In this document: positions 1 through 53,295 of the stretch, piece after piece
How the letters are laid out: each line of letters begins with the position of its first letter
How positions within the stretch are numbered: the first letter of the stretch is position 1
Origin: Actinomycetota bacterium
Lineage (GTDB): Bacteria; Actinomycetota; Actinomycetes; Nanopelagicales; Nanopelagicaceae
Direction of reading: 5' to 3'
Assembly (NCBI GenBank): GCA_009701185.1
Contig: WLKQ01000004.1
Location: forward strand, 1 to 53,295
DNA: 53,295 nt
The notes under the pieces: generated by a model
What the model was told of the DNA's origin: nothing
Database searches by the model: none
Seen by the model: the letters and a program-made list of their open reading frames with translations, nothing else
Made by a program: the position numbers and the translations under genes

Positions 1-124
1 CGACAAGTCGCAGCTGCGATGATAAAAAGAGCGACGGTCGAGCGAGTATCTTTCCTCGCGCGAACCGCCGCTCAATCGTTAATCTCTTAATTACTGCTTT
101 TCTTGCTACTTTTTGATGTAAGGA
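1..124. other. Left-edge segment without a recognisable gene
   Basis: This stretch lies downstream of the Ni-SOD gene. On the minus strand one frame near the edge is hydrophobic, but it has no ATG, GTG or TTG start after its preceding stop. I see no convincing hairpin with a T tract. It may be the spacer to a gene beyond the window. Confidence 0.4.
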
Positions 125-514
125 TTACGCCTTCTTAGTCGCCCAGAAAATCTCTGCGATTTCATCAATCTTTGCGATTAATGAGTCAGCGACAGCAACG
201 TCTTGAGTGCCCTTTGTGCCTGCAGCGCCAGCCAACTTTGTCGCCTCATTGAAAAGTGAGTGCAACTGAGGGTAGGCCTCAAAGTGTGGTGCCTTGAAAT
301 AATCGGTCCAGAGAACCCATAGGTGCTCCTTTACTTGATGCGAACGCTCTTCTTTAATTGCAACTGAACGTGAGCGGAAATCAGCGTCAGTATTTGCTGC
401 ATATTTTTCCATGCAGGCCTTTACAGAAAGAGCCTCAATCTTTGCTTGGGCTGGATCGTAAACACCACATGGAAGATCACAGTGCGCATAAACAGTTGTC
501 TTTGGTGCAAACAT
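125..514 (-). CDS. sodN: Nickel-containing superoxide dismutase
   Basis: Dismutates superoxide to oxygen and peroxide with a Ni centre. The hallmark nickel hook HCDLPCG follows a short propeptide (MFAPKTTVYA), so His11 becomes residue 1 of the mature enzyme and Cys12 and Cys16 bind the metal. The rest is the usual four-helix body, and the length is typical of the family. I chose the ATG at 514 because an AGGAG Shine-Dalgarno lies 8 bases upstream. The in-frame TTG six bases further up sits almost on top of that site. The divergent neighbour is the peptidase that removes the propeptide, with 59 bases between starts. Family identity is near certain. Confidence 0.97.
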   Translation of the reverse strand: MFAPKTTVYAHCDLPCGVYDPAQAKIEALSVKACMEKYAANTDADFRSRSVAIKEERSHQVKEHLWVLWTDYFKAPHFEAYPQLHSLFNEATKLAGAAGTKGTQDVAVADSLIAKIDEIAEIFWATKKA

Positions 515-573
515 GGTCAAATCTCCTTTACATATATTCGCATGAAACTTCTACTGGTGCCAGACTACCGTTC

Positions 574-882
574 GTGAGCAAATTTGGCACAGTCGTGGTC
601 TCGGGCAACTCAATGGCTCCTACGTATAACGATGGCGATTGGCTATTGGTTGCATGGCTGCCTGAAGCGCCAGATCGAGTCCCACTGGGCAGCATCGCCG
701 TTATTGAACGCGACAATTACCCAGGAATCTTTCTTGTTAAGCGAATTCAAAAAGCACATGCAGGTAATTACTGGGTTGAGGGTGACAACAGTGAGAGCAC
801 AGATTCGCGAACATGGGGTTGGATCACACCAGCAGAAATAGTGGGTCGTGTTTTATTTAGGTACCGTAAAAAGAAAGTGTGA
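574..882 (+). CDS. sodX: Ni-SOD maturation peptidase, S26 (signal peptidase-like) family
   Basis: Small S26-type serine peptidase expected to cleave the Ni-SOD propeptide so that the new N-terminal histidine can bind nickel. The SGNSMAPT motif carries the nucleophile (Ser13) and FLVKRI carries the general-base lysine (Lys56). A later VEGDNS motif is also typical of SodX/S26 proteins. The open frame extends upstream to 358, but that part is antisense to sodN and lacks homology-like character, so I start at GTG 574, giving 102 residues, usual for SodX. A CAGACT box lies 7 bases before the GTG, so a leaderless start is possible. The stop codon abuts the kgd stop (882/883). Confidence 0.85.
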   Translation: MSKFGTVVVSGNSMAPTYNDGDWLLVAWLPEAPDRVPLGSIAVIERDNYPGIFLVKRIQKAHAGNYWVEGDNSESTDSRTWGWITPAEIVGRVLFRYRKKKV

Positions 883-3800
883 CTAGCGAGTAAAAGCTTC
901 TAGCATCAATGCTTTTTGCTCATCCTCATGCAAGTGATGATTTCCTGTTGCTGGAGATGCAGTTGCACGTCGAGAGACTCGACGCAAAATGCGAGATCCA
1001 AATCCATGTCCACCATGTTGCTCTGATGTGCGCAAGGCAATGTGAGACCAAGGGCCCTGATTTGCTGGCTCATCTTGAACCCACAATAAATTAGCGTCAG
1101 GGTGCTTATTAGCTTCGGCAACCATTTCATTGATTGGAAGTGGATAGAGAAGCTCTACGCGAACAATTGCAGTAGAAGTTTCACCAAGTTTTGTTCGCTC
1201 AGCAACTAGGTCGTGATAAACCTTGCCGGAACAGAAAATAACACGAGATGCATTTTTTACTGTCTCATCACTTATAACAGGTTGGAAATGACCACTTGTG
1301 AAATCAGAGATTGCTGATGCTGCAGCGCGCAGGCGCAGCATCGATTTAGGTGTGAAGATAATGAGTGGTCTGCGTGCTGGATTCTTCGCATGCCAGCGCA
1401 ATAAGTGGAAATACGAGGCTGGATTAGATGGTTGTGCGACTGTCATATTCTGTTCTGCACAAAGCTGTAAATAACGCTCGATGCGTGCAGAAGAGTGATC
1501 TGGACCTTGTCCTTCATAACCATGTGGCAGCAATAGAACTAATGATGAACGCTCGCCCCACTTTTGCAATGCTGAGGAGATAAATTCATCAATAACTGTT
1601 TGCGCACCATTTGCAAAGTCACCAAATTGACCCTCCCACAGAACTAAGGCGTCATCACGCTCAACGCTATAGCCGTATTCAAAGCCCATTGCCGCGTATT
1701 CACTGAGCAATGAGTCAATAACAAAGAAATGGTTTTCATCTTGATTAAGGGCACGTAGCGGGGTCCACTCATTTCCATTTTCTTTATCAATAATGACCGC
1801 ATGGCGATTGCTAAATGTTCCACGTCGCGCATCTTGGCCGGCAAGGCGAATTGAATAATCCTCTTTAAGAAGAGAACCGAAGGCCAACATTTCTCCAGTA
1901 GACCAATCGATTGTTGCATCGTTGAGTGATTCAACACGCTTGGCTAGCTGAGGCAAAAGCTTAGGGTGAACACTGAATCCTTCTGGAACCGCTAATTGAG
2001 TAGCTGCGATTTCGTGCGCCAAACTTTCGCTAATTGATGTAACGATTTCGTCGGCCTCTGGTGCAACCGGTGCCTTAAAGTTTGGATCGGTTTGAGTTTC
2101 AAGAGTATTTACTGCAGCAAAGACAGCTTCGAGTTGGGCTTGGTAATCGCGTGCGACTTCTTCTGCCTCTTCAGCGGTTATATCTCCTCGGCCAATCAGT
2201 GCCTCAGTGAATAGAGTTCTAGTTGATCGCTTAGCATCGATTAATTTATACATCAGTGGCTGAGTAAAGCTTGGCTCATCACCCTCATTGTGACCGCGAC
2301 GGCGGTAACAGACCATATCGATGACTACATCTTTATTAAATGCTTGACGATATTCAAACGCTAAGCGCGCAATACGAACACATGCTTCAGGATCATCGCC
2401 ATTGACGTGGAAAACTGGGGCTTGAATGATCTTGGCAAAGTCTGTCGAATACGTTGATGTGCGAGATGAGATAGGTGAAGTTGTGAATCCAACTTGGTTG
2501 TTAACCACAATATGAATTGTTCCACCAGTGCGATATCCGGCTAACTGTGAAAGCTGAAGTACCTCAGCATTAACCCCCTGGCCAGCAAAAGAGGCGTCGC
2601 CATGAAGCAAGACTGGAAGTACGGAGTATGCATTCTTAATATTTAGTTTGTCCTGCTTAGCGCGAACAATTCCCTCTAGAACTGGGTTTACAGCCTCTAA
2701 GTGTGAAGGATTTGCCGCCAAATAAATTTTGGTCGTTGCGCCAGAGATAGAAGTAAAGACGCCTTCAGTTCCTAAGTGGTACTTAACATCTCCAGAGCCT
2801 TGGACCTGGTTTTCAGCATAATGACCTTGGAACTCTTGAAAAATCTGTCCATATGACTTTCCTGCAACGTTGGCTAGAACATTTAAACGTCCACGGTGTG
2901 GCATTCCAATACAGACTTCATCTAATCCGCGATCGGCCGCACTAGAGAGAACCGCATCGAGCAATGGAATAACGGACTCTCCACCTTCGAGTGAGAAACG
3001 CTTTTGTCCAACAAACTTTGTCTGCAAAAAAGTCTCAAATGCTTCAGCACTATTAAGTTTATAGAGCACCCGTAAATGTTCATCGTGAGGGAATTTATCG
3101 GGAGTTACTTCAACTCTTTCTTGAATCCACTTACGTTCTGCCGGATTCTCGATGTACATATATTCAACACCAACTGTGCGGCAATATGAATCACGAAGGA
3201 TTCCAAGAATTTTGCGAAGTTGCATAAACTTTTGCCCACCAAAATCACCGGTGGCAAATTCGCGATCAAGATCCCAGAGAGTTAATCCATGAGTAACGAC
3301 GTCGAGATCTGGGTGTGAGCGTTGCTTGTATTCCAACGGATCAATATCTGCCATCAAGTGCCCGTGCGTGCGATAAGCCGCAATGAGCTGCTGAATTCGT
3401 GCAGTTTTGTTAATCTGATCATCTTTAGCAAATTCAAAGTCTTTAGCCCAACGGATTGGCTCATAAGGGATTCGTAGTGCTGAGAAAATCTCATCGTAGA
3501 AGCCTTCTGCGCCAAGCAAATACTCATGCATGCGGCGTAAGAAATCACCAGACTGTGCGCCTTGAATTACGCGGTGATCGTAGGTGCTTGTGAGGGTGAC
3601 AACTTTACTAATTGCCATTCGAGCCAAAGTTTCATCACTTGCACCGTGGAATTCAGCTGGATAATCCAGTGCTCCAACGCCAAGAATTAAGCCCTGCCCT
3701 TGTACTAAGCGTGGAACTGAATGAACAGTGCCGATAGTTCCAGGGTTTGTAATGGACATCGTTGTTCCAGCAAAATCTTCAACCGTTAAAGCCCCTGTGC

Positions 3801-4608
3801 GAGCTTTTTTGATTACGGCTTCATAGGCACCCCAGAACTGTGCGAAATCTAAACCTTCGCAACCTTTTACTGAAGGAACTAAGAGTTGACGCGATCCATC
3901 TGCTTTAGCTAAATCAATTGCGATACCCAAGTTGATATGTTCAGGATGACCAACTGCGGGCTTTCCATCAAGATCGCCAAAGAAAGAGTTCATCTCTGGC
4001 ATCGCTCGAACGGCTTTGATCATTGCATAAGCAATAATGTGGGTGAATGAAACTTTTCCACCGCGTGCGCGCTTCATGTGATTATTAATAACAATTCGAT
4101 TGTCAATCATTAACTTGGCAGGAACTGCACGTACCGATGTCGCCGTTGGAACTGATAGTGATGCTTCCATGCTTTGAACGACACGAGCCGAAACTCCGCG
4201 GATTGGTTCAAGAGTTGAAGCACTTGGAGTTATTAACACTGGAACTGGTTTAACAATTGGATCAGCCGGTGTTGGTTGAGGCGTAGCTGTGTCTCTAACA
4301 ATTGGTTGTTGAACTGGCGCGACGCTCGCAGGTGCAGCAGGTGTTGGTGCTGCAACTACATTTTCAACTGGTTGCGCTACTGCTGGCTTAGATGGTGTTA
4401 GTTGCTGTGCTTTTGGAACAGGTGGAACACCTTTAGACACTGGATTACTAGATGAAGCACTTGCTCCTGATTGCGAAGGAGCCGATCCTGGTTTATTGGT
4501 TTTAAAATACTCAATCCATGCTGGGTCAACAGAAGTTGGGTCTGCTAAATAATGCTCGTACATCTCATCGACGAGCCAATCATTTGCTCCAAAATCCTGT
4601 GCCGACAC
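883..4608 (-). CDS. kgd: Multifunctional 2-oxoglutarate dehydrogenase E1/E2 (Kgd/OdhA type)
   Basis: Fused enzyme of the TCA cycle: thiamine-diphosphate E1 decarboxylating 2-oxoglutarate plus a succinyltransferase E2 catalytic domain, as in mycobacterial Kgd and corynebacterial OdhA. Domains in order: N-terminal recruiting helix (FGANDW..., first 40 residues), Pro/Ala/Val-rich linker to about 150, E2 core with the catalytic His in STYDHRVIQGA near residue 345, then the E1 body with GMPHRGRLNVLANV, LHGDASFAGQG and RRRGHNEGDEP motifs. No lipoyl domain is present, as usual for this fusion; lipoyl groups come from a separate E2. The GTG at 4608 has AAGGAG 7 bases upstream, while the TTG at 4614 is too close to that site. 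About 1241 residues, family-typical. Confidence 0.97.
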   Translation of the reverse strand: MSAQDFGANDWLVDEMYEHYLADPTSVDPAWIEYFKTNKPGSAPSQSGASASSSNPVSKGVPPVPKAQQLTPSKPAVAQPVENVVAAPTPAAPASVAPVQQPIVRDTATPQPTPADPIVKPVPVLITPSASTLEPIRGVSARVVQSMEASLSVPTATSVRAVPAKLMIDNRIVINNHMKRARGGKVSFTHIIAYAMIKAVRAMPEMNSFFGDLDGKPAVGHPEHINLGIAIDLAKADGSRQLLVPSVKGCEGLDFAQFWGAYEAVIKKARTGALTVEDFAGTTMSITNPGTIGTVHSVPRLVQGQGLILGVGALDYPAEFHGASDETLARMAISKVVTLTSTYDHRVIQGAQSGDFLRRMHEYLLGAEGFYDEIFSALRIPYEPIRWAKDFEFAKDDQINKTARIQQLIAAYRTHGHLMADIDPLEYKQRSHPDLDVVTHGLTLWDLDREFATGDFGGQKFMQLRKILGILRDSYCRTVGVEYMYIENPAERKWIQERVEVTPDKFPHDEHLRVLYKLNSAEAFETFLQTKFVGQKRFSLEGGESVIPLLDAVLSSAADRGLDEVCIGMPHRGRLNVLANVAGKSYGQIFQEFQGHYAENQVQGSGDVKYHLGTEGVFTSISGATTKIYLAANPSHLEAVNPVLEGIVRAKQDKLNIKNAYSVLPVLLHGDASFAGQGVNAEVLQLSQLAGYRTGGTIHIVVNNQVGFTTSPISSRTSTYSTDFAKIIQAPVFHVNGDDPEACVRIARLAFEYRQAFNKDVVIDMVCYRRRGHNEGDEPSFTQPLMYKLIDAKRSTRTLFTEALIGRGDITAEEAEEVARDYQAQLEAVFAAVNTLETQTDPNFKAPVAPEADEIVTSISESLAHEIAATQLAVPEGFSVHPKLLPQLAKRVESLNDATIDWSTGEMLAFGSLLKEDYSIRLAGQDARRGTFSNRHAVIIDKENGNEWTPLRALNQDENHFFVIDSLLSEYAAMGFEYGYSVERDDALVLWEGQFGDFANGAQTVIDEFISSALQKWGERSSLVLLLPHGYEGQGPDHSSARIERYLQLCAEQNMTVAQPSNPASYFHLLRWHAKNPARRPLIIFTPKSMLRLRAAASAISDFTSGHFQPVISDETVKNASRVIFCSGKVYHDLVAERTKLGETSTAIVRVELLYPLPINEMVAEANKHPDANLLWVQDEPANQGPWSHIALRTSEQHGGHGFGSRILRRVSRRATASPATGNHHLHEDEQKALMLEAFTR

Positions 4609-4741
4609 TGGCAAACTCCTTCTTGACCTGGATTACACCTAAGCCTATCGGCTGATATGCGTGCTCTGAAATCAAATACGGCCCTCACAGGGCGAGATAG
4701 GCCACAATTTCCTGGCCGTGGGACTTAAAAGTTAAAGCCGG

Positions 4742-5113
4742 CTACTCAGGAATGGCTCGAAGGGCTGCGACCAAAGTTGCTACTGCGAGCATGGCTAGAG
4801 GAACTGCCACTAGCCATAACCCTGCCTGAATTTGGTAGGAGACGACTCCGAGAGCAATTAAATTCGCGAGCACCGCGGGTGAGCGGCCAAAGTATTTTCC
4901 TCGACGATATCCGATTGCAGAAGCGGCCAAACCGCCACTACCTAATACTGCAAATAGGAGATCACCGAGCAGTGGCTTGAATTCAAAAGTATCTGCAGTC
5001 GCCGTTAGGACAATCAGCCAGATTCCGAGTCCAGCAATGATCGCTGATTCAAGTGCGAGTAGGGATGCCACTACGGCGCGGGCCTTAGCTGCCTTGGAAG
5101 AATCTTGTGCCAT
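4742..5113 (-). CDS. Small integral membrane protein, function unknown
   Basis: A 123-residue protein with about four hydrophobic segments (roughly residues 15-37, 46-66, 80-100 and 100-118), basic residues after the second segment (YRRGKYFGRS) and few other charges. I do not recognise a named family; it resembles the many small actinobacterial membrane proteins annotated as hypothetical. The ATG at 5113 is supported by a TAATCT -10 box (5121-5126) exactly 7 bases upstream and no Shine-Dalgarno, which predicts a leaderless transcript. It may be read into kgd, since the 133-base gap has only weak hairpins. Confidence 0.7.
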   Translation of the reverse strand: MAQDSSKAAKARAVVASLLALESAIIAGLGIWLIVLTATADTFEFKPLLGDLLFAVLGSGGLAASAIGYRRGKYFGRSPAVLANLIALGVVSYQIQAGLWLVAVPLAMLAVATLVAALRAIPE

Positions 5114-5120
5114 GGAAGAA

Positions 5121-5126
5121 AGATTA
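5121..5126 (-). promoter_or_regulatory. -10 box for the 5113 membrane protein gene (leaderless)
   Basis: TAATCT on the minus strand, 7 bases before the ATG at 5113, so the first transcribed base is at or next to the start codon. No clear -35. Confidence 0.45.
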
Positions 5127-5211
5127 ACTCATGAGAAGAATTATCTAACGCAATACTTTTGAGATGTCAGCTGAAAACTCGGGTAATCGCGGTTTTGACG
5201 GTACACGCTGG

Positions 5212-5217
5212 TAATCT
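5212..5217 (+). promoter_or_regulatory. -10 box for the MmeI-like gene (leaderless)
   Basis: TAATCT followed by exactly 6 bases and the ATG at 5224; there is no Shine-Dalgarno. A TTGACG lies upstream at 5195-5200, but the 11-base gap is too short for a normal -35. Confidence 0.5.
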
Positions 5218-5223
5218 CGACAA

Positions 5224-7968
5224 ATGGCGACAGAGCGATACTCGGTTCACGAAGCGGAACTCTTGGCAAAGAAATACGCCAAGATCACCAGCGAGAAATC
5301 GTTCGCTCAGACCTTTTGGCGCGATGTCTTCCAGCAACTTTGTGGAGTAGATGACCTGTTGGCGACAGGTATCGAATTCGAATATCCAGTGCGTTCCCAC
5401 GAATCGGGAACCATCAAATTCATCGACGTTCTTTGGCCCGGTGTTGTTCTGGTCGAACACAAGTCGGCTGGACAAAGTCTCGACAAGGCAGAGCAACAGG
5501 CACGCGACTACCTGATTTCGCTCGAAGCGGCAAAACGCCCACCAGTCATCATCCTCTCTGACTTCGCCAAGTTCCGAATTGTCGAAGTTCTCGCGGGCAA
5601 GAGTGTGGAGTTCGCACTCGGCGATCTTCCTCAAAATATTGGACGCTTTGAAGCCATCATTGGTGATGCTGGCATTGGTGCTTCACGAGTTGAAGTAGAA
5701 GCTGATACCAAGGCAGCGAACCTGATGTCTGAACTTTTCGTTCAGTTCGAGAAGGCTGGCTATACAGGGCACGAAGTTTCCGTTTTCTTGGTTCGCATTC
5801 TCTTCTTACTTTTCGGCGACGACACCGCGATGTGGCGTCGGACCGATAAGGGGCTTTTCAGCGATGTAGTAAATAACTCCTCTGACGATGGAAATGGACT
5901 CGGCGCAATTCTTCAAGAGTTGTTTGTAACTTTGAATACGGCGCGAGAAAATCGACCATCAACACTTTCAGATTCAATGTCGGGATTTCCCTATATCAAC
6001 GGTGGGATTTTCGCTGAGCAACTTCCCAACTTCAACTTCAACAAATCGATGCGAAGCGCACTCGTGGCAGCAACCCAATACGACTGGTCGACTATCAGCC
6101 CTGCGATTTTCGGTTCTCTCTTTCAGAGCGTTCGCGATGCTGAAACTCGTCGAGAGATGGGTGAGCATTACACATCCGAAACGAACATTCTTCGTTGTAT
6201 CAACGACCTTTTCCTAAACGATTTCTACACTCGCCTCCATGAGTCGTGGGATTCACCTCAGGCTCTCAAATCGTTTCGTATGGAGTTGGGTCAATACATC
6301 TACCTAGACCCCGCTTGCGGTTCCGGTAACTTTCTCGTGGTCGCATACAAGCGAATGCGCGACATAGAACTAAGAATCATTGCCAGACTTCAGGAGTTGG
6401 ATAACAACCGCGCCCAACTTCAGTTGGATGGTTCGCTCGGGTTACAAGTTCATCTCGGTCAGTTCCACGGTATCGAGATTGATGAGTGGAGTGCCTCTAT
6501 CGCGCGTGTTGCGATGTTCCTTGCTGACCATCAAGCGAACCTTGCTCTGGAACAGATCACTGGTTCCGCGCCGAATCGTTTTCCGCTTACTGAATCAGCG
6601 GTTATCGTAAATGCGAATGCGTTGAGAACTGATTGGGAAACAGTCTGCCCAATGAATAAGAACACTTTCATAATGGGAAATCCTCCTTTCTTTGGCACGT
6701 ATTTACTCTCAGACGAACAACGAGAAGACACGCAGTTTGTCTGGAATGGGCAAGATGTTGGAGGCCGCCTCGATTTCGTAGCAAATTGGTTTGTGCTAGC
6801 CGCACGACAGGTTGCTACAAAAGGTGGGCGTGTAGCCCTAGTAAGCACAAACAGCATCTCGCAAGGCGTTCAGCCAGCAACACTCTGGAAAGAATCCAGT
6901 ATGAGAAATGTCAAAATTGATTTCGCTCACCAAACATTCAAGTGGCAAAACGATGCGAGTGGCGTGGCAGCCGTTCACGTGGTCATAATTGGATTCTCTG
7001 CCAGAAGTTCAAGCAACGCAGAATGTAACTTGTGGACTTATCCAGATATCAAAAGCTTGCCCGTTCTTCGAAAAGTATCGAATATAAATGCGTATCTAGT
7101 CGATGGCCCAGACATACTCATCGAAGCTCGCACGAAACCACTCAACCCAGATGTAAGCCCGATGCTAAAAGGTAGTGGGCCAACGGATGGCGGTTTCTTG
7201 AGTGATATAAACGCTGAGGAAGCAGCAGAGATTCGTAAGACCGATCCAATTGCTGCGAAGTATCTTCGGAGATTTGTAGGAGCGCGCGAACTCATTCACG
7301 ATGTTGAACGCTGGTGTCTCTGGTTAGCCGAGGCCGAACCTGCGGACGTCCGTGCTTCGAAGGAAATCACCGCGCGTTTGGAATCAGTCAAGCAAATGCG
7401 CTTAGCAAGCAAGAAGGCTGCGACTCGAGACCTCGCTCGCACTCCACATCTCTTCGAACATAACGTTCAGCCAAGCACGACATATATTGCTGTTCCTCGA
7501 CATAGTTCGGAAGACCGGGAATACGTTCCCATGGCTTACTTCGACAACTCAGTGGTCGCAAGTGATGCGCTATCGATTATCCCTGACGCGCCATTATGGG
7601 TATTCGCAGTTTTACAGTCTCGCCCCTTCAATGTCTGGAACAAGACAGTTTCCGGTCGTATCAAAAGCGATACGCGAATCAGCAACACAATTACCTACAA
7701 CACTTTCCCATTCCCAGAACTGAATTCCGACCTGCGCAACAAACTCACCGAGTCCGTGAATGCGGTTCTCAATGCTCGTGAGAAATACAAAGACAGTTCG
7801 CTTGCCGATCTGTATGAATCAACGAGTATGCCTGCTGAACTCAGCAAGGCGCATATGAATCTGGATTCAGATGTCCTTGCTGCTTACGGTCTCAAATCAG
7901 ATTCAAGCGACGCAGATATTCTTGAGACTCTTTTCTCCAGTTACGCGAGCCAAGCGAATCAAAAGTAG
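5224..7968 (+). CDS. MmeI-like single-chain type IIL/IIG restriction-modification enzyme
   Basis: One polypeptide with endonuclease, adenine methyltransferase and target-recognition parts, at 914 residues close to MmeI itself. The N-terminal nuclease motif is Asp68-X9-Glu78-His-Lys80, the D-X9-EXK spacing reported for MmeI. A helical connector follows; then come methyltransferase motif X (EMGEHYTSE, 311-319), motif I DPACGSGNF (362-370) and motif IV NPPF (486-489). The C-terminal 350 residues would hold the specificity domain. It stands alone: no separate methylase, specificity subunit or helicase nearby. It appears richer in C-ending codons (TTC, CTC, ATC) than its neighbours by eye, which suggests transfer. 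Start: leaderless ATG with TAATCT 6 bases upstream. The recognition sequence cannot be read from sequence alone. Confidence 0.9.
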   Translation: MATERYSVHEAELLAKKYAKITSEKSFAQTFWRDVFQQLCGVDDLLATGIEFEYPVRSHESGTIKFIDVLWPGVVLVEHKSAGQSLDKAEQQARDYLISLEAAKRPPVIILSDFAKFRIVEVLAGKSVEFALGDLPQNIGRFEAIIGDAGIGASRVEVEADTKAANLMSELFVQFEKAGYTGHEVSVFLVRILFLLFGDDTAMWRRTDKGLFSDVVNNSSDDGNGLGAILQELFVTLNTARENRPSTLSDSMSGFPYINGGIFAEQLPNFNFNKSMRSALVAATQYDWSTISPAIFGSLFQSVRDAETRREMGEHYTSETNILRCINDLFLNDFYTRLHESWDSPQALKSFRMELGQYIYLDPACGSGNFLVVAYKRMRDIELRIIARLQELDNNRAQLQLDGSLGLQVHLGQFHGIEIDEWSASIARVAMFLADHQANLALEQITGSAPNRFPLTESAVIVNANALRTDWETVCPMNKNTFIMGNPPFFGTYLLSDEQREDTQFVWNGQDVGGRLDFVANWFVLAARQVATKGGRVALVSTNSISQGVQPATLWKESSMRNVKIDFAHQTFKWQNDASGVAAVHVVIIGFSARSSSNAECNLWTYPDIKSLPVLRKVSNINAYLVDGPDILIEARTKPLNPDVSPMLKGSGPTDGGFLSDINAEEAAEIRKTDPIAAKYLRRFVGARELIHDVERWCLWLAEAEPADVRASKEITARLESVKQMRLASKKAATRDLARTPHLFEHNVQPSTTYIAVPRHSSEDREYVPMAYFDNSVVASDALSIIPDAPLWVFAVLQSRPFNVWNKTVSGRIKSDTRISNTITYNTFPFPELNSDLRNKLTESVNAVLNAREKYKDSSLADLYESTSMPAELSKAHMNLDSDVLAAYGLKSDSSDADILETLFSSYASQANQK

Positions 7969-8003
7969 TTTTACTCTTTACGGGTTCTAGGTAGGTCGCT
8001 AGA

Positions 8004-8038
8004 TTGTCGTTTTATGACCCGACAATCCAAAAGTCGGG
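8004..8038. other. Two overlapping, mutually exclusive inverted repeats after the MmeI-like gene
   Basis: TTGTCG (8004-8009) can pair with CGACAA (8020-8025), and CCCGAC (8018-8023) can pair with GTCGGG (8033-8038). The two stems share bases 8020-8023, so only one can form. No T run follows on either strand, so a standard intrinsic terminator is doubtful. The remainder of 7969-8159 is AT-rich with nothing else I can name. Confidence 0.4.
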
Positions 8039-8159
8039 GAAATACCCGTTCGGCTGTGGGAAGTTCCCTCACATCCACCTCGTGAGCGTAAACTACTCTC
8101 AATAAATTCGTCTCTAAATAAATTTCACTATAATTTTAAAACACTACATTTTTATGAAA

Positions 8160-8579
8160 TTAAGCAGCACTTTCCTCACGCTCTGATTGACTAGAAGCAG
8201 GAGAAGCAACCTCTAGTTGCGAAGGCAACTGTTGAATTGGCGCAGTGCGTGCAGCAACTTCAACTGCCGTTGGACGACCAGCCTTGCGCTTGCGAGCGAT
8301 GATGCGACCATCTTCAAATAGTTCACCACCCCACACACCTGCCGGCTCTTGACGCGATAGCGCACCCTCTAAACATTGTGTGCGCACGGGGCATCCACCA
8401 CAGAGTGATTTCGCTTCGGCAACTGCCAACTCATCATCAGAGAAGTACATCTCAGGATCTGCAGTGTGGCATGGCAAATTAAATGATGACCCATCGCTAT
8501 AGGTGCCAGTTACGGCATCCAAACCGATCTTCTCATCTGCCCAGCCTGGTACTAGTAGTTCGCTGAAGAGAACGCTCAT
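8160..8579 (-). CDS. whiB7: WhiB7-like iron-sulfur transcriptional regulator
   Basis: WhiB-family [4Fe-4S] regulator. The four cluster cysteines are Cys37, Cys60, Cys63 and Cys69 (CX22CX2CX5C), followed by the G-V-W-G-G-E turn (81-86) and a basic AT-hook-like KRKAGRP (97-103). A turn plus a C-terminal GRP hook is the WhiB7 layout; WhiB7 proteins bind the primary sigma factor and AT-rich DNA upstream of -35 and switch on antibiotic and translation-stress resistance genes. The C-terminal tail (about 37 residues past the hook) is longer than in mycobacterial WhiB7. I start at ATG 8579, which has GAGG 8 bases upstream, rather than the GTG at 8588. Family is certain; the WhiB7 subgroup is an inference from the hook and the leader. 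Confidence 0.88.
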   Translation of the reverse strand: MSVLFSELLVPGWADEKIGLDAVTGTYSDGSSFNLPCHTADPEMYFSDDELAVAEAKSLCGGCPVRTQCLEGALSRQEPAGVWGGELFEDGRIIARKRKAGRPTAVEVAARTAPIQQLPSQLEVASPASSQSEREESAA

Positions 8580-8674
8580 CGTCCTCACCTCTTCTCTCTG
8601 TTGGCTAACACTTTCGATGTTAGGTGCTGCTCCGGTTGTTCCTAGTTAGTAGTTAGTTTTTTCGGGTAATGAAA

Positions 8675-8708
8675 AAGGGCCCGAATCCTTTGTGGATTCG
8701 AGGCCCTT
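8675..8708 (-). terminator. Intrinsic terminator inside the whiB7 leader
   Basis: AAGGGCC (8675-8681) pairs with GGCCCTT (8702-8708), and CGAATCC (8682-8688) with GGATTCG (8694-8700). That gives a 14-bp stem with one bulged A and a 5-base loop. On the minus strand it is followed directly by a run of T. It lies 22 bases after the stop codon of the small leader ORF and 95 bases before whiB7, so transcripts must read through it to express the regulator. Confidence 0.85.
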
Positions 8709-8716
8709 GGCTTCTA

Positions 8717-8744
8717 GTTCTTATTCGATGTTATCGAGTAGAAC
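8717..8744 (-). promoter_or_regulatory. Hairpin spanning the stop codon of the whiB7 leader ORF
   Basis: GTTCT (8717-8721) pairs with AGAAC (8740-8744), and inside it TCGAT (8725-8729) pairs with ATCGA (8733-8737). The TAA of the leader ORF (8731-8733) sits in the apical loop. Its CGAAT strand repeats a sequence of the terminator 5' arm, so it could compete for the terminator 3' arm. Confidence 0.55.
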
Positions 8745-8889
8745 CCCAAGTGGCCTCTTGTCCGGCATAGAAAGCGGCGTAAAACGCTGGCTTTGCGGTA
8801 TGCCAAGTTGAAGGCTTATTGGTTGTATGAGCAGAAGGAATCACAGCAGAGCGCAGTGCGCTTGCTGATACGAATGATGCGTTAGACAT
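8731..8889 (-). CDS. 52-residue leader ORF upstream of whiB7
   Basis: Small ORF starting at ATG 8889 behind a strong Shine-Dalgarno (AAAGGGAG, 7 bases before the ATG) and ending at TAA 8731. The peptide begins MSNASFVSASALRSAV and is rich in Ala, Ser, Thr and aromatics; the second half has two Trp residues flanking a Phe/Tyr-rich core. It has no signal peptide or known domain. Position, good ribosome site, a hairpin over its stop and a terminator immediately after match the leader-peptide attenuation known for whiB7/wblC genes of mycobacteria and Streptomyces, where poor translation of the leader lets polymerase pass the terminator. It could instead encode a free small protein. Confidence 0.7.
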   Translation of the reverse strand: MSNASFVSASALRSAVIPSAHTTNKPSTWHTAKPAFYAAFYAGQEATWGSTR

Positions 8890-8944
8890 ATTCGTTCTCC
8901 CTTTCAACTCATCATCATTTCGCCAAAGAAATGAATGAGTGGCA

Positions 8945-8986
8945 AGGGTAAAGCATGGGGCCGCCTGTATGCAAGTTAATTAGATA
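8945..8986 (-). promoter_or_regulatory. Putative whiB7 leader promoter with upstream AT-rich block
   Basis: On the minus strand TTGCAT (8969-8974) and TACCCT (8945-8950) are 18 bases apart. An AT-rich block (8975-8986) directly precedes the -35, the arrangement recognised by WhiB7 with the primary sigma factor, so autoregulation is possible. The predicted transcript start lies about 50 bases before the leader ORF. Confidence 0.4.
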
Positions 8987-9016
8987 AGCCCGTATTACTA
9001 AGCAGTAATACTGTAT

Positions 9017-10702
9017 TTACGCGGGGATAAGGCCAGCTTCAATGAGAAAACGTGAAGGTTTGCCGCGATAACTCAGGTGAAGATCTACCTTTGCCCGTGT
9101 GATTCCTACATAAAACAAACGGCGCTCTTCATCGATTGAAGCTTGATCATTACTTGTAGAACTATTTTCAAGTGGCAAAAGACCTTCGCTGACGCCCATC
9201 AAAAATACTCGTTCCCATTCAAGACCTTTAGCTGCATGCAAAGTCGCCAACGTTGTTACTGGCATCGTTGGCGGATTATTTTGTTGAACCCGGTCCTCGA
9301 GTTCGCGCAAATATGTACGCAAATTCTTTGGAGTAAAACCACTATCTGCATCAAGTTCACGCGCTAAGTGCAGCAGCGCGGCAATTCCATCGATGTGTGC
9401 GCCCGTTAAAAAGGGTTGAGCTAAAGTGCGCAATTCATCCAGCCATGAAACTCCTTCAGTAGGTATAACTGAAGCGTTACGAACTAGCTTAAGGAACTCG
9501 CGAACATCAGGGCGATCAAAGAAGCGCTCACTGTTTCGAATTTGATAGGGAAGTTTTGCTGCGTTCATTGCACGTTCAAGCGTATTAAGTTGGCTATTAG
9601 TGCGGGCCAGAACTGCAATCTCTTGGGCTTGTGCGCCTTCACTTAATAACTGCTTTATCCACTCAACTATGCCGGCAATTTCACCACTCTCATCCTTAAA
9701 GGAATCTACAGATGGTTTATCACCGTGATCATTGAGTGCGACAAGCTCTTGACCCATCTGAGCTTTACGTAAAACACTGTTCGCCATAAATGTAATTTCA
9801 GGAGTTGATCGATAACCCGTAGTTAAACGAACAACCTCGGCCTCTGGAAAACGATTGGTAAATGAGTTTAAGAAGACTGGAGTAGCACCTGCAAAAGAAT
9901 AAATCGTCTGTGCGGGATCACCGACGACACAGATTTCTTGACGCGAGCCCAACCATGCGTTAATTAACCGCTGCTGCAGGGGGGAAATATCTTGGTACTC
10001 ATCGACTGTGAAGAAACGGTACTGATCCTGCACGCGTTCGCGAGCTTCGCGCTCTTGTTCAATCATTGCGGTGGTCAGCAGCAATACGTCTTCAAAATCC
10101 ATCGCGCGCTCTTGGTGCTTGACTGATTCATAAGCGGTATAAACCTTGGCGATTTGTTCAGCGTTAATACGTGGCTTAGTTGGACGCTTGCTCAGTTCGG
10201 CCAAGTAGTCGGCTGGGGCAACTTGAGAAACCTTGGCCCACTCGATTTCAGATGCAATATCGCGCATTAAATCGCGCGAGGTAAGAGATAGTTCGCCAGT
10301 TAGTTCAGCGCGCTTAATCGCCTCAGTAATAAAACTCGTTTTCGTTGTAATCAAATCAGGAGTGCGACCACCAAAAACTTGAGGCCAGAAAAACGTTAAC
10401 TGCTTTAAGGCTGCCGCGTGGATTGTGCGGGCGGCAACGGATGGAACGCCTAGAGAGCGAAGACGCATACGCATCTCCCCTGCAGCGCGGGCCGTAAAAG
10501 TAAGCGCTAAAACCTTATGTGGATCCATAACTCCTATGGCTGCCGCGTATGCGATGCGATGCGTGATTGCGCGAGTCTTACCTGTACCAGCACCAGCGAT
10601 AACACACACTGGACCACGAGTCGCTAGCGCTACTGCGCGTTGCTCATTATCAAGGGCTTCTAGTATCTCTTCGGCGCGAATGTCGTTGGTCAATTTCTCC
10701 AC
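9017..10702 (-). CDS. uvrD2: Superfamily I DNA helicase, short UvrD2-like
   Basis: 3'-5' SF1A helicase of the UvrD/PcrA class. Walker A is AGAGTGKT (36-43), DEYQD marks motif II, followed by motif III (GDPAQTIYSFAGA), motif V (TLHAAKGLEWE) and motif VI (YVGITRAK). The gene neighbourhood (uvrD2, nudC, adnB, adnA) matches mycobacteria. It has 561 residues against about 700 in mycobacterial UvrD2 and ends about 25 residues after motif VI. The C-terminal HRDC and tetracysteine regions of the mycobacterial protein are therefore absent. The GTG at 10702 lies within the end of nudC (13-base overlap), implying coupled translation; no better start is visible. Confidence 0.85.
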   Translation of the reverse strand: MEKLTNDIRAEEILEALDNEQRAVALATRGPVCVIAGAGTGKTRAITHRIAYAAAIGVMDPHKVLALTFTARAAGEMRMRLRSLGVPSVAARTIHAAALKQLTFFWPQVFGGRTPDLITTKTSFITEAIKRAELTGELSLTSRDLMRDIASEIEWAKVSQVAPADYLAELSKRPTKPRINAEQIAKVYTAYESVKHQERAMDFEDVLLLTTAMIEQEREARERVQDQYRFFTVDEYQDISPLQQRLINAWLGSRQEICVVGDPAQTIYSFAGATPVFLNSFTNRFPEAEVVRLTTGYRSTPEITFMANSVLRKAQMGQELVALNDHGDKPSVDSFKDESGEIAGIVEWIKQLLSEGAQAQEIAVLARTNSQLNTLERAMNAAKLPYQIRNSERFFDRPDVREFLKLVRNASVIPTEGVSWLDELRTLAQPFLTGAHIDGIAALLHLARELDADSGFTPKNLRTYLRELEDRVQQNNPPTMPVTTLATLHAAKGLEWERVFLMGVSEGLLPLENSSTSNDQASIDEERRLFYVGITRAKVDLHLSYRGKPSRFLIEAGLIPA

Positions 10703-11640
10703 GACTCCCCACCGCTTAAATCTTTAACGGTGTAACCAGCTTTAGATGTGTACCACCCTGTAATCATTTTGCGTGCAACCGAAATTGTCGGTGGCAATAA
10801 TAAATCTCCAGTGGCAACTGCGGTTTTCATTTCATCACGGCTAAACCAGCGTACTTCAACGATTTCTGCGCCATCTGGCTTAGCTGCTTCTGGATGATCA
10901 GTGATGGCTTCAAATGCAATCATGATTGAGGCTGGAAATGGCCAAGCTTGAGATCCTAAATAATTTATGTCGTTACAGTACACATTTGCTTCTTCGAAAA
11001 CCTCACGTGATACACACTCTTCGAATGACTCTCCTGGCTCAACAAATCCAGCGAAGGTTGAAAAGCGTTTTTCGGGCCATATCGCTTGGTGGCCAAGCAA
11101 AATTCGATCCTCTGCATCTTTTACTAAAACGATTACTGCGGGATCTGTACGTGGGTGATGTTGTGAAGAATCTTCGACGCACACGCGAACGCTTCCACCT
11201 AAATCTGCAACAGTTTCTGCTCCACACCTAGAACAACGAGGGTGCGACTTATGCCAATTGCTTAAACCCACAGCATGCATCGCAACCGTTAATTCGATTT
11301 CACTTAACTCTGAACCAACGGCACGTAGGGTCTTAAATCCATCAAACTTTATTGCTTCATCGGCGGGCTCATTGATCCATGATGTGCGCCATGCAAAAAA
11401 TGCTTGACCACCATCGCGAGCTTGACCTAAGAAATATCGCTCACCTGTTTCAAAGGATGCAGCCAAAAACTCGACAGTATCGGCGTCAAGGAATCGCAAA
11501 CCACTATCGCCAGCACCAATATGACCATCGATGATCGGCAGGATTGCTGCACTCTTCCACAGCAGGGCTAAAGCATCGCCATCGCTGCGCAGGTGACTGG
11601 CTCGATCGATGGGCGAAAGGGATTGGTTTCTAGCGCTCAT
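10690..11640 (-). CDS. nudC: NADH pyrophosphatase NudC (Nudix hydrolase)
   Basis: Hydrolyses NADH/NAD+ to NMN(H) and AMP and, in characterised NudC proteins, removes NAD caps from RNA. The protein has a central zinc ribbon (CSRCG with a second, degenerate half), a complete Nudix box (G-F-V-E-P-G-E-S ... R-E-V-F-E-E) and the SQAWPFPAS signature specific for NADH pyrophosphatases. I use the ATG at 11640 (316 residues, close to the mycobacterial length). An ATG at 11682 is in frame but would overlap the divergent gene. The start has no Shine-Dalgarno; a TAGTCT box lies 10 bases upstream. It is followed with overlap by uvrD2. Confidence 0.92.
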   Translation of the reverse strand: MSARNQSLSPIDRASHLRSDGDALALLWKSAAILPIIDGHIGAGDSGLRFLDADTVEFLAASFETGERYFLGQARDGGQAFFAWRTSWINEPADEAIKFDGFKTLRAVGSELSEIELTVAMHAVGLSNWHKSHPRCSRCGAETVADLGGSVRVCVEDSSQHHPRTDPAVIVLVKDAEDRILLGHQAIWPEKRFSTFAGFVEPGESFEECVSREVFEEANVYCNDINYLGSQAWPFPASIMIAFEAITDHPEAAKPDGAEIVEVRWFSRDEMKTAVATGDLLLPPTISVARKMITGWYTSKAGYTVKDLSGGESWRN

Positions 11641-11657
11641 TAAGTCGCTCAGACTAC

Positions 11658-11663
11658 TAGCAT
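11658..11663 (+). promoter_or_regulatory. -10 box for the EEP-family gene (leaderless)
   Basis: TAGCAT, 6 bases, then the ATG at 11670; no Shine-Dalgarno. The divergent nudC start is only 29 bases away, so both promoters must overlap. Confidence 0.45.
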
Positions 11664-11669
11664 CGCCCC

Positions 11670-12473
11670 ATGCGCCTAACATCGTGGAATTTGCTGCACG
11701 GAGAAGCGATGCCGCCTGATAAAAACGCTGACAACGCCGCCTTGCTGGAAGCTGAAATCAGCCATCTAGACAGTGACGTGATTGGGCTGCAAGAAGTCGA
11801 TTATTTCTTAGCGCGCTCGGGCAACCATAATCAAGTGGCCAACGTTGCAGACATGATGAGCGCTGCACATTGGGCTTTTGCGCCATCACTGATGGGCTCT
11901 CCCGATGAGGATTGGCGCAATCCAGATCACAATGATGACAAATTAATAACAGAAAAAAGTGACGTATCACTTCCTGGTTATGGAATAGGCATAGTCTCAA
12001 AAATCCCGGTTCTTTCATGGCACCGTTTAGATTTAAAGGGATCACCTGTCGGGGTCATGATGGCTTTTCCTGTCGATGGAAAGTTAAAACGTTTTTATGT
12101 CCGAGATCATCCACGAAGTGCAGTTGGTGCAATTCTAGATAATGGTTGGTTAGTCATTAATACACATCTTTCATTTGTCCCCTTCTTTAATCTAGTGCAG
12201 CTGATAAAAATTAAACGGTGGTCACATACGTTAGGCGTAAGGGACAAATCAAAGATTGTCATAATGGGCGATCTCAATATTCCATTTGTGCGAATCGTTA
12301 AAGGTTTTACATGGAAATCATTGGCGACCCAAAAGACTTTCCCAAGCTGGGGGCCAAAAGTGCAGATTGATTATTTTCTTTCTCAAGGAGTACATCCTGG
12401 TGATGTAGTACATACTGCATACCCACACTCTGGAATGAGTGATCACTTACCGCTGCAGATTGAGGTTAATTAA
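11670..12473 (+). CDS. Endonuclease/exonuclease/phosphatase (EEP) family protein
   Basis: Metal-dependent phosphohydrolase fold shared by DNase I, exonuclease III and sphingomyelinases. The conserved blocks are in order: SWNLLHGE (residues 4-11), GLQEVD near 40, NTHLSF, GDLNIP and SDHLPL at the C-terminus, giving the usual Asn/Glu/Asp/His metal and catalytic set. There is no signal peptide, so it acts in the cytoplasm. It sits inside the repair block between nudC and adnB but on the other strand; DNA, nucleotide or phospholipid substrates are all possible. Its TAA overlaps the adnB stop codon in a shared TTAATTAA. Confidence 0.85.
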   Translation: MRLTSWNLLHGEAMPPDKNADNAALLEAEISHLDSDVIGLQEVDYFLARSGNHNQVANVADMMSAAHWAFAPSLMGSPDEDWRNPDHNDDKLITEKSDVSLPGYGIGIVSKIPVLSWHRLDLKGSPVGVMMAFPVDGKLKRFYVRDHPRSAVGAILDNGWLVINTHLSFVPFFNLVQLIKIKRWSHTLGVRDKSKIVIMGDLNIPFVRIVKGFTWKSLATQKTFPSWGPKVQIDYFLSQGVHPGDVVHTAYPHSGMSDHLPLQIEVN

Positions 12474-15400
12474 TCCTGTTCATCTAAACGTGAAATCAGT
12501 GCAACGAGTGCATCCTCATCAAGCAAATCTGCAGGTCGATCGGTAACTGACGTTGGAACATAGTGAAAAGCTGCACTGACATTTGAAATATCGGCTCCAG
12601 ATAATTTAGCCCACGCCAATCGATACATAGCTAATTGAATTGCAGCAGATTGGCCTAACTTCTTAGAACCTGTTTTCCAGTCAATGACCTCAAAGCCTGT
12701 AGAAGTGGCATAAACGGCATCAATTCGGCCTCGAATAAGGACCCCAGCAATAGTGGTTTCAAAGGGAACTTCAACGCGCACCGGAGTGCGATTGGCAAAC
12801 TCGCTAGATAGCCACGCCTTTTTTAGATCCTCTAACTGTGAATCATCCTCAAGTGGATCTAAATAATCTAAGTACTCATCACCAAATAGCGTCGCAGCAT
12901 CTATGAATTGACGCTCCACCCATAAGTGAAATGCAGTTCCTCTGCGCGAGTATTGATCTTGCCCACGAGGCATTGGTCTGCGGATATTTAACGCTAACTC
13001 GTGTGGATTCTCATGTAGTGCCACCAATGTAGATGTTGATAAACGAGGTGGAAGGGCAACATTGGTAATGCCAACATTTCGTTGGTGTTGTTCGGTAATG
13101 AGCGCTTGTGCATCATTAATCCACGATGCAATCCTCTGATCAGTGGAATCGGCTAAGTCATGGGCAGCACTCTGTGCAACGAGTGCAATAGCTTCATCAA
13201 ATGCAGTTCGTCGATCTCCCAGTGGATCAAAAGGCCACGTCGCACTCATGGGATTTTCAAGCGTTGGATTTTCGGCATCGGCATCTGGTGCTGGTGCATC
13301 GGAAACCATCAGACCGCCTAAAGCGCTTGCAACTTCTGCGATCAGATAAAAAATCTCACTCGGCTCAACGGCTTTTGCGCCATCTCGCCAACGCGATGTT
13401 GTACAGATTAAATGGGATTTGGCGCGAGTGACTGCCACATAGGCAAGACGCATTTCTTCGCGCAATTTGATGTTCTCAACACATAAACCGCCATAGGCCT
13501 TAATAACTTTTGCTGCTTCGCTGTTTTTAGTTACGCCATGCAAAGAAAAGACTGGAAGTTCTTTAGCATCCCCACGCAAAGGAAATGGAATATGTTTTTC
13601 ATTCTTTATCCAGTTATCCGGATCGGTCGTGTTGCTACCTGGAAAGGTTCCTTGTGCTAAACCGGGGACTGCCACGACATCCCATTCTGCGCCTTTGGCC
13701 ATATGGATAGTCAAAATCTGCACTACATCACTGCGAATTTCAGGTGCGCCAGCCTTGAGACCGCCTTCGGCATCGGCGGCGATATCTAGCCAATCAAGAA
13801 ATGCGGTGATACTTCCACCGCTGCGTTCAAATTTCGTTGCTTCATCGAGGAAGCGATCCAGATGCCTGCGCGCAGTTGAGGAGCCATCGCGCAGAGTTAT
13901 CTCGCTCTCTAACGTTAAGTAGCTTTCAATCTCGCTAATCACATCGCTGATTTGACCACCTGCGCGCGAACGAAGACGTCGCAGGTCACCAGCAAAACGT
14001 ACCAAGCGCTGATAACCAACATCACTGAACTCTGATTTCTTGGCAGAATGGATTTCATCTAACGCATCGATAATTGAGCCGCTAAATTGATCATCGGCTT
14101 CGAGTTGTTCAGGATTTCCTGCAGCAATCTTTTTAATAAAACTCTTCGAATCGGCGTGTAGTGTTTTTGCACGTTCTCGGCTAAATGCCCCGAGCGCCGC
14201 AATATCTCGTGGACCAAGGTTTATTCGTGGTCCAGTTAAGTGACGCATCACTGATGATCCAGCATCGGGGTTGGTAATAATTTTTAGGAGTGAAACAAAA
14301 TCGGCAACTTCTGGAACGTGGATCAATCCACCAATACCAATCACTTCAACTGGTAGACCTAAATGACGTAATGCATTCTCTATCGCAGTAATTTGTGCAC
14401 GCTTCCGCACTAAGACAGCTGCAGTTTTCCCAGAGGTAGGAGACCAGTTTGCGTTGATGTACTCGGCAACTGCTGCCGCTTCAGCATCGATAGTTTCAAA
14501 TATTCCATAAGCGATTTCGCCTTTGCCGGCGTTAGGGCGAGCCTCTAACTGGACTACTTGCTGCCCACCATCTGATTTAATCTTTTCACTAATACGATTT
14601 GCTGCAGCCAAAATCGTGGCATCGTTTCTAAACGTGCGCGGTAATGTGAATAGCTCTTTGCCGCTTTGCGCCTCTGCTTTAGGAAAATACGAAGTGAAGG
14701 ATGCCATGGTGCCGGCCGAGGCCCCACGCCAGGTATAAATAGCCTGCGACGGGTCTCCCACGGCCATTACGGGATGTCCGCCGCCATAGAGCGATGACAA
14801 CATTCGCACCTGGGACTGCGAGGTATCTTGATACTCATCAAGTAAAACAACTCGATACTTACCTCGTTCTAGCACCCCAACATCGGCAAAATTTTGAGCA
14901 ATGTCGGCAGCCAGTGACATCTGATCATCAAATGAGAACTCTCCCGCAGCTCGACGTCGTTGCATAAAGGCTTCCACCATCGGTAAGAGTGAATTTCTTT
15001 GGAGCATCGCTCGATGTACTGCCCGAACTTCATCATTAGGCGCTCCAGCGAGCATGTCTAACTCCTGCATAATCTCTTCACCTATTGCTTGAATATCGGT
15101 GCCTGAGACTTGGTGCTCCATCATTAACTTTGAGAGTCCCAATAAATCTTTTATAACGGTGCTAACAGCGCTTTGATTACGATATGAATCATCAGACCAG
15201 TTTCGAACTACATCAGATGCGATCTGCCAGATTGCCGCCTCACCCAAAGGCTCCGCATCGGCATCAAAGCCACAACGTATTGCATGCTCACTTAACAATT
15301 TACCTGCATATGAGTGATACGTCGTAACTGATGTAGCAGTCGAGGTAATGTGTTTGAACTCAGCCAACGCCGAAAGTTGACGTAAGCGTTTGCGCACGCG

Positions 15401-15673
15401 CACAGATAACTCGCCCGCTGCTTTACGAGTAAAAGTTAAACCTAAGATTTGATCTGGAGTAACAAAACCATTAGCCACCAAATACAAAACACGATTGCTC
15501 ATAGTCTCGGTCTTACCCGAACCCGCTCCAGCAATGACAACAGCTGGCTCTAAATCACTGCTGATGATTTCCGATTGGTGTTCTGTAACAGGTGCAATGA
15601 ATTCACCAGCTTTGAGATTCTTCTGCAGCAAGGCGATGATCTGTTCGGGTGAGTACTGGGCATCTAGACTCAT
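12470..15673 (-). CDS. adnB: AdnB subunit of the AdnAB helicase-nuclease
   Basis: Motor-nuclease subunit of AdnAB, which resects DNA ends for recombination in actinobacteria in place of RecBCD. The UvrD-like motor has Walker A GAGSGKT (49-55), DEYQD, GDPSQAIYTWRGAS and a YVAVTRAK motif VI. The C-terminal RecB-like nuclease carries a His (GTAFHLW), GRIDAVY, the DWKTG active-site block and the Q-X3-Y motif. No Fe-S cysteine cluster is present, as expected for AdnB. At 1067 residues it is near the mycobacterial size. Its ATG overlaps the adnA stop (ATGA), so the pair is translationally coupled. Confidence 0.93.
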   Translation of the reverse strand: MSLDAQYSPEQIIALLQKNLKAGEFIAPVTEHQSEIISSDLEPAVVIAGAGSGKTETMSNRVLYLVANGFVTPDQILGLTFTRKAAGELSVRVRKRLRQLSALAEFKHITSTATSVTTYHSYAGKLLSEHAIRCGFDADAEPLGEAAIWQIASDVVRNWSDDSYRNQSAVSTVIKDLLGLSKLMMEHQVSGTDIQAIGEEIMQELDMLAGAPNDEVRAVHRAMLQRNSLLPMVEAFMQRRRAAGEFSFDDQMSLAADIAQNFADVGVLERGKYRVVLLDEYQDTSQSQVRMLSSLYGGGHPVMAVGDPSQAIYTWRGASAGTMASFTSYFPKAEAQSGKELFTLPRTFRNDATILAAANRISEKIKSDGGQQVVQLEARPNAGKGEIAYGIFETIDAEAAAVAEYINANWSPTSGKTAAVLVRKRAQITAIENALRHLGLPVEVIGIGGLIHVPEVADFVSLLKIITNPDAGSSVMRHLTGPRINLGPRDIAALGAFSRERAKTLHADSKSFIKKIAAGNPEQLEADDQFSGSIIDALDEIHSAKKSEFSDVGYQRLVRFAGDLRRLRSRAGGQISDVISEIESYLTLESEITLRDGSSTARRHLDRFLDEATKFERSGGSITAFLDWLDIAADAEGGLKAGAPEIRSDVVQILTIHMAKGAEWDVVAVPGLAQGTFPGSNTTDPDNWIKNEKHIPFPLRGDAKELPVFSLHGVTKNSEAAKVIKAYGGLCVENIKLREEMRLAYVAVTRAKSHLICTTSRWRDGAKAVEPSEIFYLIAEVASALGGLMVSDAPAPDADAENPTLENPMSATWPFDPLGDRRTAFDEAIALVAQSAAHDLADSTDQRIASWINDAQALITEQHQRNVGITNVALPPRLSTSTLVALHENPHELALNIRRPMPRGQDQYSRRGTAFHLWVERQFIDAATLFGDEYLDYLDPLEDDSQLEDLKKAWLSSEFANRTPVRVEVPFETTIAGVLIRGRIDAVYATSTGFEVIDWKTGSKKLGQSAAIQLAMYRLAWAKLSGADISNVSAAFHYVPTSVTDRPADLLDEDALVALISRLDEQD

Positions 15674-18600
15674 GAAATCACCGTCCGTCCATCGCTTTGA
15701 ACTGGACAGGATTTACGCACTGGGCAGCCTTTACAGCGCTTATTGATAGTTGCAAAGAAGGTGGCCGCGCCCATTCCATCTGCGATCTCATTGAGTTGAG
15801 TCTTAACCTCTTCTAAATCAATACCGTGTTGAGGGCGAATCGTCGCACTAGCTGCATCGGTGCCTAAATACACAAGCTCTGCACCGGCACTGACCTGGCC
15901 TTGGGTGAAACCACCCTCTGCAATGCCAACTTGATAACTCTTTAACTGTAGATTCTCTTTTGCATCTTTATTGCTGATTGCACTGCCACCAGTTTTAAAA
16001 TCGATAATAAAGAGTGAACCATCGGCTTCGACCTCTAATCGATCGACACTTCCCTTAATACGTGCACGGCCAAGAGTTACATCAAATCGCATCTCGGCAT
16101 CAACAACCGTGCGCGTGGTTTTACTGTGATAGTCAACGAATTTCTTGAGCATCGTTACTGCGTTCTCTAAATGTGAAGCGCTAACCCAACCAGAATCTGG
16201 ATCAATAAGTTTCCATGAGCTACTTAGATGTGAAATCAAGTCTTCTTGGGTTGTTCCTGGCTCCTGAACCATCTTTGCAGCAAAGGCGTGAATCGCTGAA
16301 CCTAAAACTTGTGCAGTGCTATCACCATCGGTGCCACCATTATTTTGTAAAAACCATTTTACGCCGCACTCAACAAAAGACTCTGCGCCACTTGGTGAAA
16401 CAATAACTTCCTTATCCGCATCGATGACAGGTGCATCGGTGCTAATTGGCACAGAACCAACCCATGATGCAGGATCAGCTAAGTAGATTCCATTCTCACT
16501 CAACCGCTTTAACAGTGCCGCCGCCTCTTGTGCATGTGGACCATGCAGCTGTGAGCGAAGTTCTGCCACTAAGGCCGGCGCGGTTATAGGTCGCGGCACA
16601 TCGGTGAGCTCTGGTTCAGCAAGGTCAGTCTTGTTGACCATCACTTCAATGTGTTCAAAGAATACGGATGGTTCCTCGTCATCTCGCTGCACAGCGGTGA
16701 CGAATAATGATTGTTTGGCGCGGGTTAGAGCCACATGAAAGAGCCGGGCCTCGTCCTGCATTAAACCGCTTGCCGCAATCACATCTAGCTGATCCCGAGG
16801 AATATCGGGGTTACGTTGGCGCTCTACTAAACGTTCGGCACCTAAAAGTGAAGAGCGCTGCTTTAAGTTCGGCCATGTTCCTTCTTGTAATCCGGCAACT
16901 GCAACTAAATCCCACTCGCGGCCCTTTGCGCTGTGCACTGTAAGGATTTCTACAAAATCAGGGCGAACACCTTTTGCAGTAATCACATCACCGGCAATAT
17001 CTTCCGTTGCAATCTCAGCAATAAAAGCCGCTGGGCCAGAAAGTGGGAAGCGCTCTGAATATCGAGCCGCACTTTCAAACAACTGCATCATCGCATCTAA
17101 GTCACGGTCAGCGGCCGCTCCCCGCACTCCAGGTCGAAGTGATTGCGTGCGCCATGCATGAGCTAGTTTTTGCCCATCACTTGTTACCGCGTTATCCCAT
17201 AACGCCCACAATAAATCATCGGCAGTTGCAGATTTATTTCTGGCAACCGCGCGGCCTTTTTCTAAAAGGGCATGGACTCGAAGAATTGAATCTGCACCTT
17301 CAATAAATAGTTGTCCATCATCGATTGCATCCACTAACAACTGAGTCCCAGAACGTTCATCGCCATCAACGCGAGCGGCAATCATGGCTCGACGGATTCG
17401 ACGTAGTGAAATTGAATCAGCTCCACCAAACTCGCTCATGAGTAAGCGCTCAGCTGTATCTAAATTAAGTGGCTGAGCCTTTATTGCAACGCGCGCTAAT
17501 AATAGAAATGGAGCGATTGCCGGATTGCCAGCTAATGCTTGTAGCTCGCTAGCAACTGGAATGCCAACATAAGAAAAAGCTCGACGTAATGCCGATGCAG
17601 TGACGCCTGGGTTGCGCAGAATGACAGCCATATTGCTATAGGAAATACCTTCACGCAGATGGGCGCTTCTAAATTGATGGGCAATAAAAGCCGCCTCTTC
17701 AGCGCCAGATCTGAAGCGATTAACGGCCACTGAGCCCTCATTCTCGTTGCCACAGCTGCGTTTACGAGTTACGGGTGAGCCCTTAATACTCTGTACATAT
17801 GCATGGCCCACATCAAAGATTGTGCTCGCACTTCGAAAACCTGTATTTAAAATAATTTCATGTTCACGATAGGGGTCAAGGGCTGCAGATAAACCATCGG
17901 GATCGGCACCTCGGAATCGACCGACTGCACTATCGGCATCGGCGCAGATAAGTACATCCTGTCCAACCAACATGGATATCAATGCGCGCTGTGCTGGATC
18001 ACTCTCTTGAAACTCATCGACCATAATCGTTGTAAATCGTTCACGTAATTTTGCCAACACATCTGGATTATTGTGCAGGTGCAAAGTTGCTCGTGAGACT
18101 AACTCCGATGGATCGATTCGCATCTTGGCATCGCTTGCACTAATTTCGCGCATCACCATTGAATTGATGTAGCGCTGCCAAAACTTTGCAGCGGCAAGCC
18201 AGAATTTTTCGCCTTCGCTTTCACCCAGCTTTTCTAACTGCGCAGGATTGATACCACGCTCTGATGCGCGCAGAATTAAATCGCGAAGTTCGCGAGCAAA
18301 TCCATGTGTTGTTAAAGCTGCATGTAAATCTGCCGGCCACTCTTTATATCCATCGGCAATATCACCTGCAAGTAGCTCTTTGATGTGACTCTCTTGCTCT
18401 GGTCCACTTAATAAAATCGGCTCAGGATCTTGGCTATGAGCTTTCATTTTGATTATTGAAAACGCTAACGAGTGAAACGTACGCGCCAGTGGTTCAAACA
18501 TTGTCTTAGTCGTACGCAGAGCAACTGCATCGCGTAACTGCGATGCACGTTCGCGCCCATAAGTCAGAAGCAGAATTGAATCTGGATTCTGCCCCTCGTT

Positions 18601-18771
18601 AATTCGCGACAATGCAGCTTCAATAAGTACCGTAGTTTTGCCCGTACCTGGTCCGCCTTGAATAACCAAGGGTGAGCCCCGATGTGCGACAGCGGCAGTT
18701 TGATCAGCAGAAAGCGTAAGTGAGGTTTGCGCAGCGCTCGAGCGCACAAGGTTGAAGCTGTCAGTACTCAC
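15670..18771 (-). CDS. adnA: AdnA subunit of the AdnAB helicase-nuclease
   Basis: Partner of AdnB with an N-terminal SF1 motor and C-terminal nuclease. Walker A GGPGTGKT (39-46) is intact, followed by DEFQES (motif II) and a VALTRAK motif VI. The nuclease has GSAIHAF, GSVDRLE, an IIDFKTG active-site block and Q-X3-Y. Four cysteines frame it: one before the nuclease (ECGVKW) and three at the end (C-X2-C-X5-C in RCKGCPVRKSC). This is the Fe-S cluster layout of AddB/RecB-type AdnA nucleases. It has 1033 residues and a GTG start without Shine-Dalgarno, first gene of the adnAB pair. Confidence 0.93.
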   Translation of the reverse strand: MSTDSFNLVRSSAAQTSLTLSADQTAAVAHRGSPLVIQGGPGTGKTTVLIEAALSRINEGQNPDSILLLTYGRERASQLRDAVALRTTKTMFEPLARTFHSLAFSIIKMKAHSQDPEPILLSGPEQESHIKELLAGDIADGYKEWPADLHAALTTHGFARELRDLILRASERGINPAQLEKLGESEGEKFWLAAAKFWQRYINSMVMREISASDAKMRIDPSELVSRATLHLHNNPDVLAKLRERFTTIMVDEFQESDPAQRALISMLVGQDVLICADADSAVGRFRGADPDGLSAALDPYREHEIILNTGFRSASTIFDVGHAYVQSIKGSPVTRKRSCGNENEGSVAVNRFRSGAEEAAFIAHQFRSAHLREGISYSNMAVILRNPGVTASALRRAFSYVGIPVASELQALAGNPAIAPFLLLARVAIKAQPLNLDTAERLLMSEFGGADSISLRRIRRAMIAARVDGDERSGTQLLVDAIDDGQLFIEGADSILRVHALLEKGRAVARNKSATADDLLWALWDNAVTSDGQKLAHAWRTQSLRPGVRGAAADRDLDAMMQLFESAARYSERFPLSGPAAFIAEIATEDIAGDVITAKGVRPDFVEILTVHSAKGREWDLVAVAGLQEGTWPNLKQRSSLLGAERLVERQRNPDIPRDQLDVIAASGLMQDEARLFHVALTRAKQSLFVTAVQRDDEEPSVFFEHIEVMVNKTDLAEPELTDVPRPITAPALVAELRSQLHGPHAQEAAALLKRLSENGIYLADPASWVGSVPISTDAPVIDADKEVIVSPSGAESFVECGVKWFLQNNGGTDGDSTAQVLGSAIHAFAAKMVQEPGTTQEDLISHLSSSWKLIDPDSGWVSASHLENAVTMLKKFVDYHSKTTRTVVDAEMRFDVTLGRARIKGSVDRLEVEADGSLFIIDFKTGGSAISNKDAKENLQLKSYQVGIAEGGFTQGQVSAGAELVYLGTDAASATIRPQHGIDLEEVKTQLNEIADGMGAATFFATINKRCKGCPVRKSCPVQSDGRTVIS

Positions 18772-18849
18772 AGAGCCAATTCAACCGCAGTGGGCTGACA
18801 ATGTGGCTTAATTGATACGGATGGCTTCAGAGCAAGCCCTGGAGTGGGA

Positions 18850-19896
18850 TTAACTACTCCATTTCTCGTAATCGCTGTCAGCAGAACATGAGAGAAGCAC
18901 GCGGCAGATTACCCCAGGCTTTTTATTTGCAATGCTAACAAATTGACCCAATGAATTTACAATTGGTGCGCTTAGAGACTCCAATACCTTTCCAGAAATC
19001 CAGATTGTATGTATATCTGTATCTTCTCCGGAATTTATATTATTGAGAATGCCATATCCAATAGATCCAGCTGGCCATTCATCGCCACCACGTGTTATCG
19101 AGATAAGAAATGCTCCGGTTACTGGCTCATCCCCTGCTGGAGCGAGCGTATTAACCACACTCTTGGTTGCAATCATAGCTAAACCATTTTCACTATCTAC
19201 GGTTGCTACGAATCCAACGATCACATTATCGTCTTGAGTAACATCTATAAATTGTCCGTCACAGTCTGCTACAGCGTCATAAGCGGTGATGAGCGCACCC
19301 TTAAAACCTTTGGCTTTTAGGGCTGCAGATAAAGTAACGCTGATTCCTGTACCTGTAGAGAAAGTTCCACCGCAATCAATTGTGTAGGTCGCTTCGAGTA
19401 AACCTGGAATCAAGCTCTGTACCAAAGCAATTGTGTCTGATGGACTAGTCCCATCTTTACCGTCAATACCATCTCTACCATCAACGCCATCAACACCGTC
19501 AACACCGTCAACACCGTCAACACCGTCAACACCATCTTCACCGTCTAAGCCATCTAAACCATTGGCTCCAGCCGGACCTGCGGGACCAATTGGTCCAGTT
19601 AAACCTGTAAGTCCAGCTAAACCGGGAAGACCATCGCGACCATTGACGCCATTAATTCCATTAATCCCATCAACTCCACGAGCACCGAGTGCGAGTTGTG
19701 TATTTCCCTTTGGGCAGGTCAACGTTCCCGGATATGTAATTGCCTTTGTTGTCTTATTTACGCACAGGATATAACCGGTTTGAGGAGTATTAGATACACC
19801 CGCACCAGAGGCGATTCCAGCAATCGCTATCAGCGGAACTATTAACGCAGCGAGTAAGTGGCTTCGAGAAAATCGTGTGGTCAGGTTTAATTTCAT
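18850..19896 (-). CDS. Secreted collagen-like repeat protein
   Basis: Signal peptide (basic start, hydrophobic stretch ending IAGIASGAG, about residues 12-33), a short Cys-containing segment (YILCVNKT ... LTCPKG), then 26 uninterrupted Gly-X-Y triplets from about residue 71 to 150 and a C-terminal domain of about 195 residues with several Cys. The triplets start and centre on Pro-poor GIN, GLD and GVD units; six GVD copies are in tandem. Such proteins form surface stalks or filaments in other bacteria; the C-terminal head is unknown to me. The ATG at 19896 is set by a complete promoter ending 6 bases upstream. The frame extends to 19953 but that would place the start upstream of the promoter. 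Confidence 0.82.
   Translation of the reverse strand: MKLNLTTRFSRSHLLAALIVPLIAIAGIASGAGVSNTPQTGYILCVNKTTKAITYPGTLTCPKGNTQLALGARGVDGINGINGVNGRDGLPGLAGLTGLTGPIGPAGPAGANGLDGLDGEDGVDGVDGVDGVDGVDGVDGRDGIDGKDGTSPSDTIALVQSLIPGLLEATYTIDCGGTFSTGTGISVTLSAALKAKGFKGALITAYDAVADCDGQFIDVTQDDNVIVGFVATVDSENGLAMIATKSVVNTLAPAGDEPVTGAFLISITRGGDEWPAGSIGYGILNNINSGEDTDIHTIWISGKVLESLSAPIVNSLGQFVSIANKKPGVICRVLLSCSADSDYEKWSS
19481..19533. repeat. Nine-base tandem repeats encoding Gly-Val-Asp
   Basis: The unit CAACACCGT (plus strand) and near copies such as CAACGCCAT follow each other about six times. Because the unit is a multiple of three, copy-number change would lengthen or shorten the collagen-like region by one triplet without a frameshift. 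Confidence 0.85.
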
Positions 19897-19902
19897 AGCG
19901 TG

Positions 19903-19931
19903 AATATAACCAGACGAATTACCGCAGACAA
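19903..19931 (-). promoter_or_regulatory. Strong promoter of the collagen-like gene (leaderless)
   Basis: On the minus strand TTGTCT (19926-19931), a 17-base spacer and TATATT (19903-19908), with the ATG beginning 6 bases after the -10. There is no Shine-Dalgarno. The same -35, spacing and start distance occur before the P450 gene. Confidence 0.75.
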
Positions 19932-19988
19932 GAGTTTTGAGCGTAGTTTTCACACCCTTGGATCTGACAATTGGCTAGCTAACAGGCT

Positions 19989-21887
19989 TTAAACGTTCTG
20001 GTTGGCCTTCTTGGCGCGGGCAGTTGTACGGGCGCGCTCGTTACCATCAAGGACCACCTTGCGGATTCGAACTACGGCCGGAGTAACTTCTACGCACTCA
20101 TCTTCGCGACAGAACTCCAAAGCACCTTCCATGTTCAGCTTCTTAGGCGGAATCAAACGCTCTGATTCATCAGTACCTGAAGCGCGCATGTTAGTAAGCT
20201 TCTTTTCGCGAACACAGTTAACGTCCATGTCATCGCTGCGAGAGTTCTCGCCAATAACCATACCTTCATAAACTTCATCGCCTGGTTCAACGAAAATGCT
20301 TCCGCGATCTTGCGTTCCATACAGTGCGTATGACGTAACGGTTCCCATGCGATCTGAAACAAGTGAACCTGTTCCGCGTGTACGGATATCTCCGTGCCAT
20401 GCCTCGTAACCATCGAATACGTGGTGGAGCAAACCTGTGCCGCGAGTTTCAGTTAAGAACTCAGTACGGAAACCAATAAGTCCACGTGAAGGTACTTTGT
20501 AGTCAAGACGAATCCAGCCAGTGCCATGGTTAACCATCTGCTCCATGCGTCCCTTACGAAGTGCCATCAACTGAGTAAGCACACCGAGATATTCTTCAGG
20601 TGCATCAATTGTTAAGCGCTCCATCGGTTCGTGAACTTTGCCATCGATCTTCTTAATAACTACCTGTGGCTTACCAACAGTTAATTCAAAACCTTCGCGC
20701 TTCATGATTTCAACAAGCACTGCAAGCTGAAGCTCTCCACGACCTTGAACTTCCCAAGTATCTGGACGCTCTGTTGTTAATACACGCAATGACACGTTAC
20801 CAACGAGCTCGGCATCAAGGCGGCCCTTAACTTGGCGTGCAGTAAGTAGTTTTCCACTCTTGCCAGCAAGAGGTGAAGTATTAATACCAATAGTCATCGA
20901 AATCGATGGCTCATCAACAATAATCAATGGCAATGCATGTGGGTTTTCGTTATCGGCAAGCGTTTCACCCAAAGTAATTGTTTCAATTCCAGCTACCGCA
21001 ATAATGTCGCCGGGATGGGCTTCAAGGGTAGGTACGCGCTCTAGGGCTTCAGTAATTAATAGCTCTGAAATCTTTACGCGCTCTGTGGTTCCATCAGTCT
21101 TGATCCATGTGACGTTCTGACCCTTTTTAATTACACCTTCGCGCACGCGGCATAAAGCTAAGCGGCCAAGAAATGGTGAAGAGTCAAGGTTAGTTACGTG
21201 AGCCTGCAGTGGTGCACCTTCGTGATATTCAGGTGCTGGAATTGCAGAGAAGATAGTGTCAAATAAAACATCTAAGTTTTCTTCTTCAGGCATTCCACCA
21301 TCTGCTGGACGCTTCAGTGATGCACGGCCAGCTTTAGCCGATGCGTACACAACTGGAAACTCAATCTGTGTTTCATTGGCATCGAGATCTAAAAATAGTT
21401 CGTACGCTTCATCGACAACTTCTGCGATACGTGAATCGGGACGGTCAACTTTATTGATAACTAAAATAACTGGCAGATTCTTCTCTAGCGCCTTGCGCAA
21501 AACGAAACGTGTTTGAGGCAACGGACCTTCAGATGCATCGACCAACAAGATAACGCCATCGACCATTTCTAATCCGCGCTCTACTTCGCCACCAAAATCG
21601 GCGTGGCCTGGTGTATCAATAATGTTAACAATTGTGTCGCCACGCTTTACCGCAGTGTTCTTCGCAAGAATCGTAATTCCCTTTTCGCGCTCTAGATCCA
21701 TTGAATCCATCATGCGCTCTTGGCCTTCGCCCTGCTTCTTGTATGCAGCAAAAGCACCTGACTGCCACAACATCGCATCAACTAATGTTGTTTTACCGTG
21801 GTCAACGTGCGCAATGATGGCAACGTTACGTAGGTTCTCGCGCTTTTTAAGCGGCAGGTCTTTAAGGTGTGCTTGAGTCTTGGCCAC
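19989..21887 (-). CDS. typA: Translational GTPase TypA/BipA
   Basis: Ribosome-associated GTPase of the EF-G/LepA class involved in assembly of the large subunit and stress growth. G1 is AHVDHGKTT (26-34), G3 DTPGHADF and G4 NKVD. Domains II, III and V follow, and the C-terminus has the TypA-specific block with GLIGFRTEFLT and the RKKLTNMR-like KKLTNMRASGTDE. 632 residues, family-typical. It starts at GTG 21887, with AGGAAAG about 9 bases upstream. It appears monocistronic. Confidence 0.97.
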   Translation of the reverse strand: MAKTQAHLKDLPLKKRENLRNVAIIAHVDHGKTTLVDAMLWQSGAFAAYKKQGEGQERMMDSMDLEREKGITILAKNTAVKRGDTIVNIIDTPGHADFGGEVERGLEMVDGVILLVDASEGPLPQTRFVLRKALEKNLPVILVINKVDRPDSRIAEVVDEAYELFLDLDANETQIEFPVVYASAKAGRASLKRPADGGMPEEENLDVLFDTIFSAIPAPEYHEGAPLQAHVTNLDSSPFLGRLALCRVREGVIKKGQNVTWIKTDGTTERVKISELLITEALERVPTLEAHPGDIIAVAGIETITLGETLADNENPHALPLIIVDEPSISMTIGINTSPLAGKSGKLLTARQVKGRLDAELVGNVSLRVLTTERPDTWEVQGRGELQLAVLVEIMKREGFELTVGKPQVVIKKIDGKVHEPMERLTIDAPEEYLGVLTQLMALRKGRMEQMVNHGTGWIRLDYKVPSRGLIGFRTEFLTETRGTGLLHHVFDGYEAWHGDIRTRGTGSLVSDRMGTVTSYALYGTQDRGSIFVEPGDEVYEGMVIGENSRSDDMDVNCVREKKLTNMRASGTDESERLIPPKKLNMEGALEFCREDECVEVTPAVVRIRKVVLDGNERARTTARAKKANQNV

Positions 21888-22025
21888 GAAAACTACTTTC
21901 CTAAGGAAGCCAGCCGTTATCAGGCCTTGCCTCTATCCAACGATTTGGGTATTTCTGAGGCCAAGTCACCGGCCGCACGTGGTTATTCTACCTTTGGCAG
22001 TGGATAAGGACTAATCAAGGCGTAA

Positions 22026-24248
22026 TTAACTGATTAATCCCGCTTCACGAAGGAGGGCGGCTAAAAGCGGCGCCATTTTCGTGCCGAATGCCTCCGAGAA
22101 ATGCGCACCATCATAGAAAACTGGCGTGTTATCAATAATTGGTGGACAGCTCCCTAAATCACAAATCCAACTTTTCATATCAATAAACAAGCCGCCGACC
22201 GATTCAGTCGAGTATTTCTGAATCTGAACATAGTTCCGATAGGCGTTGATTGTGCCGAAGCAACTTCTTTTAATTGCACCTTGGGCATTTGTGCAATTAA
22301 CTAAATCAGTTCCCCATCCAGAATCTGGAACACCAAATGAAATAATCTTTGAGGGCAATTTGTGCAGCGTCTGCAAAGAACGTTGCAAGCCTTCTTCCCA
22401 TAATTGATCATGGGCATCGCCTGAGTCTTTATCACCATTTGCAATCGGATGGTAGGGCTGCTCTGACATGAAAATTAAATCTGGCGGATTAGCCTTTAAA
22501 TAATCAAAGCTCCATTCACGGTGTTGTGGGCACGAGGTAATAAGTCCACCTGCTTCACCCCAGTGAATTGGCATGACATCGGCCACCATGCACTCACGCA
22601 TGTTCAATGCGATTACATGCCATTGAGTCAGATCAAGTGCACCCAGAATCATTGTGTAGGTTGCAAGCGCATAGGAATCACCCAGAATCACTGCAGTTTT
22701 AGTTGCACTCTTATTTCCAAATTCACATGTAACTTCTTTAATTGCTACATCCATGCACAAACGCCACTGTGCATCACGAAGTGGAATAAGTTGTGAGATA
22801 GTTGGAAAAATACTCTTCGGCACTGTAAATAAACTATTTCCAGCACTCACCTTGGATTTAAAGGCTGCTAACAATTCACTGTAGGTAAATGCCTTTTGTG
22901 GTGATTGGCTTGCCTCAACTATCGGTGATGCCGTTGGTGATGCATCAGTAATAGCTGCTGTTGGGCTTGGGGATGCGATCACTTCCGGTGCCAGTGAGGC
23001 ATCTGGTGTGGATACCCCTGATGGTGAACTGGTGCTAGTTGCAGTAGCTACTGGATTTTTAACTGTGGCACTATCAAACCAGCCATTGCCACCGGTTAAA
23101 ACAAGCACACCTACAAGTGAAGTTATCAGCAAAGAAGCAATTTTAGTTCTGCTACTTATCTTGATTGGCGTCAGAAAATTACTCGGCACAGGCAATCTAC
23201 GTATTGGGTGTTCGATAAATCGATAACTAAGAATTGAGAGTAAAACCGTGCTCACGATAACTATGAGATTCTTGGTGAGCGTGGAAACAGTCAGCTGATC
23301 TTTCACAATAATGATGACTAACCAATGCCAGAGATACATTGAATACGATATTTTTCCCACATAAGCTATTGATTTGCGGCCTAAGTTCGCACCTACCAGT
23401 GTGAGTTTCGATGACTTAGTTTCGCTCACAAGAATTAAAGCGGTTCCGATCGTAGGTACAAGTGCATTCCACCCTGGGAAATGTGAGCCACCATCAAATG
23501 AAATCGTTGCCCAGATTATGAGCAACAATCCACTGGCCGACATGAGCTGACCAATAAAGGGCTTTAGGGTAAATCTAAACAGTGAGAGTGCCACTAGTGC
23601 GCCAATGCCTAATTCATATGCGCGATCAAAGCTTGAAAAATAGGATTGCGCAGAACTCGTTTGTGATGCACTAATTGCATGGGCGAGTGAAAGCGTTGAA
23701 ATTAATGAGACTGTAATAATCGGCAGAATCAGCCATGACGTAGTTTTAATCTTGATACGCGCAACAAGCAGGAAGAGGGCTGGGAAAACCACATAGAACT
23801 GCTCTTCAACAGCAAGAGACCAGTAGTGCTGAAGAGGTGATACTGCCTGAGCTTGAGCAAAGTAATTGAGTGACTCCCGCATGAAATGGAGATTGGCCGA
23901 AAATAAACTGGCCCAGATTGCATCGTTTTTTACTTGGGTAAATCGGGCTTGGCTATAAGCAAGATTTGCATAAATAAGCGCGATCACAATCACTGTGATC
24001 GCCATTGGGACAATGCGCTTGATGCGCCTTAAATAGAAGCTGCGAAAAGATATCCACCCAGTCTTTGCGCCTACTAAATTATTTTGGTACTCATCAATCA
24101 AAATACTGGTAATCAAATAGCCCGAGATTACAAAGAAGATATCAACGCCAATGTATCCACCCGTAAAGCCAGCGATACCTAAGTGAGCAAAAATTACTAG
24201 GGTGACTGCAAGCGCACGTAGCCCATCAATTTCGCTACGATATTTCAT
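22026..24248 (-). CDS. Membrane acyltransferase (AT3, OafA/YrhL type) with SGNH hydrolase domain
   Basis: Two-part enzyme that O-acetylates extracytoplasmic glycans. Residues 1 to about 380 are the acyltransferase-3 membrane domain, with about ten helices, the early His in FAHLG and the conserved FFVISGYLI and RRIKRI motifs. A Ser/Thr/Pro-rich linker (about 385-450) exposes a periplasm-side SGNH domain with nucleophile motif ILGDSYA and a C-terminal D-G-A-H-F catalytic pair. The glycan target (cell-wall polysaccharide, peptidoglycan or glycolipid) cannot be told. The ATG has a TAGAAT box 6 bases upstream and no Shine-Dalgarno. Confidence 0.9.
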   Translation of the reverse strand: MKYRSEIDGLRALAVTLVIFAHLGIAGFTGGYIGVDIFFVISGYLITSILIDEYQNNLVGAKTGWISFRSFYLRRIKRIVPMAITVIVIALIYANLAYSQARFTQVKNDAIWASLFSANLHFMRESLNYFAQAQAVSPLQHYWSLAVEEQFYVVFPALFLLVARIKIKTTSWLILPIITVSLISTLSLAHAISASQTSSAQSYFSSFDRAYELGIGALVALSLFRFTLKPFIGQLMSASGLLLIIWATISFDGGSHFPGWNALVPTIGTALILVSETKSSKLTLVGANLGRKSIAYVGKISYSMYLWHWLVIIIVKDQLTVSTLTKNLIVIVSTVLLSILSYRFIEHPIRRLPVPSNFLTPIKISSRTKIASLLITSLVGVLVLTGGNGWFDSATVKNPVATATSTSSPSGVSTPDASLAPEVIASPSPTAAITDASPTASPIVEASQSPQKAFTYSELLAAFKSKVSAGNSLFTVPKSIFPTISQLIPLRDAQWRLCMDVAIKEVTCEFGNKSATKTAVILGDSYALATYTMILGALDLTQWHVIALNMRECMVADVMPIHWGEAGGLITSCPQHREWSFDYLKANPPDLIFMSEQPYHPIANGDKDSGDAHDQLWEEGLQRSLQTLHKLPSKIISFGVPDSGWGTDLVNCTNAQGAIKRSCFGTINAYRNYVQIQKYSTESVGGLFIDMKSWICDLGSCPPIIDNTPVFYDGAHFSEAFGTKMAPLLAALLREAGLIS

Positions 24249-24254
24249 CGTTGG

Positions 24255-24260
24255 ATTCTA
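24255..24260 (-). promoter_or_regulatory. -10 box for the acyltransferase gene (leaderless)
   Basis: TAGAAT on the minus strand, 6 bases, then the ATG at 24248. No recognisable -35 at 16-18 bases. The rest of 24249-24363 shows nothing else. Confidence 0.45.
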
Positions 24261-24363
24261 GGTTACGAACGCAGTTATCGCGCAGTTAACCAGCGGCACA
24301 ATTATTACTTGATTCCGGCCTGCACTACATGTGCAACCGTTGCATTCTCCCACAGCTCGCTTA

Positions 24364-25548
24364 TCACGATTGTGAATCTTCTAGTATTGAACGAAGATCC
24401 CCAATAAGACGCGTTGCACGGTCATCTTCAACTACCCCGCCACGCATTTCACTTGTGACAAAGGCAAATCCAATTTTGTGTTCGGGGTCAGCAAAAGCGC
24501 ACTGTCCTCCAGCGCCATCGTGGCCGAATGAAGATTGAGTTAAATACCCTCGTGCTGCTGAATCTAGTTGAAAGCCCATTCCAAACTTAGAATAAGGCGG
24601 CTCAAGATCTGTGAATGGTTTTCCCTCTGACTGTACTTTTGTTACGTACTGCACTGTCTCATCACTTAACAACCTAATGCCATCTGTCTCATGTACCACT
24701 GAAGACCAAATTTTAGAAATTCCATGGGCTGTAGAGATTCCACCAGCTCCAGATATTTCTGCGGCATGAACGGCTCGTGAATTAAACCCTTCGTTCTTTC
24801 CCACAAGATTCATGGAGAATGCGTGACCCAATGTGAGAGAGCGAATAAGGAAATTACCTGCATCAGTATTTTGTTCCTGTAGATCCACAAAAAACGATAT
24901 TAAATCTGCATGCGCATAGGAAGGTGCAACTTTACTTTCTAACTCCGACGGCAGACTTAGCCACGTGTCAGCCTTGAGAGGTGAACTAATTTCCTTTGCT
25001 AAATATTGTCCGGGAGACATTCCGGTTACTCTGCGAATTAATTCACCAGTCAACCAACCATGTGTAATCGCATGATAGGCATACGCACTACCCGGTTCCC
25101 ACGTAGGTGCTTCATGTTCTATTTTAGAAACCATGTAATCCCAGTTAATTACCTGCTCCGGGTTAATATCATCAGCAAAAAATGGAACGCCGGCTTGGTG
25201 TGAAACGAGTTGGCCAATAGTGGTCTTTTCTTTGCCTGCACCTTGGTACTCGGGCCAATACTTAATAACCAAATCGTCATAACTAAACTTCTTAGCCTGA
25301 AACAGTTGAGCCAAGGCCAATGACATCAATCCTTTTGTAGAGGAGAAAACAACTACCTTCGTGTCTTCATTCCATGTTGCATTGGTATCTCTATTTGCTA
25401 ATCCACCCCACAAATTAACGATGTTTATCCCTCTGTGCCAGATAGAGAGTGCGGCACCAGATTCAGGTGCTTGGGTGATGATCTCTTGAAAGCTTTTCTT
25501 TATCTTTTCAAAGCCATCGGCAACAAAGCCTCCTACGTGTGAGCTCAT
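24364..25548 (-). CDS. Serine hydrolase of the beta-lactamase/EstB family
   Basis: Class C beta-lactamase fold serine hydrolase, acting as esterase, amidase or peptidase rather than as a resistance enzyme. The S-X-X-K motif is Ser69-Ser-Thr-Lys72, the catalytic tyrosine is probably Tyr158 in YAYHAITHGW, and a late HDGAGGQ block stands where KTG lies in beta-lactamases. There is no signal peptide. It is the last gene of the sugar operon, 2 bases after the glycosidase, so the likely role is removing an acyl or ester group from the imported sugar; that role is inference. Confidence 0.85.
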   Translation of the reverse strand: MSSHVGGFVADGFEKIKKSFQEIITQAPESGAALSIWHRGINIVNLWGGLANRDTNATWNEDTKVVVFSSTKGLMSLALAQLFQAKKFSYDDLVIKYWPEYQGAGKEKTTIGQLVSHQAGVPFFADDINPEQVINWDYMVSKIEHEAPTWEPGSAYAYHAITHGWLTGELIRRVTGMSPGQYLAKEISSPLKADTWLSLPSELESKVAPSYAHADLISFFVDLQEQNTDAGNFLIRSLTLGHAFSMNLVGKNEGFNSRAVHAAEISGAGGISTAHGISKIWSSVVHETDGIRLLSDETVQYVTKVQSEGKPFTDLEPPYSKFGMGFQLDSAARGYLTQSSFGHDGAGGQCAFADPEHKIGFAFVTSEMRGGVVEDDRATRLIGDLRSILEDSQS

Positions 25549-25550
25549 TG

Positions 25551-26549
25551 TTACTTCCCCTCCGACTTAATTCGTAGCCCATATGTGGACTGAAAAGCAT
25601 TGGTGACATCAATTGGATTATCTATATAGCCTTGAAAATCTGCACCTACAAAGTTAAGCCATGCAATAGCAAGCAATCTCTCTTCATCGTGAATAATTCT
25701 GGCGGCATAGTGTGGTTCCTCTAAGAAAGGCTCGTTTTCAACTTTCCACACACCATCAAAAGTTGATGCGCGCATGATGCCATTGCCGGTCCATGTCCTC
25801 TCACCTCTAGCTACCCTTGTTGCTGCATGGTTATTGGCTGCTAAACAAAATGAAATCACTAGCTCTGAATCAGTTGAGTGCATCAGTTGCGGCACTTCAT
25901 AGTGACCAAACTCAGACTCCACCTTCAACGGCTCACACACCTGCCATTGAAGTAAATCTTTAGACCTTGCAACACCGATAGTGCCACGTGCATCGTAAGA
26001 ACCTGTGTTAGATCGAGCAGTAATAAGCATGACCCATTCACCAGTTGAAGCCTCTTTGAAAACCCAAGGATCACGCCACGCCTCTTCATACCAACTTGAC
26101 TGTCCCTCTTGTTTTTCTTCCATCACTTGAGCAGCTTTTTCATACCAGCGAGCATCTGCCTCGGTAACAAAACCCTCTTTTTTATCCCAACTCATCAAAT
26201 CCGTTGACGTAGCAACACCAATACGTTGAACAAAACCATTCTCTTTTGATTTATTGGTACCTGTATAAAACATATGCCACACACCAGCATCAGATTTGAT
26301 AATACTTCCGGTCCAAATAGCTCTGTCATCCCAAGCTCCATGTGCGCTTGGCTCTAGAGCTGTTCCTACGTACTGCCAGTTAATAAGATCTGGCGAAGTT
26401 GCGTGACCAACAGTTGCGTTTGCATGGCGTAAATCAGGATTAATTAAAGAGCGTGGGGCTTGAAGAAAAAAGATATGCCAATCGCCATCGACCTTTTCAG
26501 GCGCAAGCCAAAGATCCCATACCCATGTTTCTTCTAAGGTTAATGTCAT
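25551..26549 (-). CDS. Five-bladed beta-propeller glycosidase (GH32/GH68/GH43-like)
   Basis: Cytoplasmic glycosidase of 332 residues without signal peptide. Acidic residues are placed like the triad of GH-J enzymes: Asp12 in WDLW near the N-terminus, Asp160 in WRDPWVF and Glu218 in YEVPQL. Repeated motifs such as ATSPDLINW, ATSTDLMSWDK and ARSKDLLQWQ mark successive blades. The C-terminal beta-sandwich of GH32 is missing, so it is a bare propeller. The WD-x-W and RDP features lean towards fructoside-active GH32/GH68, but GH43 or a new family is possible. It follows the permease genes, so it should act on the imported oligosaccharide. Confidence 0.75.
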   Translation of the reverse strand: MTLTLEETWVWDLWLAPEKVDGDWHIFFLQAPRSLINPDLRHANATVGHATSPDLINWQYVGTALEPSAHGAWDDRAIWTGSIIKSDAGVWHMFYTGTNKSKENGFVQRIGVATSTDLMSWDKKEGFVTEADARWYEKAAQVMEEKQEGQSSWYEEAWRDPWVFKEASTGEWVMLITARSNTGSYDARGTIGVARSKDLLQWQVCEPLKVESEFGHYEVPQLMHSTDSELVISFCLAANNHAATRVARGERTWTGNGIMRASTFDGVWKVENEPFLEEPHYAARIIHDEERLLAIAWLNFVGADFQGYIDNPIDVTNAFQSTYGLRIKSEGK

Positions 26550-26565
26550 TAGTGAGTAAGGCTCT

Positions 26566-27390
26566 TTATGCCTTAATAGCGCCTTGAAGTAGAGAGCTAA
26601 TAAATTTACGCTGGAAAATTAAGAACAAAATTAGTGAAGGCGCGATGATGATCAGTGCTGATGCGCTGATAAGCGGGATGCTGATCCAATACTGGCCCTG
26701 GAAAAAGGTCAAAGCGCCAGCAACGGTTCGCTTAAGTGGATCATCAATGAGAACTACACCCAAAATAAATTGGTTCCACGTCCAGATAAAGATAATCACG
26801 GCAAGGGCAGAGAGTGAAGGTATCGCCAGTGGCATATGAATTCTGCGGAACTCTTGGAACTCACTTGCTCCATCCACTTTGGCGGCTTCAGAGATTTCAC
26901 TTGGTATACGCAAGAAGTGGGCCCTCATCCAAAAAATACTAAATGGCATGAAGAGCGCGATAAGTGGGAACACGATCGCAAGTTGAGTGTTAAGTAAGTG
27001 AAGCCGATCAACTTGGTAATACAAAGGAACGATTATGGATTCAAAAGGAATGGTTAGTCCGAGTAGGAAGAAAAAGAACAGCGCTGAATGTCCACGAATC
27101 TTCATCTTTCCAATGGCATACCCAGCCATGGTTGCAAAGAGCAAAGTAACTGGTACTACTAATAAAACAATAAAAATACTGGACTTCATCAACTCCAGCA
27201 CGTGACCACCCGAAAATGCCTCTTTGTAGTTGCCCCATTGAGGATCTTTCGGCCATGAAAGACCGAGCGGTGTTGTGTCAGCAGGCTCTAATGAAGCTGA
27301 AAACATACTTAGGATCGGAAGCACCGTGCATATCACAGCGACGATGAGCAGAGCTCTACCAATTATTTTTTCAGACAAGGTTGTAATCAT
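26566..27390 (-). CDS. Carbohydrate ABC transporter permease, MalG-type
   Basis: Inner-membrane subunit of a CUT1 sugar importer with six predicted helices and the cytoplasmic EAA loop (EAAKVDGASEFQEFRRI) that docks the ATPase. 274 residues. Its ATG overlaps the stop codon of the MalF-type permease (ATGA). No ATP-binding subunit is encoded here; such systems commonly share one MsmK/MalK-type ATPase encoded elsewhere. Confidence 0.93.
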   Translation of the reverse strand: MITTLSEKIIGRALLIVAVICTVLPILSMFSASLEPADTTPLGLSWPKDPQWGNYKEAFSGGHVLELMKSSIFIVLLVVPVTLLFATMAGYAIGKMKIRGHSALFFFFLLGLTIPFESIIVPLYYQVDRLHLLNTQLAIVFPLIALFMPFSIFWMRAHFLRIPSEISEAAKVDGASEFQEFRRIHMPLAIPSLSALAVIIFIWTWNQFILGVVLIDDPLKRTVAGALTFFQGQYWISIPLISASALIIIAPSLILFLIFQRKFISSLLQGAIKA

Positions 27391-28256
27391 TGATCACTTC
27401 TCCTTGAATAGAACTGAATGGGCACAATTGCTATCAACACAATCACCATCAGTAAGATTCCAAAGGCTGATGCCAGGCCGACAGAGCTTTGTGTAAAGGC
27501 GAGGCGGTAAATGGAAATACCTGGAACAAGCGTTGAACTGCCTGGGCCACCCAAAGTTGTTACATAAATAATGTCAAAGCTACTCAGCGCTGCAATTGTC
27601 GTTACAGTAATTAACACGCTGATTTCCTGGCGCAAACCCGGGATTGTGACGTTGCGAAACTCGCTCCACCAATTAGCTCCATCAATTCGAGCCGCTTCAT
27701 AAAGAGATGAATCGATTTTGCTAATACCTGTTGCAAGTAAAACTGCGCAGAAACCCGTTAGCACCCATGCTCCAATGATTCCCACTGCTGGAAGTGCGGT
27801 GCTAAAACCTGCTAGCCAAGACTGTGCAAATTTTTCTAGACCAACTGCAGTTAAGAATTGATTAACTAATCCATTTTTTGCATACATCCAGGACCAGGCA
27901 ATACCAGAGGCAGCTAGTGGCAAAATCTGAGGGAAGAAGAGAATAACTTGAGTAATAGAACGAATCTTCTGTGTGCGGATGCGTACGATGAAGTTTGCCA
28001 ACAACAATCCAAAGAAGATTGGAAAAACGCTAAAAAATACAATGAGTGATAAGGAGTTTTTAATTGATGCGACTAGCTCCGGGGACTGAAATATCTGGAT
28101 GTAGTTTGCTAGGCCAACAAACTCCTTGGCTCCAATTCCATCCCAGCTAGTAAAGGAGTATCGAAATGCAGAAATTAATGGATAAATCACAAAAAGTGAG
28201 TAGATCAGTACTGCGGGCATGGAAATCAGCGCTCCAAGCAAATTATTGCGCTTCAT
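27387..28256 (-). CDS. Carbohydrate ABC transporter permease, MalF-type
   Basis: Second CUT1 permease with six helices and the EAA loop YEAARIDGANWW. The frame is open to 28304, but that part overlaps one arm of a 14-bp hairpin and adds a poorly conserved basic tail, so I start at ATG 28256 (289 residues). No strong Shine-Dalgarno is visible. It lies between the binding-protein gene and the MalG-type permease. Confidence 0.9.
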   Translation of the reverse strand: MKRNNLLGALISMPAVLIYSLFVIYPLISAFRYSFTSWDGIGAKEFVGLANYIQIFQSPELVASIKNSLSLIVFFSVFPIFFGLLLANFIVRIRTQKIRSITQVILFFPQILPLAASGIAWSWMYAKNGLVNQFLTAVGLEKFAQSWLAGFSTALPAVGIIGAWVLTGFCAVLLATGISKIDSSLYEAARIDGANWWSEFRNVTIPGLRQEISVLITVTTIAALSSFDIIYVTTLGGPGSSTLVPGISIYRLAFTQSSVGLASAFGILLMVIVLIAIVPIQFYSRRSDQ

Positions 28257-28290
28257 TGTAAGTAAATTTCCAATTCTTATTTTGAAGAGA

Positions 28291-28332
28291 ATCTGGCCCA
28301 CCAATTACCACATGATAGTTGGTGGGCCAGAT
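28291..28332 (-). other. 14-bp perfect inverted repeat between binding protein and permease genes
   Basis: ATCTGGCCCACCAA (28291-28304) pairs fully with TTGGTGGGCCAGAT (28319-28332) around a 14-base loop. On the minus strand it follows the binding-protein stop by 20 bases and is followed by a pyrimidine-rich stretch (TCTCTT). It may act as a partial terminator or 3' stabiliser that keeps binding-protein mRNA above permease mRNA, as known for mal-type operons. Confidence 0.75.
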
Positions 28333-28352
28333 ACTTACTTACTACTTCTTAC

Positions 28353-29687
28353 TTAGCGGCCCAGCTCTTTTGCGTATGATTCTTGAACAGCGGTAACAAA
28401 ATCTTTACCGGTGATCTTGCTTCCTACGAGTAGCTGTGATTGAGGAATGATTGCATTAGCGTAAATACCAGCTGTGGCATTAGCCATGAAATCGATGTAG
28501 CCGTTGTCCTTAGACAACTGAGCTGCCATCTTCAAACCATCTTCAATTAATGAACCTGCAGCTACCTTAGGAAGAGCTGTCTTTGGATCTCCACCAGGAG
28601 TTGCGCCAGTTACATCTAACGTAATTTGGCGAGCCGCTGCATTTGTGTGAATCCAGTTCAAGAAGTAAACAATTGCAGTTTTGTTTTTAGACTTAGCTGG
28701 AACTGAGAATGAGTTAGCAGCGCCCATTGCAACGTGCTTTCCACCCTTATTTAGTGATGGGAATAGGAAGAACTTAGAGTTAGCTCCAAGCTTTGCCTGA
28801 ACGTTTGCAGCTTCCCAGTTACCGTTGAACTCAAATAACCCTTCGCCATTCTGGAAACGTGTAATGAATGTGAAGTAATCAATTGCATTGATGTCTTCTG
28901 GGAAGTAGCCCTTATCGGCCCACTCTCTAATCTTGTCTGCACCCTTGATCGCACCTGGAGTGTTATATGTTGCACCAGGAACGTTGTAGATCCAGTCTGA
29001 GAGCTTCTGGCGATCGCCGTATGTGTTGATAAGTGCCTGAACAGCAAAGTTCACAACACCATCTTTGTCGCCAGCCATGATTGGAAGAATATTCGCAGCC
29101 TTAGCCTTAGCTAGGTCAGCCTCAAACTCAGCCAATGACTCTGGAGGAGCTGTGATGCCAAGAGTTTTAGCGTGATTCAAATTCATAAACACACCAGTGA
29201 TGCTGTAACCAAGACCTAGTTGGTAAAGGTTTCCTGAACCACGAACATTTTTGGAGTTAACGCGTAGGCCTGAAAGCTGAGCAGCAGACCACTTGTCCCA
29301 CCCATATGCCTTGACGTATGGATCCAAGTTAAGGAGAAGCTTGTTCTTAACTGTGTCACCAATAGTTGGGAGGCGAATAAGATCCGGTGCATTGTTGCTT
29401 GCTAGCAAACGTGGTGAGTTCGCAGTCAAGTTAGCAAATGAATCGCGATTAATCTTAAACTTTACATTTGGATGCTGCTTTGTAAATTCTTCAGCCAACT
29501 TGTCTGTTAGCGGGAATCCTGTCTCATCAGCGATAACAAGAGTGATTTTGTTCTTTGTTAGCGTTGTTGCAACTGATTCTGCGTTAGCAGCAGTCGGTAG
29601 TGAGATTAAACTGACAGCTAGCGCTGCAACTGATCCAAGTGCAATCAGTTTTAGCCCAACTTTGGAAACATTGAGTTTGCTAAGCAT
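28353..29687 (-). CDS. Extracellular sugar-binding protein of a CUT1 ABC transporter
   Basis: Family-1 solute-binding protein of 444 residues: export signal (residues 1-36, ending TAANAES), then a two-lobe periplasmic-binding fold with motifs such as NNAPDLIRLP, GLGYSITGVFMN and NGNWEAANV. Unusually for a monoderm, the signal has an AXA signal-peptidase I site and no lipobox cysteine, so membrane anchoring is not evident. ATG 29687 has AGG 5-8 bases upstream. It is the first gene of the operon binding protein, MalF, MalG, glycosidase, hydrolase. Confidence 0.93.
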   Translation of the reverse strand: MLSKLNVSKVGLKLIALGSVAALAVSLISLPTAANAESVATTLTKNKITLVIADETGFPLTDKLAEEFTKQHPNVKFKINRDSFANLTANSPRLLASNNAPDLIRLPTIGDTVKNKLLLNLDPYVKAYGWDKWSAAQLSGLRVNSKNVRGSGNLYQLGLGYSITGVFMNLNHAKTLGITAPPESLAEFEADLAKAKAANILPIMAGDKDGVVNFAVQALINTYGDRQKLSDWIYNVPGATYNTPGAIKGADKIREWADKGYFPEDINAIDYFTFITRFQNGEGLFEFNGNWEAANVQAKLGANSKFFLFPSLNKGGKHVAMGAANSFSVPAKSKNKTAIVYFLNWIHTNAAARQITLDVTGATPGGDPKTALPKVAAGSLIEDGLKMAAQLSKDNGYIDFMANATAGIYANAIIPQSQLLVGSKITGKDFVTAVQESYAKELGR

Positions 29688-29760
29688 TTTTACCTATCCA
29701 TTTCTTTGAGAGTAATTTGTGGTCCATCTCTGAGGTGACACTTCCCCCCAAAACAAAGAC

Positions 29761-29774
29761 CTAAATCGATTTAG
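29761..29774. promoter_or_regulatory. Palindromic LacI-family operator candidate
   Basis: CTAAATCGATTTAG is a perfect 14-bp palindrome with the central CG typical of LacI-family operators. It lies 74 bases before the binding-protein gene. On the minus strand it would fall between a TTGAAT -35 and a weak TTAGGT -10, a position suited to repression by the divergent LacI-type regulator. Confidence 0.65.
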
Positions 29775-29825
29775 TAAGGAGATTCAACACTACTTTTGGC
29801 CCTATAGTAAGCCTTCTGGGTAACA

Positions 29826-29865
29826 GTTCCATAACGTTCCATGACGTTCTATAACATTCATTACA
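29826..29865. repeat. Four 10-base direct repeats in the regulator/operon intergenic region
   Basis: GTTCCATAAC, GTTCCATGAC and GTTCTATAAC follow without gaps, then a degenerate ATTCATTACA. A 10-base period places each copy on about the same face of the helix. They lie 59-98 bases before the regulator start. Confidence 0.8.
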
Positions 29866-29923
29866 CAGGGCTAGCCGACTGCGCGATCAAGGGCTACATT
29901 TCGAACACGATTGTGGGGGTGAG

Positions 29924-30943
29924 ATGACAGACGCAAGACGCCGCCCTACGCTGGCTGATGTCGCCAAGGACGCCGGACTCTCAACGTCGGCTGCATCCTT
30001 AATCTTAAATGAGATTCCAGACTCTGGGCTATCTGAGGATGCCAGAAAGCGAGTACTCGATAGCGCATTAAAACTGGGTTACCGCCCTAATAAATTAGCA
30101 AAAGCCCTCAAGACTGATGTAACGGGGACTATCGGATTTATTTCAGACTCTGTTGTTACAACTCGCTTTGCTTCCGGACTTATTAATGGCGCGTTGAAGG
30201 CGGCTTCTATTTCAGATCAGGTTTTGCTCGTCCTTGAAACTATGGGAAGTGACGATGGAATGCAGCGAAGTATTGAAACTGCACTAGATCATCAAGTTGA
30301 TGCAATCATTATTGCTGCAATGCAGGCTAAATCCATCCGTTTACCAAAGATTCCTAGATCAACAAAAGTGATTTTACTTAACGCAATTAATCCAAACCAT
30401 AACTCTACGATTTTGCCAGATGAGTTCCAGGGTGGTTCATCGGCCATGAATACCCTGGTTGATGCTGGCTTTTTAAAAAACATTGCTCTGATTGGCAAGA
30501 ATACTGATGTTGAAAACAATAGCTACAAATCAGTTACGGTAGCTAAGAGAGCTGCTGGCATTCGGGATGTCTGCAATAAGAATCAAATCAAGTTTAGAAG
30601 TGAAGTGGTATGCGAGAACTGGGAACCCGCAGATGGTTATAGCGCTGTAAGAAATTTGCTTGAATCGGATAAAAAAGTAGAAGCTTTAATTTGCATGAAT
30701 GACCGTTTAGCTATTGGTGCATACAGAGCAATCAGAGAGATGGGTCTGCGTATTCCCGAAGACATTTCGATTGTTTCCTTTGACCATGATGATTTTGGTG
30801 AATTGCTGCAGCCCACGTTAACTACCGTTGGTTTGCCATATGAAAAGATGGGCGAAAAGGCCATCTTTCTAGCTAACAGCTCAGAGGAAGAGAATGAGGT
30901 CTTAGTGCCCATGCCCTTGTTTGTAGGCGAATCGGTACGTTAA
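29924..30943 (+). CDS. LacI-family transcriptional regulator
   Basis: Ligand-responsive repressor of 339 residues. The N-terminal helix-turn-helix and hinge read PTLADVAKDAGLSTSAASLI ... YRPNKLAKAL, followed by a two-lobed sugar-binding domain ending in a DHDDFGELLQPTLTTV segment typical of the family. The ATG has GGGGGTGAG just upstream. It is divergent from the sugar importer operon with 236 bases between starts, including an operator-like palindrome and short repeats, so the operon and itself are the likely targets. Confidence 0.93.
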   Translation: MTDARRRPTLADVAKDAGLSTSAASLILNEIPDSGLSEDARKRVLDSALKLGYRPNKLAKALKTDVTGTIGFISDSVVTTRFASGLINGALKAASISDQVLLVLETMGSDDGMQRSIETALDHQVDAIIIAAMQAKSIRLPKIPRSTKVILLNAINPNHNSTILPDEFQGGSSAMNTLVDAGFLKNIALIGKNTDVENNSYKSVTVAKRAAGIRDVCNKNQIKFRSEVVCENWEPADGYSAVRNLLESDKKVEALICMNDRLAIGAYRAIREMGLRIPEDISIVSFDHDDFGELLQPTLTTVGLPYEKMGEKAIFLANSSEEENEVLVPMPLFVGESVR

Positions 30944-30973
30944 TTCCTGATCAGCGCTTACAGCATCCCGCTA

Positions 30974-32458
30974 TTAATCGTTTTGAGGGAAACCTAAGTT
31001 GATTCCGCCGTGGCTTGGATCTAACCAACGACTTGTAACAACTTTGCCACGAGTAAAGAAGTGAACGCCTTCAGTTCCATGTGCATGAGAGTCTCCGAAT
31101 AATGAGTTCTTCCATCCGCCGAATGAGTAATAAGCCATAGGGACTGGGATCGGAACGTTAATGCCGACCATGCCAACTTCAACTTCATTTTGATAGCGAC
31201 GAGCTGCGCCGCCATCATTAGTAAAGATTGCAGTTCCATTTCCGTACTCATGGCTATTAACAAGAGCCAGAGCTTCTTCATATGTATTCACACGAAGCAC
31301 GCTTAATACTGGCCCGAATATCTCTTCCTTATAGATAGACATCTCTGGTGTGACATTGTCGAACAATGTAGGCCCAAGCCAGAAACCATCTCCAGCAATC
31401 TCTAGCGCGCGACCATCAACAACAAGAGTTGCACCAGCTTTTGCCCCTGCTTCAATGTAAGAGGCAACTTTGTCGCGGTGAACTTTTGTTACAAGCGGAC
31501 CCATGTCAGAGCCTTGTGTGCCATCACCAGTTTTAATGCCGGCCATGCGCGATTTAATACGCGCAACAAGTGCGCTAGCAATCGGTTCTACTGCAACGAT
31601 TGCAGAGATCGCCATGCAGCGCTCTCCAGCTGAGCCAAAACCAGCGTTAATTGCCGCATCGGCAGCAAGTTCTAAATCAGCATCTGGCAAAACGACCATA
31701 TGATTTTTTGCCCCGCCCAAAGCTTGTACGCGCTTACCCGCTTTAGTTCCAGTCTCATAGACATAACGTGCAATAGGAGTAGAGCCAACAAATGAAATTG
31801 ATTTGATTCCTGGGTGAGTTAGCAATGCATCGACGACAACTTTGTCACCGTGAACAACATTGAACACACCATCAGGTAATCCGGCCTCTTTCCATAACTG
31901 GGCCATAAACATTGTGGCACTTGGATCTTTTTCAGATGGCTTAACAATGACGGTATTTCCACATGCGATAGCAACTGGGAAGAACCACATTGGGACCATC
32001 GCTGGAAAGTTAAAGGGAGAGATAATTGCAACTGGACCTAGTGCTTGGCGGATGGAATAGACATCTACGCCAGTTGACACCTCTTCTGAAAAACCGCCTT
32101 TGAGCAAGTGTGGAATTCCGCAGGCAAATTCAACAACTTCAAGTCCACGTGTTACTTCACCTGCAGCATCACTTAAAACTTTTCCATGCTCATCAGTGAT
32201 TAGCGCAGCGATCTTTTCCTTGTTCTGTTGAACCAATTCGCGGAATGCAAATAAAACTTGGGTCCGCTTAGTTAGCGAACTATGGCGCCATGTCGCAAAG
32301 GCGGCGGTTGCGGCATCTACGGCAGAATCAACCGTTGCAGCATTAGCAAAGGCGACAGTTCCGGTAACGCCACCAGTGGCTGGGTTGAAAATCTCCCCGC
32401 TACGTTCGGCTTGTTCAGATGTTAAGGCGCCATTAATCCAATGTGTTATCTGCTTCAT
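30974..32458 (-). CDS. mmsA: CoA-acylating (methyl)malonate-semialdehyde dehydrogenase
   Basis: ALDH superfamily enzyme converting malonate or methylmalonate semialdehyde with NAD+ and CoA to acetyl- or propionyl-CoA and CO2. The sequence starts with HWINGA and has SPFNFPAMVPMWFFP, KPSEKDPS, the GAKNHMVVLPDAD block specific to MmsA/IolA and the catalytic Cys281 in GSAGERCMA. 494 residues, family-typical. The start has TAGATT 6 bases upstream and no Shine-Dalgarno. It is divergent from a class III aminotransferase that could supply the semialdehyde; valine or inositol breakdown are alternatives. Confidence 0.93.
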   Translation of the reverse strand: MKQITHWINGALTSEQAERSGEIFNPATGGVTGTVAFANAATVDSAVDAATAAFATWRHSSLTKRTQVLFAFRELVQQNKEKIAALITDEHGKVLSDAAGEVTRGLEVVEFACGIPHLLKGGFSEEVSTGVDVYSIRQALGPVAIISPFNFPAMVPMWFFPVAIACGNTVIVKPSEKDPSATMFMAQLWKEAGLPDGVFNVVHGDKVVVDALLTHPGIKSISFVGSTPIARYVYETGTKAGKRVQALGGAKNHMVVLPDADLELAADAAINAGFGSAGERCMAISAIVAVEPIASALVARIKSRMAGIKTGDGTQGSDMGPLVTKVHRDKVASYIEAGAKAGATLVVDGRALEIAGDGFWLGPTLFDNVTPEMSIYKEEIFGPVLSVLRVNTYEEALALVNSHEYGNGTAIFTNDGGAARRYQNEVEVGMVGINVPIPVPMAYYSFGGWKNSLFGDSHAHGTEGVHFFTRGKVVTSRWLDPSHGGINLGFPQND

Positions 32459-32464
32459 AGCCGC

Positions 32465-32470
32465 AATCTA
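32465..32470 (-). promoter_or_regulatory. -10 box for mmsA (leaderless)
   Basis: TAGATT on the minus strand, 6 bases, then the ATG at 32458. The 71-base gap to the divergent aminotransferase holds both promoters. Confidence 0.5.
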
Positions 32471-32529
32471 CTTCAGGGCGTTAAGATGACGCCAGTTCTT
32501 AAACAATCCCAGAGTTAGAGGCGATTTTC

Positions 32530-33882
32530 ATGAGTTCACCAGTTAACGATCCAGCTAAGCAGGCCGCCGTCAGCGCTGCAGACCATAAGTATGTTTTTCA
32601 CTCATGGTCAGCCCAAGGTGCAATCAGCCCTATACCTGTGGCGAGTGGCTCGGGATCATATTTTTGGGATCATGAAGGTAAGACATATCTAGATTTCTCA
32701 TCGCAATTAGTTTTTACAAATATCGGCCATCAACATCCCACGGTAATTAAAGCTATTCAAGCCCAAGCCGAGGTAATTGCAACTGTTGCCCCGCAACATG
32801 CCAATGAAGCACGCAATGAAGCTGCGCAAAGAATCGTTGAATTAGCTGGTGGCCATTTTGCGAAAGTCTTTTTCACTAACGGCGGCGCCGATGCAATTGA
32901 AAATGCAATTCGCATGGCACGTATGCATACTCATAAGCACAAAGTACTTTCGACATATCGTTCCTATCATGGCAACACAGGCGCTGCGATAAATGCAACT
33001 GGCGATCCACGCCGTTTGCCTAATGAGTTTGCCTTTGGCCACGTTCACTTCTTTGGTCCATATCTTTATCGCACCGCTTTCTGGGCGCAGAATGAAGAAG
33101 AAGAGTGCAAGCGCGCGCTGGAGCATTTGGAACAGACAATTATTTTTGAAGGTGCAAGCACGATTGCTGCAGTATTAATCGAATCGGTACCAGGTACTGC
33201 AGGCGTACTGGTTCCACCTAAGGGTTATTACGAAGGCGTACGCGCATTGTGCGATAAGTACAAGATCATGTGGATTGCCGATGAAGTAATGTCAGGATTT
33301 GGTCGCACAGGTAAATGGTTTGCCTACCAACATGGCAGTGTGCAGCCAGATCTGATTACTTTTGCTAAGGGTGTTACGTCTGGTTACATCCAACTTGGTG
33401 GCGTCGTAATTAGCGAAAATATTGCTCAAACCTTTAATGAGAAAGTATTTGCCGGCGGCCTTACATACATGGGTCACCCAATTGCAACTGCAACTGCGGT
33501 TGCAACCATTGATGTAATGAAGGAAGAAAAAATGCTAGAAAACGCCACAATGATTGGTGAAACAATCTTGGGGCCAGGGCTAGCAGAGCTAGCGAAAAAG
33601 CATAAAGTTATTGGTGATATCCGCGGCGCAGGTGTGTTCTGGGGCGTTGATTTAGTCAGCGATCGTGCAACGCGCGAACCTCTTGCTCCTTATGGAGCAT
33701 CAAGTCCTGCAATGAATGAATTAGTTGCCGCCTGCAAAAAGCTGGGCTTGATGCCATTTAATAACTTCAATCGAATTCACTTATGCCCACCATGCAATAT
33801 CTCAGTTGAGGATGCGACGAAAGGTCTTGCGATTCTCGATCAGGCATTGGGCGAAATCGCTCACTACTACACGGGACAATAA
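32530..33882 (+). CDS. Class III (omega) aminotransferase, beta-alanine/taurine-pyruvate-like
   Basis: PLP-dependent fold-type I aminotransferase of 450 residues. The PLP lysine is Lys280 in ITFAKGVTSGY; other family blocks are FFTNGGADAIENAIRMAR, YRSYHGNT and WIADEVMSGFGRTGK. The C-terminal part (GVFWGVDLV, NRIHLCPPC) resembles taurine- and beta-alanine-pyruvate aminotransferases more than ornithine or GABA enzymes. Start at ATG 32530 with AGAGG about 9 bases upstream. Divergent from mmsA: beta-alanine to malonate semialdehyde to acetyl-CoA is the simplest joint pathway, a role assigned by context. Confidence 0.85.
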   Translation: MSSPVNDPAKQAAVSAADHKYVFHSWSAQGAISPIPVASGSGSYFWDHEGKTYLDFSSQLVFTNIGHQHPTVIKAIQAQAEVIATVAPQHANEARNEAAQRIVELAGGHFAKVFFTNGGADAIENAIRMARMHTHKHKVLSTYRSYHGNTGAAINATGDPRRLPNEFAFGHVHFFGPYLYRTAFWAQNEEEECKRALEHLEQTIIFEGASTIAAVLIESVPGTAGVLVPPKGYYEGVRALCDKYKIMWIADEVMSGFGRTGKWFAYQHGSVQPDLITFAKGVTSGYIQLGGVVISENIAQTFNEKVFAGGLTYMGHPIATATAVATIDVMKEEKMLENATMIGETILGPGLAELAKKHKVIGDIRGAGVFWGVDLVSDRATREPLAPYGASSPAMNELVAACKKLGLMPFNNFNRIHLCPPCNISVEDATKGLAILDQALGEIAHYYTGQ

Positions 33883-33883
33883 A

Positions 33884-34957
33884 TTAAACGTTGAACCTAA
33901 ATTCAACGACATCTCCATCGTGCATGACATAGTCCTTGCCTTCCATACGCACTTTGCCTTTGGCTTTAGCTTCAGCCATTGAACCCGCAGCGATTAAATC
34001 ATCAAAACTTACGATTTCAGCTTTGATAAAACCCTTTTGGAAATCGGTGTGAATAACACCTGCAGCCATGGGTGCAGTGTCACCTTTATGAATCGTCCAT
34101 GCACGTACTTCTTTTGGTCCGGCAGTTAAATAAGTCTGCAAACCAAGCGTGCGGAAACCGACGTGAGCTAGCGTTGCAAGTCCTGGCTCCTCTAAACCAA
34201 TTGATTGCAAAAGCTCTAATGCATCTTCGTCGCTGAGTTCTGCTAATTCAGCCTCGGTTTTTGCATCTAAAAAGATTGCTTCAGCCGGTGCAACAAGTGC
34301 CGCTAACTTTGTACGCAGTTCGCCATCACTTAATTCGGCGGCATCAACGTTAAAGACATATAAAAATGGTTTAGCAGTGAGCAGTTGTAGTTCTGCAATG
34401 AGTGCCAAATCGACCTTACTGCTGGATACGGGCTTACCGGCATTGAGAACCGCTTCGGCCTCTTTGACTGCATCGACGACTTGTTGGCGCTCTTTGTTAA
34501 CGCGCGCCTCTTTTTCAAGACGTGGCAGCGCTTTTTCAATTGTCTGTAAATCGGCGAGCGCTAATTCAGTGTTGATAATCTCCATGTCACTGGCTGGATC
34601 AACCCGACCCTCAACGTGAATGACATCGCCATCGTTAAATACGCGGATCACTTGGCAGATCGCATCGGTTTCACGAATATTGGCCAAGAACTTATTACCT
34701 AGGCCGGCACCTTCGGATGCACCTTTAACAATTCCCGCGATATCGACGAACGAGACAACGGCAGGCAATAAAGTCTGTGAACCGACGATCTGGGCCAATG
34801 CGGCAAGGCGGGTATCAGGGACACCGACAACACCGACGTTTGGTTCGATAGTGGCAAAGGGATAGTTAGCTGCCAAGACATTGTTCTTGGTCAGAGCGTT
34901 AAAGAGGGTGGACTTGCCTACATTGGGCATGCCGACGATTCCGATTGAAAGACTCAT
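33884..34957 (-). CDS. ychF: Ribosome-binding ATPase YchF (Obg-like)
   Basis: Universal TRAFAC-class ATPase that binds the ribosome and responds to redox stress. P-loop GMPNVGKS (9-16), the coiled-coil insertion (about 130-200) and the C-terminal TGS domain (TYLTAGPKEVRAWTI onward). 357 residues. A TAGGCT box 9 bases before the ATG predicts a leader of only 2-3 bases. Its stop lies one base from that of the aminotransferase. Confidence 0.97.
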   Translation of the reverse strand: MSLSIGIVGMPNVGKSTLFNALTKNNVLAANYPFATIEPNVGVVGVPDTRLAALAQIVGSQTLLPAVVSFVDIAGIVKGASEGAGLGNKFLANIRETDAICQVIRVFNDGDVIHVEGRVDPASDMEIINTELALADLQTIEKALPRLEKEARVNKERQQVVDAVKEAEAVLNAGKPVSSSKVDLALIAELQLLTAKPFLYVFNVDAAELSDGELRTKLAALVAPAEAIFLDAKTEAELAELSDEDALELLQSIGLEEPGLATLAHVGFRTLGLQTYLTAGPKEVRAWTIHKGDTAPMAAGVIHTDFQKGFIKAEIVSFDDLIAAGSMAEAKAKGKVRMEGKDYVMHDGDVVEFRFNV

Positions 34958-35008
34958 AGGCGGTAGAGCCTACGCGTAAATGTCAGTGCAAACTGCCACG
35001 ATAGGCCC

Positions 35009-36163
35009 ATGCCCGCAAACGTCACCACGCTTGTCATAGGCCTAATCGCTGGAGCAGCGATTGGCTACCTGCTTCGCGCCCTTAAATCTGGCAGCGCCGT
35101 GGCCGATCGCGCCTTACTTGATGATTACAAAGTGCAGTTAGAGGCCGAACGTGGCAAGACTGAATCGGCCGTTAAGTTAAATGCCGAACTCGTTGCTATG
35201 AAAGAGTCGGTCAACAAACTTTCAACTCAAGCCGCAGAAGCTAATCGCATTCGCACCGAGGCTGAGGCGAAGTTAGAGACCACCATCAATGAGATGCGCC
35301 GTGCATCTGAATCTATTTTTGATGAAACTAAAAAAATTGCTGGTGCATTAAGCAGCAGTCAAGTACGTGGAAAGTTTGGCGAAGCTCAGTTAGAGCTACT
35401 ACTTCAAGGTGCGGGGCTTCGTGAAGGCCATGAATACAGCCGCCAGAAATCAACGACCGATGCTGACTCTTCAGGTATTCCAGATATCACCGTGACTATG
35501 CCCGGCGGCAGCTCCATATTCATCGACTCTAAGTTTCCCTTTGATCGTTTCTTAGAGGCCTTTGGTACTGAGGTGCAAGCAGAGCGCGATGAATTTCTTA
35601 AGCAGCACACAGATGATTTATTCAAGCATGTTCAGGCCTTAGCAAAACGTGGATATCACAAATCACAAGGTTCACCGGATTTTGTTGTCCTCTTCGTTCC
35701 CTTTGAAACCTTGCTGTCAGAGGCGCTTCGTCTTGATCCTTCATTCTTAGAAAAATCATTTAAAGTTGGTGTCACAATCGCAACTCCTACATCGATGATG
35801 GCGTTGCTGCGCACGATTGGTTTTATCTTTACACGCAATAAATTAGCTGAAAATGCCGATGAGATTCAAAAGGTAGCCAGCACATTTTTAAAGAACATTA
35901 CATTGCTGCACACCAAGATTGTGGCAGTCGGTAAAGCAATCTCATCAACGTCAAAGGCTTATGAAGATCTTGTACCAACGGCAGAAAAGACTGTTCTGAG
36001 TCCAGCTCGGCGAATTCATAACTTGGGTGTATCAGGAGATAAAGATAAACTTGCTATTGAATACCCAGAGGCACCGGGTGCTGTGCGGGAACTCAATAGC
36101 GCAGAGCTAGCCACCGATGATGATTTTATCGATGCCGAAGAGATCAATGATGGAGATAAGTAA
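35009..36163 (+). CDS. rmuC: DNA recombination protein RmuC
   Basis: RmuC-family protein limiting recombination between inverted repeats, thought to carry a PD-(D/E)XK nuclease-like core. An N-terminal membrane anchor (about 5-24), a long charged coiled coil (about 35-110) and the core with RGKFGEAQLELLL, GIPDITVTMPGG, FIDSKFPFD and VVLFVPFE. 384 residues. Its stop is followed at once by the ATG of the next gene. A CACGAT box sits 6 bases before the ATG, weak as a -10. Confidence 0.94.
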   Translation: MPANVTTLVIGLIAGAAIGYLLRALKSGSAVADRALLDDYKVQLEAERGKTESAVKLNAELVAMKESVNKLSTQAAEANRIRTEAEAKLETTINEMRRASESIFDETKKIAGALSSSQVRGKFGEAQLELLLQGAGLREGHEYSRQKSTTDADSSGIPDITVTMPGGSSIFIDSKFPFDRFLEAFGTEVQAERDEFLKQHTDDLFKHVQALAKRGYHKSQGSPDFVVLFVPFETLLSEALRLDPSFLEKSFKVGVTIATPTSMMALLRTIGFIFTRNKLAENADEIQKVASTFLKNITLLHTKIVAVGKAISSTSKAYEDLVPTAEKTVLSPARRIHNLGVSGDKDKLAIEYPEAPGAVRELNSAELATDDDFIDAEEINDGDK

Positions 36164-36577
36164 ATGAGCGCATTGAAGCAGATTGCACTTGCTGGACCTG
36201 GTTTAAAGAAGCAGGGAATAGTTGTCCTGCAGGCTTTTCTAATCGGCCTCTTTACCTTTATCGAACTCACACTTCGCAGCGGAGTTGGAATTCTTACTGG
36301 TCTGGCACTGCTTGTCGCATTTTTCGGTGGCATCCGCTTCGGCCGCCCAGGTACAACCTATGTCGCAGTTGTTACGCCTCCCCTAGCATTTGCTGCACTC
36401 GCTGGATTGTGGATTCTTATTTTCGATGGCTTTAAGCCATCACGAGTTGGCATCGACTTTATTGCAGCTCTTGCCAGTGAAGCGCCATTTCTTATAATCG
36501 GTGCGCTCTACGGTTGGTTTGTTTTTCTTAATGCCCAAGCTAAAAAGAGGCCATCAAAAGCCCGTAGCCGAGAGTAG
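36164..36577 (+). CDS. Small membrane protein, DUF6542-like
   Basis: A 137-residue protein with four predicted helices and a basic C-terminal tail (AKKRPSKARSRE). The block RFGRPGTTYVAVVTPPLAF recalls DUF6542 proteins found beside ychF, xseA or ispH in actinobacteria; the assignment is from memory of that family. No known function. It starts on the base after the rmuC stop and ends on the base before the ispH stop. Confidence 0.75.
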   Translation: MSALKQIALAGPGLKKQGIVVLQAFLIGLFTFIELTLRSGVGILTGLALLVAFFGGIRFGRPGTTYVAVVTPPLAFAALAGLWILIFDGFKPSRVGIDFIAALASEAPFLIIGALYGWFVFLNAQAKKRPSKARSRE

Positions 36578-37534
36578 TTAAGCCTTACCCGCAGCTTTAA
36601 GATCTTTGCGAAGCTCTGGTGGAAGTGAGAAGAGCAACGACTCTTGCATCGCCGTTACGGTTTCAACATCGCCAAAACCGCGCTGGGCTAACCAGACTAA
36701 AACATCATCGACCAAGATCTCCGGTACCGATGCACCGCTCGTTAATCCAATAATTTCAACGTTTTCTAACCACTGCTCTTGGATCTCACTTGCATAGTCA
36801 ATCAAGTGCGAAGCCTTTGCCCCGTACTCCAATGCAACTTCAGCTAAGCGCACAGAGTTTGACGAGTTCAGTGAGCCAACAACAATTACTAAATCAGCCC
36901 TAGCCGAGATAGCTTTAATAGCTTCTTGGCGATTTTGTGTGGCATAACAAATATCATCACTGGGCGGATCTTGAATGTCAGGGAAACGCTCTTTCAAAAT
37001 TGCAACGGCAGATAATGTCTCATCCACACTCAACGTTGTCTGCGATAACCAGACTAGTTTTTTACCTGGTGTTGGCACCACAGTGCGAGCGCCATCTAAG
37101 CCATCGATAACTCGAACCTTATCCAGCGCCTCACCGGCCGTGCCCTCAACCTCTTCATGGCCTTCGTGACCAATTAATAAGATCTCGGCATCTTCGGTAG
37201 CAAAACGGCGAACCTCATTGTGAACTTTGGTCACTAGCGGACAGGTTGCATCGATTATTTTTAATTTACGGTCGGCTGCCTCGGCATGAACGCTTGGCGC
37301 AACACCATGAGCGGAAAAAACTACGGTCTTGCCTTCAGGAACTTCATCGGTCTCATCGACAAAGATCGCGCCTTTAGCTTCAAGGCTGGCGACCACATGA
37401 ACGTTATGGACGATCTGCTTGCGAACATAGACCGGGGCACCATAGAGCTCTAAGGCTTTTTCAACGGTCACAACTGCGCGATCGACACCTGCGCAATATC
37501 CGCGAGGCGCAGCAAGTAGAACTCTCTTGGCCAT
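36578..37534 (-). CDS. ispH: 4-hydroxy-3-methylbut-2-enyl diphosphate reductase
   Basis: Last enzyme of the MEP isoprenoid pathway, a [4Fe-4S] reductase giving IPP and DMAPP. The cluster cysteines are Cys14 (GYCAGV), Cys98 (DATCPLV) and Cys196 (DDICYAT); the substrate histidine is in IVHNVH near 43. 318 residues. ATG 37534 has TAGACT 6 bases upstream and no Shine-Dalgarno. It is divergent from xseA with 25 bases between starts. Confidence 0.98.
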
Positions 37535-37540
37535 GGACTC

Positions 37541-37553
37541 AGTCTATTAGGCT
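37541..37553. promoter_or_regulatory. Back-to-back -10 boxes for ispH and xseA
   Basis: Minus-strand TAGACT (37541-37546) and plus-strand TAGGCT (37548-37553) are one base apart, each 6 bases from its own start codon. Any -35 must lie near or inside the opposite gene. Confidence 0.55.
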
Positions 37554-37559
37554 CATCCC

Positions 37560-38768
37560 ATGTTCGAAACTTCAAGTGAGGCCCCTGCATCGGTGCAGGT
37601 AGTTACTGAAGCCATAAAAGAATACGTCGATCGCTTAGGCCCAATATGGGTCGAGGGCGAAATCAGTGAACTCAACGAACGCAGCGGCATGATGGCCTTT
37701 ATCCGTCTGCGCGATCCCAGTGTTGATATGTCCCTATCGGTGATGTGTCATAAATCAGTTATCGCAGCGGCTCAACCTTTGCCGGCTAACGCCCGCGTTG
37801 TTCTCTATGCAAAGCCATCCTGGTATACAAAAAATGGTTCGCTCACTTTGTCGGCGCGCGAGATACGACAAGTAGGCGTTGGTGAATTATTAGCGCGCCT
37901 TGAAGCGCTCAAATCGCTGCTGGCCGCTGAAGGTCTCTTTGATTTTGATCGCAAAGTTGAGCTTCCACTTCTGCCAAAAAAAGTCGGGCTTATCTGCGGA
38001 CGAAATACCGATGCAGAAAAAGATGTCGTTGAAAATGCAAGGCGGCGCTGGCCAAGCGTTGTTTTTGAAATCCGTGAAGTAACTGTCCAAGGCGCTGCAG
38101 CTGTGACCGAAGTGTCGGCAGCGCTGCGTGAACTAGAAGCCGATCCTGATATTGAGGTAATTGTCATTACTCGTGGCGGTGGATCCTTTGAAGACTTACT
38201 GCCATTTAGTGATGAGGGTTTAGTTCGCTTAGCTGCATCATGCACAACGCCGATTGTTAGCGCCATTGGCCATGAAAAAGATTCACCACTTCTAGATCTC
38301 GTTGCAGATTTTCGAGCATCGACACCTACCGATGCAGCTAAAAATATTGTTCCCGATATCGCTGAAGAGATTGAAATGATTGAGGCTTTACGTAATCGTG
38401 CCCGCAGAAAAGTAAGCACCATGATTGAGTTAGAGCAGAGTCGAATAATTAATTTTAGGGATCGCCCAGTAATGAAAGATCCCCATGTGATTATTACAAG
38501 TCGGGCAGAGACCATTACTGCCTTCCGCCAACGCTCTCATCGCAGTTTTGCCAGCCATGTGAAGTTAGCCAAAGAAGAGTTAGTGCAAATCAAGGCCCGT
38601 GTACGAGCGCTTTCTCCGCAAGCAACCCTTGACCGCGGATATTCAGTGGTGCAGTTAGCCAATGGCGATATCGCCCGCGATGCTAAGGCGTTAAAAACCG
38701 GAGATGTGCTTCGCCTTCGTTTAGCCAAGGGCGAGACCAATGCCACAGTGAATGCTATGAAGGAGTAG
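37560..38768 (+). CDS. xseA: Exodeoxyribonuclease VII large subunit
   Basis: Catalytic subunit of ExoVII, which degrades single-stranded DNA. An N-terminal OB fold (VWVEGEISEL-like IWVEGEISEL, about 30-100) is followed by the nuclease domain with ICGRNTDAEKDV, VIVITRGGGSFEDLLPF and ISAIGHEKDSPLLD-type blocks, then a coiled coil. 402 residues. It heads an operon with xseB and a fumarase. Leaderless ATG with TAGGCT 6 bases upstream. Confidence 0.97.
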   Translation: MFETSSEAPASVQVVTEAIKEYVDRLGPIWVEGEISELNERSGMMAFIRLRDPSVDMSLSVMCHKSVIAAAQPLPANARVVLYAKPSWYTKNGSLTLSAREIRQVGVGELLARLEALKSLLAAEGLFDFDRKVELPLLPKKVGLICGRNTDAEKDVVENARRRWPSVVFEIREVTVQGAAAVTEVSAALRELEADPDIEVIVITRGGGSFEDLLPFSDEGLVRLAASCTTPIVSAIGHEKDSPLLDLVADFRASTPTDAAKNIVPDIAEEIEMIEALRNRARRKVSTMIELEQSRIINFRDRPVMKDPHVIITSRAETITAFRQRSHRSFASHVKLAKEELVQIKARVRALSPQATLDRGYSVVQLANGDIARDAKALKTGDVLRLRLAKGETNATVNAMKE

Positions 38769-38777
38769 ATTTAAGCC

Positions 38778-38966
38778 ATGACAGAGAAGAAAATCTCCTA
38801 TGAAGCGGCCCGCGATGAGCTGGCCGAGGTAGTTGCCGCCCTTGAAACCGGCAGTGCAACGTTAGAAGAGTCGCTGAAACTATGGGAGCGGGGAGAAGCT
38901 TTAGCTGCGATCTGCCAAGAGTGGCTAGATGGTGCTAAAAAGAAACTCGATGCGGTTAAGCCCTAA
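38778..38966 (+). CDS. xseB: Exodeoxyribonuclease VII small subunit
   Basis: A 62-residue all-helical subunit with the family pattern [20 protein letters not shown], then [12 protein letters not shown]. It lies 9 bases after xseA and 2 bases before the fumarase gene, so the three are co-transcribed. Confidence 0.95.
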
Positions 38967-38968
38967 CA

Positions 38969-40618
38969 ATGCCTACTTTTTCATACTCTGAGCTGCTGCC
39001 ACTTGGTGCAGACCAGACCACGTATCGATTAGTAAGTACTGAAGGTGTAAGCGTTGTACAGCTGGGGGATAAAGAGTTTCTACAGGTTGATGCCAGTGCG
39101 ATTGAAAAATTAACAGCTGAAGCAATTCACGATATTTCACATTATTTACGGCCAGATCATTTGCAACAACTCGCCACCATCATCGCCGATCCAGAGGCCT
39201 CACCCAATGATCGCTTTGTCGCCACCGATCTCTTAAAGAACGCCAATATTTCAGCTGGTGGAATCCTGCCGATGTGCCAAGACACTGGCACGGCTTTAGT
39301 CATGGCTAAAAAAGGTCAGCATGTTTTAACCAGCACAAAAGATGAGGTTGCGATTTCACAAGGAATCTACGACGCATACACGCAACTCAATCTTCGATAC
39401 TCCCAGCTTGCTCCGGTTACAACATGGGATGAAAAAAACACTGGCAATAACCTGCCCGCGCAGATCGAAATCTTTGCCGATAGCGACCACCCCGATGAGT
39501 ACAACTTCTTATTTATTGCCAAAGGTGGCGGCAGCGCCAATAAGTCATTCCTGTATCAAGAGACTAAAGCGATTTTAAATCCAACCGCCTTTATGGCCTG
39601 GCTAGATGAAAAACTTCGCTCAATCGGAACGGCGGCCTGTCCTCCGTATCACTTAGCAATTGTCATCGGCGGCACCAGCGCCGAGCACACAGTCAAGACT
39701 GCCAAGTTAGCAAGTACGAAGTATTTAGATTCACTTCCTACTAGTGGTGATGCAGCAACCGGTCATGGCTTTCGCGATCTAGAGCTTGAACAGCAAGTCC
39801 TTGAATTAACTCGCACCTTAGGAATCGGTGCTCAGTTTGGCGGTAAGTATTTCTGCCACGATGTTCGAGTCGTACGTCTGCCTCGCCATGGTGCCTCTCT
39901 GCCGATTGCAATCGCCGTATCGTGTTCGGCCGATCGCCAGGCAAAGGCCAAGATCACTAAGGATGGAATCTTCCTTGAAGAGCTCGAGCGAGATCCAGCG
40001 CATTTCTTGCCCGAGACAACCGATGCCCATTTAGATGATGAGGTCGTCGCCATTGATTTGAATCAACCGATGGATGTGGTGCGCGCCGAACTCTCCAAAT
40101 ACCCAGTCAAGACCCGCCTCTCGTTAACCGGCACCCTCGTTGTTGCCCGCGATTTAGCCCATGCGCGAATCAAGGCCGGAATGGATAAGGGCGAGCCAAT
40201 GCCTGAGTACCTAAAGAAATATGCCGTCTACTACGCCGGTCCAGCTAAGACTCCAGTCGGTTATGCCTCAGGATCTTTTGGGCCAACGACTGCAGGCCGT
40301 ATGGATTCATATGTCGATTATTTTCAATCCAATGGCGGCTCCTTTGTCATGTTGGCCAAGGGCAATCGCTCGCAGAGCGTGACCGATGCCTGTAAGAACA
40401 ATGGCGGATTTTATTTAGGCTCCATCGGTGGACCTGCAGCTCGCTTAGCTCTGGACTGCATTAAGAAAGTGGAGGTTCTAGATTTTGAAGAGCTCGGAAT
40501 GGAAGCTGTCTGGAAGATCGATGTTGTGGAGTTCCCAGCCTTCATCGTTGTAGACGATAAGGGAAATGATTTCTACGCAAGTACATCAACACCATTGCGA
40601 ATTGGCGTTAAACCGTAA
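38969..40618 (+). CDS. fumA: Class I (iron-sulfur) fumarate hydratase
   Basis: Oxygen-sensitive [4Fe-4S] hydro-lyase interconverting fumarate and malate in the TCA cycle. Single-chain form, 549 residues. Alpha part with the cluster cysteines in PMCQDTG and AACPPYH and the [10 protein letters not shown] block; beta part with [12 protein letters not shown] and the third conserved Cys in [10 protein letters not shown]. Tartrate dehydratase is a relative, but the fused length favours fumarase. It is the last gene of the xseAB operon and nearly abuts the convergent transglycosylase gene (7 bases). Confidence 0.94.
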
Positions 40619-40625
40619 ACTCTCT

Positions 40626-41213
40626 TTAGTAGTAGTGGCGTGACTGGAAGTGTGACCATGCCTTACATGGAGTGTCATAGCGCATAGTGATGTAGCGAAT
40701 TCCCCAACGAATCTGAGTAACTGGATTTGTGCGCCAATCAGTTCCGACCACACTCATCTTTTCGGCTGGCAGAGCTTGAGCAATTCCATGAGCACCTGAA
40801 CGATAGTTATGTGCCTTGTAGTTCCAGTGGCTCTCTTTAGTCCAGAGATTATTAAGGCATGAGTACTGGGCGTTGCTAAAGCCGAACTCAGTTACCAAGA
40901 TCGCTTGCGCAACCTTTTTAGCGCCAAAGGGTGTGCGCGCCATTTCAACTTGGCGACTCAACGATGAGACCAGCGCTAAATCACTGGCAAAGAGTGAGCC
41001 CACTGAGGTAGCTGCTAGTTCGATTGAGCCGAAGAAAGCTGGCGTCGTTGACAAAGGATCGATCTGAGTTGCCAACGCTGTGGCATCAGGATTGATCTCA
41101 ATCTGAGAGCTCATAGGAAACTCAAGACCATAGGCACTTGGCAGAGCGCTCGAGAGGAATACTAGGGAGGCAACAACGCCCCAGATGCCCGCTGACTTAT
41201 TCATGCGCTTCAT
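40626..41213 (-). CDS. Secreted lytic-transglycosylase-like protein
   Basis: Exported peptidoglycan-active protein with a lysozyme-like SLT fold. A signal peptide covers about residues 1-29 (ending PSAYG); the C-terminal 75 residues hold the family block with the probable catalytic Glu in WTKESHWNY, then SGAHGIAQALP and NPVTQIRWGIRYI. 195 residues. ATG 41213 has GGAG 8 bases upstream; the GTG at 41231 precedes that site. The 241-base upstream region has a structured leader. Confidence 0.85.
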   Translation of the reverse strand: MKRMNKSAGIWGVVASLVFLSSALPSAYGLEFPMSSQIEINPDATALATQIDPLSTTPAFFGSIELAATSVGSLFASDLALVSSLSRQVEMARTPFGAKKVAQAILVTEFGFSNAQYSCLNNLWTKESHWNYKAHNYRSGAHGIAQALPAEKMSVVGTDWRTNPVTQIRWGIRYITMRYDTPCKAWSHFQSRHYY

Positions 41214-41245
41214 CTCACCCTCTCCTCTCACCGCTTGGCCCGTGC

Positions 41246-41275
41246 GTTATCAGCCTCACTAAAAGGCTTCATAAC
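41246..41275 (-). other. Leader hairpin before the transglycosylase gene
   Basis: GTTAT (41246-41250) pairs with ATAAC (41271-41275) and AGCCT (41252-41256) with AGGCT (41264-41268), with a small 1x2 internal loop and a 7-base apical loop. It lies 33 bases before the ATG, and two CCCCGT copies lie further upstream on the same strand. I cannot match it to a known riboswitch. The remaining part up to 41454 has no other feature I can name. Confidence 0.45.
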
Positions 41276-41454
41276 TAACGGGGAATAGGCATAGCCTGAC
41301 GGGGAGCACTGACATCGGCAAATCGAATCCCGCGTAAGCAAAAAATTCTCAGGAAAGGATTTGCCTGTGGATGGATAAAACCGCAGGTCAGTAAGGGTAA
41401 TGTCCGAAATGCACCAAATGTGACTGTGACATTGTTTCTGGGGGCTTTTTGCCC

Positions 41455-42771
41455 TTATCCAGCGATCGGGCCTTCCAACATTTCGGTGACTAAAGCGGCG
41501 ATCGGCGAGCGCTCGCTGCGAGTGAGGGTCACATGCGCAAAGAGCGGATGTCCCTTCAACGTTTCAACCACGGCGACCACACCATCATGGCGACCGACTC
41601 GTAAGTTATCCCGTTGAGCAACGTCGTGCGTCAAGATCACTCGAGAGCCTTGACCAATTCGAGAGAGAACAGTCAGTAAAACTCCACGTTCAAGTGATTG
41701 CGCTTCATCGACGATGACAAATGAATCGTGAAGTGAGCGACCGCGAATATGTGTCAGCGGTAACACTTCGATGAGTCCTCGATCAACGATCTCATCGATG
41801 ACTGCCTGACTAACGAGTGCACCTAATGTGTCAAAGACGGCTTGTGCCCAGGGCGACATCTTTTCACCCTCGCTGCCCGGGAGGTAACCGAGCTCTTGAC
41901 CGCCGACTGGATAGAGCGGTCTGAAAATTACAACCTTCTTATGGACGCGCTTTTCCATTACCGCTTCAAGACCTGCACACAATGCCAACGCCGACTTTCC
42001 AGTTCCAGCTCGACCACCTAATGAGACGATGCCGATGGAGTCATCGAGAAGTAAATCAAGGGCCACACGCTGTTCGGCGCTGCGACCATGAAGACCAAAG
42101 GCGCTGCGGTCTCCGCGAACTAATTGAAGTTGCTTATCGGCGGTGACCCGGGCCAAAGCGCTGCCGCGTTCGGAGTGCAGAACAATTCCAGTGTGAACCG
42201 GAAGTTCATGCGCGACTTCATGATCGGCGCGATCTCCAGAGTACAAATCATCAATCACCTGAGAGCCGACATCGAGTTCAACGATTCCAGTCCAGCCGCT
42301 ATTGGAGACGAGCTCGGCCAAGTACTCCTGAGCTTCAACTCCGACTGAGGATGCCTTTACTCGAAGCGGCAAATCTTTAGTAACTAGAACAACTTGTTTG
42401 CCATCGCCCATTAAGTTTTTAGCGATTGCCAAGATGCGCGAATCATTGGTGCCATCGCGCAAGAAGCCTGCGGGCAGGGTCGATAGGTCGGTGTGATTGA
42501 GCTCGACCGAGAGCGTCCCGCCTTCAGGGGTAACGGTCAGGGCTTTATCCAGGCGGCCATGGGTGATTCGCAGATCATCTAAGGCGCGCAAAGCGGCCCG
42601 GGCAAAGTAGCCAAGCTCAGGGTGGTCGCGTTTGCTCTCTAATTCGCCAATAACTGCGATAGGAATAATGACTTCATGCTCTGCAAACTTATGGAGCGCG
42701 CCAGGATCGGCCAGCAAAACACTGGTATCTAATACAAAGGTCTTCTTACCGTTTTGACTCTTAGAAGCCAA
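41455..42771 (-). CDS. phoH: PIN-PhoH fusion ATPase
   Basis: PhoH-family protein with an N-terminal PIN ribonuclease-like domain ([12 protein letters not shown], acidic Asp15, through about 140) and a C-terminal PhoH P-loop ATPase (Walker [10 protein letters not shown] at 252-260, Walker B FVIVDEAQ). Such PIN-PhoH proteins are RNA helicase/nuclease candidates. 438 residues. Translation starts at TTG 42771, which has GAGGAG 8 bases upstream; no ATG fits. Confidence 0.93.
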
Positions 42772-42797
42772 TGGCTGAGCTCCTCGATTGTAGTTGT

Positions 42798-42840
42798 ACT
42801 AGTTGGAACCTGCTTCGGATATGAAAAAGGTAGAACTAGT
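42798..42840 (-). other. Inverted repeat in the phoH leader
   Basis: ACTAGTT (42798-42804) pairs with AACTAGT (42834-42840), and ACCT (42808-42811) inside it is spaced to pair with AGGT (42828-42831). It lies 27 bases before the phoH start on the minus strand. No T run follows, so it is more likely a leader structure than a terminator. Confidence 0.4.
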
Positions 42841-42877
42841 TGCCTCAAAGTAGGCCTCGACACGCGAATGCGAAATG

Positions 42878-42896
42878 TTAATTCTTAAAGAATTAA
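42878..42896. other. AT-rich perfect palindrome directly after uppS
   Basis: TTAATTCTT and AAGAATTAA flank a single A, ending on the base before the uppS stop codon (plus-strand order). It could be a weak terminator or a protein-binding site. Confidence 0.45.
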
Positions 42897-43688
42897 TTAC
42901 GAACCAAAACGTCGTTGACGCAACGAGTATGCACGCAGGGCACGTAAGAAATCGACGCGACGAAAATCTGGCCAGTAGACCTCGCAGAAATAGAACTCTG
43001 AGGATGCGCTCTGCCACAACATAAATCCACCGAGGCGTTGCTCACCTGATGTTCGAATCAAAAGTTCGGGATCTGGCTGGCCGGCGGTGTATAAAAACTT
43101 TGAGATGTTCTCACTTGAAAGTTCGGCGCTTGCTTGACTGAGCGAGTGACCTGCTTTTTCTTCTTCAGTTAAATAACTTTTCACTGCATCGACAATCTCG
43201 CGACGTCCGCCATAACTAATCGCAACATTTACTTCAACACCATCGGTGCGTACGGGTTTCAAATCACTTAGTTTTTTTGCTAACCAATCAGGAAGAAGAT
43301 CAAGAGCGCCCACCGCCTTGATATTCCAGCGACCGGTAGCAGCTAATTCATCAACGGTGTCACCAATAATATGGAGAAGTTCATCGATTTCAGAAGAACT
43401 GCGTTTGAAGTTATCAGTCGATAACAGCCATAGCGTTACAACGCGAACATCGGCCTCGTCGCACCAGCCAAGAAACTCAATAATCTTGCTGGCTCCAGCT
43501 TTGTGGCCATTGGGATCGGACTGGTTGGGGTTGGCTTTAGCCCAACGGCGATTTCCATCAAGGATGACACCAACGTGATGTGGGGTTTTTGAAAAATCTA
43601 GTCCACGTACTAATCGCCGCTCATAAAGTGGATAGAGAAGTGATTTGATGAATTTACGAATAGTCGCGGACAACTCGGCGCTCGGCAA
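42897..43688 (-). CDS. uppS: Isoprenyl diphosphate synthase, UppS family
   Basis: Cis-prenyltransferase making the polyprenyl phosphate carrier for cell-wall synthesis. The catalytic Asp is in VGVILDGNRRWA (Asp44), followed by LWLLSTDN and the C-terminal ELLIRTSGEQRLGGFMLWQ and the W-P-D-F block. 263 residues from TTG 43688; a TTG at 43673 is also in frame and the start is uncertain because it overlaps the DUF3817 gene by up to 35 bases. Chain length of the product cannot be told. Confidence 0.93.
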   Translation of the reverse strand: MPSAELSATIRKFIKSLLYPLYERRLVRGLDFSKTPHHVGVILDGNRRWAKANPNQSDPNGHKAGASKIIEFLGWCDEADVRVVTLWLLSTDNFKRSSSEIDELLHIIGDTVDELAATGRWNIKAVGALDLLPDWLAKKLSDLKPVRTDGVEVNVAISYGGRREIVDAVKSYLTEEEKAGHSLSQASAELSSENISKFLYTAGQPDPELLIRTSGEQRLGGFMLWQSASSEFYFCEVYWPDFRRVDFLRALRAYSLRQRRFGS

Positions 43689-43953
43689 TCAAGGATGCAA
43701 CTGGAAGCGTTCCGGCCAGAATTAAGCCCAGTACCTTCATTAAGGGCCAACGGGCCTTGAAGGCAAATGAGATAGCGGTCAAAATATAGAGTGGGTATAA
43801 GTAGCCATGCACCATAGGAATCCAGATGATTGCATCATGGAGTGACGGTGCATCAAAAAGATATTTCACTGGCATATAAACAAACCATAAGAGCAAGGAC
43901 ATTACGCCTGCGATTATTGCCATGATGCGAAAGCGGAGAACGGCTGATTTCAT
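43654..43953 (-). CDS. DUF3817 family small membrane protein
   Basis: A 99-residue protein with three hydrophobic segments and the DUF3817 signature around IWIPMVHGYLYPLYI, followed by RWPLMKVLGLILAGTLP. Function unknown. Its ATG overlaps the SURF1 stop by four bases and its end overlaps uppS, so the three are translated as one operon. Confidence 0.88.
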   Translation of the reverse strand: MKSAVLRFRIMAIIAGVMSLLLWFVYMPVKYLFDAPSLHDAIIWIPMVHGYLYPLYILTAISFAFKARWPLMKVLGLILAGTLPVASLIAERRVVRDYS

Positions 43954-44666
43954 AGGTCTACCTTACGACGATACAGCGGTAGGTACAGCACGACGCCAGC
44001 CATAAGCCACCAAATCACAACATAGGACAGGTGCTGCCAATAGAAGCCAGGGATTCGCGAACTCTGTTTTTCAGGTGTTGTACGTGGCCGGAGCAACTCT
44101 TGACCTCGATGGCTCTCACCTGTGGCAATAATGTAGCCATCGAATAAATCTAAATCAGTTGTTCCAACAATGACTGCGCTATCGAGTCGAGAAATAACGC
44201 CAGCTGAGTTTTCCGACTGATCGCTATCTTGACGTGCATGTAATTGGCCCGTGACATCGATGACCATCGATTGAGAAATATCTGGATTCAACAAGCGATC
44301 GGCCCATAGTCCGCGAACAACGAGAATGCCCGAGGAGGTTCCAATCTGTAACAGTGAAACTTGCCAATCGCTAACCACCCCTTGGTTATCGCTTTGATTG
44401 GGAGCTTTGAAATCGGCAACGTAGTGACCTGACGTTTTTACCATGCGGTTCATGGCCGCCGGCGGTAATGACTCTCGGGGTTGGGAAATTGAATCTAAAG
44501 CAACGATATTTTTATCAATAGTTGTAGCAACAACCAAACTTTCCTTTAATGCGCGAGCTCGGTCTAACTGCCAGATTCCAAGAGAGATAAATATGGCGGC
44601 GATACTAATAACTGCAACACCTTGCGCAAGCTTTGAAGCCAGGGGCTTACTTGCTGGTGGAGTCAT
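43950..44666 (-). CDS. SURF1 family protein
   Basis: Membrane protein linked to cytochrome c oxidase assembly. First helix (about 14-32) ends in the family motif LGIWQLDRA, a long extracytoplasmic domain follows, and the second helix YWQHLSYVVIWWLMAGVVLY ends the protein. 238 residues. The start overlaps the end of a small ORF by 20 bases. Confidence 0.9.
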   Translation of the reverse strand: MTPPASKPLASKLAQGVAVISIAAIFISLGIWQLDRARALKESLVVATTIDKNIVALDSISQPRESLPPAAMNRMVKTSGHYVADFKAPNQSDNQGVVSDWQVSLLQIGTSSGILVVRGLWADRLLNPDISQSMVIDVTGQLHARQDSDQSENSAGVISRLDSAVIVGTTDLDLFDGYIIATGESHRGQELLRPRTTPEKQSSRIPGFYWQHLSYVVIWWLMAGVVLYLPLYRRKVDL

Positions 44667-44784
44667 CGCTTCGATCTATGCCCATGAAGCGCTTGTAAAA
44701 ACTACGCATCAAAAAAACGGTGGCAAGAATCAGTAAAGCAATCGTTACTGAGCCTGCGGCTCCCATCTCAATATTTTTTTGCAT
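44647..44784 (-). CDS. 45-residue single-helix membrane protein
   Basis: Small ORF from ATG 44784 to TAA 44649-44647: a short polar start, one membrane helix (about residues 9-26, GAAGSVTIALLILATVF), then a basic stretch (RSFYKRF) and an acidic-serine tail. The layout fits a type I or III bitopic small protein with a positive cytoplasmic tail. It overlaps the SURF1 start by 20 bases and would be its translational leader. A small membrane protein occupies a similar place near greA and mca in other actinobacteria, as far as I recall. No Shine-Dalgarno. Confidence 0.6.
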   Translation of the reverse strand: MQKNIEMGAAGSVTIALLILATVFLMRSFYKRFMGIDRSDDSTSK

Positions 44785-44800
44785 GACATAATCATGTCAT
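44783..44800. promoter_or_regulatory. Palindrome joining two divergent start codons
   Basis: ATGACAT, AATC, ATGTCAT: a perfect 7-bp inverted repeat that includes most of both start codons (44784 minus, 44799 plus). It also contains CATAAT (44787-44792), which lies 6 bases before the plus-strand ATG and is a good leaderless -10. Confidence 0.6.
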
Positions 44801-45188
44801 GTCTTTGCACCCGGCCTTCTCTTTCGAAGACCGATACGGGCTGCGCCCACGCAATCGCTGGGTGATGCCAGCTATCGTCCTGGCAATAACTGGAATCTCT
44901 TGGTTAGTCTGGGCTGGCGTGCATCATTCAAATCCACCCATTCGTTCATCGATGATTTCTTTTTCAATGATTTCAGATCGAGAAATATCTCTGCGATATT
45001 CAGTCCAACGTAGCGATAAGAATCAAAGCATTATCTGCACACTTGTTGCGCGCGATATCGATAAGAACATTGTCGGACAGATGGATGAAGAGTTCGGGCC
45101 AGGTTTAGCCTCATTCCAAAAGACCACGGCAATCACTTCACGGACAAAGGCTGTTTTCGCCGATGTTGCAGGGTGCCGGGCTAAATAG
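44799..45188 (+). CDS. DUF4307 family membrane protein
   Basis: A 129-residue protein: N-terminal DRYG motif typical of DUF4307, one membrane helix (about 22-42) and an extracytoplasmic beta-rich domain with two Cys (residues in IICTLV and AGCRAK). It commonly neighbours greA in actinobacteria, as here. Function unknown. The start is leaderless. Confidence 0.88.
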   Translation: MSLHPAFSFEDRYGLRPRNRWVMPAIVLAITGISWLVWAGVHHSNPPIRSSMISFSMISDREISLRYSVQRSDKNQSIICTLVARDIDKNIVGQMDEEFGPGLASFQKTTAITSRTKAVFADVAGCRAK

Positions 45189-45227
45189 GTTGTAGGCGGC
45201 AGTACCTTCCTAGTACCTTTACGCCTT

Positions 45228-45704
45228 ATGAGCTCACAGACATGGTTAACGCAGGAAGCTGCAGATCGTTTGCGCGCCGAATTAGAAAATTTAGAGGGCG
45301 TTGGTCGCAAAGAAATCACTGCCAAAATCGAAGCTGCGCGCGCAGAAGGTGATTTAAAAGAGAACGGTGGCTATCACGCTGCACGTGATGAGCAGGGAAA
45401 GATGGAAGCGCGTATTCGCCAACTCAAGCAGATGTTAGAAAATGCTCATATTGGAACTCCACCACCAAGTGCCGATGGAAAAGTTGGCGCAGGTATGGTC
45501 GTTACTGCAGAGATTGCCGGCGATGAGATGCGCTTCTTGCTCGGTTCGCGCGAAATTGCATCAGGTGATTTAGATGTTTACAGCGAAAAATCTCCACTCG
45601 GCGCCGCAGTCATGGATGCTGAAATTGGTGCGACGGTTTCCTACAAAGCACCAAATGGACGAGAGATTTCTGTGACCATTAAAGCTGCCGAGTTTTACGC
45701 TTAA
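45228..45704 (+). CDS. greA: Transcription elongation factor GreA
   Basis: Stimulates transcript cleavage by backtracked RNA polymerase. N-terminal coiled coil (about 8-75, with the acidic tip in AEGDLKENGGYHAARDE) and C-terminal FKBP-like domain (SPLGAAVMDAEIGATVSY). 158 residues, family-typical. TACCTT lies 8 bases before the ATG. Confidence 0.97.
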   Translation: MSSQTWLTQEAADRLRAELENLEGVGRKEITAKIEAARAEGDLKENGGYHAARDEQGKMEARIRQLKQMLENAHIGTPPPSADGKVGAGMVVTAEIAGDEMRFLLGSREIASGDLDVYSEKSPLGAAVMDAEIGATVSYKAPNGREISVTIKAAEFYA

Positions 45705-45723
45705 TTCTTCGGTTTTAATTGGT

Positions 45724-46941
45724 ATGAAACTTACCGCAGAAGATATTTTTCCCGGTCTTGAATTAGTACTTCCGGAAGCTCGGCTTACTCGTGTAAATCA
45801 AGCGCTGCATGGGCTTTTTACTAAAACGCTTCAGAGATTAGATAACGGTCTTCCATTCATTATCACTGGTGATATCCCTGCGATGTGGCTGCGTGACTCA
45901 ACGTGGCAAGTACGACCACTTCTTCGATCCAAACATCCAGAAGTCATTGACCTCTTGGTTGAGCTCAGTAAGTCTCAAGTCCAACTTTTTCTTATCGACC
46001 CGTATGCCAACGCATTTAATCCGGCACCAAATGGAGATTGCTGGGAGAAAGATTTTGCCGATCAATCTCCATGGGTTTTTGAGCGTAAGTTTGAGTTGGA
46101 TTCGTGGGCTTGCCTGCTTTATCTAGCGCGCATGATTGTGCAGCACTATGGAAGAACCGATCACTTGGACGCCAATTTCCAAAAGGCTCTGTCACTGATG
46201 ATGAAACTTGCTCGGCAAGAACAACACCATGATCCAGAGTCATATATTTTCAAGCGCGACAACGGTATTGCTCATGACTCACTGTCCAATGGTGGCAAAG
46301 GCTTACCAGTTGCCTATACCGGAATGATCTACTGCGCGTTTCGACCAAGTGATGATGCCTGCGTTTATGGCTATCTCATTCCCTCGAATCTCTTTTTCCT
46401 CCATGAGCTGCAATCACTTCCGGCGCATTTTAACGATTCAACAATCACAGAACTCTGTGCAGAAATTTCTCAAGGAATCAGCACCTATGGGGTAATTGAT
46501 GGACGCTTTGCATATGAAGTAGATGGGTTAGGAAACGCATTATTTATGGATGATGCCAACGTTCCCTCACTTTTGAGTTTGCCGTACTTAGGGTGCTTGT
46601 CTAATAAGGATGCCACGTATCAAAAAACAAGGGATTTCGTGTTGTCGCCAGCAAATCCATATTACTTTTCCGGTTCTACAGCCAGCGGCGTTGGCTCTCA
46701 ACACACCCCTAAGGATTATGTCTGGCCAATTTCACTTGCAATTCAATCGCTCTCAGATCCAGAGAGCTCTAAACCATTAGCGGTATTAAATACTCTTGAA
46801 ACTACCGATGCCGATACCGGCTCTATGCATGAGTCTTTCAATGTACATAATCATTTTGACTTCACGCGGCCTTGGTTTTCATGGGCCGATATGACCTACG
46901 TTGACTTAGTTTTAACGAGCGTCGATTACACGTGGTCTTAA
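45724..46941 (+). CDS. Glycoside hydrolase family 125, exo-alpha-1,6-mannosidase
   Basis: Metal-independent inverting mannosidase. The family hallmark TGDIPAMWLRDSTWQ lies at about 48-62; MDDANVPSLLSLPYLG holds the probable general acid and TGSMHESF the probable base, with a WFSWADM block near the end. 405 residues and no signal peptide, so it cleaves imported manno-oligosaccharides or cytoplasmic glycans. It begins 19 bases after greA and may be co-transcribed. Confidence 0.93.
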   Translation: MKLTAEDIFPGLELVLPEARLTRVNQALHGLFTKTLQRLDNGLPFIITGDIPAMWLRDSTWQVRPLLRSKHPEVIDLLVELSKSQVQLFLIDPYANAFNPAPNGDCWEKDFADQSPWVFERKFELDSWACLLYLARMIVQHYGRTDHLDANFQKALSLMMKLARQEQHHDPESYIFKRDNGIAHDSLSNGGKGLPVAYTGMIYCAFRPSDDACVYGYLIPSNLFFLHELQSLPAHFNDSTITELCAEISQGISTYGVIDGRFAYEVDGLGNALFMDDANVPSLLSLPYLGCLSNKDATYQKTRDFVLSPANPYYFSGSTASGVGSQHTPKDYVWPISLAIQSLSDPESSKPLAVLNTLETTDADTGSMHESFNVHNHFDFTRPWFSWADMTYVDLVLTSVDYTWS

Positions 46942-47994
46942 TTATATTTTTGCAATATGCAACGAAGCGAAATGATCTGGCACGCTAGCAAATTCACCAC
47001 CATGAAAGCGAATCTCTTCTTTCACGATTTTCCACTGTAAACCTGACTCCATCAAGGCTTCTAAGAAGACGCGAGCCTCAATCTCTGCGATGTGATTGCC
47101 AAGGCAGGTATGAGGGCCAAAACCAAAACTTAAGTGCGGGTTACGACCACGGTTAAAATCAATCGTAAATGGATCAGTAAAAACACTTTCATCAAAATTT
47201 CCAGAGATAAAACTTATTCCAACATATCTATCATCTGGAAGATTCTCAGCACCTGTCTCAGGCACTGTTGTTCTATTCATAACTGGTAGAGGGGTTAAAA
47301 AGCGCAGGAACTCCTGAATAACGGCACTCATTAACTCTGGCTGCGCACGCAGTAAATCTAAGTCTTCAGGGTGTTTACCGAAGTGCCACATAATGCCATT
47401 AAATAACTTCACAACGGTATCTCGGCCTCCAGCTAGCATCACTCCAGCGATACCGCGAAACTCTGCCGCTGATATTTGTTTGCCTTCAATTTCTAAGTGC
47501 GCAATCTCTGACCACACATCATCAGAATTACCCTGCATCGCTTCTGCATAAATGAGATCAAGGTAATCATGCAAAACTTTGCCATCTCGCTTCTCTGACG
47601 CTGCAGTCCACACATCTGGCCCCCAGCTCATCCATTCGGCAACATCTTGTGGGCGTCGATAAATAACGCCAAGGTTCTGCATCACCAAAGGCAACGAAAG
47701 TTGCGCTCCGACATCTTGTGAATCGGTAGCAAAAAACTTTTTTAATAGGTTATCTGCGTGAGCACGAAATTCAGGAACAAATTTTTCAATGGAAGGTTTT
47801 ACAAAGTAAGGCGCGAGTGCTACTCGATAGAGATGATGACGCGGCGGATCTACTTCTAACGGTAGCTGGCGATAATCTCGAACGTCTGCATCGCCTTGTA
47901 AATCTGATGAATAGATATCAGTAGCACGCAAAGCTTCACGCACCGATTTATGCCCAGTAATCGTTGTACTAGCTCGCGGGTAGTGAACACTCAT
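46942..47994 (-). CDS. Cytochrome P450
   Basis: Soluble bacterial class P450 of 350 residues, about 50 shorter than usual at the N-terminus. I-helix motif AGGRDT, K-helix E-X-X-R (EFLR) and heme-binding SFGFGPHTCLG with the axial Cys are all present, so it should be active. Substrate unknown. ATG 47994 lies 6 bases after TATCCT with a TTGTCT -35. The stop codon abuts that of GH125. A divergent ABM protein and exporters flank it. Confidence 0.92.
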   Translation of the reverse strand: MSVHYPRASTTITGHKSVREALRATDIYSSDLQGDADVRDYRQLPLEVDPPRHHLYRVALAPYFVKPSIEKFVPEFRAHADNLLKKFFATDSQDVGAQLSLPLVMQNLGVIYRRPQDVAEWMSWGPDVWTAASEKRDGKVLHDYLDLIYAEAMQGNSDDVWSEIAHLEIEGKQISAAEFRGIAGVMLAGGRDTVVKLFNGIMWHFGKHPEDLDLLRAQPELMSAVIQEFLRFLTPLPVMNRTTVPETGAENLPDDRYVGISFISGNFDESVFTDPFTIDFNRGRNPHLSFGFGPHTCLGNHIAEIEARVFLEALMESGLQWKIVKEEIRFHGGEFASVPDHFASLHIAKI

Positions 47995-48000
47995 TCAAGC

Positions 48001-48029
48001 AGGATAGTCTTGGGTGGTTACCAAGACAA
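48001..48029 (-). promoter_or_regulatory. Promoter of the P450 gene (leaderless)
   Basis: TTGTCT (48024-48029), 17 bases, TATCCT (48001-48006), 6 bases, ATG. The -35 overlaps the Shine-Dalgarno of the divergent ABM gene, so the two genes cannot be switched independently without cost. Confidence 0.7.
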
Positions 48030-48037
48030 GGAGTGCG

Positions 48038-48394
48038 ATGAATAGCATGCAGGCAGTTGCAGTATTCCCATCAATTGCACCAGAGAATCTTGAAAAATTT
48101 AAAGAACTCGCGTATTTAATACTGTTGGAAGTCCAGAAGCAGGATTCGATAGTCAGATATGACTTATTTTTTAATCACGACATGACCAGCTGTACGGTAT
48201 TAGAGGAGTACTCCGCCCCTGAAGGCGTTATAGAACATGTAAAGAAAAATGCAGCTCTGCTTGCAGAACTGACTGCACTTGGCGGAAAGATTCAAGGAAG
48301 CATCTTTCCTATGAGCCAAGACGGCAGCGCAATTGCCGAGATTAGAGATAACTGGGACTCAGAGTTTCATATCCACTTTGCAGGCAAAAATTAA
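48038..48394 (+). CDS. Antibiotic-biosynthesis-monooxygenase (ABM) domain protein
   Basis: Small dimeric alpha/beta protein of the ABM/quinol-monooxygenase-like superfamily, 118 residues. AVFPSIAPENLEKFKELA forms the first strand and helix; RYDLFFNHD and LEEYSAPEGVIEHVKKN follow as in these folds. Whether it is an oxygenase, an isomerase or a binding protein cannot be told. ATG 48038 has AAGGAG 5 bases upstream, better than the GTG at 48014. Convergent with drrB-like gene, stops overlapping. Confidence 0.75.
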   Translation: MNSMQAVAVFPSIAPENLEKFKELAYLILLEVQKQDSIVRYDLFFNHDMTSCTVLEEYSAPEGVIEHVKKNAALLAELTALGGKIQGSIFPMSQDGSAIAEIRDNWDSEFHIHFAGKN

Positions 48395-49185
48395 TTAGAG
48401 GTATTTTTATATTTACGAATGCTGAGTGGAATAAATATCACCATCAGAAGCACCATATACATCAGTGACGTTTCCAATGGGTGTTGGCTAGGCCATGAAT
48501 TAGCTGTTGCTCCAAATTGATTCTTTAAACCAAAGAGCTGTCGGCAGGCAGCAACCATCGTTGATACTGGATTCCATTCGGCAAAGTACTGCAATAAACG
48601 TGGCATTCCAGTTGTTGGAGCAAAAGCATTAGATAGGAAAGTTAGCGGGAAAGTTACTAAGAAACCAACGCTTTGAACGGTTCGTGCTTCCTTTACGGCT
48701 AAACCAACATAGATACCGATCCAGGACAGTGCGTAACCAAACATAAAGAGAAAGAGGAAAGCGGCAGAAATCTTGAAAACACCGGATGTTGGCCGCCAAC
48801 CCACTGCAAATCCAGCTGATGCCATAACTGTTAATACAAGAATATTCAGGAGAGCATCTCCAAAAGTGCGACCAATGACAACTGCACCACGCGAAATAGG
48901 TAGTGATCTGAAGCGATCGATCAAACCTTTTTTCATATCTTCAGCTAGGCCAATTGCTGTTGACGCTAATGTGAATGCAACGGTCTGCACAAAGATGCCC
49001 GGCATTAAAAGCTGCACGTATCCGCCAGGTTGGTTGGTAGAGATTGAGCCACCAAAAACAAAGCGAAATAAGAGAACAAACATGACGGGTTGAATTGTGG
49101 AGAAAACAAGGACCTCTGGGATTCGGGCAAGCTGTAATAGTTGGCGCTTGGTAATGGTTATGGCATCACTCATGGCGTACTTCAT
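48391..49185 (-). CDS. ABC-2 type exporter permease, DrrB-like
   Basis: Membrane subunit of a two-gene exporter, six helices, 264 residues, with the ABC-2 family features VMFVLLFRFVFGGSI, KGLIDRFRSLPISRGAV and FLSNAFAPTTGMP. Its start overlaps the ATPase stop codon (ATGA). Related pairs export daunorubicin, other drugs or lipids; the substrate is unknown. Confidence 0.92.
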   Translation of the reverse strand: MKYAMSDAITITKRQLLQLARIPEVLVFSTIQPVMFVLLFRFVFGGSISTNQPGGYVQLLMPGIFVQTVAFTLASTAIGLAEDMKKGLIDRFRSLPISRGAVVIGRTFGDALLNILVLTVMASAGFAVGWRPTSGVFKISAAFLFLFMFGYALSWIGIYVGLAVKEARTVQSVGFLVTFPLTFLSNAFAPTTGMPRLLQYFAEWNPVSTMVAACRQLFGLKNQFGATANSWPSQHPLETSLMYMVLLMVIFIPLSIRKYKNTSN

Positions 49186-50171
49186 TTCTTGCCCCCTCTC
49201 TTCTTCTTGGCTGCCGGTTCATTCGCTTTTTCCTCGGCCACATGGCCAGTGAGCGCCATAAAGACATCATCTAGCGAGGGGCGCTTTAAACCAATATCTA
49301 GTGGATGAATCTGCGCCTCATCAAGTGCGCGCAAGACATCCATCAGTGCTTTTGAGCCAGTTGAGACCGGGGCGCTTATAGTTCTAATTGCAGAGTCTAA
49401 ATGTGCCGAGTTGCCACTGACCTTTTCAATTATCTGTGTGGTCTCAGCAATTTGCGCAGCTTCAACGGTAACTTCTAAACGCTCGCCACCTACTTGGCTC
49501 TTGAGTGCATCTGATGTTCCTCGCGCAATAACTTTACCGTGATCGATTACTGCAATCTCATCAGCTAGTTGATCTGCCTCTTCCAGATACTGCGTTGTTA
49601 GTAAAAGCGTTACTCCACCTTTTACTAACTCTTCAATAACTCCCCACATCTCCATGCGACCACGTGGATCAAGACCAGTTGTTGGTTCATCTAAAAATAA
49701 AACTTTAGGCTTCACAATCAGCGATGCGGCTAAATCTAAGCGACGACGCATTCCACCTGAATAGGTTTTAATTGGTCGACGTGCGCTATCGGTTAAAGAG
49801 AATCTCTCAAGTAATTCATTAGCTCTATCAATAGATTGCTGGCGTCCTAAGTGATACAGACGTCCAAACATCACTAAGTTATCCCAACCAGTTAACGTCT
49901 CATCGACGGCTGCATATTGACCAGATAAACCAATAAGTTCGCGAACTTTGTCAGGGTGTTTAATAACATCGATACCTGCAACATGTGCATTTCCTGAGTC
50001 TGGCTTCAGCAACGTTGCGAGAATTCTCACAGTTGTTGTTTTACCTGCACCATTTGGACCTAACACGCTCAAAACAGTGCCTTCGGCGACTTCAAGAGAT
50101 AGATCATCTAAGGCTCGGACGCTGCCTTTGTTGTATGTTTTTACTAGATGTTCTGCACTCACTGAGTTCAC
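49182..50171 (-). CDS. ABC exporter ATP-binding protein, DrrA-like
   Basis: ATPase of the exporter, 329 residues. Walker A GPNGAGKT (38-45), signature [10 protein letters not shown], Walker [13 protein letters not shown] and a DrrA-type C-terminal domain (from about 215) ending in a Lys-rich tail ([10 protein letters not shown]). GTG start, with TAAGGT 6 bases upstream and no Shine-Dalgarno. Divergent from an MFS gene only 17 bases away. Confidence 0.94.
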
Positions 50172-50175
50172 ACGG

Positions 50176-50183
50176 TAACCTTA
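50176..50183. promoter_or_regulatory. Shared bidirectional -10 element, DrrA-like / MFS
   Basis: TAACCTTA gives TAACCT (50176-50181, plus) 7 bases before the MFS ATG and TAAGGT (50178-50183, minus) 6 bases before the DrrA-like GTG. The two hexamers share four base pairs, so polymerase could load in either direction but not both. Confidence 0.55.
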
Positions 50184-50188
50184 CACTT

Positions 50189-51802
50189 ATGTCTAATAAA
50201 GCACCTATTAACGCCTCCGCTAAAGCCCACACCCACCGCGAGATTATGGTCATTCTCGGTGGTCTGATGACGGGTATGCTGTTGGCGGCCCTGGATCAAA
50301 CAATTGTCTCCACGGCACTTAAAAATATTGTTGAAGAGTTTGATGGCCTAAATCACTACACATGGGTTGTGACGGCTTACTTATTAACATCAACAGCTTC
50401 AACGCCACTCTACGGAAAAATCTCTGATATCTATGGGCGTCGCCCAGTCTTTCAATTTGCGATTGTTACTTTCTTGCTTGGATCATTCTTAGCTGGTGCA
50501 TCTCAAAACATGACTCAGTTAATTGCCACTCGCGCACTGCAAGGTTTAGGTGCCGGTGGATTAATGGCGCTGACTTTTGTAATTATTGGTGACATCGTTC
50601 CTCCACGCGAACGTGGTCGCTATCAAGGCTATTTCGGAGCAGTATGGGGATTATCTTCAGTTGCCGGTCCATTGCTCGGTGGTTTCTTCTCTGACCATAA
50701 TCAAATTCTTGGTATTACTGGATGGCGCTGGATTTTCTACATCAACTTGCCATTTGGTATCGCATCTCTATTGATTACATCAGCTGTATTGCACATTCCT
50801 AAAGTTAAGCGCGATCACTCCATTGACTACATCGGTGCAGTGTTGATGGTTGCATCTGTGTGTTTAGTTCTTCTCTCAGTATCAATCTATGGACCACAGT
50901 ATGGGTGGGGCGATAGCCGCACAATTGGTTACTTAGTAACGGGCTTAGTGCTTACAGTTCTATTCTTGTACTGGGAGACCAAGGCTAAAGAGCCAATTCT
51001 TCCTCTGCATCTATTTAAGAATCACACATTCTCTTTAACCTCAGCACTTGGTGCCGTCATCGGTGCCGGTATGTTCGGTGCAATCGTTATGTTGCCCCTG
51101 TACTTCCAGGTCGTAAAAGGCTACTCGGCTACTGAAGCTGGCCTTAAATTGATTCCATTGATGTTGGGAATTGTTTCAACATCAATTTTCTCCGGCAAGA
51201 TGATTTCAAAGCATGGTCATTACAAGCGGTTCCCCATCATTGGAACTGCAATTATGACTATCGGCGTTCTTTTAATGACCCGACTTGAGCTTGATACGCC
51301 TTACTGGCAAATCTCGATTTATGCGATCATGGTCGGTGCTGGTCTTGGTTTATCAATGCAGACCATCGTTATTGCTTTGCAAAATGCCGTTGACTTTAAA
51401 GATATGGGCGTTGCGACAAGCAGTAATACTTTCTTCCGCTCACTTGGTTCAGTCTTTGGAACAGCGCTCTTTGGAACTGTTTTGACTAACCGCGTTACTC
51501 ATTACTTAAGCGCTAACTTTGCTGAGCTAGCAAAGAGTAATCCGGCGGCCCTTGATGGTTTTGACATGAGCAAGTTAGGTGGGATTTCAAATAGCACTGC
51601 AGTTTTGAAAACTCTTCCACCGGTTATTCAGACAACTGCGCTAGATGCTTTCGTAAGCTCTTTCCATGTTGTCTTCTATGCAGCAGCACCGGTAACTGCG
51701 CTCGGATTTATTTTGGCGCTAATGCTGCGTGAAACTCCACTGCGCACTACTCAAGATTATGCAGCTGCACGTGAAGAGGCCGCTGGCGAAACTCTTGGTT
51801 AA
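50189..51802 (+). CDS. MFS drug exporter, DHA2 (EmrB/QacA) family
   Basis: Proton-coupled multidrug exporter with 14 predicted helices and 537 residues. Helix 1 carries the DHA2 motif [10 protein letters not shown], motif A is [11 protein letters not shown] and motif C lies in [17 protein letters not shown] start at ATG 50189: the open frame extends to 49985, but that part is antisense to the ABC ATPase. The next MFS gene starts on its stop codon. Confidence 0.93.
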
Positions 51803-53034
51803 TGCAATCTCCATTTAAGGATCTGCCGCGCGAGATATCAATTCTCGTTGCGGCATCCTTTTTTGTTGCCGTTGGTTTCGGAATCGTTTTGCCTGCAATT
51901 CCAGTCTTTGCTCGCACCTTTGGAGTAAACAATGCAGCCATAGGTTTGATCGTCTCCATGTTTGCAATTACTCGCTTTGCCTCTGGCCTGATTTCGGGAA
52001 AATTGGTCGATTTATTCGGTGAAAGAGCGGTTTTTAGCAGTGGCGTTTTTATGGTCGCAATCTTTGTTTTTCTTGCCGGCCTATCAACTAGTTACAACCA
52101 ACTTCTATTTTTTCGAGCTGCTGGCGGCTTGGGCTCTTCTATGTTCTCAGTTGCTGCAGGATCAGTTATTTTGCGTACAGTCAGCGATGAACAACGTGGA
52201 CGAGCGCAGTCGGTATACAACGGTTCTTTCTTACTGGGTGGAGTTGCAGGCCCAGCTATCGGAGGTTTGCTCTCACTTATCTCTTTACGTGCCCCATTCT
52301 TTGCCTATTCAGCCATGTTGATGTCATCTGGAATAGTGGCGCACTTCTTTTTAAAGAGTGACAAATTAGGTAAAAGAGAAAAAGGCGCTGTTGCGGGCGA
52401 GCACACCTCTGTTCGTGAAGCGTTAGCGATGAAGCCATATCGAATTGCATTGGTACTTGTCTTTATCGTCAACTGGGTTGTCTTTGGCATGCGCGCATCG
52501 ATAATGCCAATCTTTGTAACTGAAGAGCTGCACTCAACAACGGCAGTTGTTGGTTACGGTTTTGCGCTGAGTGCGATTTTCCAAGGCGCACTTCTTATGC
52601 GTGGTGGTCGTTTATCCGATGCTCAAGGACGACGTATTGCATCGGTGATTGGATCAAGTATTGCTTTAGCGGGTGTAATTATTTTGACGGTTTCTATACA
52701 TCCATGGATGTACTTAGTTGCAATGTCAGTCATGGGTGTTGGTGGTGCTTTTCTTTCAACTACTCCGGCCAGCATTGTTGGTGACGTTATCCGCGGCCGC
52801 GGTGGCCAAGTAATCGCGATATTTCAAATGGCAGGAGATGCCGGAATGATTGCTGGGCCAATCATTATTGGAGCCTTGTCTGATGCTTATTCCTATCGCA
52901 CTGCATTTGCTGTCTCTGCCGTTGTCTTTGCAATCGGTGCCGCTATGACAACTCAAATTCCTGAGACCCGCCAAGCGTATTTATCTGGAGAAAAGGAAAG
53001 ACCCCAAGTTAATAACCTGGGGTCCCTCGAGTAA
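51802..53034 (+). CDS. MFS exporter, 12-helix
   Basis: A 410-residue major facilitator with motif A-like SGKLVDLFGERAV after helix 2 and motif C-like GSFLLGGVAGPAIGG in helix 5. Substrate unknown. TAATG overlap with the DHA2 gene implies coupling. The last residues (PQVNNLGSLE) are encoded by a terminator hairpin that serves the opposite strand, so the tail is probably not functional. Confidence 0.9.
   Translation: MQSPFKDLPREISILVAASFFVAVGFGIVLPAIPVFARTFGVNNAAIGLIVSMFAITRFASGLISGKLVDLFGERAVFSSGVFMVAIFVFLAGLSTSYNQLLFFRAAGGLGSSMFSVAAGSVILRTVSDEQRGRAQSVYNGSFLLGGVAGPAIGGLLSLISLRAPFFAYSAMLMSSGIVAHFFLKSDKLGKREKGAVAGEHTSVREALAMKPYRIALVLVFIVNWVVFGMRASIMPIFVTEELHSTTAVVGYGFALSAIFQGALLMRGGRLSDAQGRRIASVIGSSIALAGVIILTVSIHPWMYLVAMSVMGVGGAFLSTTPASIVGDVIRGRGGQVIAIFQMAGDAGMIAGPIIIGALSDAYSYRTAFAVSAVVFAIGAAMTTQIPETRQAYLSGEKERPQVNNLGSLE
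53000..53024 (-). terminator. Intrinsic terminator of the BI-1 gene inside the MFS coding end
   Basis: GACCCCA (53000-53006) pairs with TGGGGTC (53018-53024), with an inner GTT/AAC. Read on the minus strand it is followed by a T-rich run (CTTTCCTTTT). It starts 17 bases after the BI-1 family stop codon. Confidence 0.7.
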
Positions 53035-53040
53035 TACCTG

Positions 53041-53295
53041 TTAGTCGTTACCGCGCAGGATTGATAGCAAGCGCAGAACTTCCATATAGAGCCAAACGAT
53101 GGTGACCATTAAACCAAATGCTGCGCGCCAAGACTCTTGCTCTGGCAAACCTGCATCGATTCCCTTTTGAATCTGATCAAAATCTAGAATCAAAAAGAAG
53201 CTAGCAAGCACCATTCCACCAGCTGCGATGATTAAACCAAAGCCACCGATGCTATAGATGCTGGCACCAAAGAATGAACCGATAAATGAGAGCAG
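53041..53295 (-). CDS. Bax inhibitor-1/YccA family membrane protein, C-terminal part
   Basis: The gene runs off the right edge; 84 residues are visible. Two hydrophobic helices, the family motif LDFDQIQKGI and the ending W-R-A-A-F-G-L-M-V-T then LYMEVLRLLSILRGND match BI-1/YccA (TMBIM) proteins of actinobacteria, putative pH- or calcium-linked channels. Confidence 0.92.
   Translation of the reverse strand: MLSFIGSFFGASIYSIGGFGLIIAAGGMVLASFFLILDFDQIQKGIDAGLPEQESWRAAFGLMVTIVWLYMEVLRLLSILRGND

Follow-up and report, generated by a model that had tools for sequence, protein, structure and literature searches.

An upstream open reading frame (uORF)-mediated transcription attenuator of whiB7/wblC was reportedly described by Lee, Lee and Roe in 2022 (Mol Microbiol 117:179). 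The mechanism has been covered in several publications (PMC11550727, PMC13236596, PMC13393426, PMC4128351), including the mycobacterial whiB7 attenuator (PMC4128351, PMC13236596), and reviews report that whiB7/wblC is induced by amino-acid starvation (PMC11550727, PMC13393426). The ilvB1/ilvBNC leaders of Mycobacterium and Corynebacterium (PMC13236596, PMC10272879) share with it a uORF and a ribosome-controlled antiterminator opposed to an intrinsic terminator, but the codons they read are those for branched-chain amino acids, and the genes they control are biosynthetic.

We analysed a window of 53,295 nucleotides (contig WLKQ01000004.1) from Candidatus Planktophila, a freshwater genus of Nanopelagicaceae; the whiB7 leader of the window lies on the minus strand. 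An earlier note on this window had described a promoter, a 52-codon ORF with a Shine-Dalgarno sequence, a stop-codon hairpin and a 14-bp terminator in front of whiB7, and all of these elements were recovered on the minus strand (Table 1). The layout matches that of the whiB7/wblC attenuator: a long leader with a conserved uORF led by a Shine-Dalgarno sequence precedes a WhiB7-family gene, an intrinsic terminator stands between the two, and translation of the uORF would set the choice between terminator and antiterminator. We consider it very likely that this leader attenuates whiB7 transcription under ribosome control, with codons 45-48 of the leader ORF and the terminator 5' arm as the deciding partners.

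Table 1. Features at the whiB7 locus of the window, with their positions and the basis on which each was assigned.
Feature	Position	Strand	Sequence or composition	Basis
NudC-type NAD+ diphosphatase	10690..11682	-		NCBIfam NF001299 above cut-off
UvrD-family helicase, upstream of whiB7 promoter	9017..10702	-		Pfam
WhiB7-type promoter	8945..8982	-	AT-rich block TAATTAAC, -35-like TTGCAT, 18-nt spacer, -10-like TACCCT	
Predicted transcription start site	~8938-8940	-		
5' hairpin at predicted transcript start	8909..8938	-		Folding
Shine-Dalgarno of leader ORF	~8897..8904	-	AAAGGGAG	Sequence
Leader ORF	8731..8889	-	52 codons + TAA: MSNASFVSASALRSAVIPSAHTTNKPSTWHTAKPAFYAAFYAGQEATWGSTR	Conservation, pN/pS
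Extra hairpin, leader codons 8-16	~8840-8870	-	AGCGC/GCGCT	
FYAxFYA core motif, codons 36-42	8764..8784	-		Alignment, codon counts
Antiterminator 5' strand, codons 45-48	8746..8757	-	GAGGCCaCTTGG	Synonymous-recoding test
Stop-codon hairpin, stop in apical loop	8716..8745	-	GGTTCTACTCGA-TAA-CATCGAATAAGAACT	Recoding test, covarying stems
Antiterminator 3' strand, overlapping terminator 5' arm	8700..8710	-	CCAAGGGCCTC	Folding, recoding test, covariation
Intrinsic terminator	8672..8708	-	14-bp stem with one bulge (8708-8675) and 5-T run (8676-8672)	
whiB7	8579 (ATG) to 8160	-	MSVLFSELLVPGWA...	WhiB domain, GVWGG, basic RKRKAGRP tail
914-aa ORF, downstream of whiB7	5224-7968	+	NPPF-type motif	By eye

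Judged by its sequence features, the regulated gene is a WhiB7/WblC ortholog: its product carries a WhiB domain (Pfam Whib, 60.7 bits against a cut-off of 23.6), the GVWGG motif and an AGRP tail, and its neighbours encode a UvrD-type helicase and NudC. The same neighbourhood of UvrD-type helicase and NudC genes is known for whiB7 of M. tuberculosis. The large plus-strand ORF on the other side of whiB7 resembles a type IIG restriction-modification enzyme or DNA methyltransferase.

The AT-rich block adjoins the -35-like element, a layout that makes the promoter a candidate for autoregulation by WhiB7. The order of AT-rich block, TTGCNN, exactly 18 nt and TANNNT was kept in all 60 Planktophila leaders checked. 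When the strict form of this pattern was searched for in the bacterium's own genome, it matched the whiB7 site and one other site; because these matches were not above the reversed-pattern control, no genome-wide WhiB7 regulon was concluded. The hairpin at the predicted 5' end folded better than shuffled sequences, with z below -2 in 68% of 53 leaders. Many Planktophila have it with a TTGGC/ATGGC-type loop flanked by differing stem sequences, some species are without it, and it may possibly protect the 5' end of the transcript.

A search of 101 genomes of the genus yielded 69 readable leaders with a clear whiB7 start, 67 of them with enough upstream sequence. The leader ORF was found in all 67, each time with a YA/HA-x-FYA core, and a chance origin of the leader is therefore untenable. 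Over the whole ORF pN/pS was 0.58, with 0.77 in the N-terminal part and 0.56 in the C-terminal part but only 0.16 at codons 33-42; the shifted frames of the FYAxFYA core gave 1.2 and 0.94, and the whiB7 core, for comparison, 0.25. Changes in the core are thus mostly synonymous in the reading frame, most likely indicating that the peptide is made and that its core matters, or did so over the sampled divergence. The peptide conservation that the earlier note proposed to look for is accordingly present across relatives. FYAxFYA was near-invariant across the genus but was not found in any further genus examined, where the uORFs are different.

Protein-level constraint on the motif would also be expected if the leader ORF encoded a small protein with a function in trans, with the hairpins forming an ordinary terminator. 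We regard this as extremely improbable: the N-terminal half is nearly unconstrained, peptide length varies among relatives (about 48-63 aa), and the peptide has no Pfam or NCBIfam match. Moreover, when named genomes were scanned with the leader-peptide alignment (70 loci, under record titles that include Candidatus Planktophila lacus, P. limnetica and Planktophila sp.), whiB7 lay downstream at every one of the 58 loci with sufficient contig, the contig end being reached first at the remaining 12. Seven loci with a Planktophila leader belong to metagenome-assembled genomes (MAGs) titled Streptomyces griseus or Bifidobacterium breve, titles that are probably mislabels. Two whiB7-like matches were present in each of two MAGs, through either contamination or a true second copy.

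The leader folded at -124.4 kcal/mol (z -5.4), and none of 100 shuffles was as good. Covarying stems, which the earlier note proposed to look for, were seen across relatives, most strongly in the terminator, in which 93.3% of cells were paired, seven pairs had changed on both sides and covariation exceeded that of all 500 shuffles. Covariation was weaker for the antiterminator and the stop-codon hairpin; it is understated for the latter because the MAFFT alignment puts this hairpin wrongly in a few rows. The claim for the stop-codon hairpin therefore rests on a peptide-preserving test, in which the RNA pairings of 58 distinct leaders were compared with those of their synonymous recodings.

In this test, both the antiterminator and the stop-codon hairpin went beyond the recodings by more than 10 SD. 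The duplex between codons 45-48 and the terminator 5' arm reached -18.8 kcal/mol, compared with -12.2 +/- 0.5 kcal/mol after recoding. Glu45 was GAG and Ala46 was GCC in 53 of the 58 leaders each, against pooled codon counts that favour GAA and GCA, and one clade swaps GAGGCC/GGCCTC for GGGTCT/GGGCCC. At its loop-side end (alignment columns 14-18), the antiterminator has pairs that some relatives lack. A local hairpin enclosed the stop codon in 58/58 leaders, against 47.9 +/- 2.5 in the recodings, with a stability of -9.3 compared with -6.1 +/- 0.3 kcal/mol.

A different competition had been proposed in the earlier note, namely that a CGAAT copy in the stop-codon hairpin and the terminator 5' arm are rivals for pairing with the 3' arm. 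CGAAT is indeed present at both sites in the window, but both arms carry it in only 16 of the 58 leaders, and pairing between the CGAAT region and the terminator 3' arm was at chance level (-5.66 versus -5.27 +/- 0.29 kcal/mol in shuffles), likewise within the CGAATCC clade. We rejected this candidate, which now appears highly improbable.

Two further hairpins lie within the coding part of the leader. The stretch encoding the peptide motif (about codons 31-42) folded at -10.0 kcal/mol, against -7.0 +/- 0.4 kcal/mol in synonymous recodings, and Pro34->Ser and Ala39->Asn change jointly, preserving a base pair of this hairpin. By analogy with the first hairpin of trp-type attenuators, it could pause RNA polymerase and so synchronise it with the ribosome. 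The hairpin at codons 8-16 is formed by AACGC/GCGTT in relatives, and a 36-nt stretch at these codons was more stable than its synonymous recodings (mean z -2.1).

We modelled the ribosome as a 30-nt mask when folding the transcript of the window. With the A-site at any of codons 2-41, the antiterminator formed before the terminator 3' arm was made (P 0.9-1.0), whereas with the A-site at codons 42-52 it did not (P 0-0.2). Across 55 leaders, this boundary fell 12/11 codons before the stop, coinciding with the end of FYAxFYA. In the full-length leader at equilibrium, the terminator won whatever the state of the ribosome (P 0.68-0.98), indicating that kinetics must decide between terminator and antiterminator, as they usually do in attenuators. 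With the modelled ribosome placed at the stop codon, GAGGCC was still able to pair in 84% of leaders; we assume that a ribosome bound there blocks this pairing sterically.

These comparative data lend good support to the translation-controlled attenuator that had been suggested for this locus, and its working may be pictured as follows. A ribosome on the 52-codon leader ORF would trail the transcribing RNA polymerase. During fast translation, the ribosome would occupy the last ~10 codons and mask codons 45-48, preventing the antiterminator; the terminator 5' arm would then be left to form the terminator with the 3' arm, ending transcription before whiB7. If the ribosome lagged or came to a halt no later than about codon 41, or if the leader were untranslated, GAGGCCaCTTGG would pair with the newly made CCAAGGGCCTC and enclose the stop-codon hairpin, the terminator would come too late, and whiB7 would be transcribed. 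WhiB7 would then boost its own transcription through the AT-rich promoter. Since the leader without a ribosome forms the antiterminator, failed translation of the ORF should also switch whiB7 on. By analogy with mycobacteria and Streptomyces, the inducing signal is most likely general translation stress.

It is possible that the same attenuator is operated in a more specific way, with FYAxFYA as a dedicated arrest or drug-sensing peptide that stalls the ribosome, whether or not a drug is present, with codon 41 or a position just ahead of it in the A-site. The motif is near-invariant and ends at the very boundary where a stall would still free the antiterminator, and between -30 and -10 from the stop, aromatic residues are enriched in Planktophila (0.24) and in other family genera (0.20), an enrichment not shared by other orders (0.05). 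However, the motif stretch also encodes an RNA hairpin beyond the synonymous control, so part of the constraint acts at the RNA level, and stalls anywhere in codons 2-41 would have the same outcome. On balance we think an arrest peptide unlikely.

The composition of the leader peptide bears on two further ideas. Ala, Ser and Thr together make up 49% of the peptide in the window and a mean of 47% in those of the genus, compared with 24% in the proteins of the window, where only 0.5% of 51-aa stretches attain 45%. Stalling by chloramphenicol and linezolid occurs preferentially after Ala/Ser/Thr-type residues, and the leader would thus offer these drugs many stall sites; we take this as a lead only. 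Alternatively, the leader might sense amino-acid starvation, with slow decoding of Ala/Ser/Thr and aromatic codons freeing the antiterminator, a reading that agrees with this composition and with the starvation response reported in the reviews. Unlike amino-acid operon attenuators, however, the leader has no run of one codon family, the regulated gene is whiB7 and not a biosynthetic gene, and the Ala+Ser+Thr content of leader peptides is lower in other orders (28-40%). A starvation sensor is therefore rather doubtful in our judgement, and the same lack of a single-codon-family run before a biosynthetic gene sets this leader apart from attenuators of the trp/ilv kind. Trp-type attenuators do share the order of coding-part hairpin, antiterminator and terminator, but in Planktophila the leader peptide is longer, the stop codon lies in a hairpin nested within the antiterminator, and the gene downstream encodes a regulator.

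In silico, the antiterminator of this leader excludes the terminator according to ribosome position, and a homologous layout elsewhere in the class strengthens the attenuator reading. In other genera of the family, most uORFs end in ...TWSSIG (WSxIG) and precede a similar terminator; in other orders, most end in ...WSPPV and precede a GC-rich one. Pairing of the Trp-region codons with the terminator 5' arm was stronger than in the synonymous controls in both groups (-17.8 versus -12.7 +/- 0.6 in other family genera and -21.1 versus -17.8 +/- 1.0 in other orders), and the stop-codon region likewise folded beyond control in both. The earlier impression that the peptide and the stop-codon hairpin are unlike known leaders thus holds for one of the two: the core of the peptide is specific to the lineage, whereas uORFs whose stop codon sits in a hairpin within the antiterminator also precede whiB7 in other family genera and in other orders of the class. 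Planktophila has the FYAxFYA core and a WGSTR/GSIE ending where other orders have the WSPPV type. Compared with the known whiB7/wblC attenuator, its stems are AT-richer and the antiterminator is anchored by GAGGCC, not CCTGGAG.

We found no account of a whiB7 attenuator for Planktophila in a literature search on Nanopelagicales with whiB7, which gave no paper; four papers name both Planktophila and WhiB. The whole window gave no Rfam 15 covariance-model match at gathering score, and together with the missing Pfam and NCBIfam matches this makes the leader easily missed in annotation. The Planktophila leader is a real, well-conserved and lineage-specific case of the attenuator known from mycobacteria and Streptomyces; what is new is the lineage, the fixed aromatic-Ala motif ending at the predicted stall boundary and the further motif-coding hairpin. 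The 58 distinct natural variants, with the layouts of other genera and orders, make the RNA parts separable from the peptide parts. More speculatively, and in our view improbably, the whiB7 leader peptide of Nanopelagicaceae could be a specific nascent-chain sensor of a particular ribosome-binding compound or state in fresh water; if so, the aromatic-Ala motif would be placed such that arrest at its end occurs at the last position that frees the antiterminator. On these findings, freshwater bacteria that are abundant and have reduced genomes keep a complete and tightly conserved translation-stress switch, as predicted here, on a drug-response regulator.
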